Assembly (NCBI RefSeq): GCF_001685415.1
Contig: NZ_CP014989.1
Location: forward strand, 3,038,001-3,102,000
Direction of reading: 5' to 3'
Length of the DNA: 64,000 nt
Source of the DNA: Serinicoccus hydrothermalis
GTDB lineage: Bacteria > Actinomycetota > Actinomycetes > Actinomycetales > Dermatophilaceae
Positions 1-64,000 of the stretch are shown piece after piece. The notes under the pieces were generated by a model, which was given only the letters and a program-made list of their open reading frames with translations, ran no database searches and had not been told where the DNA came from. The position numbers and the translations under genes are program-made. Within the stretch, counting starts at the first letter, position 1, and each line of letters starts with the position of its first letter.

Positions 1-3000
1 GGCGCACGCTGCATGGCCCACATGAGGCGGGTGCCGGCCCGCAGTGTCGCCTGGTGCGCGGCCCCGAGCCCGGACCCGGCGGCGTCGTAGGTCTGTTGCA
101 GCAGGAGCACCGCCTCGCCCGCATGCCCGGACTCGGAGAGCACGTCGCCGAGGGAGGTCCTCAGCCAGAGCACCTGGGGGTCGCTGTCGCTGCGGGCCTC
201 CTGGAGATCCTGGAGCGCGTCGAGGAAGGCCGTGACCGCCTCCTCGCTCCGCCCCGCGAGGTGCAGCGTCAGGGCGCGCTCGCTGCGCAGCTGGACGACG
301 GGTGACGAGGCAGGTCCGAGCACCCCCGTGAGCCGGGCGATCTCGTCCTCGACAAGGGCCAGCGCGACCACGTGGCGCCCGGCCGAGCGGTGGGCGAAGG
401 CGAGCTCGGCCACCGTCGACGCCACGGCGGCGGGGTCCGCGGTCGCGGTCGCCCACTGGCCGTCGAGCAGCTGCTGCAGGATCGCGACGGCGGCGTCCGG
501 TCCGGCCGCGGTCGCGACGCTGACGGCGGCCTCGCGGGTCGCCCGCACCGCGAGCCAGTGACCACGGCCCAGCGCCGCGGCGGCCTCCTCGGCGACGCGC
601 CGCTGCTCGGGCGCGCCCGCGTGCGGGCCCTCGGTCTCGGCCACGAGCTGGGCGACCGCCCTCCGGGCGTCCAGGGTGAGGGCGTCGTGGGGCCCGAGGA
701 CGCGTGCCAGGTCGCCGGCGACCTGGTCGTACTCGGTCCGCGCTTCTCCGGACCGGCCCTGCGCCGCCAGGAGCGCGGCCCGGTCGCGCCGCGCCCGCAG
801 GGTCGCCGCCCCCTCCCGTCCCGCGCCGAGCTCGCTGCGCCGGACCAGCTCGTCCCGGACCCGGAGCGCCTCCCCGCCCCGCCCGATGTCGGCGAGCATG
901 TCGGCATACCCGTCGAGGGCCCAGAGCGCCTCGGGGTGGAACGGGCCGACCCCGTCGTCCACCTCCCGGCACAGCGCCTGGTATGCCTCGGCCGCCTCGG
1001 TGAACCGGCCGCCCGAGACGACGTCCGACAGCACCTGGCGCCGGCTCCACAGCGTGTCCGGGTGCAGCGGCCCCAACGCCCGCGAGCGCCCCTCCAGCAC
1101 GACCGCGGTGAGCGCGCGCGCCTCCTCGCGCGACCCGGCCTCGCGCAGGTCGTAGGCCAGGTTGGCCCGCAGCAGCAGCGTGGCCTCGTCGTCCGGGCCG
1201 AGGGCAGCCTCCGCCCGGCGGACCAGGTCGCGGCGGGCGGTCACCGCCTGGTGCACCTGGCCCCGTTCGCTCAGGGCGATCGTTGTGAGGTTGGCCGTCC
1301 GCAGCGTGCGCGGGTCGACCTCGCCGTGCCTCGCGGCCGTGGCGCGCTCGAGCTGCTCCAGGTCCTCGAGCCGCGGTCCCAGGCGACCGGTGCCCAGGTT
1401 GGCGAAGAGCTGGAAGCGCGCGTCGAGCAGGTCGGGGTCGTCGGCCGGCCGGGTCCGCCCCAGGTCGGCGACGAGGGAGTCGAGGGTCTGCTCGGCGTCG
1501 GCCTGGCGCCCGAGCAGGCGCTGCGCGTGGCCGAGCTCCCGGCGCACGTGCAGGCCGTCGTCCGACAGAGGGTCGAGGCGGGAGAGCGCGGTCTGCGCGA
1601 CCCGGACCCGTTCGCGCAGCTCACGCGGGTCGGCGCGCAGCAGGTCGAGCAGCGCCAGGGTGGCCGAGGCCAGGACGCCGGGGTCGTCGACGAATCCCTC
1701 CGCCTCGAGGGCCAGCAGGAGCCGGGCCGCGTGCTCGCGCTGATCGACGTCGGGCTCGGCGGCGACCGAGCCGGCGAGCCGTGCCGCCAGGAGGTTCTTC
1801 ACGACGCGGATCTCGTCCTCGAAGAGGTAGGACCGCTGGTCCTCGACGGCGACCTGCAGCTGGTCGGGCTCGGAGAACCGGCGCAGCGTGTCGGTGACGG
1901 CGCGCGCCCAGGCGTACGACGTCGAGGCCGCCTCCAGGGAGTCGGCGACCTCGGCGGCGTCCGGCAGCTCCAGGGCCTGCAGGGCCTCGACCATGAGGTC
2001 CTGGTTCCACAGCGGCGAGCGCCCGGTGTCGGGCTCGAGCACGACCGGTATGCCCAGGGTCGCGACCGCGAGCGCGTGGCGCACCGACTCGGGAAGCTCG
2101 ATCCAGTGCTGGCGGTAGAGGCCACGCACCGTGGCGGGCAGGTGGTCGATGTCGGCGGCCGTGAGGCGCAGCTCCCGGTCGCGGAAGCGGCGCCGGACCC
2201 GGTCGATCTGGCAGAACAGCTCGAGGGCGAGGGGGTTGGCGTAGCGGTCCACGACGAGCCGCTCGGTGGCGCCGTCCACCCGGGGGTAGTAGTGGCGAAG
2301 GATGGCCGACAGGTCCTCCCCGCCGAGCGGGTCGAGTCCTGCTCCCGCGGGGAAGGGGGAGGGCAGCGGTGTGCCGTCCTCGCTGGAGACCCGGACGAGG
2401 TGCTCGCCCAGGTCGGCCCACGCCGCGGCGACCTCCGGGACCTCGGTCAGGTGGCCGGGCCAGCCGGTGGAGACCACGAGGACCGCGCGGTCGGAGGAGA
2501 CGAGACGGCTCAGCACGTCGACGAGCAGCGGGTCGGCGTCATGGAGGTCCTCGACCACGAGCACGGCCGGCAGCTCCGGGCGCGCGAGCCGGGTGAGCAT
2601 CGCGACCACCTGGTCGCCGATGTCGTCGTGCTGGGGGGTGACCGCCCCGGTGCTCTCGAGGCGGGTGCGACGCTCGCCGCGGTCGCGGCCCTTGCTCCAC
2701 GCCCACTCGCCCACCCAGCGCACGAGGCCGAGCCCGGGCACGGCGGCGCCGAGCGCCTCCTGCACCACGGTGTCGGCCAGGTGCATCGCCCCTTCGTCCG
2801 CCGCGGCGAGCGCGAATGCGCGGGCGTCGTCGGCGCCACGGCCCGTGCGCGGCAACCGGCGCCAGGCGTCGTCGAGGTAGGGCCCGTGCGCCTCGAGCAC
2901 GCCGATGTCCTGGGCGAGGGCGATGGAGGCGACGCCGTGCCTCGACGAGCAGCTGATGCCCCACCAGAGGTAGGACGGGAGGCTTCCCGGCTCGTGGGTG

Positions 3001-3323
3001 ACCTCGGGGTTGACCTTCTTCCGCCGCGCCGAGACCTCGGCCGCGTCGACGGCGCCGTCGACGCTGATGTGCGGTGGCCAGTACGCCGGATCCTGCTGCC
3101 CTGCCGCGAGCGAGGCGTACAGCTCCCGGGCGACGCGGGTCTTGCCCCACCCCGACGGCGCCTCCAGCGACACCCAGCGCGACGGCCCGCCGCTCCGCAG
3201 CTCCTCGACCACGGCGGCCAGCCCCTCGACCAGCGCCCGGCGCGGGGCGCCGACGAAGCGCGGTTCGGCGCTGCGCGGGCCCGGACCGACCGGGTCGAGG
3301 GCGTCGTGGGCGTCACGGTCCAC
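1..3323 (-). CDS. Large P-loop (STAND/AAA-like) ATPase regulator, 3' end off window
   Basis: The minus-strand frame opens at a GTG (3323-3321) and stays open to the left edge, giving at least 1107 residues without a stop, so the gene is partial at its C terminus. An N-terminal nucleotide-binding domain is visible: Walker A APSGWGKTR near residue 57 and a Walker B-like stretch AVLVVEDLHDADPLL further on. The rest is Ala/Leu/Arg-rich helical sequence, ending at the window edge with LLLQQTYDAAGSGLGAAHQA, typical of tetratricopeptide-type helical repeats. This architecture fits STAND-class signalling ATPases (MalT/AfsR-like), but no DNA-binding domain is visible in the part present. It is transcribed divergently from the quinone/nuo block. 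Target and ligand are unknown. The long plus-strand frame over it is a GC-rich shadow. Confidence 0.75.
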   Translation of the reverse strand, partial: MDRDAHDALDPVGPGPRSAEPRFVGAPRRALVEGLAAVVEELRSGGPSRWVSLEAPSGWGKTRVARELYASLAAGQQDPAYWPPHISVDGAVDAAEVSARRKKVNPEVTHEPGSLPSYLWWGISCSSRHGVASIALAQDIGVLEAHGPYLDDAWRRLPRTGRGADDARAFALAAADEGAMHLADTVVQEALGAAVPGLGLVRWVGEWAWSKGRDRGERRTRLESTGAVTPQHDDIGDQVVAMLTRLARPELPAVLVVEDLHDADPLLVDVLSRLVSSDRAVLVVSTGWPGHLTEVPEVAAAWADLGEHLVRVSSEDGTPLPSPFPAGAGLDPLGGEDLSAILRHYYPRVDGATERLVVDRYANPLALELFCQIDRVRRRFRDRELRLTAADIDHLPATVRGLYRQHWIELPESVRHALAVATLGIPVVLEPDTGRSPLWNQDLMVEALQALELPDAAEVADSLEAASTSYAWARAVTDTLRRFSEPDQLQVAVEDQRSYLFEDEIRVVKNLLAARLAGSVAAEPDVDQREHAARLLLALEAEGFVDDPGVLASATLALLDLLRADPRELRERVRVAQTALSRLDPLSDDGLHVRRELGHAQRLLGRQADAEQTLDSLVADLGRTRPADDPDLLDARFQLFANLGTGRLGPRLEDLEQLERATAARHGEVDPRTLRTANLTTIALSERGQVHQAVTARRDLVRRAEAALGPDDEATLLLRANLAYDLREAGSREEARALTAVVLEGRSRALGPLHPDTLWSRRQVLSDVVSGGRFTEAAEAYQALCREVDDGVGPFHPEALWALDGYADMLADIGRGGEALRVRDELVRRSELGAGREGAATLRARRDRAALLAAQGRSGEARTEYDQVAGDLARVLGPHDALTLDARRAVAQLVAETEGPHAGAPEQRRVAEEAAAALGRGHWLAVRATREAAVSVATAAGPDAAVAILQQLLDGQWATATADPAAVASTVAELAFAHRSAGRHVVALALVEDEIARLTGVLGPASSPVVQLRSERALTLHLAGRSEEAVTAFLDALQDLQEARSDSDPQVLWLRTSLGDVLSESGHAGEAVLLLQQTYDAAGSGLGAAHQATLRAGTRLMWAMQRA

Positions 3324-3448
3324 GGGGGACAGTCTAGGAGGACCGGCAGCGCACGCTCCGGATGAAATAGGACAAGGTTCCTGACGTATTTGCTCTGAGG
3401 CGTCCCTGCGCCGATCGGGGACCCCCGGAGGCCTAGACTTCGGGAGTT

Positions 3449-3464
3449 CGTGAACGTCGTCACA
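3449..3464. promoter_or_regulatory. CRP/FNR-type dyad CGTGA-N6-TCACA
   Basis: CGTGAACGTCGTCACA matches the TGTGA-N6-TCACA consensus of actinobacterial Crp/GlxR regulators at 9 of 10 defined positions. It lies 18-33 bases before the GTG start of the reductase at 3482. A possible -10 (TAGACT, 3434-3439) is just upstream, which would place the dyad near or after the transcription start and suggest repression, but no convincing -35 is seen. Confidence 0.35.
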
Positions 3465-3481
3465 AGCGAGGCGCCAACACC

Positions 3482-4777
3482 GTGAGTGAGCAGGTCGAGA
3501 CAGCCGACGTCATCGTCGTCGGCGCCGGGCCGGGAGGTTCGAGCTCTGCCGCCTACCTCGCCTCCCACGGCCTCGACGTCCTGCTGCTGGAGAAGTCGAC
3601 GTTCCCCCGCGACAAGATCTGCGGCGACGGGCTGACGCCGCGCGCGGTCCGCGAGCTCATCCACCTCGGCGTCCCGATCGACGAGGCCGACGGCTGGCAC
3701 CGGACCCGGGGTCTGCGCATCATCGGCGGCGGGATGCGCCTGGAGCTGGACTGGCCCGGCAACGCCACCTTCCCGCCCTTCGGCCTGGTGCGGACCCGCC
3801 AGGACCTCGACGAGATCCTCGCCCGCCACGCCGCCGCCCGGGGCGCCCGGCTGCTCGAGGGCATCAACGTCCAGACGCCGGTGCTGGACGAGCGGGGGCA
3901 CATCTGCGGTGTGGAGGCCAAGGTCATGGGGCCCGACGGACGGGCCACGGGGGAGCGGCGCGAGTTCCGCGCCCGCGTCGTCGTGGCCGCCGACGGCAAC
4001 TCGAGCCGGCTCTCGCTCGGCATGGACCGCCCCAAGCGCGACGACCGGCCCATGGGGGTCGCGGTCCGCGCCTACTACGAGACCCCGCGGCACGACGACC
4101 CCTACCTCGAGTCCTGGCTGGAGCTGTGGACCAAGGACGCGCAGGGCGAGCGGGACGAGCTCATGCCCGGCTACGGCTGGATCTTCCCGCTCGGCGACGG
4201 CACCGCCAACGTCGGGCTCGGGATCCTCGACACCTCCGAGGCCTTCGGCACCTTCGACTACCGCGACGTCATGAAGCGCTGGATCGACACGATGCCGGGC
4301 GACTGGGGCTTCTCCGAGGAGACCCGGCAGGCCCCGATCCGCGGTGCCGCGCTGCCCATGTGCTTCAACCGTCAGCCGCTCTACGACCGGGGGCTGCTGC
4401 TCGTCGGCGACGCCGGCGGCATGGTCAACCCGTTCAACGGCGAGGGCATCGCCGAGGCGATGGAGGCCGGTCGGCACGCCGCCGAGGTCATCAGCGCGGC
4501 GCTGGCCCGGGCCACCCCGGGGGAGCGGGAGGCCGTCCTGCGCAGCTACACCGCGGCGATGAAGGACTCGCTCGGGGGCTACTACACCCTCGGTCGCGGG
4601 TTCGCGACCCTCATCGGCAAGCCCGAGATCATGCGGCTCGCCGTGAAGTACGGACTGCCGCGCCGCTCGCTCATGCGGCTGCTCCTCAAGATCATGGCCA
4701 ACCTGCCGCAGGAGCGCGGCGGGGGGCTGGACGACCGGGTCATCAACGCCCTGAGCAGGATGACTCCGGCGGCATGA
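3482..4777 (+). CDS. Geranylgeranyl reductase family FAD oxidoreductase (menaquinone reductase-like)
   Basis: A 431-residue flavoprotein of the geranylgeranyl reductase family. The N-terminal dinucleotide-binding motif is VVGAGPGGSSSAAYL, followed by the family motif DKICGDGLTPRAV. Near residue 310 comes the second FAD motif LLVGDAGGMVNPFNGEGI. In actinobacteria, members next to nuo or menaquinone genes saturate an isoprene unit of the menaquinone side chain (MenJ in mycobacteria); others act on archaeal-type or carotenoid prenyl chains. The position directly before nuoA, with a polyprenyl synthase directly after nuoN, favours the quinone role (inference). The GTG start at 3482 has only a weak GAGG upstream. 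An alternative substrate cannot be excluded. Confidence 0.8.
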   Translation: MSEQVETADVIVVGAGPGGSSSAAYLASHGLDVLLLEKSTFPRDKICGDGLTPRAVRELIHLGVPIDEADGWHRTRGLRIIGGGMRLELDWPGNATFPPFGLVRTRQDLDEILARHAAARGARLLEGINVQTPVLDERGHICGVEAKVMGPDGRATGERREFRARVVVAADGNSSRLSLGMDRPKRDDRPMGVAVRAYYETPRHDDPYLESWLELWTKDAQGERDELMPGYGWIFPLGDGTANVGLGILDTSEAFGTFDYRDVMKRWIDTMPGDWGFSEETRQAPIRGAALPMCFNRQPLYDRGLLLVGDAGGMVNPFNGEGIAEAMEAGRHAAEVISAALARATPGEREAVLRSYTAAMKDSLGGYYTLGRGFATLIGKPEIMRLAVKYGLPRRSLMRLLLKIMANLPQERGGGLDDRVINALSRMTPAA

Positions 4778-4863
4778 GACGCTGTGTTGACCCTAGGATA
4801 AGTATGCGCGCGATTCCGGCGAGCCCAGCGGTGGGCCTGTCCCGAAAGGAGTGCTGAGGCGAG

Positions 4864-5229
4864 ATGGACTACCACCCGTATCTGCCCATCATCTTCTTCC
4901 TCTTCTTCGGCCTGCTCTTCGCCTTCGGCTCCGTCTTCGGCGGCGGGCTGCTGGGACGGGTCACCTACAACCGCGCCAAGGCCGAGGCCTACGAGTGCGG
5001 GATCCAGCCGACGCCCCAGGCGCACGAGGGCGGGCGCGTGCCGGTCAAGTACTACCTCACGGCGATGCTCTTCATCGTCTTCGACGTCGAGGTGCTCTTC
5101 CTCTACCCCTTCGCCGTGGCCTTCGACCAGGTCGGGCTGTTCTCGGTGCTCGCGATGCTGCTGTTCCTCGTCGTGGTCTCCGTGCCCTTCGTCTACGAGT
5201 GGAGCAGGGGTGGACTGGAATGGGACTGA
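4864..5229 (+). CDS. nuoA: NADH-quinone oxidoreductase subunit A
   Basis: A 121-residue, three-helix membrane subunit of complex I, first gene of the 14-gene operon. It has the family motif EAYECGIQPT in the first loop and FDVEVLFLYPFA (residues 73-84), which keeps the conserved acidic pair (E. coli D79/E81). NuoA helps form the quinone-chamber entrance with NuoH and NuoJ. The 86-base gap before it contains TTGACC (4787) and TAGGAT (4794), but these are not spaced as a normal -35/-10 pair, so the operon promoter is not assigned. A GAGG four bases before the ATG fits a ribosome site. Confidence 0.97.
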   Translation: MDYHPYLPIIFFLFFGLLFAFGSVFGGGLLGRVTYNRAKAEAYECGIQPTPQAHEGGRVPVKYYLTAMLFIVFDVEVLFLYPFAVAFDQVGLFSVLAMLLFLVVVSVPFVYEWSRGGLEWD

Positions 5230-5263
5230 ATTCGATGAATGCTGAGAGTGTGGTGAGCTGACG

Positions 5264-5818
5264 ATGGGTCTCGAGGACAAGATTCCCGGTGGGATCATGC
5301 TGACGACGGTCGAGGGACTGGCCGGTCAGCTGCGGCAGTACTCCGTCTGGCCGGCGACCTTCGGCCTGGCCTGCTGCGCCATCGAGATGATGGCCGTCGG
5401 CACGCCCGACTACGACATCGCCCGGTTCGGGATGGAGCGTTTCGCCGCCACCCCGCGGCAGGCGGACCTCATGATCGTCGCCGGTCGCGTGTCGCAGAAG
5501 ATGGCGCCGGTCGTGCGTCAGGTCTACGACCAGATGCCCAACCCCAAGTGGGTCATCTCCATGGGTGTCTGCGCGAGCTCGGGCGGCATGTTCAACAACT
5601 ACGCGATCGTGCAGGGCGTGGACCACATCGTGCCCGTGGACGTCTATCTCCCCGGCTGTCCGCCGCGCCCGGAGATGCTGCTCAACGCCGTCCTGGAGCT
5701 GCACAAGCAGATCCGCGAGTTCAAGTTCTCCGTCAACCGCGAGGCCGCGGCCCGCGCGGCCGAGGCGGCCGCCATGAAGGCGATGCCGACCTCCGAGATG
5801 AAGGGGCTGCTCGCGTGA
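5264..5818 (+). CDS. nuoB: NADH-quinone oxidoreductase subunit B
   Basis: A 184-residue peripheral-arm subunit carrying the N2 [4Fe-4S] cluster that hands electrons to quinone. The four cluster cysteines are visible: the tandem pair in [11 protein letters not shown], the third in [10 protein letters not shown] and the fourth in [10 protein letters not shown]. It starts 34 bases after nuoA and its stop overlaps the GTG of nuoC. An alanine-rich C-terminal tail ([15 protein letters not shown]) extends beyond the E. coli length, as is common in actinobacteria. Confidence 0.97.
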
Positions 5819-6674
5819 GCGCGGACGACACCACGCGTGACGACAGCGCCGGCGACAAGGTCGAGACCGGCCCGGAGACCCCGAACCGCGAGCCGGCGAC
5901 GCAGGAGACCACCCTCGACGAGGAGCACGCCCCCTCGCGGACCGAGGACCAGAAGGTCGACACCGGGACCGCCCAGGAGACCGCCGGCGGCTCGGTCGTG
6001 GCGGCCCAGGCCGCCGGCGAGCCGGTCGTCATGGCCCGCAAGCAGGGGATGTTCGGCGGGTCGATGGGTGGCGACACCTCGGGCTACGGCGGGCTGGACG
6101 CGCCGGTGCTCTTCCCGGGCGCCGCGGAGCGTCCCTACGGCTCCTACTTCGACGAGGTCGTCGACGCGCTGCAGGCCGCGGCGCCCGACGCCTTCGCCGC
6201 CGGGCTGGAGCGCGTCGTGGTCGACCGCGGCGAGCTGACGCTGCACGTGCACCGCGACCACTTGCAGAGCCTGGTGCGCCCGCTGCGGGACCACCCGCGG
6301 CTGCGCTTCGAGATCTGCACGGGGGTCTCGGGCGTCCACTGGCCCCAGCAGACCGGCGCCGAGCTGCACGCCGTCTACCACTTCCAGTCCATCACCCACG
6401 GGGTGCGCCGGGTGCGGATCGAGGTCACCTGCCCGGACGAGGACCCGCGCATCCCCTCGATCGTGGGCATCTACCCGGCCAACGACTGGCACGAGCGCGA
6501 GACCTGGGACATGTTCGGCATCGTCTTCGAGGGACACCCGGGCCTCACCCGCATCCTCATGCCGGACGACTGGCCCGGCCACCCGCAGCGCAAGGACTAC
6601 CCGCTCGGCGGTATTCCGGTCGAGTACAAGGGGGCCACCATCCCGGCCCCCGACCAGCGGAGGAGCTACACCTG

Positions 6675-6675
<1 letters not shown>
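5815..6675 (+). CDS. nuoC: NADH-quinone oxidoreductase subunit C
   Basis: A 286-residue subunit of the connecting arm. The first about 85 residues are an acidic, low-complexity extension (Asp/Glu/Thr-rich) before the conserved fold. Complex I 30-kDa motifs are at the end: [20 protein letters not shown] and [16 protein letters not shown]. The GTG start at 5815 is chosen because it overlaps the nuoB stop as GTGA; longer readings run inside nuoB. The stop overlaps the ATG of nuoD by one base. NuoC and NuoD are separate here, as in most actinobacteria. Confidence 0.96.
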
Positions 6676-8074
<1,399 letters not shown>

Positions 8075-8078
<4 letters not shown>

Positions 8079-9022
8079 CGGCCCATGAGCAGGAGGACAT
8101 GCGCAGCCAGCTGGAGGAGGCCTCCGAGCGCCGGGTGCACCACAGCTCGGCGGGTCACGACGACCACGGCCCGCTGCACCACCACACGCCGCTGCACGCC
8201 TCGGACGAGGCATACCCGGAGGACGTCCTGGCCCAGCTCGTGGCGGACAGCGAGCTGATCATCGCGCGCTACCCGCAGAAGCGCTCGGCGCTGCTGCCGA
8301 TGCTGCACCTGGTGCAGTCCGTCGACGGCTACGTCACCGGCCGCGGGGTGCGGCTGTGCGCCGAGCTGCTCGAGCTCACGACCGCCGAGGTCAGCGGGGT
8401 CGCGACGTTCTACACGCAGTACAAGCGCCACCCCAACGGCGAGTACACCGTCGGCGTCTGCACCAACACCCTGTGCGCCATCATGGGCGGCGACCAGATC
8501 TTCGACGAGGTCAGCGAGCACCTCGGCATCGGGCACGACGAGACCACCGAGGACGGCAAGATCACCCTCGAGCGGGTCGAGTGCAACGCGGCCTGCGACT
8601 TCGCGCCGGTGGTCATGGTCAACTGGGAGTTCTTCGACGACCAGACCCCGGAGAGCACGAACGAGCTGGTCGACCGGCTGCGCGCCGGTGACGACGTCAC
8701 GCCCACCCGCGGACCCTCGCGGGTCTGCACCTTCAAGCAGGTCTCGCGGGTCCTCGCAGGCTTCCCCGACGGCCTGGCCGACGAGGGACCGGGCGCCGGG
8801 CTGCCCTCGCTGCGCGGCACCCTGCTGGCCAAGGAGAAGGGGTGGACGGCGCCGCGACCGGAGCCGGAGACCGACAACGAGCCCACCCCCGAGGGCCAGG
8901 CGGGCGGGCTCGCGCCCGGCCACCCCGACTCGGTGAACACCGGCGCCAACGAGGCCGACGAGGTCCCCACCTCCGAGGGCGTCAAGGACGTCGACCAGAC
9001 GCACGAGGGAGACGACGCGTGA
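8075..9022 (+). CDS. nuoE: NADH-quinone oxidoreductase subunit E
   Basis: A 315-residue thioredoxin-like [2Fe-2S] subunit of the NADH module. The four cluster cysteines are in [12 protein letters not shown] (C-x4-C) and [16 protein letters not shown] (C-x3-C). It is nearly twice the E. coli length because of a His-rich N-terminal extension of about 40 residues and a roughly 130-residue acidic C-terminal tail. Similar tails occur in other actinobacterial NuoE. It overlaps nuoD by four bases at the start and nuoF by four at the end, so translation is probably coupled. Confidence 0.96.
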
Positions 9023-10332
9023 GCACGCAGCTGACCCCGATCCTGTCCGCCTTCTGGGACGTCGAGCGGTCGTGGACCCTGGAGACCTACGAGCAGCACG
9101 AGGGCTACGACGGCCTGCGCGCCGCCCTCAAGATGGACCCCACCGACCTCGTCGCCGCGGCCAAGGAGTCCGGGCTGCGCGGGCGCGGTGGCGCCGGCTT
9201 CCCGACCGGCATGAAGTGGGGCTTCCTGCCCCCGCCGGACGGCGGCCCCCGCTACCTCGTCGTCAACGCCGACGAGTCCGAGCCGGGCACCTGCAAGGAC
9301 ACCCCGCTCATGATGGCGGCCCCGCACTTCCTCATCGAGGGCATGATCATCACCTCGTTGGCGATCGACTGCCACCACGCCTTCATCTACGTGCGCGGCG
9401 AGATCGTGCACGTCTACCGCCGGCTGCTGCGCGCCGTCGAGGAGGCGTACGCCGCGGGCTACCTCGGCAAGGACATCCTCGGCACCGGCTTCGACCTGGA
9501 CATCACCGTGCACGCGGGTGCAGGGGCATACATCTGCGGCGAGGAGACGGCGCTGCTGGACTCGCTCGAGGGTCGCCGCGGGCAGCCGCGGCTCAAGCCC
9601 CCCTTCCCGGCCGTCGCCGGCCTCTACGCCCGGCCGACCGTGGTCAACAACGTCGAGTCCATCGCCTCGGTGCCCTCGATCGTGCTCCACGGCGCGGACT
9701 GGTTCGCCGGCATGGGCACCGAGAAGTCGCAGGGCTTCGGGCTGTTCAGCCTCTCCGGCCACGTCGAGCGCCCGGGCCAGTACGAGGCGCCGCTCGGCAT
9801 CACGCTGCGCGAGCTCATCGACATGGCCGGCGGCATGCGCGGCGGCAAGAAGCTGAAGTTCTGGACGCCGGGGGGCTCCTCGACGCCGATCTTCACCGAC
9901 CAGCACCTGGACGTGCCGCTCGACTTCGAGTCCGTCGCCGCCGAGGGCTCGATGCTGGGCACCCGCGCGCTGCAGATCTTCGACGAGAGCGTCTCGGTGG
10001 TCCGCGCGGTCTCGCGCTGGATCGACTTCTACGCCCACGAGTCCTGCGGCAAGTGCACCCCCTGCCGTGAGGGCACGTTCTGGCTCAAGCAGATCCTCGA
10101 GCGGCTGGAGGCCGGCCGTGGCCACGAGGGCGACATTGAGAAGCTGGACGACATCTGCGACAACATCCTCGGCCGCAGCTTCTGCGCGCTGGGTGACGGT
10201 GCCGTCAGCCCGGTGACCTCCGGCATCAAGTACTTCCGCGAGGAGTTCGAGCAGGGGATGCACACCCCGTGGCACGAGCTCTTCCCGGCCGAGCGCAACA
10301 CCCTCTTCGCGAAGGAGAGCCAGCCCGCATGA
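9019..10332 (+). CDS. nuoF: NADH-quinone oxidoreductase subunit F
   Basis: A 437-residue NADH-oxidising subunit carrying FMN and the N3 [4Fe-4S] cluster. The nucleotide/FMN loop [15 protein letters not shown] and the cluster motif [12 protein letters not shown], with a later cysteine in [10 protein letters not shown], are all present. The GTG at 9019 overlaps the nuoE stop (GTGA); the longer reading upstream lies inside nuoE. Together with NuoE and NuoG it forms the electron-input module that the second nuo cluster lacks. Confidence 0.97.
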
Positions 10333-12863
10333 GCGTCAAGACCGAAGGACCGTCGCAGGAGGCCATCGAGGCCGAGGTCGACGTGAAGATGGTCGACCTG
10401 ACCATCGACGGCGTCGACGTCTCGGTCCCCGACGGCACCCTGGTCATCCGGGCCGCGGAGCAGGTCGGCATCCAGATCCCGCGGTTCTGCGACCACCCCC
10501 TGCTGGAGCCGGTGGGTGCCTGCCGCCAGTGCCTCGTCGACGTGTCGACCCCGGACCGCGAGGGCAACCTCAAGCCGATGCCCAAGCCGCAGGCCTCCTG
10601 CACCATCGCGGCCTCGCCGGGCATGGTCGTCAAGACCCAGCACACCTCCGAGGTCGCCGACAAGGCGCAGCAGGGCGTCATGGAGCTGCTGCTCGTCAAC
10701 CACCCGCTGGACTGCCCGGTCTGCGACAAGGGCGGCGAGTGCCCGCTGCAGAACCAGGCGATGTCCGACGGGCGCCCCACCTCGCGCTTCGAGGACATCA
10801 AGCGCACCTTCCCCAAGCCGGTCAACATCTCCAGCCAGGTGCTCCTCGACCGCGAGCGTTGCGTGCTCTGCGCACGGTGCACCCGCTTCTCCGACCAGAT
10901 CGCCGGCGACCCCTTCATCGCGCTCATCGAGCGGGGTGCGCTGCAGCAGGTCGGGATCTACGAGGAGCAGCCCTTCGAGAGCTACTTCTCCGGCAACACG
11001 GTGCAGATCTGCCCGGTCGGCGCGCTGACCGGCGCGGCATACCGCTTCCGGTCCCGGCCCTTCGACCTCGTCTCCACCGAGAGCGTCTGCGAGCACTGCG
11101 CCGGCGGGTGCGCGATCCGCACCGACCACCGCCGCGGCACCGTGCTGCGCCGGATGGCGCTCGACGACCCCGAGGTCAACGAGGAGTGGAACTGCGACAA
11201 GGGTCGCTGGGCCTTCGCCTACCCGACCCTCCCGGACCGGCTGAACGACCCCGTCGTGCGCGGTGCCGACGGTGACTACGCCGTCACCTCCTGGCGCGAC
11301 GCCTACGCCGCGGCGGCCGCCGGCCTGGCCGGGGCCCGCGGGACCGGCGGCGTCGGGGTGCTCCCCGGCGGCCGGGGCAGCGTCGAGGACCTGTATGCCT
11401 ACGCCAAGTTCGCCCGGGTCGCCCTGGGGACGCACGACGTGGACCACCGCGCCCGCCCGCACAGCGCCGAGGAGAGCGACTTCCTCGCCTCGACCGTGGT
11501 CGCCACCCGCGACGTGAGCTACGGCGACCTCGAGACGGCCGGCTCGGTCCTGCTCGTCGGCCTGGAGGCCGAGGAGGAGGCCGCCATGGTCTTCCTGCGG
11601 CTGCGCAAGGCCATGCGCAAGAGGGGCACGCAGGTCTACTCCGTCGCCCCCTACGCCACCCGTGGGCTGGAGAAGATGGCCGGCACGCTGCTGCCGGCCG
11701 CCCCGGGCACGGAGGCCGAGGTGCTGCAGGCGCTCACCGCCCGCCGGGAGCAGGGCGAGCAGGAGCAGGTCGACGGCGCGGCCATGCCGCTGGAGCAGGA
11801 CAGCTACGACGCCGCCTCCGACGCGCTCGGCGCCCGCGCGGTCATCCTCGTGGGCGAGCGGCTGGGCATGGTGCCCGGCGCGCTGTCCGCCGCCGTGCGG
11901 CTCGCCGAGACCACCGGGGCGCGCCTGGCCTGGGTGCCCCGTCGTGCGGGAGAGCGCGGCGGTGTCGAGATGGGCACCCTGCCCGGCCTGCTGCCGGGCG
12001 GCCGACCCGTCGCCGACGCCACCGCCCGCGACGAGGTCGCCGGGCGCTGGGGGATCGACGGCGCTGCCCTGGCCTCCGGCCCGGGCCGCGACGCCACCGC
12101 GATCCTCGAGGCCGCGGCCGCCGGGGAGCTGGGGGCGCTCGTCGTGGGAGGCGTCGAGATCGACGATCTGCCCGACCCCGAGCTCGCCCGCCGTGCGCTG
12201 GCCCGCGCCTTCGTCGTCTCCCTCGAGGTCCGCGAGAGCGCGGTCCACGAGTACGCCGACGTCATCCTCCCCGTGGCCCCCCACCAGGAGAAGGCCGGCT
12301 CCTTCCTCAACTGGGAGGGTCGCCCCCGGCCGTTCGACCGGGCGATCGAGTCCGGCGCGAGCTCGGACCACGTCGTCCTGGACCGGCTGGCGGCCGCGAT
12401 GGGCGCCCCGCTGGGCACCGGGACCCTCCCGGTGGTCCGGCAGGAGATCCAGGCGCTGGGCAGCTGGTCCGGCACCCGGGCCACAGTCCCGGACGTCCCC
12501 GCCACCGGCCCCGCGGCCGTGGGCCCGGGCGAGGCGGTCCTCGCGACGTGGCACCAGGTGCTCGACGCCGGCCGGCTGCAGGACGGCGAGCCCTTCCTCG
12601 CCGGCACCCGGCACACCCCGGTGGCGCGCATCTCCGCCCGCACCGCCGCCTCGCTCGGCGTCGTCGACGGCGACCCGGTCGCGGTCTCGACCGACCTGGG
12701 CCGGATCGAGCTGCCGGCGGCGATCACCCCGATGCCCGACGACGTCGTGTGGGTGCCCGCCAACCAGGTCGGCTCCACCGTGCGGCCGACCCTCGGCGTC
12801 GGCGCCGGCGACGTCGTGCGCCTGACCGGCGCCCCCGCCCAGACCACGCGAGGTGAGGCATGA
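10329..12863 (+). CDS. nuoG: NADH-quinone oxidoreductase subunit G
   Basis: An 844-residue iron-sulfur subunit. Order of domains: N-terminal [2Fe-2S] ferredoxin domain ([15 protein letters not shown]), His/Cys-ligated cluster region ([15 protein letters not shown]), a two-cluster ferredoxin-like segment ([10 protein letters not shown] ... [10 protein letters not shown]), then a molybdopterin-oxidoreductase-like domain that starts with [10 protein letters not shown] and therefore keeps an extra cluster site. The C-terminal molybdopterin-binding-like segment is divergent, as usual for NuoG. The ATG at 10329 overlaps the nuoF stop. Confidence 0.96.
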
Positions 12864-14293
12864 GCCTGCTGACGGCATACCCCGAGATCGCGGCGAGCGT
12901 CCCGCTCCTCACCGAGGACCTCCCCGCCGCCGACTTCAGCGACACCCCCTGGTGGCTCTCGCTCATCAAGGCGACGCTGCTGTTCGTCTACGTCATGATC
13001 TCCGTGGTCATCGTCATCTGGTTCGAGCGGCGCGTCATCGGCCAGATGCAGCAGCGCCCCGGCCCCAACCGGATCGGCCCGCTGGGCATCCTGCAGACCG
13101 CCGCCGACGGAATCAAGCTGTTCTTCAAGGAGGACGTCACGCCCAAGGGCGCGGACAAGCTGATGTTCTACGCGGCGCCGCTCATCGTGGCCTCGCTCGC
13201 CTTCGTCTCCTTCGCCATCATCCCCATGGGCGGCGACGTGCGGATGTTCGGCCACACCACGCCGCTGCAGCTCACCGACACCCCGGTGGCGGTGCTGCTC
13301 GTGCTCGCGGTGGCCGGCGTCTCGGCCTACGGCTTCGTGCTGGCCGGGTGGTCCTCGGGCTCGACCTACCCGCTGCTCGGTGGCCTGCGCTCGACCGCCC
13401 AGGTCATCTCCTACGAGATCGCGATGGGTCTGTCCCTCGTCGCGGTCTTCCTCTACGCCGGGTCGATGTCGACCAGCCAGATCGTCGAGGCCCAGCAGCA
13501 GACGACGGTCCTCGGCATCCCGCTGTGGTACGTCGTGCCGCTGTTCTTCAGCTTCGTCGTCTACGTCATCACGATGATCGGCGAGACCAACCGGCTGCCC
13601 TTCGACCTCGCCGAGGGCGAGGGCGAGCTCGGCGGCGGGTTCCACACCGAGTACTCCTCGATGAAGTTCGGCATGTTCTTCCTCGGCGAGTACATCAACA
13701 TGTTCACCGTCTCGGCGCTGGCGACCACCCTGTTCATGGGCGGCTGGCACGCGCCGTGGCCGCTCAACCTCATCGGTGACGGCATGCTCGACCAGGGCTG
13801 GTGGGGTCTGCTGTGGTTCACCGCCAAGATGTGGGCCTTCATCTTCTTCTACGTCTGGGTCCGTGGGTCGCTGCCCCGCGTGCGTTACGACCAGTTCATG
13901 GCGCTGGGCTGGAAGATCCTCATCCCGCTGTCCCTCGTCTGGGTCGTCGCGGTCATGCTCATCCGCTCGGCGCAGGAGGGCTACTTCGGCGAGGGCCGTT
14001 GGGTCACCGTGGTCACCCTCGGTGGCATCGGCCTGTTCGTCCTCATCGGCATCCTCGTCTGGGACCGGTATGCCCAGCGCCGCGCCGCGGCGAAGGAGGA
14101 GGCCCGCGAGGTCCCCGAGGAGATCGACCCCTTCGCGGACGGATACCCTGTCCCGCCGATGCCCGGTCAGCGGCTGGTCGAGCCGCGGCCCGCCGTGGAG
14201 CAGGCGGCCCCGGTGACCGTCCCGGCCGGGGCGCGACCCACCGACGACGCACGCACCAGCCCGACCGACGAGGAGAAGGAAAGCCGTGGCTGA
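12860..14293 (+). CDS. nuoH: NADH-quinone oxidoreductase subunit H
   Basis: A 477-residue, eight-helix membrane subunit that forms most of the quinone tunnel and links the two arms. Canonical sequences are intact: [18 protein letters not shown] (residues 54-71), [18 protein letters not shown], and the acidic loop [20 protein letters not shown] followed by [18 protein letters not shown] hydrophilic C-terminal tail of about 75 residues follows the last helix. These features are a useful contrast to NuoH2 at 50900, where several are changed. Confidence 0.97.
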
Positions 14294-15002
14294 CCCCACC
14301 GAGCCCGACAACGCCCGCGAGCCCGCCCGCCGGCCGGAGGCGACGACCCCGGTCCGCTCGGGCGACGTCGGTCCGTCCGGCGGCAAGAAGGAGCCCGGTG
14401 TCCTGGGCCAGCTCTTCGCCCCCGTCGCCGGCTTCGGCGTCACCTTCGCGACCATGTTCCGCAAGGTCCCGACGCAGGAGTACCCCGAGGTCAAGCGTCC
14501 GACGGCCACCCGCTACCACGGGCGGCACCAGCTCAACCGGCACCCGGACGGGCTGGAGAAGTGCGTCGGCTGCGAGCTGTGCGCCTGGGCCTGCCCGGCC
14601 GACGCGATCTACGTCGAGGGGGCCGACAACACCGACGAGGCCCGCTTCAGCCCCGGTGAGCGCTACGGCCGCGTCTACCAGATCAACTACCTGCGCTGCA
14701 TCTTCTGCGGCCTGTGCATCGAGGCGTGCCCGACCCGCGCGCTGACGATGACCAACGAGTACGAGCTGGCCGACTCCGAGCGCGCCCCGCTCATCTACGA
14801 GAAGCACCAGCTGCTGGCCCCGCTGCGCCCGGACATGCTCACCCCGCCCTTCCCCATGGTCGAGGGCATGGAGGAGCGCGACTACTACCAGGGCAAGGTC
14901 ACCGGCGCGAGCCAGGACCAGCGGGAGTACGTCGAGGCGCGCGAGGCCGACCAGGCCGACAAGGTGGACGCCGCGGCCGCCGAGGCGGAGGCGACGTCGT
15001 GA
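14286..15002 (+). CDS. nuoI: NADH-quinone oxidoreductase subunit I
   Basis: A 238-residue subunit with two [4Fe-4S] clusters (N6a/N6b): [12 protein letters not shown] and [12 protein letters not shown]. Basic and low-complexity extensions flank the ferredoxin fold. The GTG start at 14286 overlaps the end of nuoH by eight bases and has a strong GGAGAAGGA ribosome site inside the nuoH coding region. It relays electrons from the NuoG side to NuoB. Confidence 0.96.
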
Positions 15003-15892
15003 CCCCGGACCGGATCGACGGCATGGAGCTCGGCCTCTTCTGGGTGCTCGCCGTCGTCGCCGTCATGGGTGCGCTGGGGCTGCTCTTCGCCCGCAAGGCG
15101 GTGCACGCCGCGATGGCCATGGCCATGACGATGATCAGCCTCGGCGTCATCTACATCGTCCAGCGGGCCGAGTTCGTCGGGATCATCCAGATCTTCGTCT
15201 ACTCCGGCGCCGTGATGATGCTCTTCCTCTTCGTCGTCATGCTCGTCGGTGTCGACTCCTCGGACTCCACCGTCGAGACGCTGCGCGGCCAGCGCGTCTG
15301 GGCCTTCGGCCTGGGGGCGGTCTTCGTCGTCGTCGCCGCCCTGGGCCTGGCGCGCGTGTCCTGGCCGGACGCGGTCGGCCTCGAGGAGGTCCAGACCGAG
15401 GGCAGCGTCACCGCGCTGGCCCGCGAGATCTTCGAGCGCCAGGTGCTGACCTTCGAGACGCTCGGGGCGCTGCTCGTCATCGCGGTCATGGGGGCCATGG
15501 TGCTCGCGCACCGCGAGCGGCTCACGCCGCGGCGCACGCAGCGCGAGGTCTCGCAGGAGAAGCTGCGCTCGGGCGAGTGGCTCTCCGGCAAGCCCAACCC
15601 GGGTGTGTATGCCCGGCACAACGCCGCGGACACCCCTGCCCTGGCCCCGGACGGGACCCCCGTCGAGGAGTCGGTGCCGCGCGTGCTCGTGGCGCGCGGC
15701 CAGGTCACCAACCCGACCGAGTACCGTCTGGCGGGCGCGACCGCACGGCCCGACGGACAGCCGCCGGCCGACCTCGCGCCCGAGGACCTGCCGACGGGGA
15801 CCAACGCCGCCGTCGACCAGCAGGGCCACGACATGGAGCCCGACGACACCGGCGGTGACGCCACCGAGGAGCAGGGGAGGAGCGAGCGCTGA
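14999..15892 (+). CDS. nuoJ: NADH-quinone oxidoreductase subunit J
   Basis: A 297-residue membrane subunit. The five-helix NuoJ core is in the first about 165 residues and includes [20 protein letters not shown], the conserved helix-3 region. It is followed by a hydrophilic C-terminal tail of about 130 residues ([20 protein letters not shown] and on) that E. coli lacks but actinobacterial NuoJ commonly has. The GTG at 14999 overlaps the nuoI stop; the reading that starts at 14714 is a nuoI shadow upstream of it. Confidence 0.95.
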
Positions 15893-16191
15893 TGGGGCTC
15901 GAGGCATACATCTATCTGTCCGTGGTGCTCTTCGCGCTCGGCTCGATCACGGTGCTGACGCGGCGCAACACGATCATCGTCTTCATGGGCATCGAGCTCA
16001 TGCTCAACGCCTGCAACCTGGCGCTGGTCACCTTCGCCCGCATCCACGGCACCCTCGACGGCCAGGTCTACGCCCTGTTCGTCATGGTCGTCGCGGCGGC
16101 CGAGGTGGTCGTCGGGCTGGCGATCATCATGTCCATCTTCCGTGCGCGCCGGTCGGCCTCGGTCGACGACGCCAACCTGCTGAAGCTGTAA
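15892..16191 (+). CDS. nuoK: NADH-quinone oxidoreductase subunit K
   Basis: A 99-residue, three-helix proton-channel subunit of normal length. Both conserved membrane glutamates are present, in [12 protein letters not shown] and in [11 protein letters not shown]. The ATG overlaps the last base of the nuoJ stop. nuoL begins nine bases after the stop with AGGAG in between. Confidence 0.97.
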
Positions 16192-16200
16192 GGAGCGCTC

Positions 16201-18183
16201 GTGTCTGTGCACGACCTGAGTCAGGGCCTGGCCGCGGTCAGCCTGACCCTCGCCGACGACCCGGGCGGTCTCGGCGCGACCCACGCCACCCAGGCGGACG
16301 GCATCGCCGGCCTCGGCTGGCTGCTCGTCGCGCTGCCCCTGGCGGGTGCCGCGCTGCTCCTCCTCGGGGGGCGGGTGACCAACAGCTGGGGCCCGGCGCT
16401 CGCGACCGGGCTGTCCTGGGCGAGCTTCGGCGTCGGCGTCGCGATCATCGCCCAGCTGGCCGGGCTGCCGGAGGCCGAGCGCGCGCTCTCGGTGCCGCTG
16501 TGGGAGTGGGTGAGCGTCGGTGACCTGTCGCTGCGCGCCGGCCTGCTGCTGGACCCGCTGTCGCTGGCCTTCGTCATGCTCATCACCTTCGTGGGCAGCC
16601 TCATCCACGTCTACTCGCTGGGCTACATGGAGCACGACCCGGACAAGCGCCGGTTCTTCGCCTACCTCAACCTCTTCGTCGCGGCGATGCTCATCCTCGT
16701 GCTCGCCGACTCCTACCTCCTGCTCTTCGTCGGCTGGGAGGGCGTCGGGCTGGCGTCCTACCTGCTCATCGGCTTCTGGAACTGGAACCCGGACTACGCG
16801 GCGGCCGCCAACAAGGCCTTCGTCGTCAACCGGGTCGGTGACGTCGGCCTCATCACCGCGATGGCGATCATGCTCGCCACCTTCGGCGCGCTGGACTTCG
16901 CCACGGTGCACGGCAGCGCAGGGGGAGCGAGCGACCTCACCCTCACCCTCGTCGGCCTGGCGCTGCTGCTTGCCGCCTGCGGCAAGTCGGCGCAGTTCCC
17001 GCTGCAGAGCTGGCTGGGCGACGCGATGGCCGGCCCGACGCCGGTGTCCGCGCTCATCCACGCGGCGACGATGGTCACCGCGGGCGTCTACCTCATCGCC
17101 CGCAGCCAGGCGATCTACGACCTCACCCCGGACGCCCGGCTGGTCGTCGCGGTCGTCGGTGCCGTCACGCTGCTCTACGGCGCGATCGTCGGCTGCGCCA
17201 AGGACGACCTCAAGAAGGCGCTGGCCGCCTCGACGATGAGCCAGATCGGCTACATGATGCTCGCCGTCGGCCTGGGCCCGGTCGGCTACCTCTACGCGAT
17301 CTTCCACCTGGTGACGCACGGCTTCTTCAAGGCCAACATGTTCCTCGGCGCCGGCTCGGTCATGCACGCCATGAACAACCGGGTCGACATGCGCCGCTTC
17401 GGCGCGCTGCGCAAGGACGTCAAGATCACGTTCATCACCTTCGCCGCCGGCTGGCTCGCGATCATCGGCTTCCCCCTCACCGCGGGGTGGTTCTCGAAGG
17501 ACTACATCATCGAGACCGCCTTCACCATGGAGGGCTGGCAGGGCTGGGTCTTCGGCGGCGTCGCGCTGCTGGGCGCCGGGATCACGGCGTTCTACATGTC
17601 CCGCCTGTTCTTCATGACCTTCTTCGGCGAGAAGCGCTGGCACGAGGACGACCACCCGCACGAGTCGCCGCTGGTGATGACCGTGCCGATGATGGTGCTC
17701 GCCCTGGGGTCGCTGGTGCTGGGCGCCGTGCTCTACCCGACCGGGATCATCACCGGCTGGCTGGAGCCGGTCTTCGGCCACGCCGAGCACGGTGAGCCGC
17801 TCATCCCGCAGCTCGCCATCCAGATCTCCGCCTTCGTGCTCATGCTCGCCGGGGCGGGCCTGGCCTGGATGATGTATGCCCGGCGCGAGGTCCCGCAGAC
17901 CGCGCCCAGGGCCAGCCTGGTCACCGTGGCGGCCCGCCGCGACCTCTTCCAGGACGACGTCAACGACGCGCTGTTCACCGGCCCGACGATGGCGCTGGCC
18001 CGCACCACGGTCGACGCCGACGACGTCCTCGTGGAGGGCGGCGTGACCGGGGGCACCACCGGCGGCCTCAACGCCGTCTCCGGCCTGCTGCGACGCGCGC
18101 AGAACGGCTTCGTCCGCTCCTATGCCCTGACGATGCTCCTGGGCGTCGTCGCGATCCTCGGCGCAGTCTGGGTGATGCAGTGA
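16201..18183 (+). CDS. nuoL: NADH-quinone oxidoreductase subunit L
   Basis: A 660-residue antiporter-like proton-pumping subunit with many membrane helices and the long lateral C-terminal helix. Motifs: HDPDKRRFFAYLNLF, LLFVGWEGVGLASYLLIGFW (conserved glutamate), and SALIHAATMVTAGVYLI. The start is GTG, preceded by AAGGAG at 16190-16195. The stop overlaps nuoM. Confidence 0.97.
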   Translation: MSVHDLSQGLAAVSLTLADDPGGLGATHATQADGIAGLGWLLVALPLAGAALLLLGGRVTNSWGPALATGLSWASFGVGVAIIAQLAGLPEAERALSVPLWEWVSVGDLSLRAGLLLDPLSLAFVMLITFVGSLIHVYSLGYMEHDPDKRRFFAYLNLFVAAMLILVLADSYLLLFVGWEGVGLASYLLIGFWNWNPDYAAAANKAFVVNRVGDVGLITAMAIMLATFGALDFATVHGSAGGASDLTLTLVGLALLLAACGKSAQFPLQSWLGDAMAGPTPVSALIHAATMVTAGVYLIARSQAIYDLTPDARLVVAVVGAVTLLYGAIVGCAKDDLKKALAASTMSQIGYMMLAVGLGPVGYLYAIFHLVTHGFFKANMFLGAGSVMHAMNNRVDMRRFGALRKDVKITFITFAAGWLAIIGFPLTAGWFSKDYIIETAFTMEGWQGWVFGGVALLGAGITAFYMSRLFFMTFFGEKRWHEDDHPHESPLVMTVPMMVLALGSLVLGAVLYPTGIITGWLEPVFGHAEHGEPLIPQLAIQISAFVLMLAGAGLAWMMYARREVPQTAPRASLVTVAARRDLFQDDVNDALFTGPTMALARTTVDADDVLVEGGVTGGTTGGLNAVSGLLRRAQNGFVRSYALTMLLGVVAILGAVWVMQ

Positions 18184-19745
18184 TGAACTTCCCCTGGTTG
18201 ACCACGCTCCTCGTGCTGCCGCTCGTCGGCGCGCTCGTCGTGTCGCTGCTGCCCAAGGGCAGCACCCTGGTGCGCCCGGTGTCCCTCGGCGTGGCGCTGC
18301 TGACCCTCGCGGTCGGCATCGGTGCCGCGACCCAGTACCAGATCGGCGGGGGATCCGGCGGCGAGCAGTTCCAGCTGACCGAGGTCTACTCCTGGATCCC
18401 GCAGTTCGGCGTCTCCTACGCGCTGGGCGTCGACGGCATCTCGCTGTCGATGATCCTGCTCGGCCTCGTGCTCGTGCCCATCTGCATCGTCGCCGCGTGG
18501 GACGACGTCCCGGCGGTCGGCCGGCGCCAGCACGCCTACTTCGCCCTCATGCTGGCGCTGAGCTCCATGATGATCGGTGTCTTCGCCGCCATCGACGTCT
18601 TCCTCTTCTACGTCTTCTTCGAGGCGATGCTCATCCCGGTCTATTTCCTCATCGGGGTCTTCGGCGGCACCCGGCGGGCGAAGGCGGCCACGACCTTCCT
18701 GCTCTACTCGCTCGTCGGCGGGCTCATCATGCTCGTCGCGGTCATCGGGGTCTACCTCGCCGGACCGCGCGGCACCGACGGCTTCCTGCTGTCCAACCTC
18801 ACCGGGCTGGACCTGTCGGTGGAGGCCGGCCGCTGGCTCTTCCTCGGCTTCTTCATCGCCTTCGCGATCAAGGCGCCGATGTGGCCGGTGCACACCTGGC
18901 TGCCGCTGGCGGCCGAGCAGGCGCGCCCGGCGACGTCTGTGCTGCTGGTCGGCGTGCTCGACAAGGTCGGCACCTACGGCATGATCCGCTTCTGCCTGGC
19001 GCTCTTCCCCGAGGCCAGTCAGTGGGCGACCCCGGTGATCCTCGCGCTCGCGCTCGTCTCGCTCTTCGTCGGCGCCTTCCTCGCGATCGGCCAGACCGAC
19101 ATGCTGCGGCTCATCAGCTACACCTCGATCAGCCACTTCGGCTTCATCGTGCTCGGCATCTTCGCCTTCACCACGATCAGCCAGACCGGTGCGACGCTCT
19201 ACATGGTCAACCACGGCTTCACCACCGCCGGGCTGTTCCTCGTCGCGGGCATGCTCATCATGCGCCGGGGCTCGCGCGACCTGCGCGACTTCGGCGGCTG
19301 GCAGCGGGTCACCCCGCTCGTGGCCGGTGCGCTGCTCGTCTCCGGCCTGTCCGGGCTGGCGCTGCCCGGTCTGAACTCCTTCGTCAGCGAGTTCCTCGTC
19401 ATCGTCGGCACCTTCGGCCGGCACCCGTGGCTGGGCGTCATCGCCGCCCTGGGCGTCATCCTCGCGGCCGTCTACATCCTCGTGATGTACCAGAAGGTCG
19501 CCACCGGGCCGAGGCCCGAGGGTGCCGAGGTCGAGGGCATACCGGACATGAGCGGGCGCGAGAAGTGGGTGGTGGCGCCGATCATCGCGGCTTTCCTCGT
19601 CCTCGGCTTCTACCCGCAGCCGGTCCTCGACCTGCTCCAGCCGGCCGTCGAGCAGAGCATGCAGACGGTCGGGATCACCGACGTGAGCCCGACCGTGGAC
19701 ACGGGCCTCGCCACGACCTCCGACTCCGAGGGGAGTGACCACTGA
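18180..19745 (+). CDS. nuoM: NADH-quinone oxidoreductase subunit M
   Basis: A 521-residue antiporter-like subunit. It keeps the channel glutamate in VFFEAMLIPVYFLIGVFGG and the broken-helix region FAIKAPMWPVHTWLPLAAEQ. Two starts are possible: the GTG at 18180, overlapping the nuoL stop, or the immediately following ATG at 18183; the difference is one residue. The stop overlaps the nuoN start codon by one base. Confidence 0.96.
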   Translation: MMNFPWLTTLLVLPLVGALVVSLLPKGSTLVRPVSLGVALLTLAVGIGAATQYQIGGGSGGEQFQLTEVYSWIPQFGVSYALGVDGISLSMILLGLVLVPICIVAAWDDVPAVGRRQHAYFALMLALSSMMIGVFAAIDVFLFYVFFEAMLIPVYFLIGVFGGTRRAKAATTFLLYSLVGGLIMLVAVIGVYLAGPRGTDGFLLSNLTGLDLSVEAGRWLFLGFFIAFAIKAPMWPVHTWLPLAAEQARPATSVLLVGVLDKVGTYGMIRFCLALFPEASQWATPVILALALVSLFVGAFLAIGQTDMLRLISYTSISHFGFIVLGIFAFTTISQTGATLYMVNHGFTTAGLFLVAGMLIMRRGSRDLRDFGGWQRVTPLVAGALLVSGLSGLALPGLNSFVSEFLVIVGTFGRHPWLGVIAALGVILAAVYILVMYQKVATGPRPEGAEVEGIPDMSGREKWVVAPIIAAFLVLGFYPQPVLDLLQPAVEQSMQTVGITDVSPTVDTGLATTSDSEGSDH

Positions 19746-21289
19746 TGGGTGGCATGTTCGTCGCGCCGGACATCAACTACACCGCGCTGCTGCCGATGAT
19801 CATCGTCTTCGTCGGCGGGCTCGTCGGGGTCACGGTGGAGGGCTTCGCCTCCCGCCGCACGCGGTATGCCGTCCAGGTGCCCCTCTCGGTGGCGACGCTG
19901 GTCCTGGCGCTGGTCGCGCTCATCCTGCTCGGCCGGGACAACCAGGGCCTCACCGCGGCGGACACGGTCGCGATCGACGGGGTGGCGCTGTCGCTGCAGG
20001 GCCTCGTGCTCGTGCTCTCGATCCTCGGCCTGCTGGCGATGAGCGAGCGCTTCGGCGGGCAGCAGCCCGACGCCTTCACCCAGTCCGGCGTCTCGACGCC
20101 GGGCTCGGCCGAGGAGACGCTGGCGACCAAGGTCGGCGCCACGACCACCGAGGTCTACCCGCTGACGCTGATGTCGGTCGGCGGCATGATGCTCTTCGTC
20201 TCGGCCAACGACCTGCTGCTGCTCTTCGTCGCCCTGGAGATCCTCTCGCTGCCGCTCTACGTCCTCACCGGGCTGGCCCGGCGCCGGCGGCTGCTGTCGC
20301 AGGAGGCCTCGCTGAAGTACTTCTTGCTGGGCAGCTTCTCCTCGGCCTTCTACCTCTTCGGCGCCGTGCTGCTCTACGGCTACGCCGGCTCGATGCGCTT
20401 CGCCGACATCGCGGCCGCGATCAGCTCCGAGGTGGGCATGGACGGCCTGCTCGTGCCGGGCGTGCTGCTCGTCGCGGTCGGGCTGCTCTTCAAGGTCGGC
20501 GCGGTGCCCTTCCACGCGTGGACGCCGGACGTCTACCAGGGGGCCCCGACGCCGGTCACCGGCTTCATGGCGGCGTGCACCAAGGTCGCCGCCTTCGGCG
20601 CCATGCTGCGGGTGCTCTACGTCGCCGTCGAGGGTGCGCGCCTGGAGTGGCAGCCGGTCATCGCCGTCGTCGCGGCGCTGTCGATGGTCGTCGGTGCGCT
20701 GCTCTCGATCGTGCAGACCGACGTCAAGCGGATCCTGGCCTACTCCTCCATCGCGCACGCCGGCTTCATCCTCACCGGCGTCGTGGCGCTGGACGTCTCC
20801 GGCGTCACCAGCACGATGTTCTACCTCGCGACCTACGGCTTCATGACGATCCCCGCCTTCGCGATCGTGGCGCTGGTCCGCAGCGCCGGCACCGAGGCCA
20901 CCCTCGTGGACCAGTGGGCCGGGCTCGGCCGCCGCTCCCCGTGGATCGCCGCCTCCTTCACCTTCCTGCTCATGGCCTTCGCAGGCATCCCGCTGACCTC
21001 GGGCTTCACCGGCAAGTTCGCGGTTTTCTCGGCCGCGGTGAGCCAGGGCTGGGCATGGCTGGCGGTCGTCGGTGTGCTCGCCAGCGCCGTCACCGCCTAC
21101 ATCTACTTCGTCCTGGTCGTGCAGATGTGGCTCGGCGACGCGGACGCGAGCGGTGACACCGTCGTCGTGCGGCCCTCGTGGATGACCTCGGTCGCGATCC
21201 TCGTCGGGGTGGCCATGACCCTGGCCCTGGGCATCATGCCCTCCCCGGTCCTCGACCTGGCGCAGAGCACCGCGGCGTTCCTGAGGTGA
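19745..21289 (+). CDS. nuoN: NADH-quinone oxidoreductase subunit N
   Basis: A 514-residue antiporter-like subunit that closes the operon of 14 complex I genes. The conserved glutamate lies in LLLLFVALEILSLPLYVLTG and the lysine/proline-rich helix in FKVGAVPFHAWTPDVYQGAP. Its stop overlaps the GTG of the polyprenyl synthase, so quinone side-chain synthesis is probably on the same transcript. Confidence 0.97.
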   Translation: MGGMFVAPDINYTALLPMIIVFVGGLVGVTVEGFASRRTRYAVQVPLSVATLVLALVALILLGRDNQGLTAADTVAIDGVALSLQGLVLVLSILGLLAMSERFGGQQPDAFTQSGVSTPGSAEETLATKVGATTTEVYPLTLMSVGGMMLFVSANDLLLLFVALEILSLPLYVLTGLARRRRLLSQEASLKYFLLGSFSSAFYLFGAVLLYGYAGSMRFADIAAAISSEVGMDGLLVPGVLLVAVGLLFKVGAVPFHAWTPDVYQGAPTPVTGFMAACTKVAAFGAMLRVLYVAVEGARLEWQPVIAVVAALSMVVGALLSIVQTDVKRILAYSSIAHAGFILTGVVALDVSGVTSTMFYLATYGFMTIPAFAIVALVRSAGTEATLVDQWAGLGRRSPWIAASFTFLLMAFAGIPLTSGFTGKFAVFSAAVSQGWAWLAVVGVLASAVTAYIYFVLVVQMWLGDADASGDTVVVRPSWMTSVAILVGVAMTLALGIMPSPVLDLAQSTAAFLR

Positions 21290-22284
21290 GACCGCCCAGC
21301 ATCCCCGGTGCCGACGAGGAGCTGACGAGCCGCGTCGAGGCCGGGCTCGCCCGGGTGTCTCAGCGGCTGGCGGAGGTCGTCGACCACGACGACCCCTTCG
21401 TCTCGGAGGCCAACCACCACCTCGCCGCCGCCGGGGGCAAGGGCTTCCGCCCGTTGCTGACCCTGCTGTCCAGCGAGGTCGGCACCGGCTGGGACGAGCA
21501 GGTCGTCGATGCCGCGGTCGGCGTCGAGCTGACCCACCTGGCCTCGCTCTACCACGACGACGTCATGGATGAGGCGGAGCTGCGGCGCGGCGTCCAGAGC
21601 GCCAACGCCCGCTACGGCAACTCCACCGCGATCCTCGTGGGTGACCTGCTCTTCGGCACCGCCTCCTCGGTGGTCGCGGGGCTGGGGGCCCAGGCGGTCC
21701 GGATCCAGGCCGACACCTTCATCCGGCTGTGCGCCGGCCAGATCCGCGACGACCGGCAGGCGGACGCCGACCTGCCGAGCGATCAGGCGGTGCAGGCATA
21801 CCTCGAGATCCTCGCGGACAAGACCGGCGCGCTCATCGCGACCGCCGCCCGCTACGGCGCGATGTTCGGCGGCTGCGACGAGGCCACGACCCGCACCCTC
21901 ACGGCCTACGGCGAGAAGGTCGGCGTCGTCTTCCAGCTGGCGGACGACCTGCTCGACGTCGCCTCGGACGCGCAGGAGTCGGGCAAGACGCCCGGCACCG
22001 ACCTGCGCGAGGGCAAGGCCACGCTCCCGGTGCTGTATGCCCGGAGCAGCGAGGACCCCGCCGACGCCCGGCTGCTGGAGCTCACCCGCGGCCCGATCGA
22101 GGACCCGGACGACCTCGCCGAGGCCCTGTCCCTGCTGCGGGGACACCCCGCGATGGCCCAGGCGCGCGAGCAGACGCTGCACGTCGCCGCGCAGGCCAGG
22201 GAGCTCCTCGACGACCTGCCGGCCTCGCCCGCCCGGGCCGCGCTGCAGGCCCTCGTCGACGGCGTCGCCGACCGCTCCCGCTGA
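21286..22284 (+). CDS. Polyprenyl (long-chain) diphosphate synthase
   Basis: A 332-residue trans-isoprenyl diphosphate synthase. The first aspartate-rich motif is DDVMD (about residues 91-95, in LYHDDVMDEAELRRG) and the second is DDLLD (220-224, in FQLADDLLDVASD). Between them are family motifs such as AAGGKGFRPLL. It condenses isopentenyl diphosphate units and most likely makes the menaquinone side chain, since it is translationally coupled to nuoN (GTGA overlap at 21286). Chain length (hepta-, octa- or nonaprenyl) cannot be read reliably. The longer reading that starts at 21178 runs inside nuoN and is not used. Confidence 0.9.
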   Translation: MRPPSIPGADEELTSRVEAGLARVSQRLAEVVDHDDPFVSEANHHLAAAGGKGFRPLLTLLSSEVGTGWDEQVVDAAVGVELTHLASLYHDDVMDEAELRRGVQSANARYGNSTAILVGDLLFGTASSVVAGLGAQAVRIQADTFIRLCAGQIRDDRQADADLPSDQAVQAYLEILADKTGALIATAARYGAMFGGCDEATTRTLTAYGEKVGVVFQLADDLLDVASDAQESGKTPGTDLREGKATLPVLYARSSEDPADARLLELTRGPIEDPDDLAEALSLLRGHPAMAQAREQTLHVAAQARELLDDLPASPARAALQALVDGVADRSR

Positions 22285-22330
22285 CCCCACCACCGCGCAC
22301 CCCGCCCCGCCCCGCCCTCCCACCCCCCCG

Positions 22331-22402
22331 GAGTGCGGTCACCTTCGAGCAACCTCCATCACCCTGTAGGGCGATGGAGGTTGCAGGAAGGTGACCGCAC
22401 TC
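22331..22402. terminator. Two-tier hairpin after the nuo/polyprenyl operon
   Basis: Outer arms GAGTGCGGTCACCTT (22331-22345) and its exact complement (22388-22402), 15 bp. Inside them is a second stem CAACCTCCATC (22350-22360) / GATGGAGGTTG (22373-22383), 11 bp, capped by CCCT/AGGG. No T-run follows. It probably terminates the plus-strand operon, but the nested form resembles other intergenic palindromes in this window. Confidence 0.55.
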
Positions 22403-22449
22403 TCCATTCAGCTGCCCTCGCATCTCGTGTGGCCGTCGCTGCTCCTATC

Positions 22450-22470
22450 TACTACAAAAAGTAGTATACT
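22450..22470 (+). promoter_or_regulatory. TACTAC-N5-GTAGTA operator overlapping a -10
   Basis: The perfect dyad TACTACAAAAAGTAGTA (22450-22466) overlaps TATACT (22465-22470), a near-consensus -10, in the only AT-rich patch of the region. No good -35 is present. The dyad resembles the TACTAC half-sites bound by BlaI/MecI-type repressors (known family property; regulator identity inferred). Binding would block the promoter of the gene at 22514. Confidence 0.55.
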
Positions 22471-22513
22471 GGGAACTGCCCGACGAACCCGATGGGACAA
22501 GGAGTTGGCTGAC

Positions 22514-23062
22514 ATGAACACCACCGCCAGAACCGACCGGAACCGCAGCACGCCGACTCCGGTGAAGAACGAGAGGAACGGTCTGCCGGTCCTCGGGGGC
22601 CTCGCCCTCGGGCTCCTCCGACTGTCCTTCGGGTTCTACTTCCTCTGGGCCTTCCTGGACAAGACCTTCGGCCTGGGCTACGCGACCCCCTCGGAGGGTG
22701 CCTGGATCCGGGGCGGGAGCCCGACGACCGGCTACCTCTCCGGCGTCGAGGGCCCGCTCTCGGGCTTCTACCAGGGGATGGTGGGCAGCACCGCCATCGA
22801 CTGGCTGTTCATGCTCGGTCTGCTGGGCATCGGTGTCACGCTGATGACCGGTATGGGCGCCCGGGTCGGCGCGCTGTGCGGCGCCCTGATGTACCTCTTC
22901 ATGTACGGCGCGGCGCTCCCGACGGTCACGAACCCCTTCCTCGACGACCACCTGACCGGTGCGGTCGTCATGCTGCTCATCGCCGCCATCCCGGCCTCGT
23001 GGGCCTACCTGGGCCTCGGTGAGCTGTGGCGGAGGGTGTCGCCATCCCCGGCCCTGCGCTGA
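22514..23062 (+). CDS. DoxX/DoxD-like four-helix membrane protein
   Basis: A 182-residue membrane protein with about four hydrophobic segments: LGLLRLSFGFYFLWAFLDKT, WLFMLGLLGIGVTLMTGMG, GALCGALMYLFMYGAALP and AVVMLLIAAIPASWAYLGLG. This pattern fits the DoxX/DoxD family (quinone-linked or redox membrane proteins), but the substrate is unknown. ATG 22514 is preferred because AAGGAG precedes it at 22499-22504; a longer reading from 22391 would run through the hairpin and operator. The dyad operator upstream suggests tight repression and stress-triggered expression. Confidence 0.6.
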   Translation: MNTTARTDRNRSTPTPVKNERNGLPVLGGLALGLLRLSFGFYFLWAFLDKTFGLGYATPSEGAWIRGGSPTTGYLSGVEGPLSGFYQGMVGSTAIDWLFMLGLLGIGVTLMTGMGARVGALCGALMYLFMYGAALPTVTNPFLDDHLTGAVVMLLIAAIPASWAYLGLGELWRRVSPSPALR

Positions 23063-23078
23063 GCGCGGACCGACTGGA

Positions 23079-25055
23079 TCAGCCCCGGCGTGGGTAGACG
23101 TGAGCCACGCCGGGGCGCGGCACGCTGTCGCCGAGGTAGGGGTAGCCGCTCTGGCCGCCCTCTCCCGGATGCTGCACGCTGACCAGCACCGAGCGGTCCT
23201 TCCACGAGATCACCGGCCCGCAGCACTCTGCGCCCGTGGGCACCGACAGGAACTGCTCGACCAGGCCACGGTCACGACCCCGCGTCGGCATACGGAACAG
23301 GCCGTCGCAGGTGCCGAGGGTGCCGGGCGCACCGTCGGTGGAGATCCACAGATGCCCGGGCTCACCGTCGAAGGCGACGTTGTCCGGGCAGCTGATGGGG
23401 GTGACCTCACGCTGGTCGGTCCCGTGGAAGTAGGTGCCCGGGTCCGAGGGGTCGCCCGCGACGAGCACGATCCGCCACCGGAAGCGGAGGGCGGCGGCGT
23501 CGTCACCCTGCTCCCGCCACTCGATGACGTGGCCGAACTTGTTGGCGGCGCGGGGGTTGGCCTCGTCGATCTGGCCGGGGGTGCGGGCCGTGTTGTTGGT
23601 CAGGGCGACGTAGACGCGGCCGGTGTGCGGGTCGGGCTGGACGTCCTCAGGGCGGTCCATCTTCGTCGGCCCGACCGTGTCCGCCGCCAGCCGGGTCCAG
23701 GTGCAGACCTCGGCCACGGCCATACCGTCGACGTGCGACTCGCCGTCCACGATCAGCGGCAGCCACTCACCGCGCCCGTCGTACTCCCCGTCCTGGAAGC
23801 CGTCGCCGGTGAACCGGGCGACGTAGAGGTCTCCGTCGGAGAGCAGCCGCAGGTTGTGCCGCTTGTCGCCCTCGCGGTAACGGCGTCGGGAGACGAACTT
23901 GTAGACGTAGTCGAAGCGCTCGTCGTCGCCCATGTAGGCCACGGCCCGCCCGTCCTGCGCCAGCCGGATGGTGGCACCCTCGTGCTTGAACCGGCCCAGC
24001 GCCGTGTGCTTCACCGGGGTGGAGCCGGGGTCGTCGGGGTCGACCTCGACGATCCAGCCGAAGCGGTTGACCTCGTGCGGCTCCTCGACCAGGGAGAAGC
24101 GCGGGTCGGCCTGCTCCCACCCGCGGCCCGCGGACGTGATGCCGTAGCGGGCCAGCCTACCCTCCGGGTCCGGCGCGTCGGTGGCGTCGAAGTACTGGTT
24201 GAAGTTCTCCTCGCCGGAGAGCACCGTCCCCCACGGGGTGTCCCCGCCGGCGCAGTTGTTGAGCGTGCCCAGCACGCGTCGCCCGCTGCGGTCCGCGCCA
24301 GTCCGCATCCACGCGGCCCCGGCCGCCGGGCCGTCCAGGGCGAAGGTCGTCCAGGCGTGGATGCGGCGGTTGCGGGTCCCGCGCCGGCGGTAGGTCCACG
24401 GGGACCGGTCGTTCCTGCGGGTGACCTCGACCACCGTCATACCGTGCGCGGCCATCTCGATCTCGGCCTGCTCGGCGGTGACCGACCCGTCCCAGTCCGG
24501 GAACATCATCTCGGGGTTGGTGTACTCGTTGTTGAAGACGATGACGCCGCGTCGGGACCGCCAGCCCCGGTCGCCGTCCAGGCGCAGGGTGAGGTAGTCG
24601 GCGTTGTAGCCGGCCTGCCCCTTCTGCGCCTCCACCGACTGGTGGTCGACGTCGAAGGCGGGGGCGCCCGGCTCCACCGGGTCCCCCCAGGAGATGACCG
24701 GTGCCCAGGTGAAGCCGCGGGGGACGACGAGGTCGTCGACGTCGGCGGGCGTGGGCGGGATCGAGGGAAAGCCGCGCAGCCGGTGGTCGGTGTCCGGCAG
24801 GTCCTCGGCGGCGACGGCGGGCTGCGGGGCGGCCGCCCAGGCGACGCCGGCGAGCGCGGCGCCACCGCCGGTGAGCACCGCGCGGCGACGGATCGCCGTC
24901 TGGACGACGTCGCCGAAGTAGGTGTTGTCGCTCGTGTTCGGGACCGGCTGGGAGCAGGCGTCCCCGCAGCGGTAGCGGCAGGTGGCCGAGCTGCGCCCGC
25001 CGGGATGGGCGGCGAGCAGCGGCAGCAGGGTGCGGCGGCTGGTGGTCGAGGGCAT
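23079..25055 (-). CDS. phoX: PhoX-family alkaline phosphatase, Tat-exported
   Basis: 658 residues, typical of PhoX. A twin-arginine signal RRRAVLTGGGAALAGVAWAA sits around residues 57-76 after an unusual Cys-containing N-terminal segment (CRYRCGDACSQPVPN), a layout common in PhoX. Family-typical stretches include FNNEYTNPEMMFPDWDG, TPWGTVLSGEENFNQYF, GRFKHEGATIRLAQDGRAVA, and RPEDVQPDPHTGRVYVALTN. PhoX enzymes are Ca/Fe-dependent phosphomonoesterases that release phosphate outside the membrane. ATG 25055 has GGAGG upstream; the frame continues further but into non-coding sequence. No clear PHO box was recognised. Confidence 0.9.
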   Translation of the reverse strand: MPSTTSRRTLLPLLAAHPGGRSSATCRYRCGDACSQPVPNTSDNTYFGDVVQTAIRRRAVLTGGGAALAGVAWAAAPQPAVAAEDLPDTDHRLRGFPSIPPTPADVDDLVVPRGFTWAPVISWGDPVEPGAPAFDVDHQSVEAQKGQAGYNADYLTLRLDGDRGWRSRRGVIVFNNEYTNPEMMFPDWDGSVTAEQAEIEMAAHGMTVVEVTRRNDRSPWTYRRRGTRNRRIHAWTTFALDGPAAGAAWMRTGADRSGRRVLGTLNNCAGGDTPWGTVLSGEENFNQYFDATDAPDPEGRLARYGITSAGRGWEQADPRFSLVEEPHEVNRFGWIVEVDPDDPGSTPVKHTALGRFKHEGATIRLAQDGRAVAYMGDDERFDYVYKFVSRRRYREGDKRHNLRLLSDGDLYVARFTGDGFQDGEYDGRGEWLPLIVDGESHVDGMAVAEVCTWTRLAADTVGPTKMDRPEDVQPDPHTGRVYVALTNNTARTPGQIDEANPRAANKFGHVIEWREQGDDAAALRFRWRIVLVAGDPSDPGTYFHGTDQREVTPISCPDNVAFDGEPGHLWISTDGAPGTLGTCDGLFRMPTRGRDRGLVEQFLSVPTGAECCGPVISWKDRSVLVSVQHPGEGGQSGYPYLGDSVPRPGVAHVYPRRG

Positions 25056-25257
25056 GGGCACGCGTGATCCTCCGTCGTGAGGGTTTCCCCGAGAAGCCGG
25101 CCCCGGGACGGGGGCGCGACGTCCTCCGAACGTAGGCCGCCGACCCCCCGGGCCGGGCGACGCGCAGGTGAACCGGGCACGGCGGGCGGGCGACAGATGG
25201 AGGAACGGGGGAGCGGGCATACCCTGGGGGCTCGCCGCAGATCGAAGGAGGCAAAGG

Positions 25258-26250
25258 GTGAGACGCATGCTGGCGGGTCTGTGGGCCATGCTGCCGCTGG
25301 GGGTGCTGCTGGTGGCCGTGACCGTGCTGCCGACCCCGGAGCGGGTGCCCACGCACTGGTCCGGGCGCCTCCCGGACGCCTCCGCCGACGGCGCGCGCTT
25401 CCTGTCCGGGATCCTCGCCACCACCGTGGTCTGCACCGTCGTCGCGGCCCTCACCGCCATCGCCCGCCGCATCGTGCCCGCCACCTGGTGCCGCTGGGTG
25501 CTCGCCGTCGTCGCCGCGATCGGGTGGGGCGCCGCGGTCCTGTGGGTCGTCACGGCCTGGAGGGTCGGGGTCGACGGCCCGGGCCAGGTGCGCGAGTGGT
25601 GGCCGCTGCTGGCGCTCGTCGGCGCGCTGGTCGCCGCCGTGGTGGGGTATGCCGTCCACGGCCGGCGGGTGCCCAGCCGGGAGGAGCTGGAGGACCTGGT
25701 GCCGGAGCGCTCGCGCGTCCGCCCGGTCCACGAGGTACGTCCGGTCGAGCCGTGGAGCACCGAGGTGGAGTCGCGCACGCTGAAGGTGCTCGCCTGGGGC
25801 CTGCTGGTGGCGCTCGCCGTGGTGGCGGTGGTCGTCCGGCTCGTCGGGGAGAGCCTGGCCCTGTCCGTAGTCGTCCTGCTCACGGGGGTCGGGGCGAGCG
25901 GCCTCGCGCTGCTGTGGTCGGCGATCCGGGTCGAGGTGGACGAGTCCGGTCTGCGGGTGCGCTCCCGGGTGGTCCCACGCGTCGTCCTGCGGGTCCGCGC
26001 CGAGCAGGTCGCCGGCGTGGACGTGCAGGAGCTCGACCCCATGAAGTGGGGCGGCATCGGGCTGCGGGCGCTGCCCGACCGCACCGCCTACATCGTCGGG
26101 GCCGGGGGTGGCCCGGGGATGGTGGTCTACCAGCGCGACGGGCGCCGGCTCGCGCTGCAGATCACCGAGGGTGATGCTGCCGCGCGGACCGGCGCCCGGA
26201 CGCTGCTGCAGGCCGCGGGTCAGCGGCTGGGGGAGGGCTCGCTCTCCTGA
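25258..26250 (+). CDS. DUF1648-type membrane protein with C-terminal PH-like domain
   Basis: 330 residues from GTG 25258, chosen for the GAAGGAGG seven bases upstream. The N terminus has the DUF1648-like phrase RVPTHWSGRLPDASADG between two membrane segments; two more helices are near residues 110-135 and a further pair near 180-220. The C-terminal third (VEVDESGLRVRSRVVPRVVL to the end) looks like the soluble PH-like domain seen in SdpI-type or PH-domain membrane proteins. Function unknown. Its 3' end overlaps the 3' end of the convergent MmpL gene by 31 bases. Confidence 0.6.
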   Translation: MRRMLAGLWAMLPLGVLLVAVTVLPTPERVPTHWSGRLPDASADGARFLSGILATTVVCTVVAALTAIARRIVPATWCRWVLAVVAAIGWGAAVLWVVTAWRVGVDGPGQVREWWPLLALVGALVAAVVGYAVHGRRVPSREELEDLVPERSRVRPVHEVRPVEPWSTEVESRTLKVLAWGLLVALAVVAVVVRLVGESLALSVVVLLTGVGASGLALLWSAIRVEVDESGLRVRSRVVPRVVLRVRAEQVAGVDVQELDPMKWGGIGLRALPDRTAYIVGAGGGPGMVVYQRDGRRLALQITEGDAAARTGARTLLQAAGQRLGEGSLS

Positions 26251-29039
26251 GCCGGCTCCCGGTCCGCGGCGTCCGCGTCGCGGTCGCCGTCGGTGCCCTC
26301 GCCCGGCTCCTGCTCGTCGTGGCTGATCCCGAGCGTGCGCTCCAGCTTGGCGCCCTCGACATCGACGTCCGGCAGGATCCGATCCAGCCAGCGCGGGATC
26401 CACCAGGCCCTCTCGCCCAGCAGTGACATCACCGCGGGGGTGAGGGTCATCCGGACGAGGAAGGCGTCGACGAGGACGCCCACGGCCAGCCCCAGCCCGA
26501 TCGGTCGGACCATCGTCAGGTGCGCCCAGACGAAGCCGGCGAAGACCGAGATCATGATGATCGCCGCCGCGGTCACGACCCTCGCGCTGTGGTTGAAGCC
26601 GCTCACCACCGCGGTCCGGGCGTCCTTGCCGTGGACCTTCTCCTCCCGCATCGCGGACACGAGGAAGAGCTGGTAGTCCATGGCGAGCCCGAAGAGGATC
26701 CCGATGAGCAGGATCGGCAGGAAGGACAGGATCGGCCCGGCCTCGTTGACCCCGAAGAAGCTCGAGGCGAAGCCGAGCTGGTAGACCCCGACCACCGCAC
26801 CGAAGGCGGCACCGACGCTGAGCAGGAAGCCACCCGTCGCCAGCAGCGGCACCAGGATCGAGCGGAAGACCAGCAGCAGCAGGATCAGCGAGAGGCCGAC
26901 GACCACGACGAGGTAGATCGGGAGCGCGTCCGCGAGCTGCTCGGAGATGTCGATGTTGGCGACCGTCTGCCCGGTCAGGCCCAGGGTCGCACCCTGGTCC
27001 TCGCCGATCTGCTCGACCGCCGGGCCGAGCCGGTCGACGAGCGCCTCGGTGGAGGCGTCCGCCGGGCCACCCTCGGGCTGCAGCCGGAAGGCCAGCACGT
27101 CGCGCGCGTCGTTGACGCCGGCGGGCAGCACCTGCTCGACGCCGTCGACCTCGGCCAGCTCCTCGCCCAGGTCGGCCTGCGCGCTCATGAGCGCGGTGTC
27201 GCCCTCGGCGAGCGGCTCGTCCAGCTCGGCGACGACGAGGATCGGGCCGTTGGCGCCGGCGCCGAACTCGTCGCGCACCGTGTCATAGGTCGTGTATGCC
27301 GTAGAGCCGGCGGGCTCGCTGCTGCCGTCGGGCAGGCCGAGCCGCAGGTCCAGGGTGGGCCAGGCCAGGGCGCCCACCACGGCGAGCACCCCGACGACGG
27401 CCAGCCAGGGGTGCTTCTGCACCCGGGCGGCCCAGCCGCGACCGGGGTCGTCGGCGTGCTCCTCGGCGGGGTCCTCCTCGTGCTTGCCACGGTGGCCGCC
27501 CGCGCGCTCGCGGCGGGGGAGCACCTTGTCCCCGATGAGGGAGAGCATCGCCGGGGTGAGGGTGATGGCCACGAGCACGGCGATGGCCACCGTCGCCGCG
27601 GCCACGATCCCCATGACGCCCAGGAACGGGATGCCGGTGAGGGTGAGCGCGACGAGCGCGATGATCACGGTGAGCCCGGCGAAGGTGACGGCGTTGCCCG
27701 AGGTCCCCACGGCGAGCGCGATCGAGTCGCGCAGCGGCATACCCTGGCGCACCTGCTGCCGGTGCCGGTTGATGAGGAAGAGGGAGTAGTCGATGCCGAC
27801 CGCGAGGCCGAGCATGAGCGCCAGCACCGGGGTGATCGACTGCATGTCGACCCACTGGGACAGGGCGAGGGCGCCGGTGAGGCCGACGCCGACCCCGACG
27901 AGGGCCATGAGGATCGGCAGGCCGGCGGCGACGAGGCTGCCGAGCATGACGATGAGGACGACCGCGGCGACGACCAGGCCCACGACCTCACCGGGGCCGA
28001 GGAGGCTGGACAGGTCGTCGGTGATCTCCTTGGAGAAGTCGACGCTCAGGCCGTCGCCCTCGAGGTCGTTGCCGATCTGCTGGATCGAGGCAGTGGTCTC
28101 CTCCGGGATGAAGCCCTCGGCGTCGGCCACGGATACCTGGGTGAGGGCGACGGTGCCGGCCTCGTTGACCACGCGGAAGCCGTCGCTGAGGTCGACCATG
28201 CGGCGCGCGACGGCGAGGTCCTCCTCGCCCTGGGCGATGTCGTCCTCGGCGTCGTCGAGCTGGGCGGCGTTGTCCTCCAGCTCGGCCTCGCCGTCCGCCA
28301 GCTGCTCCTCGCCGGCCTCGAGCTGCTGGGCCTGCTCGTCGAGCTGGGCCTGGCCCGCCTCGAGCTGCTGGCGACCGGCGTCGATCTGCTCCTGGCCCGC
28401 GGCGATCTCCGCGCGCGCCTGCTGCTCGGCGGCCGGCGGCACCTGGCCCGCCGCGACCCCGTCCTCGAGCTGCTGCAGCTGGGCGTCGAGCTCCTCCTGG
28501 GACTGCTGCAGGGTGGCGGCCTGCTCGTCCAGCTCGGCCTGGCCGGCCTCGAGCTGCTCCCGCCCGGACGCGAGCTGGTCCCGTGAGTCCTCCAGGTCCG
28601 CCCGGCCCTGCTCGAGCTGCTCGCGGCCGTCCTCCAGCTGGGCGCGGGCGTCCTCGAGCTCGGCCTCGCCGTCGGTGATGTCCTGCGGGGCCGAGTCCAG
28701 CTCGGCCTGCGCCTCGAAGGGGTCGGTGGAGGTGACCCCGTCCAGGTCCTCCCAGTCCTGCACCGCGCCGGCGATGGCCTCGCGCTGCTCGTCGGTGAAG
28801 CCGTCGTCGTTGCGGAAGACCACGGTGCCGGTGGTGCCGGCAGCCTCCGGGATCTCCTGCTGGAGGGTGTCGAGCACCTGCTCGAACCGGCTGCCAGGGA
28901 TGGAGAACTCGTTGGACAGGGGCTTGGCGAGCGTCGCCATACCGGTGCCGGTGATGGCGAGCACGGCGACCCAGATCGCGATGACGCCGAGCCGGTGGTG
29001 GGCGCACCAGCGCCCCAGGCGGTGCAGAAGAGTGGCCAC
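26220..29039 (-). CDS. MMPL/RND-family transporter with long periplasmic-side coiled coil
   Basis: 939 residues. An N-terminal helix (residues 16-36) is followed by an extracytoplasmic region, then a set of membrane helices containing GLAVGIDYSLFLINRH (about 412-427), the proton-relay signature of MmpL proteins; a second half repeats the arrangement (GLAMDYQLFLVSAMREE). Residues about 120-280 are an unusual exact heptad coiled coil (QLEDGRE, QLEQGRA, DLEDSRD, QLASGRE, QLEAGQA). Such proteins export lipids or drugs. The adjoining TetR gene, 22 bases upstream on the same strand, probably controls it. Confidence 0.9.
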   Translation of the reverse strand: MATLLHRLGRWCAHHRLGVIAIWVAVLAITGTGMATLAKPLSNEFSIPGSRFEQVLDTLQQEIPEAAGTTGTVVFRNDDGFTDEQREAIAGAVQDWEDLDGVTSTDPFEAQAELDSAPQDITDGEAELEDARAQLEDGREQLEQGRADLEDSRDQLASGREQLEAGQAELDEQAATLQQSQEELDAQLQQLEDGVAAGQVPPAAEQQARAEIAAGQEQIDAGRQQLEAGQAQLDEQAQQLEAGEEQLADGEAELEDNAAQLDDAEDDIAQGEEDLAVARRMVDLSDGFRVVNEAGTVALTQVSVADAEGFIPEETTASIQQIGNDLEGDGLSVDFSKEITDDLSSLLGPGEVVGLVVAAVVLIVMLGSLVAAGLPILMALVGVGVGLTGALALSQWVDMQSITPVLALMLGLAVGIDYSLFLINRHRQQVRQGMPLRDSIALAVGTSGNAVTFAGLTVIIALVALTLTGIPFLGVMGIVAAATVAIAVLVAITLTPAMLSLIGDKVLPRRERAGGHRGKHEEDPAEEHADDPGRGWAARVQKHPWLAVVGVLAVVGALAWPTLDLRLGLPDGSSEPAGSTAYTTYDTVRDEFGAGANGPILVVAELDEPLAEGDTALMSAQADLGEELAEVDGVEQVLPAGVNDARDVLAFRLQPEGGPADASTEALVDRLGPAVEQIGEDQGATLGLTGQTVANIDISEQLADALPIYLVVVVGLSLILLLLVFRSILVPLLATGGFLLSVGAAFGAVVGVYQLGFASSFFGVNEAGPILSFLPILLIGILFGLAMDYQLFLVSAMREEKVHGKDARTAVVSGFNHSARVVTAAAIIMISVFAGFVWAHLTMVRPIGLGLAVGVLVDAFLVRMTLTPAVMSLLGERAWWIPRWLDRILPDVDVEGAKLERTLGISHDEQEPGEGTDGDRDADAADREPAQESEPSPSR

Positions 29040-29060
29040 GGGGGTCCTTTCGGGGTTTGC

Positions 29061-29690
29061 TCAGTCGTGGTCGGACCGCCAGCCCGAGGCCAGCAGGCCC
29101 AGGGCACGGTCCAGGTGGTCGTGGAAGGCCGCCGTGTCGGCGGGGGAGAGCGGCGCCGCTCGGTGCGGGTCCTCGACCCACGTCTCCTCGGCCGCCTGGA
29201 AGCAGCTCATCACCGCCGAGGAGAGGGTGGCGACGAAGAGCGGGTCGGCCTCGGGGAGCAGGGCGTGCAGCTGCTCCCGCAGCCAGCCTGCCATGTCCGC
29301 CCAGACCGTGCGCTCCAGCAGCATCTGTCCGTCGGTGCTCTGCCCGTGGCTGTTGAGGTCGGAGAGCCACCCGATGAGGTCGGTGGGGATCTCCCCCGCC
29401 TGGACGAGCCGGCGCAGGGCCGCGAGCGGGTCGAGGCGGACCTGGTCGGGGTCGAGCCGGGAGATCATGCCGGAGGCGTGCTCGGCGAAGACCGCGCTGA
29501 GGGCGGCGGGGATGCTGCCGAAGTAGTTGAAGAAGGTGCGCCGGGAGATGCCCGCCCGCTCGGCCACCTGGTCGACGGTGACCTCGGCGGCCGGCAGCTG
29601 CGCGACGAGGTCGCGCAGCGCCCCGAGGATCGCCTCGTGGGTGCGCGCCTTGTTGAGCTCGCGCCGTCCGGCGGGGGGTGCCTCGGTCAT
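29061..29690 (-). CDS. TetR/AcrR-family repressor of the MmpL operon
   Basis: 209 residues from ATG 29690 (MTEAPPAGRRELNKARTHEA); a longer reading to 29744 would translate its own operator. The N-terminal helix-turn-helix is VTVDQVAERAGISRRTFFNY. The C-terminal ligand domain is divergent, as usual. It is the first gene of a two-gene operon with the transporter, and two TTGCAC-N3-GTGCA dyads lie just upstream, consistent with autorepression released by the transporter's substrate (inference). Confidence 0.88.
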   Translation of the reverse strand: MTEAPPAGRRELNKARTHEAILGALRDLVAQLPAAEVTVDQVAERAGISRRTFFNYFGSIPAALSAVFAEHASGMISRLDPDQVRLDPLAALRRLVQAGEIPTDLIGWLSDLNSHGQSTDGQMLLERTVWADMAGWLREQLHALLPEADPLFVATLSSAVMSCFQAAEETWVEDPHRAAPLSPADTAAFHDHLDRALGLLASGWRSDHD

Positions 29691-29712
29691 GGGGACGATG
29701 CTACGGCAAGAG

Positions 29713-29744
29713 TTGCACACCGTGCAAAATTGCACGACGTGCAT
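29713..29744 (-). promoter_or_regulatory. Twin TetR-type operators
   Basis: Two adjacent dyads: TTGCACACCGTGCAA (29713-29727, perfect) and TTGCACGACGTGCAT (29730-29744). Their centres are 17 bases apart. They lie 23-54 bases upstream of the TetR ATG, where its promoter should be. Confidence 0.7.
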
Positions 29745-29768
29745 ACCGCCGCGCGGTGCGGAAGGAGG

Positions 29769-30821
29769 TCAGAGGGGCGTGGGGTCGGTCAGGCCGGTCC
29801 CGCCCTCGGCGCTCCGACGGCGGGCGCGGCGCTCGCGCCGCCCGCGGCGCACCTGCCGCACCATGTCGGTGGACAGCACCGCCAGCGCCAGCCAGACGAG
29901 CGCGAAGCCCACCCAGCGGGAGGCCGGGACGCTCTCCCCGAGCAGCAGCACGCCGCAGAGCAGCTGCAGGACGGGGGTGAGGAACTGCAGCAGGCCCACG
30001 GTCGACAGCGGCACCCGGCTCGCGGCCGCGGCGAAGAGCAGCAGCGGCACCGCGGTCGCGATGCCCGTCGTCATGAGCAGGACGGTGTGCACGCCGCCGT
30101 GCCCGCCCCACGTCGTCGCGTCGGCCCGGGCGAGCCAGAGCAGGATGATCACCGCGACCGGCAGGATCGCCAGCGTCTCGCCGACGAGCGAGCGCAGCGC
30201 GCTGAGGGAGACGCCGAGCCGGTTCTTCAGCAGGCTGTAGAGCGCGAACGAGCACGCCAGGGCCAGGCTGATCCAGGGTGGCGAGCCGTAGTCGATCGTC
30301 AGGTAGATCGCCGCGACGATCCCGATCCCCACGGCGGTCCACTGCAGCCGGCGCAGGCGCTCCCGCAGGATCACCACGCCCAGCGCCACGGTGACCAGCG
30401 GGTTGAGGAAGTAGCCGAGCGCGGCCTCGGTCACGTGCCCGGACAGCACGGCATACGTGTAGATGCCCCAGTTGGTGGCGATGAGCGCGCCGGCGAGCGC
30501 GACCCCGAGCAGCCGCCGGGGGGTCCGCGCCAGGGCGACCATCCACGCCAGGTCGCGGCGGATGAGCAGGATGAGCCCGCACAGCACCAGCGTCCACACG
30601 ATGCGGTGCGCGACGATCTCCCACGGCCCGGCCGGGCGCAGCGTGGCGAAGTAGAGCGGGAAGATGCCCCACAGCAGGTAGGCGAGGAAGCCGTAGGCCG
30701 TGCCCTGCTGGGTCCGCCGTGCCGCGTCCTCCGCGCCGGTGGCCGCTGCGCCGGAGGACGGCTCGGCCGGCCGGCCGGAGGCCTGCGGCCCCCCTGACAG
30801 GTGGGTGTCGCGGGTCACCAC
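29769..30821 (-). CDS. rarD: EamA-family transporter, RarD type
   Basis: 350 residues with about ten predicted helices. RarD-type sequence includes GFLAYLLWGIFPLYF, EIVAHRIVWTLVLCGLILLI, and TNWGIYTYAVLSGHVTEAAL followed by GYFLNPLVTVALG. RarD proteins belong to the drug/metabolite exporter superfamily; chloramphenicol-resistance annotations in the family are weak, and the physiological substrate is unknown. The first about 35 residues and the last about 30 (RRGRRERRARRRSAEGG) are hydrophilic extensions. Confidence 0.88.
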   Translation of the reverse strand: MVTRDTHLSGGPQASGRPAEPSSGAAATGAEDAARRTQQGTAYGFLAYLLWGIFPLYFATLRPAGPWEIVAHRIVWTLVLCGLILLIRRDLAWMVALARTPRRLLGVALAGALIATNWGIYTYAVLSGHVTEAALGYFLNPLVTVALGVVILRERLRRLQWTAVGIGIVAAIYLTIDYGSPPWISLALACSFALYSLLKNRLGVSLSALRSLVGETLAILPVAVIILLWLARADATTWGGHGGVHTVLLMTTGIATAVPLLLFAAAASRVPLSTVGLLQFLTPVLQLLCGVLLLGESVPASRWVGFALVWLALAVLSTDMVRQVRRGRRERRARRRSAEGGTGLTDPTPL

Positions 30822-30834
30822 CGGAGTCTACGGC

Positions 30835-32073
30835 TCACTCCTCGAAGGCCTCCTCGGCCTCCTCGACCAGCGTCTCGCCGGCCGCGGGGATGGGGCCCTC
30901 GGTCGTCTCGCCCTCGAGCGTCTGCTCCACCTCACCGGGCCGGGTGCCGTCGACGGTCCAGGTGTCGCGGCCGTGGAGCAGGCCGTCGAGCGAGGCCTCG
31001 TCCCGCACGCTGCCCGCCGTGGCGCTCGCGACCTGCTCGCGCACCCCGTCGTCGTAGGTCGTCCGCTCGACCTGCCGGAAGATCCCCATCGGCACCGTCT
31101 GCATGCTGGGGTCGTCCAGCCGGGAGAGGGCGAAGGCGGGGGTCGGGTCCGGGTCGGCGGGGTCGTGCACGACGACGGTATGCCCGTCCGGCACCGCGGC
31201 CTCGGGCACGACCCGCAGGTGGCCGCCCGCGTCCCGCGCGACGACCTTGGCCTCGGCGCTGCCCTCGGCCCCGATCCGCACCGGCTCCCCGGCGCGGAGG
31301 TGGGCCACCCGGCCGGTGGCCTCGTCGCGGTCCTTGAGCAGCTGGAAGGCGCCGTCGTTGAAGATCGGGCAGTTCTGGTAGATCTCCACGAGCGAGGTGC
31401 CGCGGTGCGCGGCCGCCGCCCGGAGCACCTCGGTGAGGTGCGCCCGGTCGGAGTCCATCGTGCGGGCGACGAAGGTCGCCTCCGAGCCGAGGGCGAGCGA
31501 GACCGGGTTGAAGGGGTGGTCCACCGACCCGGCGGGCGTCGACTTGGTCACGGCGCCGACGTCGGAGGTGGGGGAGTACTGCCCCTTGGTCAGCCCGTAG
31601 ATCTTGTTGTTGAAGAGCAGGATCGTGAGGTTGACGTTGCGCCGCATCGCGTGGATGAGGTGGTTGCCACCGATCGACAGCGCGTCGCCGTCACCGGTGA
31701 CGACCCAGACCGACAGGTCCTCGCGCGCCGTGGCGAGCCCGGTCGCGATGGCGGGGGCACGCCCGTGGATGGAGTGCATCCCGTAGGTGTCCAGGTAGTA
31801 GGGGAAGCGGCTGGAGCAGCCGATGCCGGAGACGAAGACGATGTTCTCCCGGCGCAGGCCGAGGTCGGGCAGGAAGCCCTGCACGGCGGCGAGCACGGCG
31901 TAGTCGCCGCAGCCCGGGCACCAGCGCACCTCCTGGTCGGAGGTGAAGTCCTTCTTCGTCTGCCGCTCGCCCTCGGGGAGGGTGGGCACACCGGCGGTGC
32001 CGGCGACTGCGTCGTTCCGGGGGGACCCGGGGGCGGAGCCCCCGGGCGAGGGCATACCGAGGTCGATGCTCAT
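30835..32073 (-). CDS. korB: 2-oxoglutarate:ferredoxin oxidoreductase, beta subunit
   Basis: 412 residues. The thiamine-diphosphate-binding signature is VTGDGDALSIGGNHLIHAMR, and the cluster-associated motif RWCPGCGDYAVLAAV is near residue 50. It oxidatively decarboxylates 2-oxoglutarate to succinyl-CoA and reduces ferredoxin, replacing the NAD-linked dehydrogenase step. The ATG at 32073 overlaps the korA stop (ATGA). The about 80-residue acidic C-terminal tail is longer than in minimal KorB. Its closeness to a partial nuo cluster without an NADH module is notable. Confidence 0.93.
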   Translation of the reverse strand: MSIDLGMPSPGGSAPGSPRNDAVAGTAGVPTLPEGERQTKKDFTSDQEVRWCPGCGDYAVLAAVQGFLPDLGLRRENIVFVSGIGCSSRFPYYLDTYGMHSIHGRAPAIATGLATAREDLSVWVVTGDGDALSIGGNHLIHAMRRNVNLTILLFNNKIYGLTKGQYSPTSDVGAVTKSTPAGSVDHPFNPVSLALGSEATFVARTMDSDRAHLTEVLRAAAAHRGTSLVEIYQNCPIFNDGAFQLLKDRDEATGRVAHLRAGEPVRIGAEGSAEAKVVARDAGGHLRVVPEAAVPDGHTVVVHDPADPDPTPAFALSRLDDPSMQTVPMGIFRQVERTTYDDGVREQVASATAGSVRDEASLDGLLHGRDTWTVDGTRPGEVEQTLEGETTEGPIPAAGETLVEEAEEAFEE

Positions 32074-33977
32074 GCGCGGGCCTCCTGTCCCTGGATCTCC
32101 ATGAGGTTCTCGTGGATCACCTGCGCGAGCTCCCCGGCGGTGAAGGGCAGCCCCCGCACCGCGGTGTGGCTGCGCACGTCGACGAGGTAGCGCCCGCGCA
32201 GGAGCAGCGCGAGCTGGCCGAGGTTCATCTCCGGCAGCACGACCCGGTCGTAGCGCCGCAGCACGTCGCCGAGGTCGGCCGGGAAGGGGTTGAGGTGGCG
32301 CAGGTGCGCGCGGGCGATCTTCGCGCCGGTGGCCCGCACCAGCCGGGTGGCCGCCGCGATGGGGCCGTAGGTGGAGCCCCACCCCAGCACCAGCACCCGG
32401 GCCTCGCCGCTCGGGTCGTCGACCTCCAGCGGCGGGATCGAGTCGGCGACGGCGTCGATCTTGCGCTGGCGCAGCCGGACCATGTGGTCGTGGTTGGCCG
32501 GGTCGTAGGAGATGTTGCCGGTGACGTCGGCCTTCTCGATGCCGCCGATCCGGTGCTCCAGCCCCGGGGTGCCCGGCACCGCCCACGGCCGGGCGAGGGT
32601 CTCGGGGTCGCGCAGGTAGGGGTGGAAGACCGGCTCGCCGGACTCGTCGGTCGCGTTGGGCTCGGTGGTATGCCGCACCGTCAGGTCGGGCAGCTCGGCC
32701 GCCGCGGGGATCTGCCAGGGCTCGGACCCGTTGCCGAGGTAGCCGTCGGAGAGCAGGATCACCGGCGTGCGATAGGTCGTGGCGATCCGGGTCGCCTCCA
32801 GCGCCGCGTCGAAGCAGTCGGTGGGGGAGGACGCCGCGACGACCGCGACCGGGGACTCGCCGTTGCGCCCGTGGAGCGCCTGCAGCAGGTCGGCCTGCTC
32901 GGTCTTGGTCGGCAGCCCGGTCGAGGGGCCGCCGCGCTGGATGTCGATGACCAGCAGCGGCAGCTCGGTGGCGACGGCCAGCCCGATCGTCTCGCTCTTG
33001 AGCGCCAGCCCGGGTCCGGAGGTCGTCGTGACGCCCAGCGACCCGCCGAAGCTGGCACCGAGCGCCATCCCGACCGCGCCGATCTCGTCCTCGGCCTGCA
33101 GCGTCGTCACCCCGTGCGCCTTGAGCGCGGACAGCTGGTGCAGGACGTCGGAGGCGGGGGTGATCGGGTAGGACCCGAGCACCAGCGGCAGCCCGGTGCG
33201 GTAGGCCGAGGCCACCAGGCCCAGGGCGAGCGCCTGGTTGCCGGTGATGGTCCGGTAGGTGCCGGGGGTCATCGGCGCCGGCGCCACCTGGTAGCGCACG
33301 GCGAAGTCCTCGGTGGTCTCGCCGTAGGCGTGGCCGGTGCGCAGCGCGGTGAGGTTGGCGTCGAGGATCTCCGGGGCGCCGGAGAACTTCGCGCGCAGGA
33401 AGGCCTCGGTGGACTCGGTGTCGCGGGAGTAGAGCCAGGACAGCAGGCCCAGGGCCAGCATGTTCTTGGCCCGCTCCTTCTCCTTGCGGGTGAGGCCCTC
33501 GATCTCGGCGAGCGCCTCGACCGTCATGGACGTGAGCGGCAGCGCGTGCACGTGGTAGCCCGCGTCGGCGAGCGAGTCGTCGGCGAGGGGGCTCGCGGCA
33601 TACCCGACCTTGGCCAGGTTGCGCTTGGTGAACTCGTCGGAGTTCGCGATGACCGTGGCCCCCCGCGGGAGGTCGGGGAGGTTGGCCTTGAGCGCGGCGG
33701 GGTTCATGGCGACCAGGACGTCCGGGGCGTCGCCGGGGGTGGCGATGTCGTGGTCGGCGAAGTGCACCTGGAAGGAGCTGACGCCCGGCAGGGTGCCCTG
33801 CGGCGCGCGGATCTCGGCCGGGAAGTTGGGCAGGGTCGACAGGTCGTTGCCGAGCGACGCGGTGTCGGAGGTGAAGCGGTCGCCGGTGAGCTGCATGCCG
33901 TCACCGGAGTCACCGGCGAAACGGATCACGACGCGCTCGAGCTGGTGGAATGGAGTAGAAGACATGTCAATAGACAA
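32070..33977 (-). CDS. korA: 2-oxoglutarate:ferredoxin oxidoreductase, fused gamma-alpha subunit
   Basis: 635 residues. The N-terminal gamma domain (about 1-195) begins with VVIRFAGDSGDGMQLTGDRF. The alpha domain follows, with LGSYPITPASDVLHQLSALK and QAEDEIGAVGMALGASFGGS. A TTG start at 33977 (LSIDMSS) is preferred over the ATG at 33965 because GGGGAGAG lies five bases upstream of the TTG and too far from the ATG. It forms a two-gene operon with korB. Confidence 0.93.
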   Translation of the reverse strand: MSIDMSSTPFHQLERVVIRFAGDSGDGMQLTGDRFTSDTASLGNDLSTLPNFPAEIRAPQGTLPGVSSFQVHFADHDIATPGDAPDVLVAMNPAALKANLPDLPRGATVIANSDEFTKRNLAKVGYAASPLADDSLADAGYHVHALPLTSMTVEALAEIEGLTRKEKERAKNMLALGLLSWLYSRDTESTEAFLRAKFSGAPEILDANLTALRTGHAYGETTEDFAVRYQVAPAPMTPGTYRTITGNQALALGLVASAYRTGLPLVLGSYPITPASDVLHQLSALKAHGVTTLQAEDEIGAVGMALGASFGGSLGVTTTSGPGLALKSETIGLAVATELPLLVIDIQRGGPSTGLPTKTEQADLLQALHGRNGESPVAVVAASSPTDCFDAALEATRIATTYRTPVILLSDGYLGNGSEPWQIPAAAELPDLTVRHTTEPNATDESGEPVFHPYLRDPETLARPWAVPGTPGLEHRIGGIEKADVTGNISYDPANHDHMVRLRQRKIDAVADSIPPLEVDDPSGEARVLVLGWGSTYGPIAAATRLVRATGAKIARAHLRHLNPFPADLGDVLRRYDRVVLPEMNLGQLALLLRGRYLVDVRSHTAVRGLPFTAGELAQVIHENLMEIQGQEARA

Positions 33978-34048
33978 GGTTACTCTCCCCTAAAGGCGCC
34001 CAGGGACGCGCCATCCGCCGCCAGGGGCAGCCGCGGGGACCGGTCGGC

Positions 34049-34369
34049 TCAGCCGTGCCGGACGCAGGTGGTGGCCCAGGGTCGGGCCTCCAGGCGGTCC
34101 TCCGGGATCGCCTCGCCGCAGAAGCTGCACCGTCCGTAGCTGCCGTCGTCGAGCGCGCGCAGCGCGGCCCGGACCTGGCCCAGCAGCGCCTGCAGGTTGT
34201 CGTGCGCGGTGACCGCGGTCAGCCGGTCTACGGCCATGGCGGTGCCGTCGCCGACCCGCTTGCCGAAGGAGATGCTGCCCTGGTCCTGCACCGGGGCGGC
34301 CAGCTGGTCCATCTGGGCGACCAGCTCGGTCTCCTTGGCCTCCAGCTGCGCCCGCGCCTGCTCGTGCAT
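34049..34369 (-). CDS. TraR/DksA-type zinc-finger protein
   Basis: 106 residues: an N-terminal helical hairpin (EQARAQLEAKETELVAQMDQ) and a C-terminal zinc finger CSFCGEAIPEDRLEARPW followed by ATTCVRHG. DksA/TraR proteins bind the RNA polymerase secondary channel. The fourth zinc ligand, normally Cys in CxxC, is His here (C81, C84, C102, H105), so the site is C3H. The DxxDxA fingertip of DksA is not evident, so a direct DksA-like function is uncertain. Confidence 0.8.
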   Translation of the reverse strand: MHEQARAQLEAKETELVAQMDQLAAPVQDQGSISFGKRVGDGTAMAVDRLTAVTAHDNLQALLGQVRAALRALDDGSYGRCSFCGEAIPEDRLEARPWATTCVRHG

Positions 34370-34406
34370 CGGCCCAGCATCGCACGCGCCCGCGCGACAG
34401 GTGGGC

Positions 34407-35501
34407 TCAGAGCACGTCGTCGGTGGTGCCGAAGCTGCGATAGTTGAGGTAGGAGCGACGCAGCCGCAGCGCGCGCCGCAGTGCCGGGCTGAGCGGGCTG
34501 AGCGACAGGTCGTAGGCCGGGAACCAGTAGCGGTCGGCGCCGAACTTGAGCTTCATCTTGTAGACGCCGAAGGAGTGCTTGCTCTCGTCGAGCAGGCGGG
34601 GGATGCCCCACAGGTCCAGCGTCGAGTAGCCGTGCTCGTGCGCGTCCTTGATCGAGGCCCAGTAGAACGCGTCCGGGGCCTTGGCGTCCTTGCGCTTCTC
34701 ACCCTCCTGCGGCGGCCGGTCGTCGCGCACCGACCCGCCGTAGAGGTAGCAGGTGGTGTCGCCCAGCGCGATGTAGAAGCCGCCCGCGAGCGCCCGTCCC
34801 TCGTGCCGGGACAGGACGAGGTATGCCTCGCCGCCGTCCTGGTCGGCCTCCCGGCGCAGCGCCTCGTAGTAGGCGCGGGGGAAGGCACCCAGGCTGGACC
34901 GCTCGTTGGTGGCGGTGAAGATCTCCCAGAAGTCCTCGAAGCTCTCGTCCCGCCCGGCCTCGACCCCCATCCGCTCCGCGGTGCGGACGTTGCGCCGCGC
35001 CATCTTGTGCAGCCCGGCGAAGAGGGTGTCCAGGTCGGGCGTGGTGTCGATGAGGATGGTGTGCTCGGGCTGCTCGGTCCTGGCCCGGCGGAAGGGCCCG
35101 TGGCGCGCCGGGATGCGGGACTGCTCCTCCTCGAGGTCGTCCTGGCTGGCGCTGTGGCCGGCGAAGATCGGGTGCGGCGGCTCGATGGTGAGGTAGTGGT
35201 CGGTGCGGCGGGCCACGCCGCGGATCGCCTGGGCGACCTCCGGGAGGAGGTCCAGGTCGGTCAGGGCCGGGCCGCGCGGGGCATACAGGGTGCTGACGCC
35301 GGGCACGAGGCGCTTGCGCAGCAGCTGCACCGCGCCGACCACCTCACCGCCACGGCGGATGAAATAGCGCAGGGGCTCCTGGCCGAGCTCCTTGCGTGCC
35401 TCGCCGTAGCCCCACCCCTGGAGCGGGCTGCTGATCGGCATCTCGGCCACGGCGGCCGAGAAGGAGGCGCGGTCGTCGGCGGGATCGAGGGTCACCGTCA
35501 T
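34407..35501 (-). CDS. FemAB/FemX-type peptidoglycan aminoacyltransferase
   Basis: 364 residues from ATG 35501. Two GNAT-like halves typical of Fem enzymes are visible, with PLQGWGYGEARKELGQEPLR at the start, KMARRNVRTAERMGVE in the middle and YSTLDLWGIPRLLDESKHSF followed by GVYKMKLKFG near the end. Such enzymes use aminoacyl-tRNA to add the cross-bridge amino acids to lipid-linked peptidoglycan precursors. The amino acid is not predictable. A longer reading upstream runs into the divergent SDR gene. Confidence 0.87.
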   Translation of the reverse strand: MTVTLDPADDRASFSAAVAEMPISSPLQGWGYGEARKELGQEPLRYFIRRGGEVVGAVQLLRKRLVPGVSTLYAPRGPALTDLDLLPEVAQAIRGVARRTDHYLTIEPPHPIFAGHSASQDDLEEEQSRIPARHGPFRRARTEQPEHTILIDTTPDLDTLFAGLHKMARRNVRTAERMGVEAGRDESFEDFWEIFTATNERSSLGAFPRAYYEALRREADQDGGEAYLVLSRHEGRALAGGFYIALGDTTCYLYGGSVRDDRPPQEGEKRKDAKAPDAFYWASIKDAHEHGYSTLDLWGIPRLLDESKHSFGVYKMKLKFGADRYWFPAYDLSLSPLSPALRRALRLRRSYLNYRSFGTTDDVL

Positions 35502-35571
35502 GCGGACAGGGTAGCCGTCGGCGGACGCCCTCCCGGCCACGACGAGCCGGGCCGCTGGCACACTCGGTGCC

Positions 35572-36507
35572 ATGTCGGAGCAAGCGGTGGAGAAGGCGGG
35601 CGACGTGCTCGGGTGGGAGCACCTGCGCGCACCGGACCTGCGCGGTCGCACCGTCGTGGTGACCGGGGCGAGCGACGGGATCGGGCGGGAGGCGGCGCTG
35701 CACCTGGCCCGGTGGGGCGCCCGGCTCGTCCTGCCGGTGCGCAACCGGGACAAGGGGGAGGCGGTGCGCGCCCGGCTCGCCCGGGAGACGACGGCACCCG
35801 GGCCGGACCCGGTCCGGCTGGTCGACCTCGACCTCGCCGACCTGGCCTCGGTGCGCCGGGCGGTGACCGAGATCGCGGGTCTGGTCGAGGGGGAGCAGGT
35901 CGACCTGGTCAACGTGGCCGGCGTCGTGTCGCCGCGCCGGCAGGAGAGCGTCGACGGCTTCGAGCTGCTGCTCGGCGTCAACGCGCTGGCGCCGATGCTG
36001 CTCGTCGAGTCGCTGCTGCCCGCAGTTGGCGGCAGGGTGGTGCTCGTCACCTCGCACGCGCACACGTCCGGCCGGATCGACCTGGAGGACCCGCACTTCC
36101 GGACGACGCGGTGGAGCCTGCCCCGGGCATACTCCCGGTCCAAGCTCACCGCGATGCTGTGGGGTCTCGACCTCGCCTCCCGTATGCCGACCGGCACCGA
36201 GCTGCAGCTCGTCCACCCCGGGTGGGTGGTCACCAACCTGCAGAACGCGAGCGGCAACGCGGTGGTCGACCGTGCGGTCACGGCCGCCAGCCGGCCGCTG
36301 GCGATGACGGCGGGCGAGGGCGCCGCGGCGGTGCTCCTCGCGCTCACCCAGCCGCTGCCGCCGGGCTCCTACGTCGGACCGGACGGGTGGCAGCACCTGC
36401 GCGGACGGCCCACCCTCATCCCCCGGTCGGAGCGGGCCTGCGACCACGACCTGGCCCGGCGCGTCGTGGACTGGATGCGCGGTGAGGTCGGCCTCGACGG
36501 GGGCTGA
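35572..36507 (+). CDS. Short-chain dehydrogenase/reductase
   Basis: 311 residues. The cofactor-binding motif TGASDGIG is at residues 31-38, the catalytic YSRSK at 187-191, and a Ser upstream in VVLVTSHAHTSGRIDL. The NNAG motif is changed to NVAG. The overall form resembles the retinol-dehydrogenase/DHRS-like branch that uses NADP(H). The substrate is unknown. It is divergent from the Fem gene and convergent with the phosphatase gene. Confidence 0.85.
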   Translation: MSEQAVEKAGDVLGWEHLRAPDLRGRTVVVTGASDGIGREAALHLARWGARLVLPVRNRDKGEAVRARLARETTAPGPDPVRLVDLDLADLASVRRAVTEIAGLVEGEQVDLVNVAGVVSPRRQESVDGFELLLGVNALAPMLLVESLLPAVGGRVVLVTSHAHTSGRIDLEDPHFRTTRWSLPRAYSRSKLTAMLWGLDLASRMPTGTELQLVHPGWVVTNLQNASGNAVVDRAVTAASRPLAMTAGEGAAAVLLALTQPLPPGSYVGPDGWQHLRGRPTLIPRSERACDHDLARRVVDWMRGEVGLDGG

Positions 36508-36522
36508 CCGGTGTCCGGGAGA

Positions 36523-36540
36523 TGACTGGCGGAGCCGTCA
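36523..36540. terminator. Short hairpin between convergent genes
   Basis: TGACTGGCGGAGCCGTCA forms a TGAC-GGC/GCC-GTCA stem with one bulged base between the SDR stop and the phosphatase stop, and it overlaps the latter. There is no T-run. It is a weak bidirectional terminator candidate. Confidence 0.3.
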
Positions 36541-37050
36541 GCGCGCGGCCCGGTAGGCGGCGAGCACCTCGTCGACGCGGTCCTCGCTGATCGCTGCCAC
36601 CAGCCCGGCCACGGCGTCCTCGACCTGGTCGTACATCGCGACGAAGGCCTCGCGCGACTGGCCCCAGGGGTCCGGCACGTCGGCGACGTCGCCGCCCTCG
36701 GTCGCGTCGGACGCGAAGGCGCCGAGCCGCACGACCTTCGCCTCGTCCTCGGGGGTCGGGGCCAGCGCGAGGACGTCCTCCTCGTTGGAGGAGTCCATGA
36801 CCACCACCAGGTCCGCGGCCTCGAGGTCGCCGGCGACGAGCTGCGCGCCCCGGCTGGTGAAGGCATACCCCCGGCTCTCGCCCTCGGCCTGGGACTGCGA
36901 GTGCGGCCGGTCGCCGACGTGGTAGTCCGCGGTGCCCGCCGAGCTGACCGTGACGTCGTCGAGGCCGGCCTCCTCGAGCCGGGCGTGGAGGACGGCCTCG
37001 GCGGCGGGGGAGCGGCAGATGTTGCCCAGGCAGACGGTGATGATGTGCAT
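36538..37050 (-). CDS. Low-molecular-weight protein-tyrosine phosphatase
   Basis: 170 residues. The P-loop VCLGNICRSP (catalytic Cys7, Arg13) is at the extreme N terminus. The acid/base aspartate is in VADVPDPWGQS, the usual DPW motif. LMW-PTPs dephosphorylate bacterial tyrosine kinases involved in polysaccharide export, or are secreted; no kinase partner is adjacent. ATG 37050 is chosen because the family begins directly with the P-loop; a longer reading extends into the palindromic repeat DNA upstream. Confidence 0.93.
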   Translation of the reverse strand: MHIITVCLGNICRSPAAEAVLHARLEEAGLDDVTVSSAGTADYHVGDRPHSQSQAEGESRGYAFTSRGAQLVAGDLEAADLVVVMDSSNEEDVLALAPTPEDEAKVVRLGAFASDATEGGDVADVPDPWGQSREAFVAMYDQVEDAVAGLVAAISEDRVDEVLAAYRAAR

Positions 37051-37135
37051 GGACCCAGCCTCGCAGGCCCGCCCCCCGTCCTCGACATCGCTGCCCCGAC
37101 ACCCGCCCTCCCGCCTGCCCGTCCCCCTCTGCCCG

Positions 37136-37185
37136 AATTCGACCTCTGGAATCGTCGCCATGGCGACGTTTCGAGAGGTCGAAAT
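37136..37185. repeat. TCGCCATGGCGA-core palindromic repeat, copy 1
   Basis: Arms ATTCGACCTCT (37137-37147) and AGAGGTCGAAAT (37174-37185) differ by one base in length. They enclose a perfect 16-bp palindrome CGTCGCCATGGCGACG at 37153-37168. It lies in the divergent gap between the phosphatase and the fructosamine-kinase-like gene. Confidence 0.7.
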
Positions 37186-37207
37186 CCGGCGGGCTCGGTC
37201 GCTGCCC

Positions 37208-37258
37208 GTTTTCGACATCTGGTGTGTTAGCCATGGCGACGTTTTCAGTCGTCGAATT
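37208..37258. repeat. TCGCCATGGCGA-core palindromic repeat, copy 2 (degenerate)
   Basis: The layout is the same as copy 1: TTTTCGACATCTGG, then GCCATGGCGACG with GCCATGGC at 37229-37236, then GTCGTCGAATTCC. The left half is degraded (GTGTGTTAGCC), so the hairpin is weaker. It begins 23 bases after copy 1 ends and ends about 59 bases before the kinase-like start. Confidence 0.6.
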
Positions 37259-37316
37259 CCGGCAGGGGCTGCGAGGGTGGGGCGATGCCGGGACGAGCGC
37301 GACCGATGAGCGAGGT

Positions 37317-38063
37317 ATGCCCGTGAGCGAGGTCTTCACCAAGACGCGGGCCGGCGCGCCGCCGCTGTTCTTCGACCGTGAGGCGCTGGGGCTGCGGACG
37401 CTCGCGGAGGCCGGGGCCCGGGTGCCCGCCGTGCGCGAGGTCGGCGAGGAGGGCATCACCCTGGACCGGGTGAGCAGCGGCGGGCAGCGCACCGCCGCCT
37501 CGGAGGAGGCCTTCGGGCGCGAGCTGGCCGCGCTGCACCGGACCACGGGGGAGCGCTACGGCGCGATCGACGGCGAGCCGACGGCATACCTCGGCGACTG
37601 CCCGGTCGACCTCACGCCGTGCGAGACCTTCGCCGAGTCCTGGCTCGACCGCCGCGTGCTCCCGCTCACCCGGCGCTGCGTCGAGCGCGGCCAGCTCGAC
37701 GCCAGCAGCCTGGCGGACGCCGAGCGGCTCACGCCCGAGCACCTCGGCCCGCTCGAGCCGCCGACCCTCGTGCACGGGGACCTCTGGGCGGGCAACCGGC
37801 TGGTCGACCCGCGCGGCCGCAGCTGGCTCATCGACCCGTGCGCGCACTACGCCCACCGGGAGGTCGACCTCGCGATGATGCAGCTCTTCGGCGGCTTCAG
37901 CGGACGGGTCTTCGCGGCCTACGCCGAGGACTTCCCGCTGGCCGACGGCTGGGAGAGCCGCGTCCCCGCCTACCAGTCCGTCCCGCTGCTCGTGCACGTC
38001 CTCCTCTTCGGCGGGGGGTATGCCGTCCAGGCCGCCGAGGCGCTGCGGAGCGCGACGTGCTGA
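37317..38063 (+). CDS. Fructosamine/ketosamine-3-kinase-like protein
   Basis: 248 residues. It begins with an FN3K-like phrase VFTKTRAGAPPLFFDREALG and carries the APH-fold catalytic motif LVHGDLWAGNRLVD and the metal-binding LIDPCAHYAHREVDLAM. FN3K proteins phosphorylate sugar adducts on lysines so that they fall off (protein repair). The start is ATG 37317 or GTG 37323; the longer reading from 37224 would begin inside repeat copy 2. The family is usually slightly longer (about 260-290 residues), mostly at the C terminus. Confidence 0.8.
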   Translation: MPVSEVFTKTRAGAPPLFFDREALGLRTLAEAGARVPAVREVGEEGITLDRVSSGGQRTAASEEAFGRELAALHRTTGERYGAIDGEPTAYLGDCPVDLTPCETFAESWLDRRVLPLTRRCVERGQLDASSLADAERLTPEHLGPLEPPTLVHGDLWAGNRLVDPRGRSWLIDPCAHYAHREVDLAMMQLFGGFSGRVFAAYAEDFPLADGWESRVPAYQSVPLLVHVLLFGGGYAVQAAEALRSATC

Positions 38064-38094
38064 GATGGTCCCCAGGCACGAGGGAGGCGGCACG

Positions 38095-39585
38095 ATGCGC
38101 AGGCTGGTCGGTGGTGCGCTCGCCGGCGCGCTCGTGCTCGCCGGATGCACGCAGGAGTACGACGACGACATGGCGATGACGACGACCCCACCGCTGGTCC
38201 TGGAGACCTCCGCGCCGGAGGAGGCCGCCGCCACCTCGGCGCCCACGACCGACGCGCAACCCGCGGAGCCGGTCGACCCGGCCACCGCGATCCCCGAAGA
38301 GGAGCTGCTGGAGCAGACCGAGTGGGTCCTGGGCCTGCTGGAGGAGGACGCCACCGGACCGGCGGCGGAGGAGTCGGCCCGGCGCTTCGCCCCGACCTTC
38401 CTCGAGGAGGTCTCGGTCATCCAGCTCGGCACGATCTTCGCCGGGCTGCGCGGCTCGGCGCCCTACACCGTGACCTCGGCCGCGCAGAGCGAGGGCGTGG
38501 GCCGCACGGCCACCCTCACGCTGCACGCCGCGGACCAGCCCCTGGTCATGACGCTGAGCCTGGACGAGAACGACCAGATCGCCAGCCTGCTCTTCCAGCC
38601 GGACACCTCGGGGGAGGCGCCGCAGATCTCGTCCTGGCCCGATCTCGACGAGGCGCTCACCGAGCTCGGCGGCCAGAGCCAGGTCGTCGTGGGCGACGTC
38701 AGGGACGGCACCTGCGAGGTCACCTACACGACCCGGGGCCTCGACCCGGGCGAGGCCTTTCCCAGCGGCTCGGTCGTCAAGCTGCTCGTGCTCGCGGCGG
38801 TCGCCGACGCGGCGCAGGAGGGGGACCTGGCCTGGGAGGACGAGCTGACGATCACCCCGGACGTCACGAGCCTGCCCTCGGGCGTCCTGCAGGACCGCGA
38901 GGACGGCTCCACCGTCACCGTGCGTGAGGCGGCCGAGCTCATGATCTCGATCAGCGACAACACCGCCACCGACCTGCTCATCGAGGCCGTCGGCCAGGGT
39001 GCCCTGCGGGAGAGCGTCACCACCGCGGGCCTGGACACGACGCGCATCATGCCGGTGCCGACGACGCGGCAGATCTTCCAGCTCGGGTGGCAGGTGGACA
39101 GCGAGGTGCGCGACCGGTGGGCCGAGGCGGCGGTCCCCGAGAGCCGGGAGGCGATCCTGGCCGACCTGCCCGAGGAGCTCGACGTGCCGGCGGCCGCGGT
39201 GACCGTCCCCGTGTGGGAGAGCGGCGTGGACTGGTTCCTCACCGGCGCCGAGATCTGCTCGCTGCACGCCCGGCTCCAGCAGCAGGCCACGTCCGGGGCG
39301 GGTGAGCCGGTCCGGGAGATCCTCGCGACGAACCCCGGGCTCACCCCGCCGGACGGGGTGACCTACCAGGCCTTCAAGGGCGGCTCGGTCCCCGGCGTGC
39401 TCGCCCTGTCGTTCTACCTGGAGACCTCCCGGGAGACCGAGGAGACCGACGGTGACCCGGACGCCTCCCCGCCCGGCGGCGTGGTGCTCGTCGTGCAGAC
39501 CCGCAGCGAGGAGGCCATCGACCAGATGCGGGCCGTGACCATCATCGAGGCCGGCCTCCAGCACCTGGCGCAGGGCCCCGGCTAG
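38095..39585 (+). CDS. Class A beta-lactamase-like serine hydrolase lipoprotein
   Basis: 496 residues from ATG 38095. The lipoprotein signal LVLAGC gives lipidated Cys18, followed by a Thr/Glu/Pro-rich linker and an NTF2-like-sized segment (about 75-180). The C-terminal half has a penicillin-binding fold pattern: S226-V-V-K229 (SxxK), S287-D-N (SDN) and K428-G-G. It lacks an obvious Omega-loop ExxxN motif, so true beta-lactamase activity is doubtful; an extracellular peptidase or unknown hydrolase is possible. It ends ten bases before nuoA2 on the same strand. Confidence 0.75.
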
Positions 39586-39595
39586 TCTGGGGACG

Positions 39596-39952
39596 ATGTC
39601 CGACTACCTCGTCGTCGCGCTGGTCACGCTCCTGGGCGTGGCCCTGGTCGCGACCGCCTTCGGTGCCCGCCGCGCGCTCGCGCCGAGCGACCCGACGCCC
39701 GAGAAGGTCACGACCTACGAGTCCGGCGTGGACCCCGTGGGCGACGGCTGGCAGCAGGGCAGCGTGCGCTACCTCGTGTATGCCCTGCTCTACGTCGGCT
39801 TCGCCGTCGACGCGGTCTACCTCTTCCCCTGGGCCCTGGTCATCCGGACCCACCTCGGCGTCGCGAGCCTGGTGGAGATGGCCGTCTTCGTCGGCGTCCT
39901 CGTCATCGCGCTGCTGCACGTGTGGCGGCGCGGGCTGCTGCGGTGGTGGTGA
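39596..39952 (+). CDS. nuoA2: Second NuoA paralogue
   Basis: 118 residues, three helices, recognisable by [20 protein letters not shown] and [12 protein letters not shown] (residues 69-80). Compared with NuoA1 (FDVEVLFLYPFA), the first conserved acid is Ala and the second is Asp rather than Glu. It starts the second nuo cluster and is followed one base later by nuoB2. These substitutions bear on proton/quinone function. Confidence 0.93.
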
Positions 39953-39953
39953 G

Positions 39954-40592
39954 GTGAACGCGCCGACCAGGCCCGGCACCGGGCATACCGCCAGCCTCCC
40001 GACGCCGCGGGTCGGGGCGCCGGTCGAGAAGGCGCCGCGTGCGGTGCAGGTCGTCCTCAACTGGGGGCGGAGGTACTCCCTCTGGGTCTTCAACTTCGGG
40101 CTGGCCTGCTGCGCGATCGAGTTCATCAGCGCCTCGATGGCGCGCCACGACTTCATCCGGCTCGGCGTCATCCCGTTCGCGCCGGGCCCGCGCCAGTCCG
40201 ACCTCATGGTCGTGTCCGGGACCGTGACCGACAAGATGGCGCCGGTCATCCGCCGGCTCTACGACCAGATGCCCGAGCCGAAGTACGTCATCTCCTTCGG
40301 CGCCTGCTCCAACTCCGGCGGCCCCTACTGGGACAGCTACTCGGTGACCAAGGGCGTCGACCAGCTCATCCCCGTCGACGTCTACGTCCCCGGCTGCCCG
40401 CCCCGCCCCGAGGCGCTGCTGCACGGCATCGTCACCCTGCAGGACCAGATCGCGGCCGAGACCCCGGGCCGGGCGCGTGCCCGGTCCGGGTCCCGGTATG
40501 CCGACCGCCCGGTCAGCGGTGCCGAGGTCACCCGCGGTCTGGTCGCGCCGCCGACCGAGCCCGCGGGCGACGAGGCTCAGCCCCCGTCGTAG
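39954..40592 (+). CDS. nuoB2: Second NuoB paralogue
   Basis: 212 residues from GTG 39954. All four N2-cluster cysteines are retained: [20 protein letters not shown] and [10 protein letters not shown]. The N terminus has about 25 extra Pro/Ala-rich residues and the C terminus about 45. It ends the first fragment of the second nuo cluster, and its 3' end overlaps the convergent OmpA-domain gene by 16 bases, so the surface-gene block abuts it directly. A functional cluster is expected from the sequence. Confidence 0.94.
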
Positions 40593-41176
40593 CGCACCTC
40601 GACCCGCCGGTTCTGCTGACGCCCCTCCGGGTCGTCGCTGCCGTCCGGGTGCGTGTTGTCCGCGACCGGGTCGGTGGAGCCCAGCCCCTCGGTCTCCATC
40701 CGCGAGGCCTCGACCCCGGCACCCGCCAGGTAGTCGGCCACCGCCTGGGCGCGGTCCTGCGAGAGCGGGCCGTTGACCTCCTCGGTGCCGAGGGAGTCGG
40801 TGTGGCCGGTGACGGTGATCGGGCCCTCGGTGTCCTGCAGCAGGGCCGCGAGCGTGTCCAGGCTCTGCTCGGCCGTCGGCCTCAGGTCGGCGGAGCCGAA
40901 GTCGAAGAGGAAGCGGTCCGAGAGCGTGGCCACCGTGTCCTCCCCGTCCTGCTCGGCGCCGACGGTCTCCTCCAGCACCTCCGGCTCGACGTCCTCGGGG
41001 TCGGTGTAGAAGAAGGTCGTGGAGGTCAGCGGTGCGTCCCAGGCGGAGTAGACCTCGACCGTGGACCGCGGAGCCTCGTAGTCCGCGGGGACGGGTGCCT
41101 CGCTCGCGGCGGCCACGGGCGTACCGGTCGCGCCGAGGCAGGCCACCAGGGTGAGTGTCCCGAGACGCCGCTTCAC
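40577..41176 (-). CDS. Exported OmpA-domain protein A
   Basis: 199 residues from GTG 41176, overlapping the upstream lipoprotein stop (GTGA). A signal peptide covers roughly residues 1-24 ([20 protein letters not shown]). The C-terminal OmpA/MotB domain begins at [20 protein letters not shown] and has [17 protein letters not shown] and [13 protein letters not shown]; this domain binds peptidoglycan diaminopimelate in known members. The middle region [19 protein letters not shown] is unassigned. It is paralogous to the protein at 43751. Confidence 0.85.
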
Positions 41177-41772
41177 CGGGAACCACCCAGGGGCACCTCG
41201 AAGGTGAGCTGGGACCACGACTCGCCGAGCGCCTCCAGGTCCAGCGTCAGGCTGCTCGTCTCCGGGTCGACCCGCCCGGCGAAGACGAAGACCGCGTCCA
41301 CCCCCTCGCGCCCCTGCAGGTAGAGCGTCTCGCCCTCCCCGCCGGCCTGCGGCTGGAAGGTGAACTCCCGCCCGCGGTCGTCGTAGAGCCGCGGGGAGTT
41401 GTTGGATGCGCCGTACCACGTGGCGAGCTCGTCGTCGGAGTCGTTGACGACGGTGACCTCGGCCTCGACGTAGTAGTCGTGCACGGAGACGTCGTGCACG
41501 GTCACCGAGAACGCCTCCTCGTCCTCGCTGACGTGGCGTGTCTCCTCGAGCTCGACGGTCTGCGGCTCGGCGGGCTCGACAGCGGTGGACTCCTCCTCGG
41601 TGGCCCCGTCCGCGGGATCGGCCGACGCCACGGCCTCGTCGGCGCCGGTCTCGCCGTCCGCCTCGCCCTCGACCTGCTCGAAGGTCGCGGGGTCGTCGCC
41701 GGCGCAGGCGGTGAGGCCCATCGCCCCGGCGAGGGCGAGCGCCACGAGGGTGCGGTGCTGGTGCGTTCTCAT
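41173..41772 (-). CDS. Secreted lipoprotein A, partner of OmpA-domain protein
   Basis: 199 residues. The lipoprotein signal ends LAGAMGLTAC (Cys23), followed by an acidic Glu/Ala/Asp linker (about 25-75). The C-terminal domain (SVTVHDVSVHDYYVEAEVTV ... LYLQGREGVDAVFVFAGRVD) looks like an immunoglobulin-like DUF4352-type fold. It precedes the OmpA gene with a four-base overlap, and a promoter-like element (41811-41840) is shared with the paralogous pair at 43751-44961. Function unknown. Confidence 0.8.
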   Translation of the reverse strand: MRTHQHRTLVALALAGAMGLTACAGDDPATFEQVEGEADGETGADEAVASADPADGATEEESTAVEPAEPQTVELEETRHVSEDEEAFSVTVHDVSVHDYYVEAEVTVVNDSDDELATWYGASNNSPRLYDDRGREFTFQPQAGGEGETLYLQGREGVDAVFVFAGRVDPETSSLTLDLEALGESWSQLTFEVPLGGSR

Positions 41773-41810
41773 CTGCTGTCTCCTGGTTCGGGGTATGCCG
41801 TCACGGGGTC

Positions 41811-41840
41811 TGTCGGCGGGCGCGCCCGCAGAGTTGCACC
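41811..41840 (-). promoter_or_regulatory. ECF-type promoter candidate for lipoprotein A/OmpA A
   Basis: Read on the minus strand: GGTGCAACT (41840-41832), 14 bases, then GCCGACA (41817-41811), i.e. GCAACT-N16-CGACA. Spacing is that of ECF promoters. It ends 39 bases before the ATG at 41772, and the same element with identical spacing precedes lipoprotein B. Confidence 0.55.
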
Positions 41841-41853
41841 GGGACCGGGACGA

Positions 41854-43086
41854 CTACTCGTCGGCGCGGACGTCGAGACGGTGCTCGGCCAGCAGCTCCC
41901 TGCCCTGCGCGTCCGTCGCGTGGACGACCACCGTGGCCCGCCCCGGCCCGGTGGGCCGCAGCGTCACCGAGGGCTCGTCCGTGACGTAGCGGCCACCGGG
42001 GAGATCCCACGCCCAGGACCGCACCCCGGTCGACTGCAGCGTGAACTCCGCCTGGTCCCCCACCGTCACCTCGTCGGGCCCGCTGATGGCGATCCGCGCG
42101 GTCTGCGTCGCCGCGGGCGGTCCGGAGGTCGCCCGCCCGAGCACGACGCCGCCCACCAGGAGCAGGAGCGCCGCGAGCGCCGCGGCGAGGACGAGGCGGA
42201 CCCGCGCGGGCCTGCGCTCGTGCGCCGGCACCTCCGGCGCCGCGGACGCGGGGACGTCCGGGGCCGGCTCGAGCGCCTCCTCGACCTCCGCCAGCCAGGC
42301 GGGCACGTCCTGCTGCCGGTCTGCCGGGTCGGTCGCCTGGCCGCGGGTGAGCGCCCGGTCCAGGGCCTCGGGCAGGTCGGCGTCCTCGCAGACCCAGGCG
42401 AGCAGCGCCGACAGCGAGTAGAGATCGGCCCGGCCGTCGACGACCGCGGGACCGGCCTGCATCTCCGGGGCGCGAAAGCCGGTCGTGCCGCCGGCCACGG
42501 TGAGACCGGAGTTGATCGCCAGGTCCTTGCACATGCCGAGGTCGGCGACGAGGACCTGCTCGTCCTCGCGCACGAGGCGCAGCCCCGCACGCCGGGAGTC
42601 GGGCGCGTCCGCGGTGTCCAGCGAGGTGAGCAGGACGTTCGCCGGGCTGAGGTCCCGGTGCACGAGCCGGGCCCGGTGCACCGCGGTGAGGGCGGTCGCG
42701 AGCTGCCGCGCCAGCACCAGCACCTCGGCCGCGGAGGCGGTCCACCCCTCGGACCGCAGCTCACGCACCCGCTGCGCCAACGTGCCGCGGTCGGCGTGCT
42801 CCAGGACGTGGTAGGGCTGCTGCCGCTCGCTCTCGCCCAGGTCGTAGAGCGTCACGACGTGCGGGCTGCTCACCCGCCGCAGCGCCCGCCCCTCGGCGAT
42901 GAAGCGCTCGCGCACCTCGGGGTTGAGGCTGTGGTTCTCCGCAAGGATCTTGACGACCACGGTGGCGTCGAGCCGGTCGTCGGTGGCCCGGTGGACGGTC
43001 GCGAAGGAGCCGACGCCGATGACCTCGTCCAGGGCGTAGCGCCCCACCGACAGCCGACCCCCCACCGGAGTCACCGGCTGGTCCAC
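41854..43086 (-). CDS. Transmembrane Ser/Thr protein kinase with PKD-like sensor
   Basis: 410 residues. Kinase domain (about 15-275): glycine loop GVGSFATV, Lys46 in TVVVKILAE, catalytic HRDLSPANVLL (Asp145), DLG (182-184) in place of DFG, APE (206-208). A single helix (about 297-317, LAAALAALLLLVGGVVLG) is followed by a short extracellular Ig/PKD-like domain (SGPDEVTVGDQAEFTLQSTG). Its start overlaps the sigma-factor stop by 16 bases. This suggests the kinase acts on, or is controlled with, that sigma factor (inference). Confidence 0.88.
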   Translation of the reverse strand: MDQPVTPVGGRLSVGRYALDEVIGVGSFATVHRATDDRLDATVVVKILAENHSLNPEVRERFIAEGRALRRVSSPHVVTLYDLGESERQQPYHVLEHADRGTLAQRVRELRSEGWTASAAEVLVLARQLATALTAVHRARLVHRDLSPANVLLTSLDTADAPDSRRAGLRLVREDEQVLVADLGMCKDLAINSGLTVAGGTTGFRAPEMQAGPAVVDGRADLYSLSALLAWVCEDADLPEALDRALTRGQATDPADRQQDVPAWLAEVEEALEPAPDVPASAAPEVPAHERRPARVRLVLAAALAALLLLVGGVVLGRATSGPPAATQTARIAISGPDEVTVGDQAEFTLQSTGVRSWAWDLPGGRYVTDEPSVTLRPTGPGRATVVVHATDAQGRELLAEHRLDVRADE

Positions 43087-43703
43087 TCCGACGGGTCCAG
43101 CGCCCCGGCGACCAGGGCCCGGCCACGCGCGATCTGCGCCTTCACCGTGCCGAGGTTGCGGTCGAGCCGGCCGGCGATCTCGGCATACGTCAGACCCTCG
43201 ACGTCGCGCAGCGTCACGGGCTCACGGTAGAGGTCGGGCAGGGAGCCCAGGGCCTCGCGCACGGTGGCGCGGGTCGCCAGCATCGAGCTCATCCGTTGGG
43301 AGGGCGCCTCCTGCTCCGGGGGCAGGGGAGCGGTGGCGCGCTGCCGTCGCAGGTGGTCCACCACCCGACGCCGCACGATGCTGTGCACCCACGTCGACAC
43401 CCGGGCGGAGCCGCGGAAGGAGCCGATCGAGCCGGCGACCGAGATGAGGGTGTCCTGGCACACGTCGTCCACCGCGGCGGGGTCGAGCAGCGAGCTGCGC
43501 ACGAACCGGCGCACCATCCCGGACCCGTCCAGCTGCTCGAGGAGCAGCTCGGTGGCCAGCCTCGAGCCGTCCGCGGCCAGCGTCGCAAGCGCCTGCAGCT
43601 GGTCGTCGAGGCCGGCGGCCGGGGTGTCCCGCAGCAGGGAGCGGGCGGCGAGGTCGTCCCCGGCCTGCACCGCGGCGACGACCGCAGCGCTGGCCTCGTC
43701 CAT
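43071..43703 (-). CDS. ECF-like RNA polymerase sigma factor, kinase-linked
   Basis: 210 residues. Region 2 is AAVDDVCQDTLISVAGSIGS and TWVHSIVRRRVVDHLRRQRA; region 4 is SLPDLYREPVTLRDVEGLTY followed by AEIAGRLDRNLGTVKAQIARGR. About 70 N-terminal helical residues precede region 2, more than in minimal ECF factors. No anti-sigma gene is adjacent; the partner is a kinase, as in known kinase-linked ECF groups. No good ribosome site precedes the ATG at 43703. Confidence 0.85.
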   Translation of the reverse strand: MDEASAAVVAAVQAGDDLAARSLLRDTPAAGLDDQLQALATLAADGSRLATELLLEQLDGSGMVRRFVRSSLLDPAAVDDVCQDTLISVAGSIGSFRGSARVSTWVHSIVRRRVVDHLRRQRATAPLPPEQEAPSQRMSSMLATRATVREALGSLPDLYREPVTLRDVEGLTYAEIAGRLDRNLGTVKAQIARGRALVAGALDPSEWTSR

Positions 43704-43750
43704 GGGGGGAGGTTAGCGCGCCCGTCCACGCGCGGCGGGCATACCGTGCC

Positions 43751-44308
43751 TCAGCCCTCGAAGCGGATCTCCACCCGGCGGTTGAGCGCCCGACCCTCGG
43801 GGTCGTCCTCCCCGCCCTCCTCGTTGGGGGCGACCGGCTCCTCCTCGCCGAAGCCCTCGACCTCCAGCTCCAGGTCGGGGCGGGACCGTTCGATGATCTG
43901 CGCCACCGTGTCGGCCCGCTCCTCGGACAGCTCCTGATTGTCCTGCGCCGTGCCGATGCTGTCGGTATGCCCGTGCACCTGCACCGTGGCACCGTCCGGG
44001 ACGTCGGCGACGAGCTCGGTGATCTTGTCCTCGGCGGCGCCCGTGACGTCGGCCTCGCCGAACTCGAAGAGCACGTCCGAGGCGAGCGAGATCACTGTCT
44101 CCTCGCCCTCGGTCGAGCGGGTCTCGACGGGGGTGATGTTGTCCTCCAGCTGGACGACCCGGGGGTCGAGCTCCGTCACGCTCGCCGCGAGCACGTCGGG
44201 GGTGACCCACCGCAGCGCGTCCTCGACCGAGTCACCGGGGTCGGCGCCCTGGGCCGGGAGCGGGGAGAGCAGCGCCCCCGCCAGTGCCGCCGTGGCGATG
44301 ATGCTCAC
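43751..44308 (-). CDS. Exported OmpA-domain protein B
   Basis: 185 residues. A signal peptide (IIATAALAGALLSPLPAQGA) is followed by a middle segment and an OmpA domain (SDVLFEFGEADVTGAAEDKI; VQVHGHTDSIGTAQDNQELS; LNRRVEIRFEG). It overlaps its lipoprotein partner by four bases and is paralogous to the protein at 40577; the shared stretch VISLASDVLFEFG versus [13 protein letters not shown] supports this. Confidence 0.85.
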   Translation of the reverse strand: MSIIATAALAGALLSPLPAQGADPGDSVEDALRWVTPDVLAASVTELDPRVVQLEDNITPVETRSTEGEETVISLASDVLFEFGEADVTGAAEDKITELVADVPDGATVQVHGHTDSIGTAQDNQELSEERADTVAQIIERSRPDLELEVEGFGEEEPVAPNEEGGEDDPEGRALNRRVEIRFEG

Positions 44309-44961
44309 CGGAGCTCGACCTCGACGGTGGGGGCGCCCTCGACCAGGCTCAGCGTGACGGTGGTGACGTCCTGCGGCGGGGCGGCGAAGACCGCGTAGCC
44401 GTAGATCGTCTGCCCGGGGAGGAACTTGAGCTCCTGGGAGCTGGTGGCGGCCTTCGTCCCCGGCCCGGACACCACGTCGTGCCGCGTGAGGTTGACGGTG
44501 TCGACGAAGTAGGGCTTCCAGCTGCGGTCGCCCATGTAGCTGTAGATCCAGGCCGGCGCGACCCCGCGCGCGTCGCTCTGGACCTGGAAGGAGAAGGTGC
44601 CGAGGACCACGTCGCCGTCGCGGACCATGCTGTGCACGGCCACCTCCAGCGTGGCGTCCTCGTCTCCCTGAACGGTGGCCGGGATGGTCGCGGTGGCCAG
44701 CGGCTCGCCGACGTCGTTGACGTCGACCCCGGCCGCTGCCGCCGAGTCGGCCTCGACGTCGGTCTCGGTCTGCTCCCCCTCGGTAGCGGCCTCCTGGTCC
44801 CCGTCGTCGGCCTGCTCCTCCGGGGCCTCGTCCTGGGTGTCGTCCTGGGCCTGCGAGGCCGAGGAGTCCGCGTCCTCGAACTGCGCGGCCTCGCCCTCGC
44901 AGGCGCTGAGCGCGAGCGCCCCGGCGAGCACGAGCGGCAGGATGCGTGACGCACGTCGCAT
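44305..44961 (-). CDS. Secreted lipoprotein B, partner of OmpA-domain protein
   Basis: 218 residues from ATG 44961. Lipobox ALALSAC (Cys21), then a strongly acidic linker to about residue 90, then a beta-rich domain (DATLEVAVHSMVRDGDVVLG ... FLPGQTIYGYAVFAAPPQDV). It has the same architecture as lipoprotein A (41173), with weak sequence similarity. It is the first gene of an operon with OmpA B and is preceded by the shared promoter element. Confidence 0.8.
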   Translation of the reverse strand: MRRASRILPLVLAGALALSACEGEAAQFEDADSSASQAQDDTQDEAPEEQADDGDQEAATEGEQTETDVEADSAAAAGVDVNDVGEPLATATIPATVQGDEDATLEVAVHSMVRDGDVVLGTFSFQVQSDARGVAPAWIYSYMGDRSWKPYFVDTVNLTRHDVVSGPGTKAATSSQELKFLPGQTIYGYAVFAAPPQDVTTVTLSLVEGAPTVEVELR

Positions 44962-45000
44962 GGTGGTGTCTCCTTCGTCGTCCTGATCTGTCAGGAGGTG

Positions 45001-45030
45001 TGTCGGCGGCGGAGGAGAGAAAGTTGCACC
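45001..45030 (-). promoter_or_regulatory. ECF-type promoter candidate for lipoprotein B/OmpA B
   Basis: Minus strand: GGTGCAACT (45030-45022), 14 bases, GCCGACA (45007-45001). Element and spacing are identical to 41811-41840, and the distance to the start codon is 40 bases here versus 39 there. The spacer sequences differ, so the conserved parts are unlikely to be duplication leftovers. Confidence 0.55.
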
Positions 45031-45060
45031 AGGTTTCCCGCCGATCACGACGGGGAGAGG

Positions 45061-45753
45061 TTAGCGCCCGTCCTGCTCGAGGAGGGTCGCGCTGCCGCTC
45101 AGCACCACGTCGCCGGAGGGGCTCGGGTCGCCGTCCGGCAGCTCGCGGGTGATCTCGATCATCGGGTAGAGCTCGGGGTCGACCGCCGCGTGCAGCACGA
45201 CGTCGGTGCCGCTGCCGTCGTAGGCGGGGTGGAAGGTGCCCGCGGAGATGCGGTCCGGGCTGTCGGGGGAGTCACCGGGGGCGAGGAACCACAGCTCGTA
45301 GTACTCCCCGATCGGCAGGTCCGGCAGGCTCTCCGAGCGCAGCCGCACGATGCGTCCCTCGGGCGCCGCCGAGCCCTCGACGTCGACCTCGGCGCCCTCG
45401 GAGCCCAGGGTCGCCTCGAACTCCGGGACCCCGCGGGCCAGGACCTCGTCGGTGCTCTCGCCGCCCAGGTCCACGGCGGTGCCGATGCCGACACCCACCG
45501 CGACCGCCGCGGCCACGCCGGCGGCCGTCCACCAGCGGGTGCCGGTGCCGGTGTTCTTGGGTCGCTCGCGTCGTGACGGGGCTGGTGCGCCGGTGTCGAC
45601 GCTGCGCAGCTCTGCCCCCTGCGGGGCGTCCGGCTGGTCACGTCGGGCCCGCTCGGCCTGCTCGCGCAGCGCGGCGACCCGGTCCTCCGGCGGCTCGGCG
45701 TCGGCAGGGGTGAGCGCCTGCGCGATCGCGAGCTCGAGCTCGTCGTCGTTCAC
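45061..45753 (-). CDS. Anti-sigma factor, RskA-like
   Basis: 230 residues from GTG 45753, overlapping the sigma stop (GTGA). The N-terminal part is cytoplasmic (about 1-75), with one helix AAGVAAAVAVGVGIGTAVDL, then an extracytoplasmic anti-sigma-K-type domain (LPDLPIGEYYELWFLAPGDS ... GDVVLSGSATLL). No HxxxCxxC zinc motif is seen. It likely holds the sigma factor at the membrane until an envelope signal is sensed. Confidence 0.8.
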   Translation of the reverse strand: MNDDELELAIAQALTPADAEPPEDRVAALREQAERARRDQPDAPQGAELRSVDTGAPAPSRRERPKNTGTGTRWWTAAGVAAAVAVGVGIGTAVDLGGESTDEVLARGVPEFEATLGSEGAEVDVEGSAAPEGRIVRLRSESLPDLPIGEYYELWFLAPGDSPDSPDRISAGTFHPAYDGSGTDVVLHAAVDPELYPMIEITRELPDGDPSPSGDVVLSGSATLLEQDGR

Positions 45754-46292
45754 GGGTGCACCTCCTGCATCGTCGTACGTAGTCTCGTGAGGGCTCTGGA
45801 CTGGGCCTGGCGGACGGCGCCCTCGCCCCGTCCCACCAGGGTGGCGGTCTCGGCGGCGGACAGCCCCGCGACCACCCGGAACCACAGGAGCTCCTGGTCG
45901 TCCTCGCTGAGCCGGGAGAACCCTTCCCGGACCGCTGCGGACTCCTCTTCGTGCAGCACGGTCTGGAGGGGTCCCCGGCCGGCGTCCTCGTGGGTGTCGA
46001 GGTCGACCGCCTGCGACCGGGAGGAGCTGCGGATGTGCTCGAGCACGACGTGCCGCAGCACCCCGAACAGCCACGCCCGGATGCGCATGCCACGGTCCTC
46101 GAAGGTGTCGATGCGGTCCAGCGCCCTGGCCATCGCCTCCGAGACCAGGTCGTCGGGGTCGGCTCCGGCGGGGGCCCGGCGGGCGGCATACCCCCGCATC
46201 ATCGAGTAGCTCTGCCGGTACAACGCCTCCCAGGCGTCGGGATCCCGTTGCTGCAGCAGCTGCAGGTCGGGGTCGTCCGTCGTCGGGGGCAT
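45750..46292 (-). CDS. ECF sigma factor with adjacent anti-sigma
   Basis: 180 residues from ATG 46292. Region 2: AGADPDDLVSEAMARALDRI and AWLFGVLRHVVLEHIRSSSR; region 4: RLSEDDQELLWFRVVAGLSA followed by AETATLVGRGEGAVRQAQSR. The longer reading to 46361 enters the hairpin upstream and is not used. It is the obvious candidate, along with the kinase-linked factor, to recognise the GCAACT-N16-CGACA elements nearby (inference). Confidence 0.85.
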   Translation of the reverse strand: MPPTTDDPDLQLLQQRDPDAWEALYRQSYSMMRGYAARRAPAGADPDDLVSEAMARALDRIDTFEDRGMRIRAWLFGVLRHVVLEHIRSSSRSQAVDLDTHEDAGRGPLQTVLHEEESAAVREGFSRLSEDDQELLWFRVVAGLSAAETATLVGRGEGAVRQAQSRALTRLRTTMQEVHP

Positions 46293-46313
46293 CTCGCTCA
46301 GGCTACAGGGCCG

Positions 46314-46361
46314 GTGCGGCGCGAAGGCGTGGTCCGGCTGGACCTGTCCTTCGCGCCGCAC
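46314..46361. terminator. Two-tier hairpin after the beta-helix gene
   Basis: Arms GTGCGGCGCGAAGG (46314-46327) and CCTTCGCGCCGCAC (46348-46361), 14 bp perfect. They contain an inner stem GGTCC/GGACC (46331-46335, 46340-46344). It sits between the surface-protein stop and the sigma-factor start, both on the minus strand. No T-run. Confidence 0.55.
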
Positions 46362-46390
46362 GAGCTCACCTGTTCACCGTGAGGGTGGGA

Positions 46391-48580
46391 TCAGCCGGTG
46401 AACGTCGGGTCCGCCTCGACCGGGTCGGCCGGGGAGGCCGGCGGCATCGAGCCGTCGTCGTCACCGTCGTCACCGTTGTCGTCGTCGCCGCCGTCGTCGA
46501 ACTCGCCGGCCTCGACCGAGCCGCTGTCGACCGCAGCCCCGACCGGACGGTCGGCACCACGCTGGTCGACGTCCAGGGCGTTGGCCTCGACACCGGCGTC
46601 GATGACGACGCTGCCCTCCACGGGCGCGTGGGTCATCGTCGGGCCGCCGTTGTCGGCCAGGTCACCCAGGCCCGGGTCGCTCACGCCACCGAGGTCGTCG
46701 TCACCGGCGGTGATGGTGTCACCCACGACGTTGCCGCCGGTGCTAGTCACCGCGTCGGTTCCGTCGGCGCCACCGTTGTCGGCGACCACCGAGTTGCCGA
46801 TCTCGATCGCTCCGGCGAGGCCGCTGGAGTTGTGCAGCACCGTGGTGTGCACCAGCGTCACGGCCCCGGAGACGCTGGACACGCCACCGCCCTCGGCCGC
46901 GTCGTTGGAGCTCAGGGTGCTGTTCGTCAACTCGAGCGTGCCGCCGTCGTTGTAGAGCGCGCCACCCATACCGTCCGTGGTGTTGTCGTTGAGGGTGGTG
47001 GCATTGACGGTCATCGTGCCGGTGCCGGAGTTCCACAGCCCGCCGCCCTGGTTGGACGCGGAGTTGCCGGTGACGGTCGAGGTGTCGACCGTCACCGTGC
47101 CGGCGCCGGTGAGGTGCAGGCCACCGCCGTTGCCGGGGTTGGCACCGGTGGAGTTGCCGGAGAGCCGGCTGTCGGTGACCGTGGTCTCGCTGCCGTCGAC
47201 GACGGCCTCGATCCCACCGCCCGCGCGGACCGCGGTGTTGTCCATGACGTCGCTGCCGGTCACGGTGAGCGAGCCGCCGTTGTTGAGCAGCCCGCCGCCG
47301 GAGCCGGCCTCGCCGTCGGCGACGTTCTCGCCGACGGTGCTGCTGCTGACGCTCAGCTCGCCGCCGTCGTTGTAGAGGCCGCCGCCGCCCTGGTCCGCCT
47401 CGGCGCCGGACGCGGTGTTGGAGCTGATCGTGGCGTCGGTGACCGTCATGGTGCCGCCGGCGGAGTTCCACAGGCCGCCGCCCTCGGCGCCGGCCGTGTT
47501 GTCGGCCACGACGGTGCCGGTGACGTCGACGGTGCCGGCCCCGGTGAGGTGCAGGCCGCCGCCGTTACCGGGGCTGTCACCGGTGCTGTTCTGCCACAGG
47601 GTGCCGCCGGTGATGACCGTCGAGCTCCCCTCGGTCGCCTCGATGCCGCCACCCGCGCGGACGCTGGTGTTGCTGTCGACCTTGGAGTCGGACACCTCGA
47701 CCGAGCCGCCCAGGGTGAGGATGCCGCCACCGGAGCCGGCCTCGCCGTCGGCAGTGTTGCCGGTCACCTCGGTGCCGTTGACGACCAGCGTGCCGCCGTT
47801 GTTGAACAGGCCGCCGCCTCCGTCGTCGGCCTCGGCGCCCGAGGCGGTGTTGCCCGAGACGACGCTGTCGGTGACGGTCATGGTGCCCGAGCCGTTCCAC
47901 AGGCCGCCGCCCTCGAGGCTGGCGGTGTTGTCGGTGACGGTCGAGCCGGTGATGTCCGCGTCGGCCGCGCCGGTCAGGTGCATCCCGCCGCCGTTGCCGG
48001 GCGCGTCGCCCGTCGTGTTGCCGGTCAGGGTGACCGCGGCGAGGGAGGTGGTGGAGCCCTCGGAGCCCTCGATGGCGCCACCGGCGCGGGTCGCGCTGTT
48101 GCCGCTCATCTCCACCGTGTCGGCGGTGAGCGAGCCCTGGTTGAGCACGGCGCCACCGGAGCCGCCGCCCTCGGCAGACGGCTCGTCGACGGCGGTACCG
48201 CCGGTGAGGGTCACGTTGAGCAGCGTGAGGCTGCCGCCCCCCGCGACATGGAAGCCGCGGTCACCGAGCGCGGAGGCGTCGATGGTGGCGCCCTGCCCGT
48301 CGACGGTGATGTCGCTGGTGACGTCGAGGTCGCCGGTCGCGGCCTCGTCCTCACCCGCCCCGGTCAGGTCCAGGGTGTAGGTGGAGGCGCCGTCGAGGGT
48401 GACGGTGTCCGCCTCGTCGTTGCCGTTGGCGGCGATGATGGCAGCGCGCAGGCTGCCCTCCTCGGTGCCGTCCGCGGTGCTCGTGACCTCCAGAGAGGCC
48501 GCGTTGCTCATCAGCGGAGCGCTGACGGCGAACCCGCACGCGAGGGCTGTCGCCCCCAGGGTTGCGATGGATCTACGCAC
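46391..48580 (-). CDS. Secreted right-handed beta-helix surface protein with tandem repeats
   Basis: 729 residues. Signal peptide IATLGATALACGFAVSAPLM. The body is rich in short Gly/Asn/Thr turns of a parallel beta-helix (for example GGGLWNSGTGTMTVNATTLN). Residues of about 150-580 form close to three imperfect units of about 145 residues, each with RAGGGIE, then PGNGGGLHLTG, then GGGLWN, then TASGAEAD and ADGEAGSGGG. The C terminus is acidic (DDGGDDDNGDDGDDDG) and ends without an LPxTG sorting signal or membrane helix, so attachment is unclear. Likely an adhesin-like or matrix protein; function is not known. Confidence 0.8.
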   Translation of the reverse strand: MRRSIATLGATALACGFAVSAPLMSNAASLEVTSTADGTEEGSLRAAIIAANGNDEADTVTLDGASTYTLDLTGAGEDEAATGDLDVTSDITVDGQGATIDASALGDRGFHVAGGGSLTLLNVTLTGGTAVDEPSAEGGGSGGAVLNQGSLTADTVEMSGNSATRAGGAIEGSEGSTTSLAAVTLTGNTTGDAPGNGGGMHLTGAADADITGSTVTDNTASLEGGGLWNGSGTMTVTDSVVSGNTASGAEADDGGGGLFNNGGTLVVNGTEVTGNTADGEAGSGGGILTLGGSVEVSDSKVDSNTSVRAGGGIEATEGSSTVITGGTLWQNSTGDSPGNGGGLHLTGAGTVDVTGTVVADNTAGAEGGGLWNSAGGTMTVTDATISSNTASGAEADQGGGGLYNDGGELSVSSSTVGENVADGEAGSGGGLLNNGGSLTVTGSDVMDNTAVRAGGGIEAVVDGSETTVTDSRLSGNSTGANPGNGGGLHLTGAGTVTVDTSTVTGNSASNQGGGLWNSGTGTMTVNATTLNDNTTDGMGGALYNDGGTLELTNSTLSSNDAAEGGGVSSVSGAVTLVHTTVLHNSSGLAGAIEIGNSVVADNGGADGTDAVTSTGGNVVGDTITAGDDDLGGVSDPGLGDLADNGGPTMTHAPVEGSVVIDAGVEANALDVDQRGADRPVGAAVDSGSVEAGEFDDGGDDDNGDDGDDDGSMPPASPADPVEADPTFTG

Positions 48581-48752
48581 GATGTCTCCTCATGCTCGGT
48601 GTCTGTCGTTTCCGGACAGCGGACCCCGGTGTCCCGGCCAGGTGGCAGGCATTCTGTGGATGAGTCCACACCCCTACATGCACGGACCGGCCGTTTCGTC
48701 ACACCCCGATCTCCGAGGAGTTTCGTGGGCGTCCCGGGTTAGGCTCGGCGGT

Positions 48753-49595
48753 ATGACTTCCGCCGCGACCCCGCGACGCCGCGCCGTCCTCCGGGCGGCC
48801 CTGGCCGGCTCACTGGCCGGTGCCCTGGCCGCGTGCTCGGGGAGCGAGGATGCCGAGCCCTCGGGGGAGTCTGCGGGCGACGGCGCCGGCACCACCGAGC
48901 CGGAGGAGGGCGCGGGCAGCGCCGAGCAGTCCTCGGACCCGGAGGCCACCAGCGCCGAGGCCGCGCGCCCGGAGACGATCGTGGCGACCGCGCTCGTGGA
49001 CCAGCTCCAGGTCTTCGCCGAGCCGGAGGACATGGACGCGGTGGGGGAGAGCCGCGAGCCGGAGATGGTGCTGGACCGCACCGAGCGGACCACCGGCCAG
49101 CTGGTCCTGCTGGCCCTGCAGACCGGAGACGTCTGGACCCAGGTGCAGCTGCCCGTGCGGCCCAACGGCAGCACCGGGTGGGTCCGCTCCAACCAGGTGT
49201 CGCACAGCGGGCACAGCTTCCGCATCGACGTCGACCTCGCCGGGCACGAGATCGTCGTGACGAACGCCGGCACGGAGGTCGCCCGGACGCCGGTGGGCGT
49301 GGGGCGCTCGGACCGGCCGACACCCGGCGGCGACTACTTCGTCACCGAGCTGCTGCAGCCGCCGGACCCCGACGGCATCTACGGCCCCTACGCCTACGGG
49401 TTGTCGGGCTACTCCGACGTGGTGATGGACTTCCGCGGGGGCGAGGGCGTCATCGGGATCCACGGGACCAACGAGCCCGAGCTCATCGGCACCGACGTCA
49501 GCTCGGGCTGCATCCGGATGGACAACGCCGAGATCGTCCGGCTGGTCGAGCAGGTCGGGCTCCCCCTGGGGACGCCGGTGACGATCCGGGCCTAG
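48753..49595 (+). CDS. L,D-transpeptidase (YkuD) lipoprotein
   Basis: 280 residues from ATG 48753. The N terminus combines a twin-arginine-like RRRAVLRAAL with a lipobox LAGALAAC, followed by a Ser/Glu-rich linker, an SH3-like segment (VWTQVQLPVRPNGSTGWVRS) and the YkuD domain, with IGIHGTNEPELIG and SSGCIRM (catalytic Cys253). It cross-links or trims peptidoglycan, or anchors proteins, using 3-3 bonds. It is divergent from the beta-helix gene and ends 42 bases before nuoC2 on the same strand. Confidence 0.88.
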   Translation: MTSAATPRRRAVLRAALAGSLAGALAACSGSEDAEPSGESAGDGAGTTEPEEGAGSAEQSSDPEATSAEAARPETIVATALVDQLQVFAEPEDMDAVGESREPEMVLDRTERTTGQLVLLALQTGDVWTQVQLPVRPNGSTGWVRSNQVSHSGHSFRIDVDLAGHEIVVTNAGTEVARTPVGVGRSDRPTPGGDYFVTELLQPPDPDGIYGPYAYGLSGYSDVVMDFRGGEGVIGIHGTNEPELIGTDVSSGCIRMDNAEIVRLVEQVGLPLGTPVTIRA

Positions 49596-49637
49596 GCAGA
49601 CCGCACGACAGACCCGCACGGAGCACGCAGGAGAGAC

Positions 49638-50240
49638 ATGAGAGCGACGCCCGGCGCCACGCCGGCCCTCGACACCCGTCGCCTCCCCGCGGGGGAGTGG
49701 CACGAGGGCGTCCGCGCGGCCCGGGCCGAGGGGTATGCCTTCTTCGACTGGCTCTCCGGCGTGGACGAGAGCGACGCCGAGGAGGCGGAGGAGGCGGAGG
49801 CCGACGCCGAGCCGGGGCTGGAGCCGGGTGTCGACGTCCTGTGCCACCTCATCGACGTGAGCCGACGTGGCCCGGGTGGGCTGCGCCGGCTGCTGCTGCG
49901 GACGCGGGTGCCGGAGGGTGGGTCGCTCGCCTCGGTCACGGACCTCTTCGCCGGGGCCGCGTGGCACGAGCGGGAGACGCACGAGATGTACGGCGTCGGC
50001 TTCGAGGGCTTCGACGACGGCACCGGCCTGGGCCTGCGGCCGCTGCTGCTGCCCGAGGGCTTCGAGGGGACGCCGCTGCGCAAGTCCTTCGTGCTGGGTG
50101 CGCGGGCCTCCAAGCCGTGGCCCGGCGCCAAGGAGCCCGGGGAGGGTCCGGGCGGGGCGCCGGCCAAGGGTCGCCGGCCGCGCAAGCGGCTGCTGCCGCC
50201 GGGCGTGCCCGACCCGTCCTGGGGCCCGCGCGAGAGCTAG
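49638..50240 (+). CDS. nuoC2: Second NuoC paralogue
   Basis: 200 residues. The 30-kDa subunit motif AAWHERETHEMYGVGFEGF is kept; the following LLLPEGFEGTPLRKSFVLGA differs from canonical LMPDDWxGHPLRKDYP. The Pro/Lys-rich tail GARASKPWPGAKEPGE is typical of the second-cluster paralogues I recall from Streptomyces. An acidic insert (AEEAEEAEADAEPGLEPG) sits near residue 55. The next gene on this strand is nuoH2: there is no nuoD2. Confidence 0.9.
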   Translation: MRATPGATPALDTRRLPAGEWHEGVRAARAEGYAFFDWLSGVDESDAEEAEEAEADAEPGLEPGVDVLCHLIDVSRRGPGGLRRLLLRTRVPEGGSLASVTDLFAGAAWHERETHEMYGVGFEGFDDGTGLGLRPLLLPEGFEGTPLRKSFVLGARASKPWPGAKEPGEGPGGAPAKGRRPRKRLLPPGVPDPSWGPRES

Positions 50241-50244
50241 CTGC

Positions 50245-50688
50245 TCAGGCCGAGCCCTGGCGCAGACGCTGCAGGTCCTCGTCGAGGAAGCGGCCCAGCA
50301 CGGACACGCCCTGGTCGACGTAGCCCAGCCGTTCGTAGAAGCGGCGCACGTCGTCGTTCTCGGCGCGGATCATGAGCATCACCTTCGGTATGCCCTGGCC
50401 CTCGATCCACTCCTCCGCCGCCGCGACGAGGGCCTTGCCCAGGCCCGAGCCCCGGTGGGCCTGGTCGATGGCGAGGTAGTAGATCCAGCCCCGGTGCCCC
50501 TCGTGCCCGACCATGACGGTGCCGACGAGGAGGTCGTCGTCGAGAGCGCCGAGGACCTCCGAGGACGGCCCCGACACCGCCATCCGGAAGTCCGACCGCG
50601 GGTCGTTCCAGGGCCGCGTCAGGCCGCACTCGGACCACAGCCGGGCCGCGTCATCGGCGTGCTCCGAGGTCAGGGGGAGGATCTGCAT
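50245..50688 (-). CDS. GNAT-family acetyltransferase
   Basis: 147 residues from ATG 50688. The acetyl-CoA signature is YYLAIDQAHRGSGLGKALVA; IYYLAI and RRFYERLGYVDQGV match the GNAT fold and the YpeA-like subgroup. Substrate unknown. It lies on the opposite strand inside the nuo2 cluster, exactly in the space between nuoC2 and nuoH2. Confidence 0.88.
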   Translation of the reverse strand: MQILPLTSEHADDAARLWSECGLTRPWNDPRSDFRMAVSGPSSEVLGALDDDLLVGTVMVGHEGHRGWIYYLAIDQAHRGSGLGKALVAAAEEWIEGQGIPKVMLMIRAENDDVRRFYERLGYVDQGVSVLGRFLDEDLQRLRQGSA

Positions 50689-50710
50689 ACCCCCATCCTG
50701 CCCGCACCCT

Positions 50711-50829
50711 GGTCGACTGGCCGCACGCTTTGTGTCGACCGGCCGCGCGCTTTGGTCCGACTGGCCGCGCACCTTCCGTCCTGCACAGCAAATCGTGCGG
50801 CCGGTGCGCGCAAACCGTGCGGCCGGTCC
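50711..50829. repeat. Five-unit direct/inverted repeat array before nuoH2
   Basis: Three direct units of about 20 bases (50711-50732 GTCGACTGGCCGCACGCTTT; 50734-50754; 50757-50774), about 23 bases apart, are followed by two inverted units (50788-50805, 50809-50829 CGCAAACCGTGCGGCCGG). The two sets are complementary and could fold into alternative hairpins. It lies between the divergent starts of the acetyltransferase and nuoH2. Confidence 0.65.
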
Positions 50830-50899
50830 GGGGTTCCGGTGCGGTTCCCCCGGGGCGTCGGAGCCGGTCGTGCCGCCGTCAGTCGTTAGGGTGGCTGCG

Positions 50900-51874
50900 A
50901 TGCTCGCCGAACTCCCGTGGGCCCTCGAGGCCGGGCTGAAGGCCGCCTGCGTGCTGGCGGCCTTCCTCGTCCTGCCCCTGGCCCTGGGCCAGCTGGAGCA
51001 CAAGCTCATGGGCCACATGCAGGGTCGGCTCGGGCCGATGGAGGCCGGGCCGCACGGCATCGGCCAGCTCGTCGCCGACGGCATCAAGTTCGCCCAGAAG
51101 GAGGACGTGACCCCCGCGGCCGCGGACCGACCGGTCTTCCGGCTCGCCCCGGCGGTCGCCCTCGTCCCCTACCTCGTCGCGCTCTCCGCGATCCCGCTCG
51201 GGGCCACCTGGGTCGCCGTCGACGTCCCCGCCAGCCTGCTGCTCGTGCTCGCCGTGACCAGCGTCGGGGTCATCGGCACGCTCATGGCGGGCTGGGGCTC
51301 GGGCAACAAGTACTCCCTGCTCGGCGGCATGCGCGCCGGAGCCCAGCTCGTCTCCTACGAGCTGCCGCTCGTCCTCGCCGCCGCCAGCGTCGCGATGGCC
51401 GCGGGCTCGCTGTCGCTCACCGGGATCGTGCAGGAGTGGTCGTGGTGGTGGCTCTTCTGGCAGCTTCCCGCCGCGCTGGTCCTCCTCGCCGCGAGCGTCG
51501 CCGAGCTGCAGCGCACCCCCTTCGACGCCCCGGTCGCCGACTCCGAGATCGTCTTCGGCCCGCTGACGGAGTACACCGGGCTGCGCTTCGCCTTCTTCCT
51601 GCTCGCCGAGTATGCCGGCATGGTCGTCATGGCGCTGCTGTTCACCGTCCTCTTCCTCGGGGGCTGGCGCGGGCCGTGGGGCGACATCGGCGTGGTGGGC
51701 GCGCTGTGGACGCTGCTCAAGGCCACCGGCGTCGGCGTGCTCATCCTCTGGCTCCGGGTCGCGTGGCCCAGGGTGCGCGAGGACCAGCTGCAGCGGCTGG
51801 CCTGGCTGGTCCTGCTGCCCCTCGCGCTGGTCCAGCTGGCGATCACCGGCGTCGGGGTGGTGGTCCTCGGATGA
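50900..51874 (+). CDS. nuoH2: Second NuoH paralogue, diverged quinone-tunnel residues
   Basis: 324 residues, about eight helices. ATG 50900 has AGGGTGG upstream; a GTG at 50891 is possible. Key changes from NuoH1: [10 protein letters not shown] for [14 protein letters not shown] (45-48) for the near-universal GPNR, and [13 protein letters not shown] for [13 protein letters not shown]. The [16 protein letters not shown] segment and KEDVTP are kept. From memory, similar changes occur in Streptomyces second-cluster NuoH, so this is a distinct subfamily rather than decay. Confidence 0.93.
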
Positions 51875-52338
51875 GGGGCGTGACCGGCCTGCTGCGCGGC
51901 CTGGCGACGACGGGGCGCACCCTGACCCGGCGGGCGCACACGGCCCGCTACCCGCATACCGAGCCCGAGCTGCCCGAGCGCAGCCGCGGCGTCATCGCGC
52001 TGCTCGAGGACAACTGCACCTCGTGCATGCTGTGCGCCCGCGAGTGCCCGGACTGGTGCATCACCATCGACTCGCACAAGGAGACCCTCCCGGCGGAGAC
52101 CGAGGGCGGGCGGGAGCGCTCGCACAACGTCCTGGACCGCTTCGACATCGACTTCTCGCTGTGCATGTACTGCGGCATCTGCATCGAGGTCTGTCCGTTC
52201 GACGCGCTCTTCTGGGCGCCGGACTTCGCGTATGCCGAGGGGGACATCCGCAACCTCCTGCACGACAAGGAGCGGCTCGGGACGTTCATGGACTCGGTCC
52301 CGAAGAGCGCCCTGCCGGCGACGGAGGAGGAGCCGTGA
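51871..52338 (+). CDS. nuoI2: Second NuoI paralogue
   Basis: 155 residues with both four-iron cluster motifs intact: [12 protein letters not shown] and [12 protein letters not shown]. It is much shorter than NuoI1 (238) because the N- and C-terminal extensions are missing. ATG 51871 overlaps the nuoH2 stop. With NuoB2 it could carry electrons from a soluble donor to quinone even without NuoEFG. Confidence 0.94.
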
Positions 52339-52895
52339 GCGGGCTGGACGTGCTCTTCAGCGCCGTGGGCCTGGTGACGCTCGGCGCCGCGCTGCTCTCG
52401 GTCACCTCCCGGGTGGTCCTGCACGCGGCGCTCTGGCTCGTGGTGACCCTCGGCGGGCTGGCCGGCTGCTACCTCGTGCTGGGCGCCGAGCTCGTCGCGC
52501 TGGTCCAGCTGCTCATCTATGTCGGCGCCGTGGTCGTGCTCGTGCTCTTCGCCCTCATGCTCACCCGCTCCGGCGGGGTGCCGGTCGTCACCTCCGTGCC
52601 CCAGCGGGTGGCCGCCGGGCTCGTCGGGGCAGGCACCACGGTGGTGCTCGGCGGGGCGCTGCTGTCCGCCTTCGGCTGGGGCAGCGTGCCGCTGGACGGG
52701 CCGGGCAACGAGGCGGTGGCCGCGACGATCTTCGGCACCGACGTCTGGCCCTTCGAGCTGCTGTCCGTGCTGCTGCTCACGGCGCTCGTGGCCGCGGTCG
52801 CGGTGGCGCGGGCCCCCGTCGGCGGGCAGGACGCCCCCAGCCAGCGGCCGGACGCCCCGCCCGAGGTCGAGGCCGTGCAGGGGGAGGACACGTGA
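52335..52895 (+). CDS. nuoJ2: Second NuoJ paralogue
   Basis: 186 residues with five helices; [20 protein letters not shown] corresponds to the conserved third helix. The long C-terminal tail of NuoJ1 is absent. GTG 52335 overlaps the nuoI2 stop, and the stop overlaps nuoK2. Confidence 0.92.
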
Positions 52896-53227
52896 TCCGC
52901 CCCGCCCTGCCCTACCTCCTCGTCGCCCTGCTCGCGGGCCTGGGCGCCTACGGCATCCTCGCCCGGCGCCACGCCGTCCTCGTGCTCATCGGCGTCGAGC
53001 TGCTGCTCGGCGCGGCCGGGCTGCTGCTCGTCACCGTCGCGCAGACCGCCGCCGGAGGCGACGCGAGCGCCGCGGTGCTCACCCTCTTCGTCATCACGAT
53101 CGCCGCGGCCGAGGTCGTCGTCGCGCTCGCGGTGCTGCTCGCGCTGTTCCGCGCCCGCGGTCACGTCGACCTGCACGCCGAGCTCGACGGCGCCGACGGC
53201 CCGGGGGAGGTGGGCGAGCATGCCTGA
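52892..53227 (+). CDS. nuoK2: Second NuoK paralogue
   Basis: 111 residues, three helices. Both membrane glutamates of the proton path are kept, in LIGVELLLGAAG and IAAAEVVVALA. A short acidic C-terminal tail is extra. The start is GTG 52892, and the 3' end overlaps nuoL2 by eight bases. Confidence 0.93.
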   Translation: MIRPALPYLLVALLAGLGAYGILARRHAVLVLIGVELLLGAAGLLLVTVAQTAAGGDASAAVLTLFVITIAAAEVVVALAVLLALFRARGHVDLHAELDGADGPGEVGEHA

Positions 53228-55241
53228 GCTCCCCGACGTGCCCTGGTCCGACCTGCAGCTCCCGGACATACCGCTGCCCGAGCTGCCCATGCCGGACCTG
53301 TGGGGCGCGCCCGCCCACTGGGCGATCCTGGCGACGCTGCTCGCGGCGCTCGCCGGTCTGGGGCTGACCGGCCGCTCCAACCGGCTCGCCGCGTGGGTGG
53401 GGGTCGGCGGCTCGCTCGTCGCCTTCCTCGCCACGCTGTGGCAGCTCTACACCCTCACCCGGATCGAGGGCGCGCAGCGCGAGGTCGGCACCATCGGGGC
53501 CCTGCGCCTCGGGGAGCTGCAAGCCCCGCTGGGGCTCATGGTGGCCTGGCCGACCGCCCTGGTCGCCGCCACCGTCGCCGCGGTCGCGCTCGTCGTCCAG
53601 GGGTATGCCCGCTGGTACCTCTGGTACGACCCGCGCTACCGCTCCTTCGCCGCCACGGTGTCCCTCTTCACCGCGGCGATGCTGCTGCTCGTCCACGCCG
53701 ACGACCTGCTGCTCACACTCGTCGGCTGGGAGGTGATGGGCTGGTGCTCCTACCTGCTCATCGGGCACCACTCGACCCGCTCCGCCGCCGCGCGCGCCGC
53801 CAGCAAGGCGCTGCTCGTCACCCGGACCGCCGACATCGGCTTCGTCCTCGGCCTGGTGATCCTCGCGACCGGCGCCGGCACGACGCGCACGAGCGGGGTG
53901 GTCGAGCACTGGGCCGCGGACGGCGCCTCGGCCACGCTCACCCTCGCCCTGTGCCTGCTGGTCGTCGGGGTGGCCGGCAAGTCGGCGCTCTTCCCCTTCC
54001 AGGACTGGCTGCCGGACGCCATGGAGGGTCCGACGCCGGCCTCGGCGCTCATCCACGCCGCGACGATGGTCGCGGCCGGCACGGTGGTGCTCGCCCAGCT
54101 CTTCGACCTGCTCGTGCTGTCCGGCACCGCGCGCCTGCTGCTGGCCGTGCTGGCCTGCACCACGATGATCGGCGCCGCCCTCCTGGCCTTCGCCCAGGGC
54201 GACCTCAAGCGGCTCCTCGCCTGGTCCACGGTGAGCCAGGTGGCGCTCATGCTCGCCGTCCTCGCCGCCGCCACGCCGGCGACCGGCCCGGACGCCGCGC
54301 TGCAGCACCTCGTCGCGCACGCGTGGTTCAAGGCCCTGCTCTTCCTGACGACCGGCTGGCTGGGCGTCCTCGTGGGCGGCACCGCGATGGCCCTGGTCGC
54401 CTCCGGCGCGCGGCGCTACCGCGTCCTGCGCCACCGCTTCGGCTGGGGGTTGCTCGCCCTGGCCGGCGTGCCGCCCTTCGTCGGCTTCTTCTCCAAGGAG
54501 CTCATCCTGGGCACCGCCGAGGCCGGCACCGGTCCGGGGGCCGGCGGCGGTCTCGTCCCGGTGCTCGTCCTGGCCTCGGTCGGGGCCAGCGCCCCGCTCA
54601 CCGCGGCCTACTGCATGCGCGCCTGGCTGGTGCTCAGCCGCCCGACGGTGGTCCAGGACCTGGCGCAGACCTACCACCCCGGCCCGGTGCAGCGGATCGA
54701 CGACTTCTTCGACGAGCCGCAGGTCGTCCAGGAGGCCGAGGGGGTCGAGCGGGCCGAGGCCGCGATCAGCTCCTCCGCCCGCATGGGCACCTCCTTCCTC
54801 ATGCTCATGACCCTCCTCGGCGCGCTGGTCTCCCTCCTCCCGGTCTGGGGCCCGCAGGTCGAGCTCGACCTGCAGCTCACCGTCGCGACGCTGCTGCTCA
54901 TGCTGGTCAGCGCGCTGCTCGTGCGCCTCGCGGCGGGCGGGGTGCGCACCCGTGACGCGGCCGCGCGCATACCCGCCGCGGCGAGCCTGGCCGCCGAGCG
55001 GGGCCTCTACGCCGACGTCGCCTACCGCGCCCTCGTCGCCACCCCGGTCCTCGCGCTCGCCCGGGGGGTCGCCTGGTTCGACGACCAGGTGCTGGACGCC
55101 TGGGTGCGCGGCCTCGGGGCGGGTCCCCGGCCGCTCGGCCGGGTCGGCGACCTCCTCAGCCCGCGTCGGGCGACGCCCGGGCTCGCGCTCGTCCTGGCCG
55201 GCATGCTCGTGCTGGCCGCGATCGGGGTGGTGACCGCGTGA
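53220..55241 (+). CDS. nuoL2: Second NuoL paralogue
   Basis: 673 residues. Antiporter-like features are kept: LLLTLVGWEVMGWCSYLLIG (glutamate), PLQ-equivalent FPFQDWLPDAMEGPTPASAL, IHAATMVAAGTVVLAQ, and KELILGTAEAG. The N-terminal 30 residues (LPDVPWSDLQLPDIPLPELP) form an amphipathic Pro-rich repeat with no counterpart in NuoL1. The stop overlaps nuoM2. Confidence 0.94.
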   Translation: MPELPDVPWSDLQLPDIPLPELPMPDLWGAPAHWAILATLLAALAGLGLTGRSNRLAAWVGVGGSLVAFLATLWQLYTLTRIEGAQREVGTIGALRLGELQAPLGLMVAWPTALVAATVAAVALVVQGYARWYLWYDPRYRSFAATVSLFTAAMLLLVHADDLLLTLVGWEVMGWCSYLLIGHHSTRSAAARAASKALLVTRTADIGFVLGLVILATGAGTTRTSGVVEHWAADGASATLTLALCLLVVGVAGKSALFPFQDWLPDAMEGPTPASALIHAATMVAAGTVVLAQLFDLLVLSGTARLLLAVLACTTMIGAALLAFAQGDLKRLLAWSTVSQVALMLAVLAAATPATGPDAALQHLVAHAWFKALLFLTTGWLGVLVGGTAMALVASGARRYRVLRHRFGWGLLALAGVPPFVGFFSKELILGTAEAGTGPGAGGGLVPVLVLASVGASAPLTAAYCMRAWLVLSRPTVVQDLAQTYHPGPVQRIDDFFDEPQVVQEAEGVERAEAAISSSARMGTSFLMLMTLLGALVSLLPVWGPQVELDLQLTVATLLLMLVSALLVRLAAGGVRTRDAAARIPAAASLAAERGLYADVAYRALVATPVLALARGVAWFDDQVLDAWVRGLGAGPRPLGRVGDLLSPRRATPGLALVLAGMLVLAAIGVVTA

Positions 55242-56845
55242 CCGGGACGATCGGCCGGGTGCGCGACGACCTCCTCGCCCTGGTGCCGGACCTCGGTGCC
55301 TGGTGGTATGCCCTCGCGCTCGCCCCGCTGCTCCTCGCCGCCGTGACGCTGCTCGTCGTCGGGCGTTGGCCGGAGCAGCCGGGCCACCGCGTCGTGCACC
55401 GCACCTCGCTGGCCGCCGCTACGCTCAGCGCCCTCGGCGTGGCCGGGGTGGCGCTGGACCGCCCGGTCGTCGAGGTCAGCTGGATCCCCAGCCTCGGCGT
55501 GTGGTTCAGCCTGCGCCCCGACGGGCTGTCCGTCCCGCTGCTGCTGCTCACGGCGGTGGTGGGCGTCGTCGCGACGGCGCTCCACCTCCACCCGGCGCAC
55601 GAGCCCCGGCACGTGCCGGTGGACGAGGAGGACACCGACCCCACCTCGCCCATCCCGGTGGTGCGCGCCGTCGACGTCCCCGGGCTCGCGAGCTACCACG
55701 CCTGCCTGCTGCTCGTCCTGCTCGGTGCGCTGGTCGCCTTCCTGGCCGGCGACGCCCTGCTCTTCTTCATCGGCTTCGAGCTGGTGCTCGTGCCCATGTG
55801 GCTCCTCGTGGCCCGGCACGGCGACCCGGGCAGCGACCGGGAGGGTGCCGCGGTCCGCTTCCTCATGGTCACCGTCGTGGGCTCCTCCCTGGTGCTGCTC
55901 GGCATCCTCGCGCTCGCGACCGCGCTCGGCAGCACCGACCTGCAGGTGTGGGCCGAGCAGGGCGGCGCCACCCTGGGCCGCGGCTCCCAGCTCGCGATCG
56001 CCGCGGTCCTGCTGGTCGGCCTGGCCCTCAAGGTCCCCGTCTTCCCGCTGCACACGTGGCTGCCCTGGGTGCACGCCACCGCCCCGACCGCGGGCTCGGT
56101 GCTCCTGGCGGCGGTCCTGCTCAAGCTCGGCACCTACGGCATGGTGCGCCTCGTGGTGCCCGTCGTCCCCGAGGGCTTCGCCGCCTGGTCGCCGCTGCTC
56201 GCCGGGCTCGGGGTGGCCGGCATCGTCTGGGCCTCGCTGGTCTGCCTGGTCGAGCGGGACCTCAAGCGCCTCATCGCCTGGTCCTCCATCGCGCACCTGG
56301 GCTTCGTGGTCCTCGGCATCGCCTCCGGGACGCAGGCCGGGCTGCAGGCCGCCCTCTTCGGCAACGTGGCCCACGGCCTGGTCTCCGCGCTGCTCTTCGT
56401 CGTGGTCGGCGGGCTCAAGCACCGGTGGGGCAGCGCCGACCTCACCGTCCGGCACGCCGCCCTGCGCGAGGTGACCCCCCGCCTCGGGCTGGCCCTCGTG
56501 GTCGGGATGGCCGCCTCCAGCGGGCTGCCGGGGCTGGCCGTGTTCTGGGGCGAGATCGGCGGTCTGCTGGCGGCGTGGTCGCCGGCGCCGGACCGGCCGG
56601 AGGGGTGGTTCCGGGCTTTCGCGGTCGTCGGCGCCCTCGGCGGAGCCCTGGCCGTGGCGTACGCCGTGCGCGTGCTGCGCGAGGTGTGGTTCGGCGACCG
56701 CGTGGAGCCGGGCATACCCGACGCGGTCCTCACCGAGCGGGTGGCGCTGCGCCTGCTCGGGGTCCTGGTGCTGCTGCTGGGCCTGGTCCCGACCCTGCTC
56801 CTGTCGCTGACCGCGCCCTTCGTCGAGGGGGTGCTGCTCCGATGA
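55238..56845 (+). CDS. nuoM2: Second NuoM paralogue
   Basis: 535 residues. The channel glutamate is present in LFFIGFELVLVPMWLLVARH and the lysine in LALKVPVFPLHTWLPWVHAT; LLAAVLLKLGTYGMVRLVVP is typical of NuoM. An acidic loop (VDEEDTDPTSPIPVVRAVD) is an insertion relative to NuoM1. The start is GTG 55238. Confidence 0.93.
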   Translation: MTGTIGRVRDDLLALVPDLGAWWYALALAPLLLAAVTLLVVGRWPEQPGHRVVHRTSLAAATLSALGVAGVALDRPVVEVSWIPSLGVWFSLRPDGLSVPLLLLTAVVGVVATALHLHPAHEPRHVPVDEEDTDPTSPIPVVRAVDVPGLASYHACLLLVLLGALVAFLAGDALLFFIGFELVLVPMWLLVARHGDPGSDREGAAVRFLMVTVVGSSLVLLGILALATALGSTDLQVWAEQGGATLGRGSQLAIAAVLLVGLALKVPVFPLHTWLPWVHATAPTAGSVLLAAVLLKLGTYGMVRLVVPVVPEGFAAWSPLLAGLGVAGIVWASLVCLVERDLKRLIAWSSIAHLGFVVLGIASGTQAGLQAALFGNVAHGLVSALLFVVVGGLKHRWGSADLTVRHAALREVTPRLGLALVVGMAASSGLPGLAVFWGEIGGLLAAWSPAPDRPEGWFRAFAVVGALGGALAVAYAVRVLREVWFGDRVEPGIPDAVLTERVALRLLGVLVLLLGLVPTLLLSLTAPFVEGVLLR

Positions 56846-58419
56846 CGCTGCAGCTCGACCTCGTGGCGCTGCTGCCGGTCCTCGCGCCCGTCCTGGCGGC
56901 GGTCGTCGTGCTCGTGCTCGACGTCGCGCTCCCGGGCCGTCGCACGCCCCACCTCTACCTCGGCGGCGCCGGGCTCGCGGCCGGGGCGGCCGCGGCCGTC
57001 CCGGGGCTCCTGCTCCCGGCCGGCGACCGGCGCTCGGCGTTCTGCCTGCCTGACGGGTGGTGCGCCTACGCCGCCGACGACCTCACCTCGGTGCTGCAGC
57101 TCGCCGCGCTCCTCGCGGGGCTCGTGGTGCTGGTGCTCGCCTGGCCGGACTGGTCGGCCCCGGGCCGCGACGGCGGCGCGGAGCCGACGGGCCGCGCGCC
57201 CGTCGTCATGGCTCTGATGCTGGCCTCGACCGCCGGTGTGGTGGCGGTGCCCGCCGCCGGGGACCTCAGCTCCCTGCTCGTGTCGCTCGAGCTCGCGACC
57301 CTGCCGACGGTCGCGCTCGTCGTGCTGGTGCGCACCACCTGGGCGGCGCCCCGCCGGGCCCGCGCGGTGGACGGCGCCGTCGCGCTGCTCACCACGTCGC
57401 TGGTCTCGTTCGGGCTGCTGGCGCTCGGTGCCGGACTCTGGGCCGCCGCGACCGGCAGCACCCGCTTCACCGGCATACCCCCGACGCACCCCGAGCTGCT
57501 CGTGCTGGCCGCGGTGCTCCTCGCCGCCGGGCTGGCGTTCAAGGTGTCCGCCGTGCCCTTCCACGCGTGGACCCCGATCACGTATGCCGGGGCCCCGCTC
57601 CCCGTGACGACCTACCTCGCGACCGTCTCGAAGGTCGCCGCCCTCGGGGGCCTCGTGGTCGTCGTGCGGGCCCTCGGCGTGCTCGACGGGACCACCCTCG
57701 TCGCGCTCGCGCTGCTGGCGGCCGCGTCGATGACCGTCGGCAACCTCGTGGCGCTGGTGCAGCACGACGGCGTGCGGCTGCTCGCCTGGTCGACCGTCGC
57801 CCAGGCCGGCTGGGTGCTCCTGCCGCTGGCCACGGTGTCCTCGCGGGCGGCGAACGCCGCCGGCTCCTACCTCGTGGTCTACGTCGTCGCCACGCTGCTG
57901 GCCTTCGTCGTCGTGGCGGCGGTGGCGGCGCTCGCCCGCGACGGGGGAGCGGAGGCTGCGGAGGGGTCCGGTGCGGCGCCGGGGCGGACGTCGCTGGAGG
58001 CCCAGCGCGGCCTGCTGCGGGACCGGCCGCTGCTCGCCGTCCCGCTCGGGCTCGCCCTGCTGACCCTCGCCGGGCTGCCCCCGGCGATCGCCGGCGTCGT
58101 CGCCAAGATCGTGGCGCTGCGGCCGGTGCTCGGCGACGAGACCTGGTGGCTGGCGCTCGTGGCGGCGGTCAACATCGCCCTGGGGATCGCCGTCTACCTG
58201 CGCTGGCTGGTCGTCCTCGCCGGCCCGCGGGCCGAGGGCGTGCGGCAGGGTGAGGCACAGGAGGCACCGGAGGGGCAAGAGGCGCAAGAGGCGCCGGAGG
58301 GGCAGAAGGCGCCGGAGGGGCAGAAGGCGCCGGGGGTGCCGGTGCGGCTGTGGGTGCTCGTCGGCCTGCTCACCGCCGCCCTCGTCGTCGGCAGCATCGC
58401 CCCCGTCGGCATCGTCTGA
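56842..58419 (+). CDS. nuoN2: Second NuoN paralogue
   Basis: 525 residues from ATG 56842. NuoN features: SSLLVSLELATLPTVALVVL, LAFKVSAVPFHAWTPITYAG and GLPPAIAGVVAKIVALRPVL. A distinctive C-terminal insert is built of tandem EGQ/APEG repeats (about residues 472-500, units EAPEGQ, EAPEGQK, APEGQK), encoded by a short DNA repeat at 58251-58335. Last gene of the second cluster. Confidence 0.93.
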   Translation: MTLQLDLVALLPVLAPVLAAVVVLVLDVALPGRRTPHLYLGGAGLAAGAAAAVPGLLLPAGDRRSAFCLPDGWCAYAADDLTSVLQLAALLAGLVVLVLAWPDWSAPGRDGGAEPTGRAPVVMALMLASTAGVVAVPAAGDLSSLLVSLELATLPTVALVVLVRTTWAAPRRARAVDGAVALLTTSLVSFGLLALGAGLWAAATGSTRFTGIPPTHPELLVLAAVLLAAGLAFKVSAVPFHAWTPITYAGAPLPVTTYLATVSKVAALGGLVVVVRALGVLDGTTLVALALLAAASMTVGNLVALVQHDGVRLLAWSTVAQAGWVLLPLATVSSRAANAAGSYLVVYVVATLLAFVVVAAVAALARDGGAEAAEGSGAAPGRTSLEAQRGLLRDRPLLAVPLGLALLTLAGLPPAIAGVVAKIVALRPVLGDETWWLALVAAVNIALGIAVYLRWLVVLAGPRAEGVRQGEAQEAPEGQEAQEAPEGQKAPEGQKAPGVPVRLWVLVGLLTAALVVGSIAPVGIV

Positions 58420-58442
58420 GCACTCTCGGCGCGTCAGCTCGT

Positions 58443-58505
58443 GCCGAGTGGCCCAGTTGCGTACCCCAATCGAACGTGTCTGCGCGCCGAAGTGGGCCAC
58501 TCGGC
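58443..58505. terminator. Long hairpin after nuoN2
   Basis: Arms GCCGAGTGGCCCA (58443-58455) and TGGGCCACTCGGC (58493-58505), 13 bp perfect, with a 37-base loop. It lies between the nuoN2 stop and the htpX start. No T-run, so it may be an intergenic repeat rather than a simple terminator. Confidence 0.45.
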
Positions 58506-58580
58506 GAGCCGGGAACGGCATGCCGGTGACTCCGGGCATACCTCGGGAACACCGGAACGACGCCCCGTCGTTCACCTGAC

Positions 58581-59450
58581 ATGCACAAGCACTACAACGG
58601 GCTGAAGACGACTTTCCTCTTCGGCGCCATCTGGGCGATCTTCCTCGGGATGGGCGCCCTGCTGGGCGGCAACTGGATCTGGATCTTCGCCATCTTCGGT
58701 CTGGCCACGACCGCCTACAGCTACTGGAACTCGGACAAGCTGGCCATCAAGGCGATGCGCGCCCAGCCGGTGACCCGGGAGCAGCAGCCGGCGATGTACC
58801 GCATCGTCGAGGAGCTCTCCCGCGAGGCCGGCAAGCCCATGCCCCGGCTCTACGTCAGCCCCACCGCGGCGCCCAACGCCTTCGCGACCGGGCGCAACCC
58901 GGAGAACTCGGCGGTGTGCTGCACCGAGGGCATCCTGCACCTGCTCGACGAGCGCGAGCTGCGGGGCGTGCTCGGCCACGAGCTCATGCACGTCTACAAC
59001 CGCGACATCCTCACCAGCTCGGTCGCGGCCGGCATCGCCGGCGTCATCACCTCGGTGGCGCAGATGGCGCTCTTCTTCGGCGGCAGCCGGGAGAACGGCG
59101 GCAACCCCTTCGCCATGCTCGCGATGGCGCTGCTCGCGCCCTTCGCCGCGACCGTGGTGCAGCTCGCGATCAGCAGGACCCGCGAGTACGACGCCGACGA
59201 GGACGGCGCCCAGCTCACCGGGGACCCGCTCGCGCTCGCCTCGGCGCTGCGCAAGCTGGAGTCCGGCACCCAGAAGGCCCCGCTCCAGCCGGAGCGGCAG
59301 CTCGTCAACGCGAGCCACATGATGATCGCCAACCCGTTCCGCGCCCGCGACGTCGGCAAGATGTTCGCCACCCACCCGCCGATGGCCCAGCGGATCTCCC
59401 GCCTGGAGCAGATGGCCCGGGGCAGCCAGCCGGGCATCGAGCGCCTCTGA
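58581..59450 (+). CDS. htpX: HtpX membrane zinc metalloprotease
   Basis: 289 residues. Two N-terminal helices (about 10-50), zinc motif HELMH (133-137, in [16 protein letters not shown]), two further hydrophobic stretches and the third ligand region [18 protein letters not shown]. HtpX degrades damaged membrane proteins under envelope stress. It follows the nuo2 cluster, as it does in Streptomyces (from memory). No ribosome site is obvious just before the ATG, although a GAACACCGGAACGACG stretch precedes it. Confidence 0.94.
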
Positions 59451-59463
59451 CCGAGGCCGCCGG

Positions 59464-59533
59464 ACCTGAACACGGATATGGGGGCGGAGCGTAGGAAATA
59501 ACCTGCGCCCTGGCCCCATGTCCGTGTTCAGGT
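59464..59533. terminator. Long palindrome between convergent htpX and folP
   Basis: Arms ACCTGAACACGGATATGGGG (59464-59483) and CCCCATGTCCGTGTTCAGGT (59514-59533), 20 bp with a single mismatch. The inner part GCGTAGG-AAATAA-CCTGCGC can form a second short stem. Likely bidirectional terminator or palindromic repeat. Confidence 0.55.
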
Positions 59534-59592
59534 CCCGGAAGCGTGCTCAGGTCCGGCAAGCGTGCTCAGGCGCCGGAACCGTGCACAGGCTC
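59521..59592. repeat. Four short tandem GTGCTCAGG units
   Basis: Units of about 19-20 bases run head to tail: GTGTTCAGGTCCCGGAA, GCGTGCTCAGGTCCGGCAA, GCGTGCTCAGGCGCCGGAAC and CGTGCACAGGCTCAGG. The first unit is the right arm of the neighbouring palindrome, so that arm appears to have been amplified. The array ends at the folP stop. Confidence 0.55.
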
Positions 59593-60560
59593 AGGCCCCT
59601 CGCGCGGTCCGGGGTATGCCGTCCGCCGGCTCACCCCTGACCGCCCGGGCCGGGGGACGGTCGCCGCGGATGCTCGCGACCATGTCGACGACGCGCCGGG
59701 TGGCCCGCACGTCGTGGGCCCGGAAGACCGCCGTGCCCAGCCAGGCCGCGACCGCCGTCGCCGCGAGCGTGCCCTCCAGCCGCTCCTCGACCTCCAGGTC
59801 GAGGGTCTCGCCGACGAAGTCCTTGCGGGACAGCGCCTGCAGCACCGGGAAGCCCAGCGCCGCGACGTCCGCGGTGTGCCGCAGCGTCGTGAGCGAGTGC
59901 CGGGTCGTCTTGCCGAAGTCCAGGGTCGGGTCGACCAGCACCCGCTCCGACGGCACCCCGGCCTCCACCGCAGCCCGTGCGCCCCGCGCGAGCACCGCCA
60001 CCACGTCGCGCACCACGGCGAGCTCGTCCTCGCCGTGGCCGTCGGCATACCGGACGTCGACGGGGTCGGTGCGCGGCGGCAGACCCCCGGTGTGCGAGAC
60101 CACGACACCCGCCCTAGCCCGGGCTGCGGCGTGCACCAGCTCCGGGTCGTGGCCCGCCCAGGTGTCGTTGACGAGGTCGACCAGCCCGCCCGCGGCGGCC
60201 GCGACCTCGCTGCGCCAGGTGTCCAGCGAGAGCACCAGCCCGGGGTGGGCCGCCCGCGCCGCCTCGAAGGAAGGGCAGCACCCGGTCCTTCTCCAGCGCG
60301 GCGCTGACGTCCTCGCCCTCCTGACCGGCACGCACCCCGCCCACGTCGACGATGTCGGCGCACTGCGCGACCGCGGCGTCCAGGGCGGCGAGCGCGTCGT
60401 CGAGGTCGCCGTGCCGGTTGCCAGCCCAGAACGAGTCGTGGGTGCGGTTGACGACCGCCATGACGGCCGGTCGCCCGCTGTCGAAGCGCTGCCCGCGCAG
60501 CACGAGGGCCGGCGGGCGGGGCAACGACAGGGGGACGACGGCGGGCATCACGCCCGCCAT
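59591..60560 (-). pseudogene. folP: Dihydropteroate synthase-like gene, single-base frameshift
   Basis: The N-terminal part, from ATG 60560, reads VMAVVNRTHDSFWAGNRHGD ... ADIVDVGGVRAGQEGEDV; the rest is in another frame: LSLDTWRSEVAAAAGGLVDL, LVNDTWAGHD, VDPTLDFGKTTRHSL. The frames join cleanly if one base is removed near 60267-60275 (AAGGAAGGG on the plus strand), giving VLPFFEAARAAHP. The DHPS signature (pterin and pABA loops) resembles the FolP2 type, which in mycobacteria is not a true DHPS. The cause is either a recent mutation or a sequencing error in the AAGGAAGGG run. Last gene after the 60581-62614 sigma operon. Confidence 0.7.
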
Positions 60561-60580
60561 CGTCCCACCCGGTCGGTCGG

Positions 60581-61996
60581 TCAGCCCCAGGAGATCCAGT
60601 CGATCGCCTCGTCTGCCACGGCCATGACGGTGTAGGTCATGCCGTCGTCGGTGGAGAGCTCCCACACGGGGACCTCCATGGTGCCGGCGTGGGTGTAGAT
60701 CGAGCCCCGCACCAGCTCGGCGCCGGTGACCTCCTTGTCCTTGAGGAGCAGGGGGAGGGCCATGCCGTCCTCCACCTCCGGGGGGTCGGGGAGCTCGGGT
60801 GCGACGAAGGTCGTGCCCGTCGTGCCCGTCGCGCTCGGCGCGGTGTCCTCCAGGTCCTCCGGGAGCTGCACGCCGTACTCCTCGGTGAACTCCTTCTCCC
60901 CGTAGCGCTCCACGGCCTGGGCGGGGGAGATCACCGGGTAGTCACCGATCGCGACCATCTCGCCCAGTCCCGCGCCGGCGTCGATGACGCCCTCGGGTCC
61001 CACGGTGAGGTGGACGTGCCGCGGCCCGTAGGCGCCGCCCGGGGGCGCGGCCTCGACGTAGACGACGGGGAAGCCGTCGCCGTAGCCGTACTCCTCGTCG
61101 TCCACCCGGAAGTCGAAGCCCTCCGTCGGTATGCCGGCCCGGTCGAGGAAGTCCTGGGCCGCACCCCTGGCCTGCTCCTTCGTCGGCCGCTCGCCGGTGA
61201 GCTCGTGGCAGTCCTCGGCCGTCGGCAGCGGCGTCCCCTCGCCGAAGGTCGCCTCCCAGTACTCGGTGAGCATCTCCCGCTCCTGGCCGGAGACGGCGGT
61301 GATGCCCTCCCGGCAGTCGGGCGAGGAGTAGAAGTCGGAGTAGGAGACGTAGAGGCCGCCCCCGTCGGTGGAGGCCATGATCATCCGACCCGTCTCCGCC
61401 TCGGCCAGACCGACGTCGCCCTCTGGGAGGAAGTCGGCGTCGACCTCCATGGGCACGCCGTCCATCCCGAGCGCCTCCGCCCAGGCTGCGAGGAAGGCCT
61501 CCGGGTCCTCGTCGCTGCGCAGCACCGAGATCGGGGCCGTCGTGGTCTCCTGCGACAGCGCGGGGCCGGCCACGAGCCGCACCGGACCGGGGTCGTAGGG
61601 CTCGGGGGCGCTCTCGACGGAGGAACCGCTGCTCGCGTATGCCGACCCCGCCATCTCCGCGCTCAGCCCCGGCTCCATCCCGGCGCCGGCCGCGCCGAGG
61701 AGCGAGTCCTCGCCGGCGACGAGCAGCGTGCCGGGTCCGCGCTGCGCGCCCAGGGCATACCCGCCGGCGCCGATGGCCAGGGCCGCGATGCACGCGGCCG
61801 CCACCCACGGGGCCCGGATGACCGGGTCGCGCAGCAGGTCGTCGACCTGGGTGGCCCGATCGGCGCCGGCGCCCCGGCTGGCCGGCGCCTTGTGCTCGAC
61901 CAGCGCGCGCAGGCGGGAGAGGTCCGGGTGGGACCCGGTCGCCGGGTCGCTGGCGCGCAGCCGGTGCAGGCCCTCGTCGTCGTGGTGCTCGACCAT
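60581..61996 (-). CDS. Single-pass membrane protein paired with a sigma factor
   Basis: 471 residues. A cytoplasmic N terminus (about 1-68) with HPDLSRLRALVEHKAPASRG, one helix APWVAAACIAALAIGAGGYA, then a large extracytoplasmic domain with beta-rich segments (GFPVVYVEAAPPGGAYGPRH, TMEVPVWELSTDDGMTYTVM). No recognised domain. Its position directly after the ECF gene suggests it is the membrane anti-sigma/sensor of that factor, like the CU044_5270-type proteins; this is inferred from context only. Confidence 0.65.
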   Translation of the reverse strand: MVEHHDDEGLHRLRASDPATGSHPDLSRLRALVEHKAPASRGAGADRATQVDDLLRDPVIRAPWVAAACIAALAIGAGGYALGAQRGPGTLLVAGEDSLLGAAGAGMEPGLSAEMAGSAYASSGSSVESAPEPYDPGPVRLVAGPALSQETTTAPISVLRSDEDPEAFLAAWAEALGMDGVPMEVDADFLPEGDVGLAEAETGRMIMASTDGGGLYVSYSDFYSSPDCREGITAVSGQEREMLTEYWEATFGEGTPLPTAEDCHELTGERPTKEQARGAAQDFLDRAGIPTEGFDFRVDDEEYGYGDGFPVVYVEAAPPGGAYGPRHVHLTVGPEGVIDAGAGLGEMVAIGDYPVISPAQAVERYGEKEFTEEYGVQLPEDLEDTAPSATGTTGTTFVAPELPDPPEVEDGMALPLLLKDKEVTGAELVRGSIYTHAGTMEVPVWELSTDDGMTYTVMAVADEAIDWISWG

Positions 61997-62068
61997 GGTC
62001 GGTCTCCTTCGGTGCGGTGGTGCGCAGGTGGTGCGGGTGTGCCGGGCCGCGGGGTCCGGCGGAGGGGT

Positions 62069-62614
62069 CTAGTGGTCGTGCTCCCAGGCCTCGCGCAGGC
62101 GGGCGCGGGCCCGGGAGAGCGCGGCGGCGGCCCCGCCGCGGGTGAGGCCGAGCGCCTGGGCCAGGCCTTCTCCGTCGAGGCCCTCCCACGCGTGGAGCAT
62201 GAGGATGGAGCGGTCCCGGGTGCTGAGTCGCGACATCGCCCGGCGGACCTCGTCGTCGGCCATGACCAGGTCGGCGGGGTCGACGCTGCGCACGTGCAGG
62301 TCACCCTCCTCCTGCCCGGAGTAGTCCGACAGCAGCGTCAGCGTGGGCTTGCGGCGGTGGTTGGCCAGGACGTAGGAGGCCGTGCGGTAGAGCCACGGCA
62401 GCTCGTAGTCGGCCGGGATCTTCTCCCGGCGGCGCCAGGCGGTCGCGAAGACCTCGGCGGTGAGGTCCTCCACGTCGTCCCGTGCCGCGCGCCGGGTGAG
62501 GTAACGGTGCACCTGGGTCGCGTGCTGGGCGAAGAAGGAGTCGAACCAGGTCGCGTCCCGGGGGGTCCCGGTCGTCCCCGTGCCGGGCTGGTCCCCGGCG
62601 AGGCGTAGCGGCAT
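62069..62614 (-). CDS. ECF sigma factor
   Basis: 181 residues. Region 2: RDDVEDLTAEVFATAWRRRE and WLYRTASYVLANHRRK; region 4: RLSTRDRSILMLHAWEGLDG followed by EGLAQALGLTRGGAAAALSR. Third ECF factor in the window. Upstream on the minus strand is TGCAAC ... GGACAT (62690-62666), loosely ECF-like but not the same spacing as the elements at 41811 and 45001. Confidence 0.87.
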   Translation of the reverse strand: MPLRLAGDQPGTGTTGTPRDATWFDSFFAQHATQVHRYLTRRAARDDVEDLTAEVFATAWRRREKIPADYELPWLYRTASYVLANHRRKPTLTLLSDYSGQEEGDLHVRSVDPADLVMADDEVRRAMSRLSTRDRSILMLHAWEGLDGEGLAQALGLTRGGAAAALSRARARLREAWEHDH

Positions 62615-62740
62615 CGCTCCTCCTGGTGGCTGCGGCGGGCCCGGTCGGCCCGTCCACCTGCACTATGTCCGGCCCCGACCCGGTGTTGCAGGCGCCGCTC
62701 CGCAGCGGTGACGGCGGCGGGCATACCCAGGAGGAAAAGA

Positions 62741-62772
62741 AGGACGGGCACCGGTCTCCCGGTGCCCGTCCT
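62741..62772 (-). terminator. Intrinsic terminator of tRNA-Tyr
   Basis: A 14-bp perfect stem AGGACGGGCACCGG (62741-62754) / complement (62759-62772) with a four-base loop. On the minus strand, downstream of the tRNA, it is followed by TTCTTTTCC, a proper T-rich tail. This is the only hairpin in the window with one. Confidence 0.85.
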
Positions 62773-62779
62773 CGGTGGG

Positions 62780-62862
62780 TGGCAGGTGCAGGATTCGAAC
62801 CTGCGTAGGCGTAAGCCGACGGATTTACAGTCCGCTTCCATTGGCCGCTCGGACAACCTGCC
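62780..62862 (-). tRNA. tRNA-Tyr (anticodon GTA)
   Basis: The minus strand starts GGCAGGT (acceptor) and ends ACCTGCC-A; the 7-bp acceptor pairs fully. The anticodon loop CTGTAAA contains GTA, and the T loop GGTTCGAATCC is standard. A long variable arm (GTCGGCTTACGCCTACG region) is typical of bacterial tRNA-Tyr. CCA is not encoded (ACCC follows the discriminator A). Confidence 0.95.
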
Positions 62863-62958
62863 GTGCGCGCTGAGCGCGGGTGACATGCTAACAGTCACAC
62901 CCCCGGTGGTCCGAACCCGCGAGCGGGCCGCCACCGACACGACACAGGAGGTATGCCC

Positions 62959-63456
62959 ATGGCCGACTCGTCCTTCGACATCGTCAGCAAGGTCGATCAC
63001 CAGGAGGTCGCCAACGCCGTCAACCAGGCGGCCAAGGAGATCGGCAACCGTTACGACTTCCGCAACGTCGGCGCCCGGGTGGAGCTGTCCGGCGAGAGCA
63101 TCTCGATGGCCGCCAACAGCGAGGAGCGCTGCAAGGCGGTGCTCGACGTGCTGCAGACCAAGCTGGTCAAGCGCGGGGTCTCGCTGAAGCACCTCGACTA
63201 CACGCACGACGGCGAGCCGTACGCCTCGGGCAAGGAGTTCCGGCTGGAGGCCGGGCTCAAGAGCGGCATCTCCTCGGAGAACGCCAAGAAGATCGGCAAG
63301 ATCATCCGGGACGAGGGGCCCAAGGGCGTGAAGTCGCAGATCCAGGGCGACGAGCTGCGGGTGACCTCCAAGTCGCGCGACGACCTGCAGGCGGTGCAGC
63401 GGCTGCTCAAGGAGAAGGACCTCGACGTGGCGCTGCAGTTCACCAACTACCGCTGA
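62959..63456 (+). CDS. yajQ: YajQ family nucleotide-binding protein
   Basis: 165 residues. It begins [56 protein letters not shown] and [20 protein letters not shown] are family hallmarks. YajQ proteins are small two-RRM-like folds that bind nucleotides (cyclic di-GMP in some). AGGAGG (62946-62951) is seven bases from ATG 62959 but one base from the upstream ATG 62953, so the later start is chosen. Confidence 0.94.
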
Positions 63457-63515
63457 GCGGCCACCGCCACCGGCCACCGCCGGCTCTGGCTGGCTGGAAC
63501 CACCGACCACCGCCG

Positions 63516-63567
63516 GAATTCGACCTTGGGTTTCATCGCCATGGCGACGAAACCCAAGGTCGAATTC
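63516..63567. repeat. TCGCCATGGCGA-core palindromic repeat, copy 3
   Basis: A 52-base palindrome with one mismatch: arms GAATTCGACCTTGGGTTTC (63516-63534) and its complement (63549-63567) around ATCGCCATGGCGAC. It shares the AATTCGACCT and GCCATGGCGAC parts with copies 1 and 2 at 37136-37258. It lies between the convergent yajQ and MFS genes. Confidence 0.75.
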
Positions 63568-63592
63568 GGGGATGGGCGACCCGGCGGGGCGG

Positions 63593-64000
63593 TCAGCGCT
63601 CCGCGTGCCGGAGCGTGACCCAGCCGACCAGCGCGGCGACCGCCACGAGGACGGCACCCGCGGTGCTCGTGACCCCGACGCCGGCGTCGAAGGCGGCGCG
63701 GGCCGCCTCGAGCAGGGCCGGGTCGCCGGTCCGCTCCGCCGCGGCGGCGGCACCGCCCAGCGTCTCGCGGGCCGCCGCGGCCGACGCCTCGTCGGTGCCG
63801 GCGGGGATGTGCAGCGAGGACCGGTAGACGGCCGTGAGGAGCCCGCCCAGCACGGTGGTGCCGAGCACCGCGCCGAACTCGTATGCCGTCTCGCTCACCG
63901 CCGAGGCGGCGCCGGCCTTCGCCGGGGGCACGGCCGTGAGGATCTGGTCGTTGGAGATCGTCTCGGCGGCGCCGATGCCCATCCCGAGCAGCGCGAAGGA
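63593..64000 (-). CDS. MFS transporter (DHA2-like), C-terminal fragment
   Basis: The frame ends at 63593 and is open to the right edge, so only the last about 135 residues are seen. The sequence ISNDQILTAVPPAKAGAASA is followed by VSETAYEFGAVLGTTVLGGL, the late helices of a drug:H+ antiporter of the EmrB/QacA type. A final helix GAVLVAVAALVGWVTLRHAE closes it. Substrate unknown; the start lies outside the window. Confidence 0.85.
   Translation of the reverse strand, partial: SFALLGMGIGAAETISNDQILTAVPPAKAGAASAVSETAYEFGAVLGTTVLGGLLTAVYRSSLHIPAGTDEASAAAARETLGGAAAAAERTGDPALLEAARAAFDAGVGVTSTAGAVLVAVAALVGWVTLRHAER

Follow-up and report, generated by a model that had tools for sequence, protein, structure and literature searches.

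An AbiEi-like gene bracketed by palindromes, and the dispersed palindromic elements of Serinicoccus hydrothermalis that are its candidate cognate sites

Introduction

Three long palindromes that share a common set of short sequence boxes lie within the window analysed here (the whole 64,000-nucleotide stretch G000:C1:3038001-3102000 of the complete, 3,597,394-bp genome of Serinicoccus hydrothermalis, ‘G000’), and raise the question of what is being kept in them: a structure, formed by the pairing of two arms, or a sequence, read by a protein. A first-pass annotation of this DNA had argued for the former, taking compensating changes between the arms to mean that structure and not sequence is kept, and had suggested that the palindromes might be REP/MITE-like elements, for which a RAYT-type transposase should be sought, or else protein-binding sites.

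Results

The elements of the window

Both the pair of palindromes at 37 kb and the single copy at 63.5 kb are present as originally described; a spaced consensus matches six half-sites in the window, where 0.06 would be expected.

37132..37189, no strand assigned: palindromic element copy 1 (46-bp core 37138-37183; G000:C1:3075132-3075189; R1 score 77-78 bits); boxes TTCGAC 37138-37143, GCCATGGC 37157-37164 and GTCGAA 37178-37183, separated by two 13-nt spacers
37205..37262, no strand assigned: palindromic element copy 2 (core 37211-37256), 73 bp downstream of copy 1; boxes TTCGAC 37211-37216, GCCATGGC 37230-37237 and GTCGAA 37251-37256; poor arm match
63513..63570, no strand assigned: palindromic element copy 3 (core 63519-63564), near-perfect; boxes TTCGAC 63519-63524, GCCATGGC 63538-63545 and GTCGAA 63559-63564

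The arms are 87% complementary in copy 1, match at about half of their positions in copy 2, and are 93% complementary over 29 nt in copy 3. Copies 1 and 2 sit in a divergent gap, between an LMW phosphatase gene on the minus strand and a fructosamine kinase gene on the plus strand, bearing out the earlier remark that some copies occupy such gaps; the gap that holds copy 3 is convergent. At the orthologous place in Serinicoccus kebangsaanensis (‘G047’) we see a pair of elements with the identical 73-bp spacing (G047:C37:40916/40989), and the ortholog of copy 3 (G047:C37:69008) is also perfect, with a parallel change in both arms. A related genome, G081, has a short intergenic region without the 37-kb pair, and lacks copy 3, a different hairpin being found at that place.

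Other repeats are also visible in the window: GC-rich CCGGCCGCAC/GTGCGGCCGG units in direct and inverted order (50705-50830), with units of this kind having many matches in S. kebangsaanensis and also adjoining several palindromes; another long palindrome (22331-22402; 35-nt arms, 91%), with a partial second copy near L006:540-590; and a 74-bp palindrome in a convergent gap (59462-59535), not seen again in the G000 stretches compared. At the gathering threshold Rfam reports only a tRNA in the window, its other matches being at chance level.

Design, copy number and constraint

The element is symmetrical, 46 bp in length, and built to the plan TTCGAC-N13-GCCATGGC-N13-GTCGAA, with a weaker preference in the outer flanks for approximately CTGCC[CG]GA[AT]. 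Searching G000 with an open gap (TTCGAC-N{3,30}-GCCATGGC) returns 48 forward and 47 reverse half-sites, in all 95 of which the spacer is exactly 13 bases, free of indels; the reversed control of this search gives no matches. The arm, from TTCGAC to the dyad, measures exactly 23 nt. The three copies of the window are not the whole family, as had at first been conceivable: about 50 copies are dispersed through the 3.6-Mb genome. Neighbouring elements are often exactly 73 bp apart, in both G000 and G047, the intervening sequence differing; the shared spacing might be read as helical phasing, but other pairs are spaced by 66, 95 and 113 bp. Two further candidates were set aside: the spacers, read as codons, contain in-frame TGA stops in several copies (by eye) and are therefore not coding, and a DNA uptake sequence is ruled out, half-sites never occurring singly.

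A search of 84,980 species found both-strand matches, outside the home genome, only in S. kebangsaanensis, and across 120 genomes of the family the element is numerous only in this species and G000. Within the genus (32 genomes) a covariance model puts the number of elements at about 50 in G000 and 51 in G047, roughly 20 in G126, four in G122 and two each in G133 and G147, with none or marginal matches elsewhere. Of the 47 G000 copies open to this comparison, about 35 have a counterpart at the same place in G047; the other 12 were not found. In 30 orthologous pairs from these two genomes the boxes differ at 2 of 600 sites (0.3%) and the spacers at 222 of 780 (28%); neighbouring genes, by comparison, have diverged by 28% at third codon positions and 38% at fourfold sites. 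Copies were recognised with up to four box mismatches, yet nearly all have none or one and decayed copies are almost absent, from which it follows that the boxes are kept; it is the sequence boxes that are conserved in these elements.

The edges of the elements have no consistent excess of direct repeats of the kind left by target-site duplication, and among the empty sites none is clean enough to prove transposition, the alignments being too diverged for sharp boundaries. A different palindrome family, GGGATAGCACAACCT..AGGTTGTGCTATCCC, is found in S. kebangsaanensis (L229:530-600 and L227 near 5783), one copy of which occupies the place of G000 element 1097051.

A partner gene bracketed by the elements

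The RAYT-type transposase that the first-pass annotation proposed to look for is missing: no Y1_Tnp/RAYT protein (PF01797) was found in G000 by a search that detected its positive controls, and a different protein family takes that place. The gene in question (G000:C1:2128148-2129098, outside the window) lies between elements at 2127919/2127992 and 2129163. The same gene is found between elements in G000, G047, G122 and G147—the two element copies of G147 flanking this one gene—with a frameshifted copy in G126; its dN/dS between G000 and G047 is 0.21. Its neighbours vary (Mnh antiporter and LacI; arginine deiminase; DsbA), and the gene therefore occupies different places in different species.

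The proteins match AbiEi models over approximately residues 17-197, with AbiEi similarity (PADLOC) in 29 of 30 homologues (best 6.6e-14) and a match to Pfam AbiEi_4 in 12. Towards the C-terminus, D243, E254 and G257 are present in all 30, and H260 in 29 (numbering after L089:2302-3249, 316 aa). This part matches the PvuRts1I/AbaSI nuclease region weakly (E 0.18), and 15 of the 30 homologues have weak similarity to a methyl-directed restriction enzyme model; taken together, the motif residues and the sub-threshold similarity suggest a C-terminus that is PD-(D/E)XK nuclease-like. A single-sequence structure model of the protein was of poor quality, and a fold search made with it uninformative.

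Homologues of the gene are found in 26 of 32 genus genomes, one to five in each, with palindromes on both sides that share one box within a locus and change box from locus to locus (GTCCCGTGGGA, TTCTGGACATAGG, GGGCACGTG, CGGTCCTGC and GACGACCG among them). In a blind test for bracketing, which required one k-mer and its complement to recur, equally far apart, in the two flanks, 7-mers bracket 15 of 30 loci against 5 of 1500 random intervals, and 6-mers 19 of 30 against 20 of 1500 (random rates 0.3-1.3%; p about 1e-29); combining the left flank of one locus with the right flank of another gives 2.8% for 7-mers and 5.9% for 6-mers. At 11 of the 30 loci there is no shared 6-mer box pair.

The box sequences follow the clades of the protein tree. 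At one locus with conserved neighbours (L347/L349 comparison), G000, G081, G137 and G145 carry GTCCCGTGG cassettes, just one flank of the G081 gene yielding a palindrome at the threshold used; in G047 the same locus holds a gene from a different protein clade, flanked on each side by TTCTGGACAT palindromes. The scaffold MT837139, of human-faecal origin, encodes a homologue of 47% identity between CGGTGATGCA palindromes, and bracketing is therefore not confined to the genus; searches of plasmids and IMG/VR contigs found no homologues. Away from the gene, other box families are nearly absent in the three genomes sampled (G123, G146 and G137; 200 kb each), indicating that dispersal is not general; a second dispersed box family occurs once in 341 kb of G000 and three times in 421 kb of G047, one of the latter flanking its gene. 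In G133 a typical TTCGAC palindrome (L256; G133:C1:640344) is present, and the partner gene of this genome has a different box at its flanks; this copy may be a relic or a transfer.

Rival readings: binding alone, RNA hairpins or a dead family

The main rival to a system that spreads is DNA binding alone, in which an AbiEi-like repressor would act on its own gene and on a regulon of targets, neither cutting nor spreading anything; such an operator with its further sites could explain both the elements and the bracketing. The binding sites of AbiEi proteins are 23-bp inverted repeats in pairs, 3-4 bp apart, through which these proteins autoregulate (PMC7319586); the arm length here is identical, at 23, and palindromes do lie near the gene start. 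However, palindromes are found at both ends of the gene, the adjacent genes scanned at five loci (MnhE/G, LacI, DsbA, HTH and arginine deiminase) include no AbiEii-like toxin gene, and the dispersed copies, rare in divergent promoter gaps, favour convergent 3′ ends: 24 of 40 G000 loci are in convergent gaps, against 24 of 166 background gaps (p 1.6e-8; gaps of at least 60 bp, genes called with our own simple codon-usage gene caller). We consider binding alone unlikely.

The same convergent-gap excess, with elements often no more than 50 bp from stop codons, would also suit RNA hairpins (bidirectional terminators or 3′-end stabilisers) kept for their structure, as would the hairpin that replaces copy 3 in G081, the covariation of the whole element set, which exceeds that of shuffles, and some orthologous near-perfect copies in which the two arms have changed together (555061, 3101519 and 3597198). 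Against this, the agreement between the two spacers of a copy has a bimodal distribution: in 30 of 100 copies at least 11 of the 13 positions match, a level that about 9% of random arm pairs reach, and in the remaining 70% or so the arms match as well as shuffled ones or slightly less well. Mismatched positions are mostly C/G, A/T or G/T differences, forming no wobble pair on either strand. Moreover, a hairpin does not need invariant box sequences; the spacers are held at exactly 13 bases, there is no U-tract after the stem, and copies in divergent gaps exist. RNA hairpins are, we think, distinctly improbable. The compensating arms described at the outset are thus genuine in about 30% of copies and give way to chance-level pairing in the rest; the wider contention that structure is kept in place of sequence is on the whole not supported, the boxes being retained and the non-perfect copies pairing at chance, even if the set taken together covaries more than shuffled copies do. 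What this family keeps is not its hairpin structure.

The arm data fit, rather, two independent inverted half-sites with occasional homogenisation of the arms, by template switching or by replacement of the whole element. As to the near-perfect arms themselves, we judge the odds to be even that their identity derives from template switching, or from replacement by another family copy, and not from selection on pairing; an account compatible with the reading we prefer. The bimodal matching and the multi-base parallel changes in orthologs point this way, as does G126, in which most copies carry two different arm types, and template switching (quasipalindrome correction) is a documented mechanism (PMC8794818), though whole-element gene conversion would give the same pattern.

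Finally, a dead MITE/REP family with no present function, to which the neighbouring gene is incidental, would account for dispersed copies, for the 12 of 47 not found in G047 and for the few copies in most relatives, but is very improbable with boxes almost unchanged at 38% fourfold divergence, hardly any decayed copies and homologues bracketed in many genomes.

Discussion

We put at roughly two in three the probability that the palindromes are cognate sites of the bracketed AbiEi-like, nuclease-like gene, amplified in a REP-like manner in this lineage. Each element would consist of two 23-nt half-sites in inverted order (TTCGAC-N13-GCCA), read by a dedicated protein that is AbiEi-like, with a winged helix, at the N-terminus and PD-(D/E)XK nuclease-like at the C-terminus; one monomer would bind each arm through contacts with the boxes, and for this reason spacing would be fixed, boxes invariant and spacers free. 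The gene and its flanking palindromes would act as a matched ‘cassette’, with related cassettes bearing other boxes across the genus, and the palindromes would have multiplied to about 50 copies in the common ancestor of G000 and S. kebangsaanensis, much as REPs do with RAYTs, the C-terminal domain perhaps nicking or cutting the sites and so spreading them. Copies, fixed spacing, box conservation, bracketing and the co-variation of box and protein are all directly observed; from these we infer binding by the protein, with cutting or nicking of the sites, as the cause of their spread and of the upkeep of the boxes.

More tentatively, and at a little under even odds, the system could represent a new class of selfish or domesticated element: an AbiEi-like PD-(D/E)XK nuclease gene bracketed by its own paired 23-nt palindromes, box specificity and protein co-evolving in many lineages beyond the genus, with non-autonomous copies amplified in some genomes. 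Most genomes of the genus hold one to five members of this AbiEi-like, nuclease-like family, which has no assigned function; the cognate palindrome at both gene ends provides a candidate substrate for each member and, if our reading is true, a naturally occurring set of matched protein-site pairs in which DNA specificity could be studied.

Several known systems invite comparison. The operators of AbiE type IV toxin-antitoxin systems (AbiEi, Rv2827c) share with ours an AbiEi-like N-terminus and paired 23-bp inverted repeats (PMC7319586), but here the C-terminus is nuclease-like, the palindromes are at both gene ends and dispersed, and the genes scanned include no adjacent toxin. DUF559/Vsr-like and PvuRts1I-AbaSI nucleases have the same invariant D and E-x-x-G..H towards the C-terminus and give a weak profile match, whereas here the similarity is sub-threshold and the region is fused to an AbiEi-like domain. 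No dependence on modified bases is known for the partner protein. With homing endonuclease genes and MITEs our system has in common a possible nuclease gene that brings its own recognition site, and non-autonomous copies elsewhere; here, by contrast, intact palindromes lie on both sides in place of a split target, and no target-site duplication was found. In the open-access literature we found no paper linking AbiEi-like nucleases to palindromic repeats, and this gene-plus-repeat system is apparently undescribed so far.

The last comparison is with REPs. Those tagged with CGTC are also palindromes without a dedicated RAYT, near convergent 3′ ends (PMC3733652), though smaller, tagged at one end and with no known partner protein, where ours has a bracketed gene. 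REP/REPIN sequences and their RAYTs (IS200/IS605-like Y1) resemble our system in their short, dispersed, often paired intergenic palindromes, in the bias towards convergent gaps (PMC3733652) and in a protein gene that lies between palindromes of the same kind (compare PMC3733652). REPs, however, are imperfect palindromes of 20-40 bp, tagged on one side by GTAG or CGTC; here the flank columns contain neither tag, the element is a symmetrical 46 bp with two fixed boxes, and the partner is AbiEi-like and PD-(D/E)XK-like in place of a Y1 transposase. The original suggestion of REP/MITE-like elements or protein-binding sites is supported in substance (dispersed copies, conserved boxes, an associated DNA-binding, nuclease-like gene). 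The element works like REP/RAYT but is not a member; if our reading is true, it is an independent protein answer, alongside RAYTs, to the same problem of how palindromes are spread and kept up.
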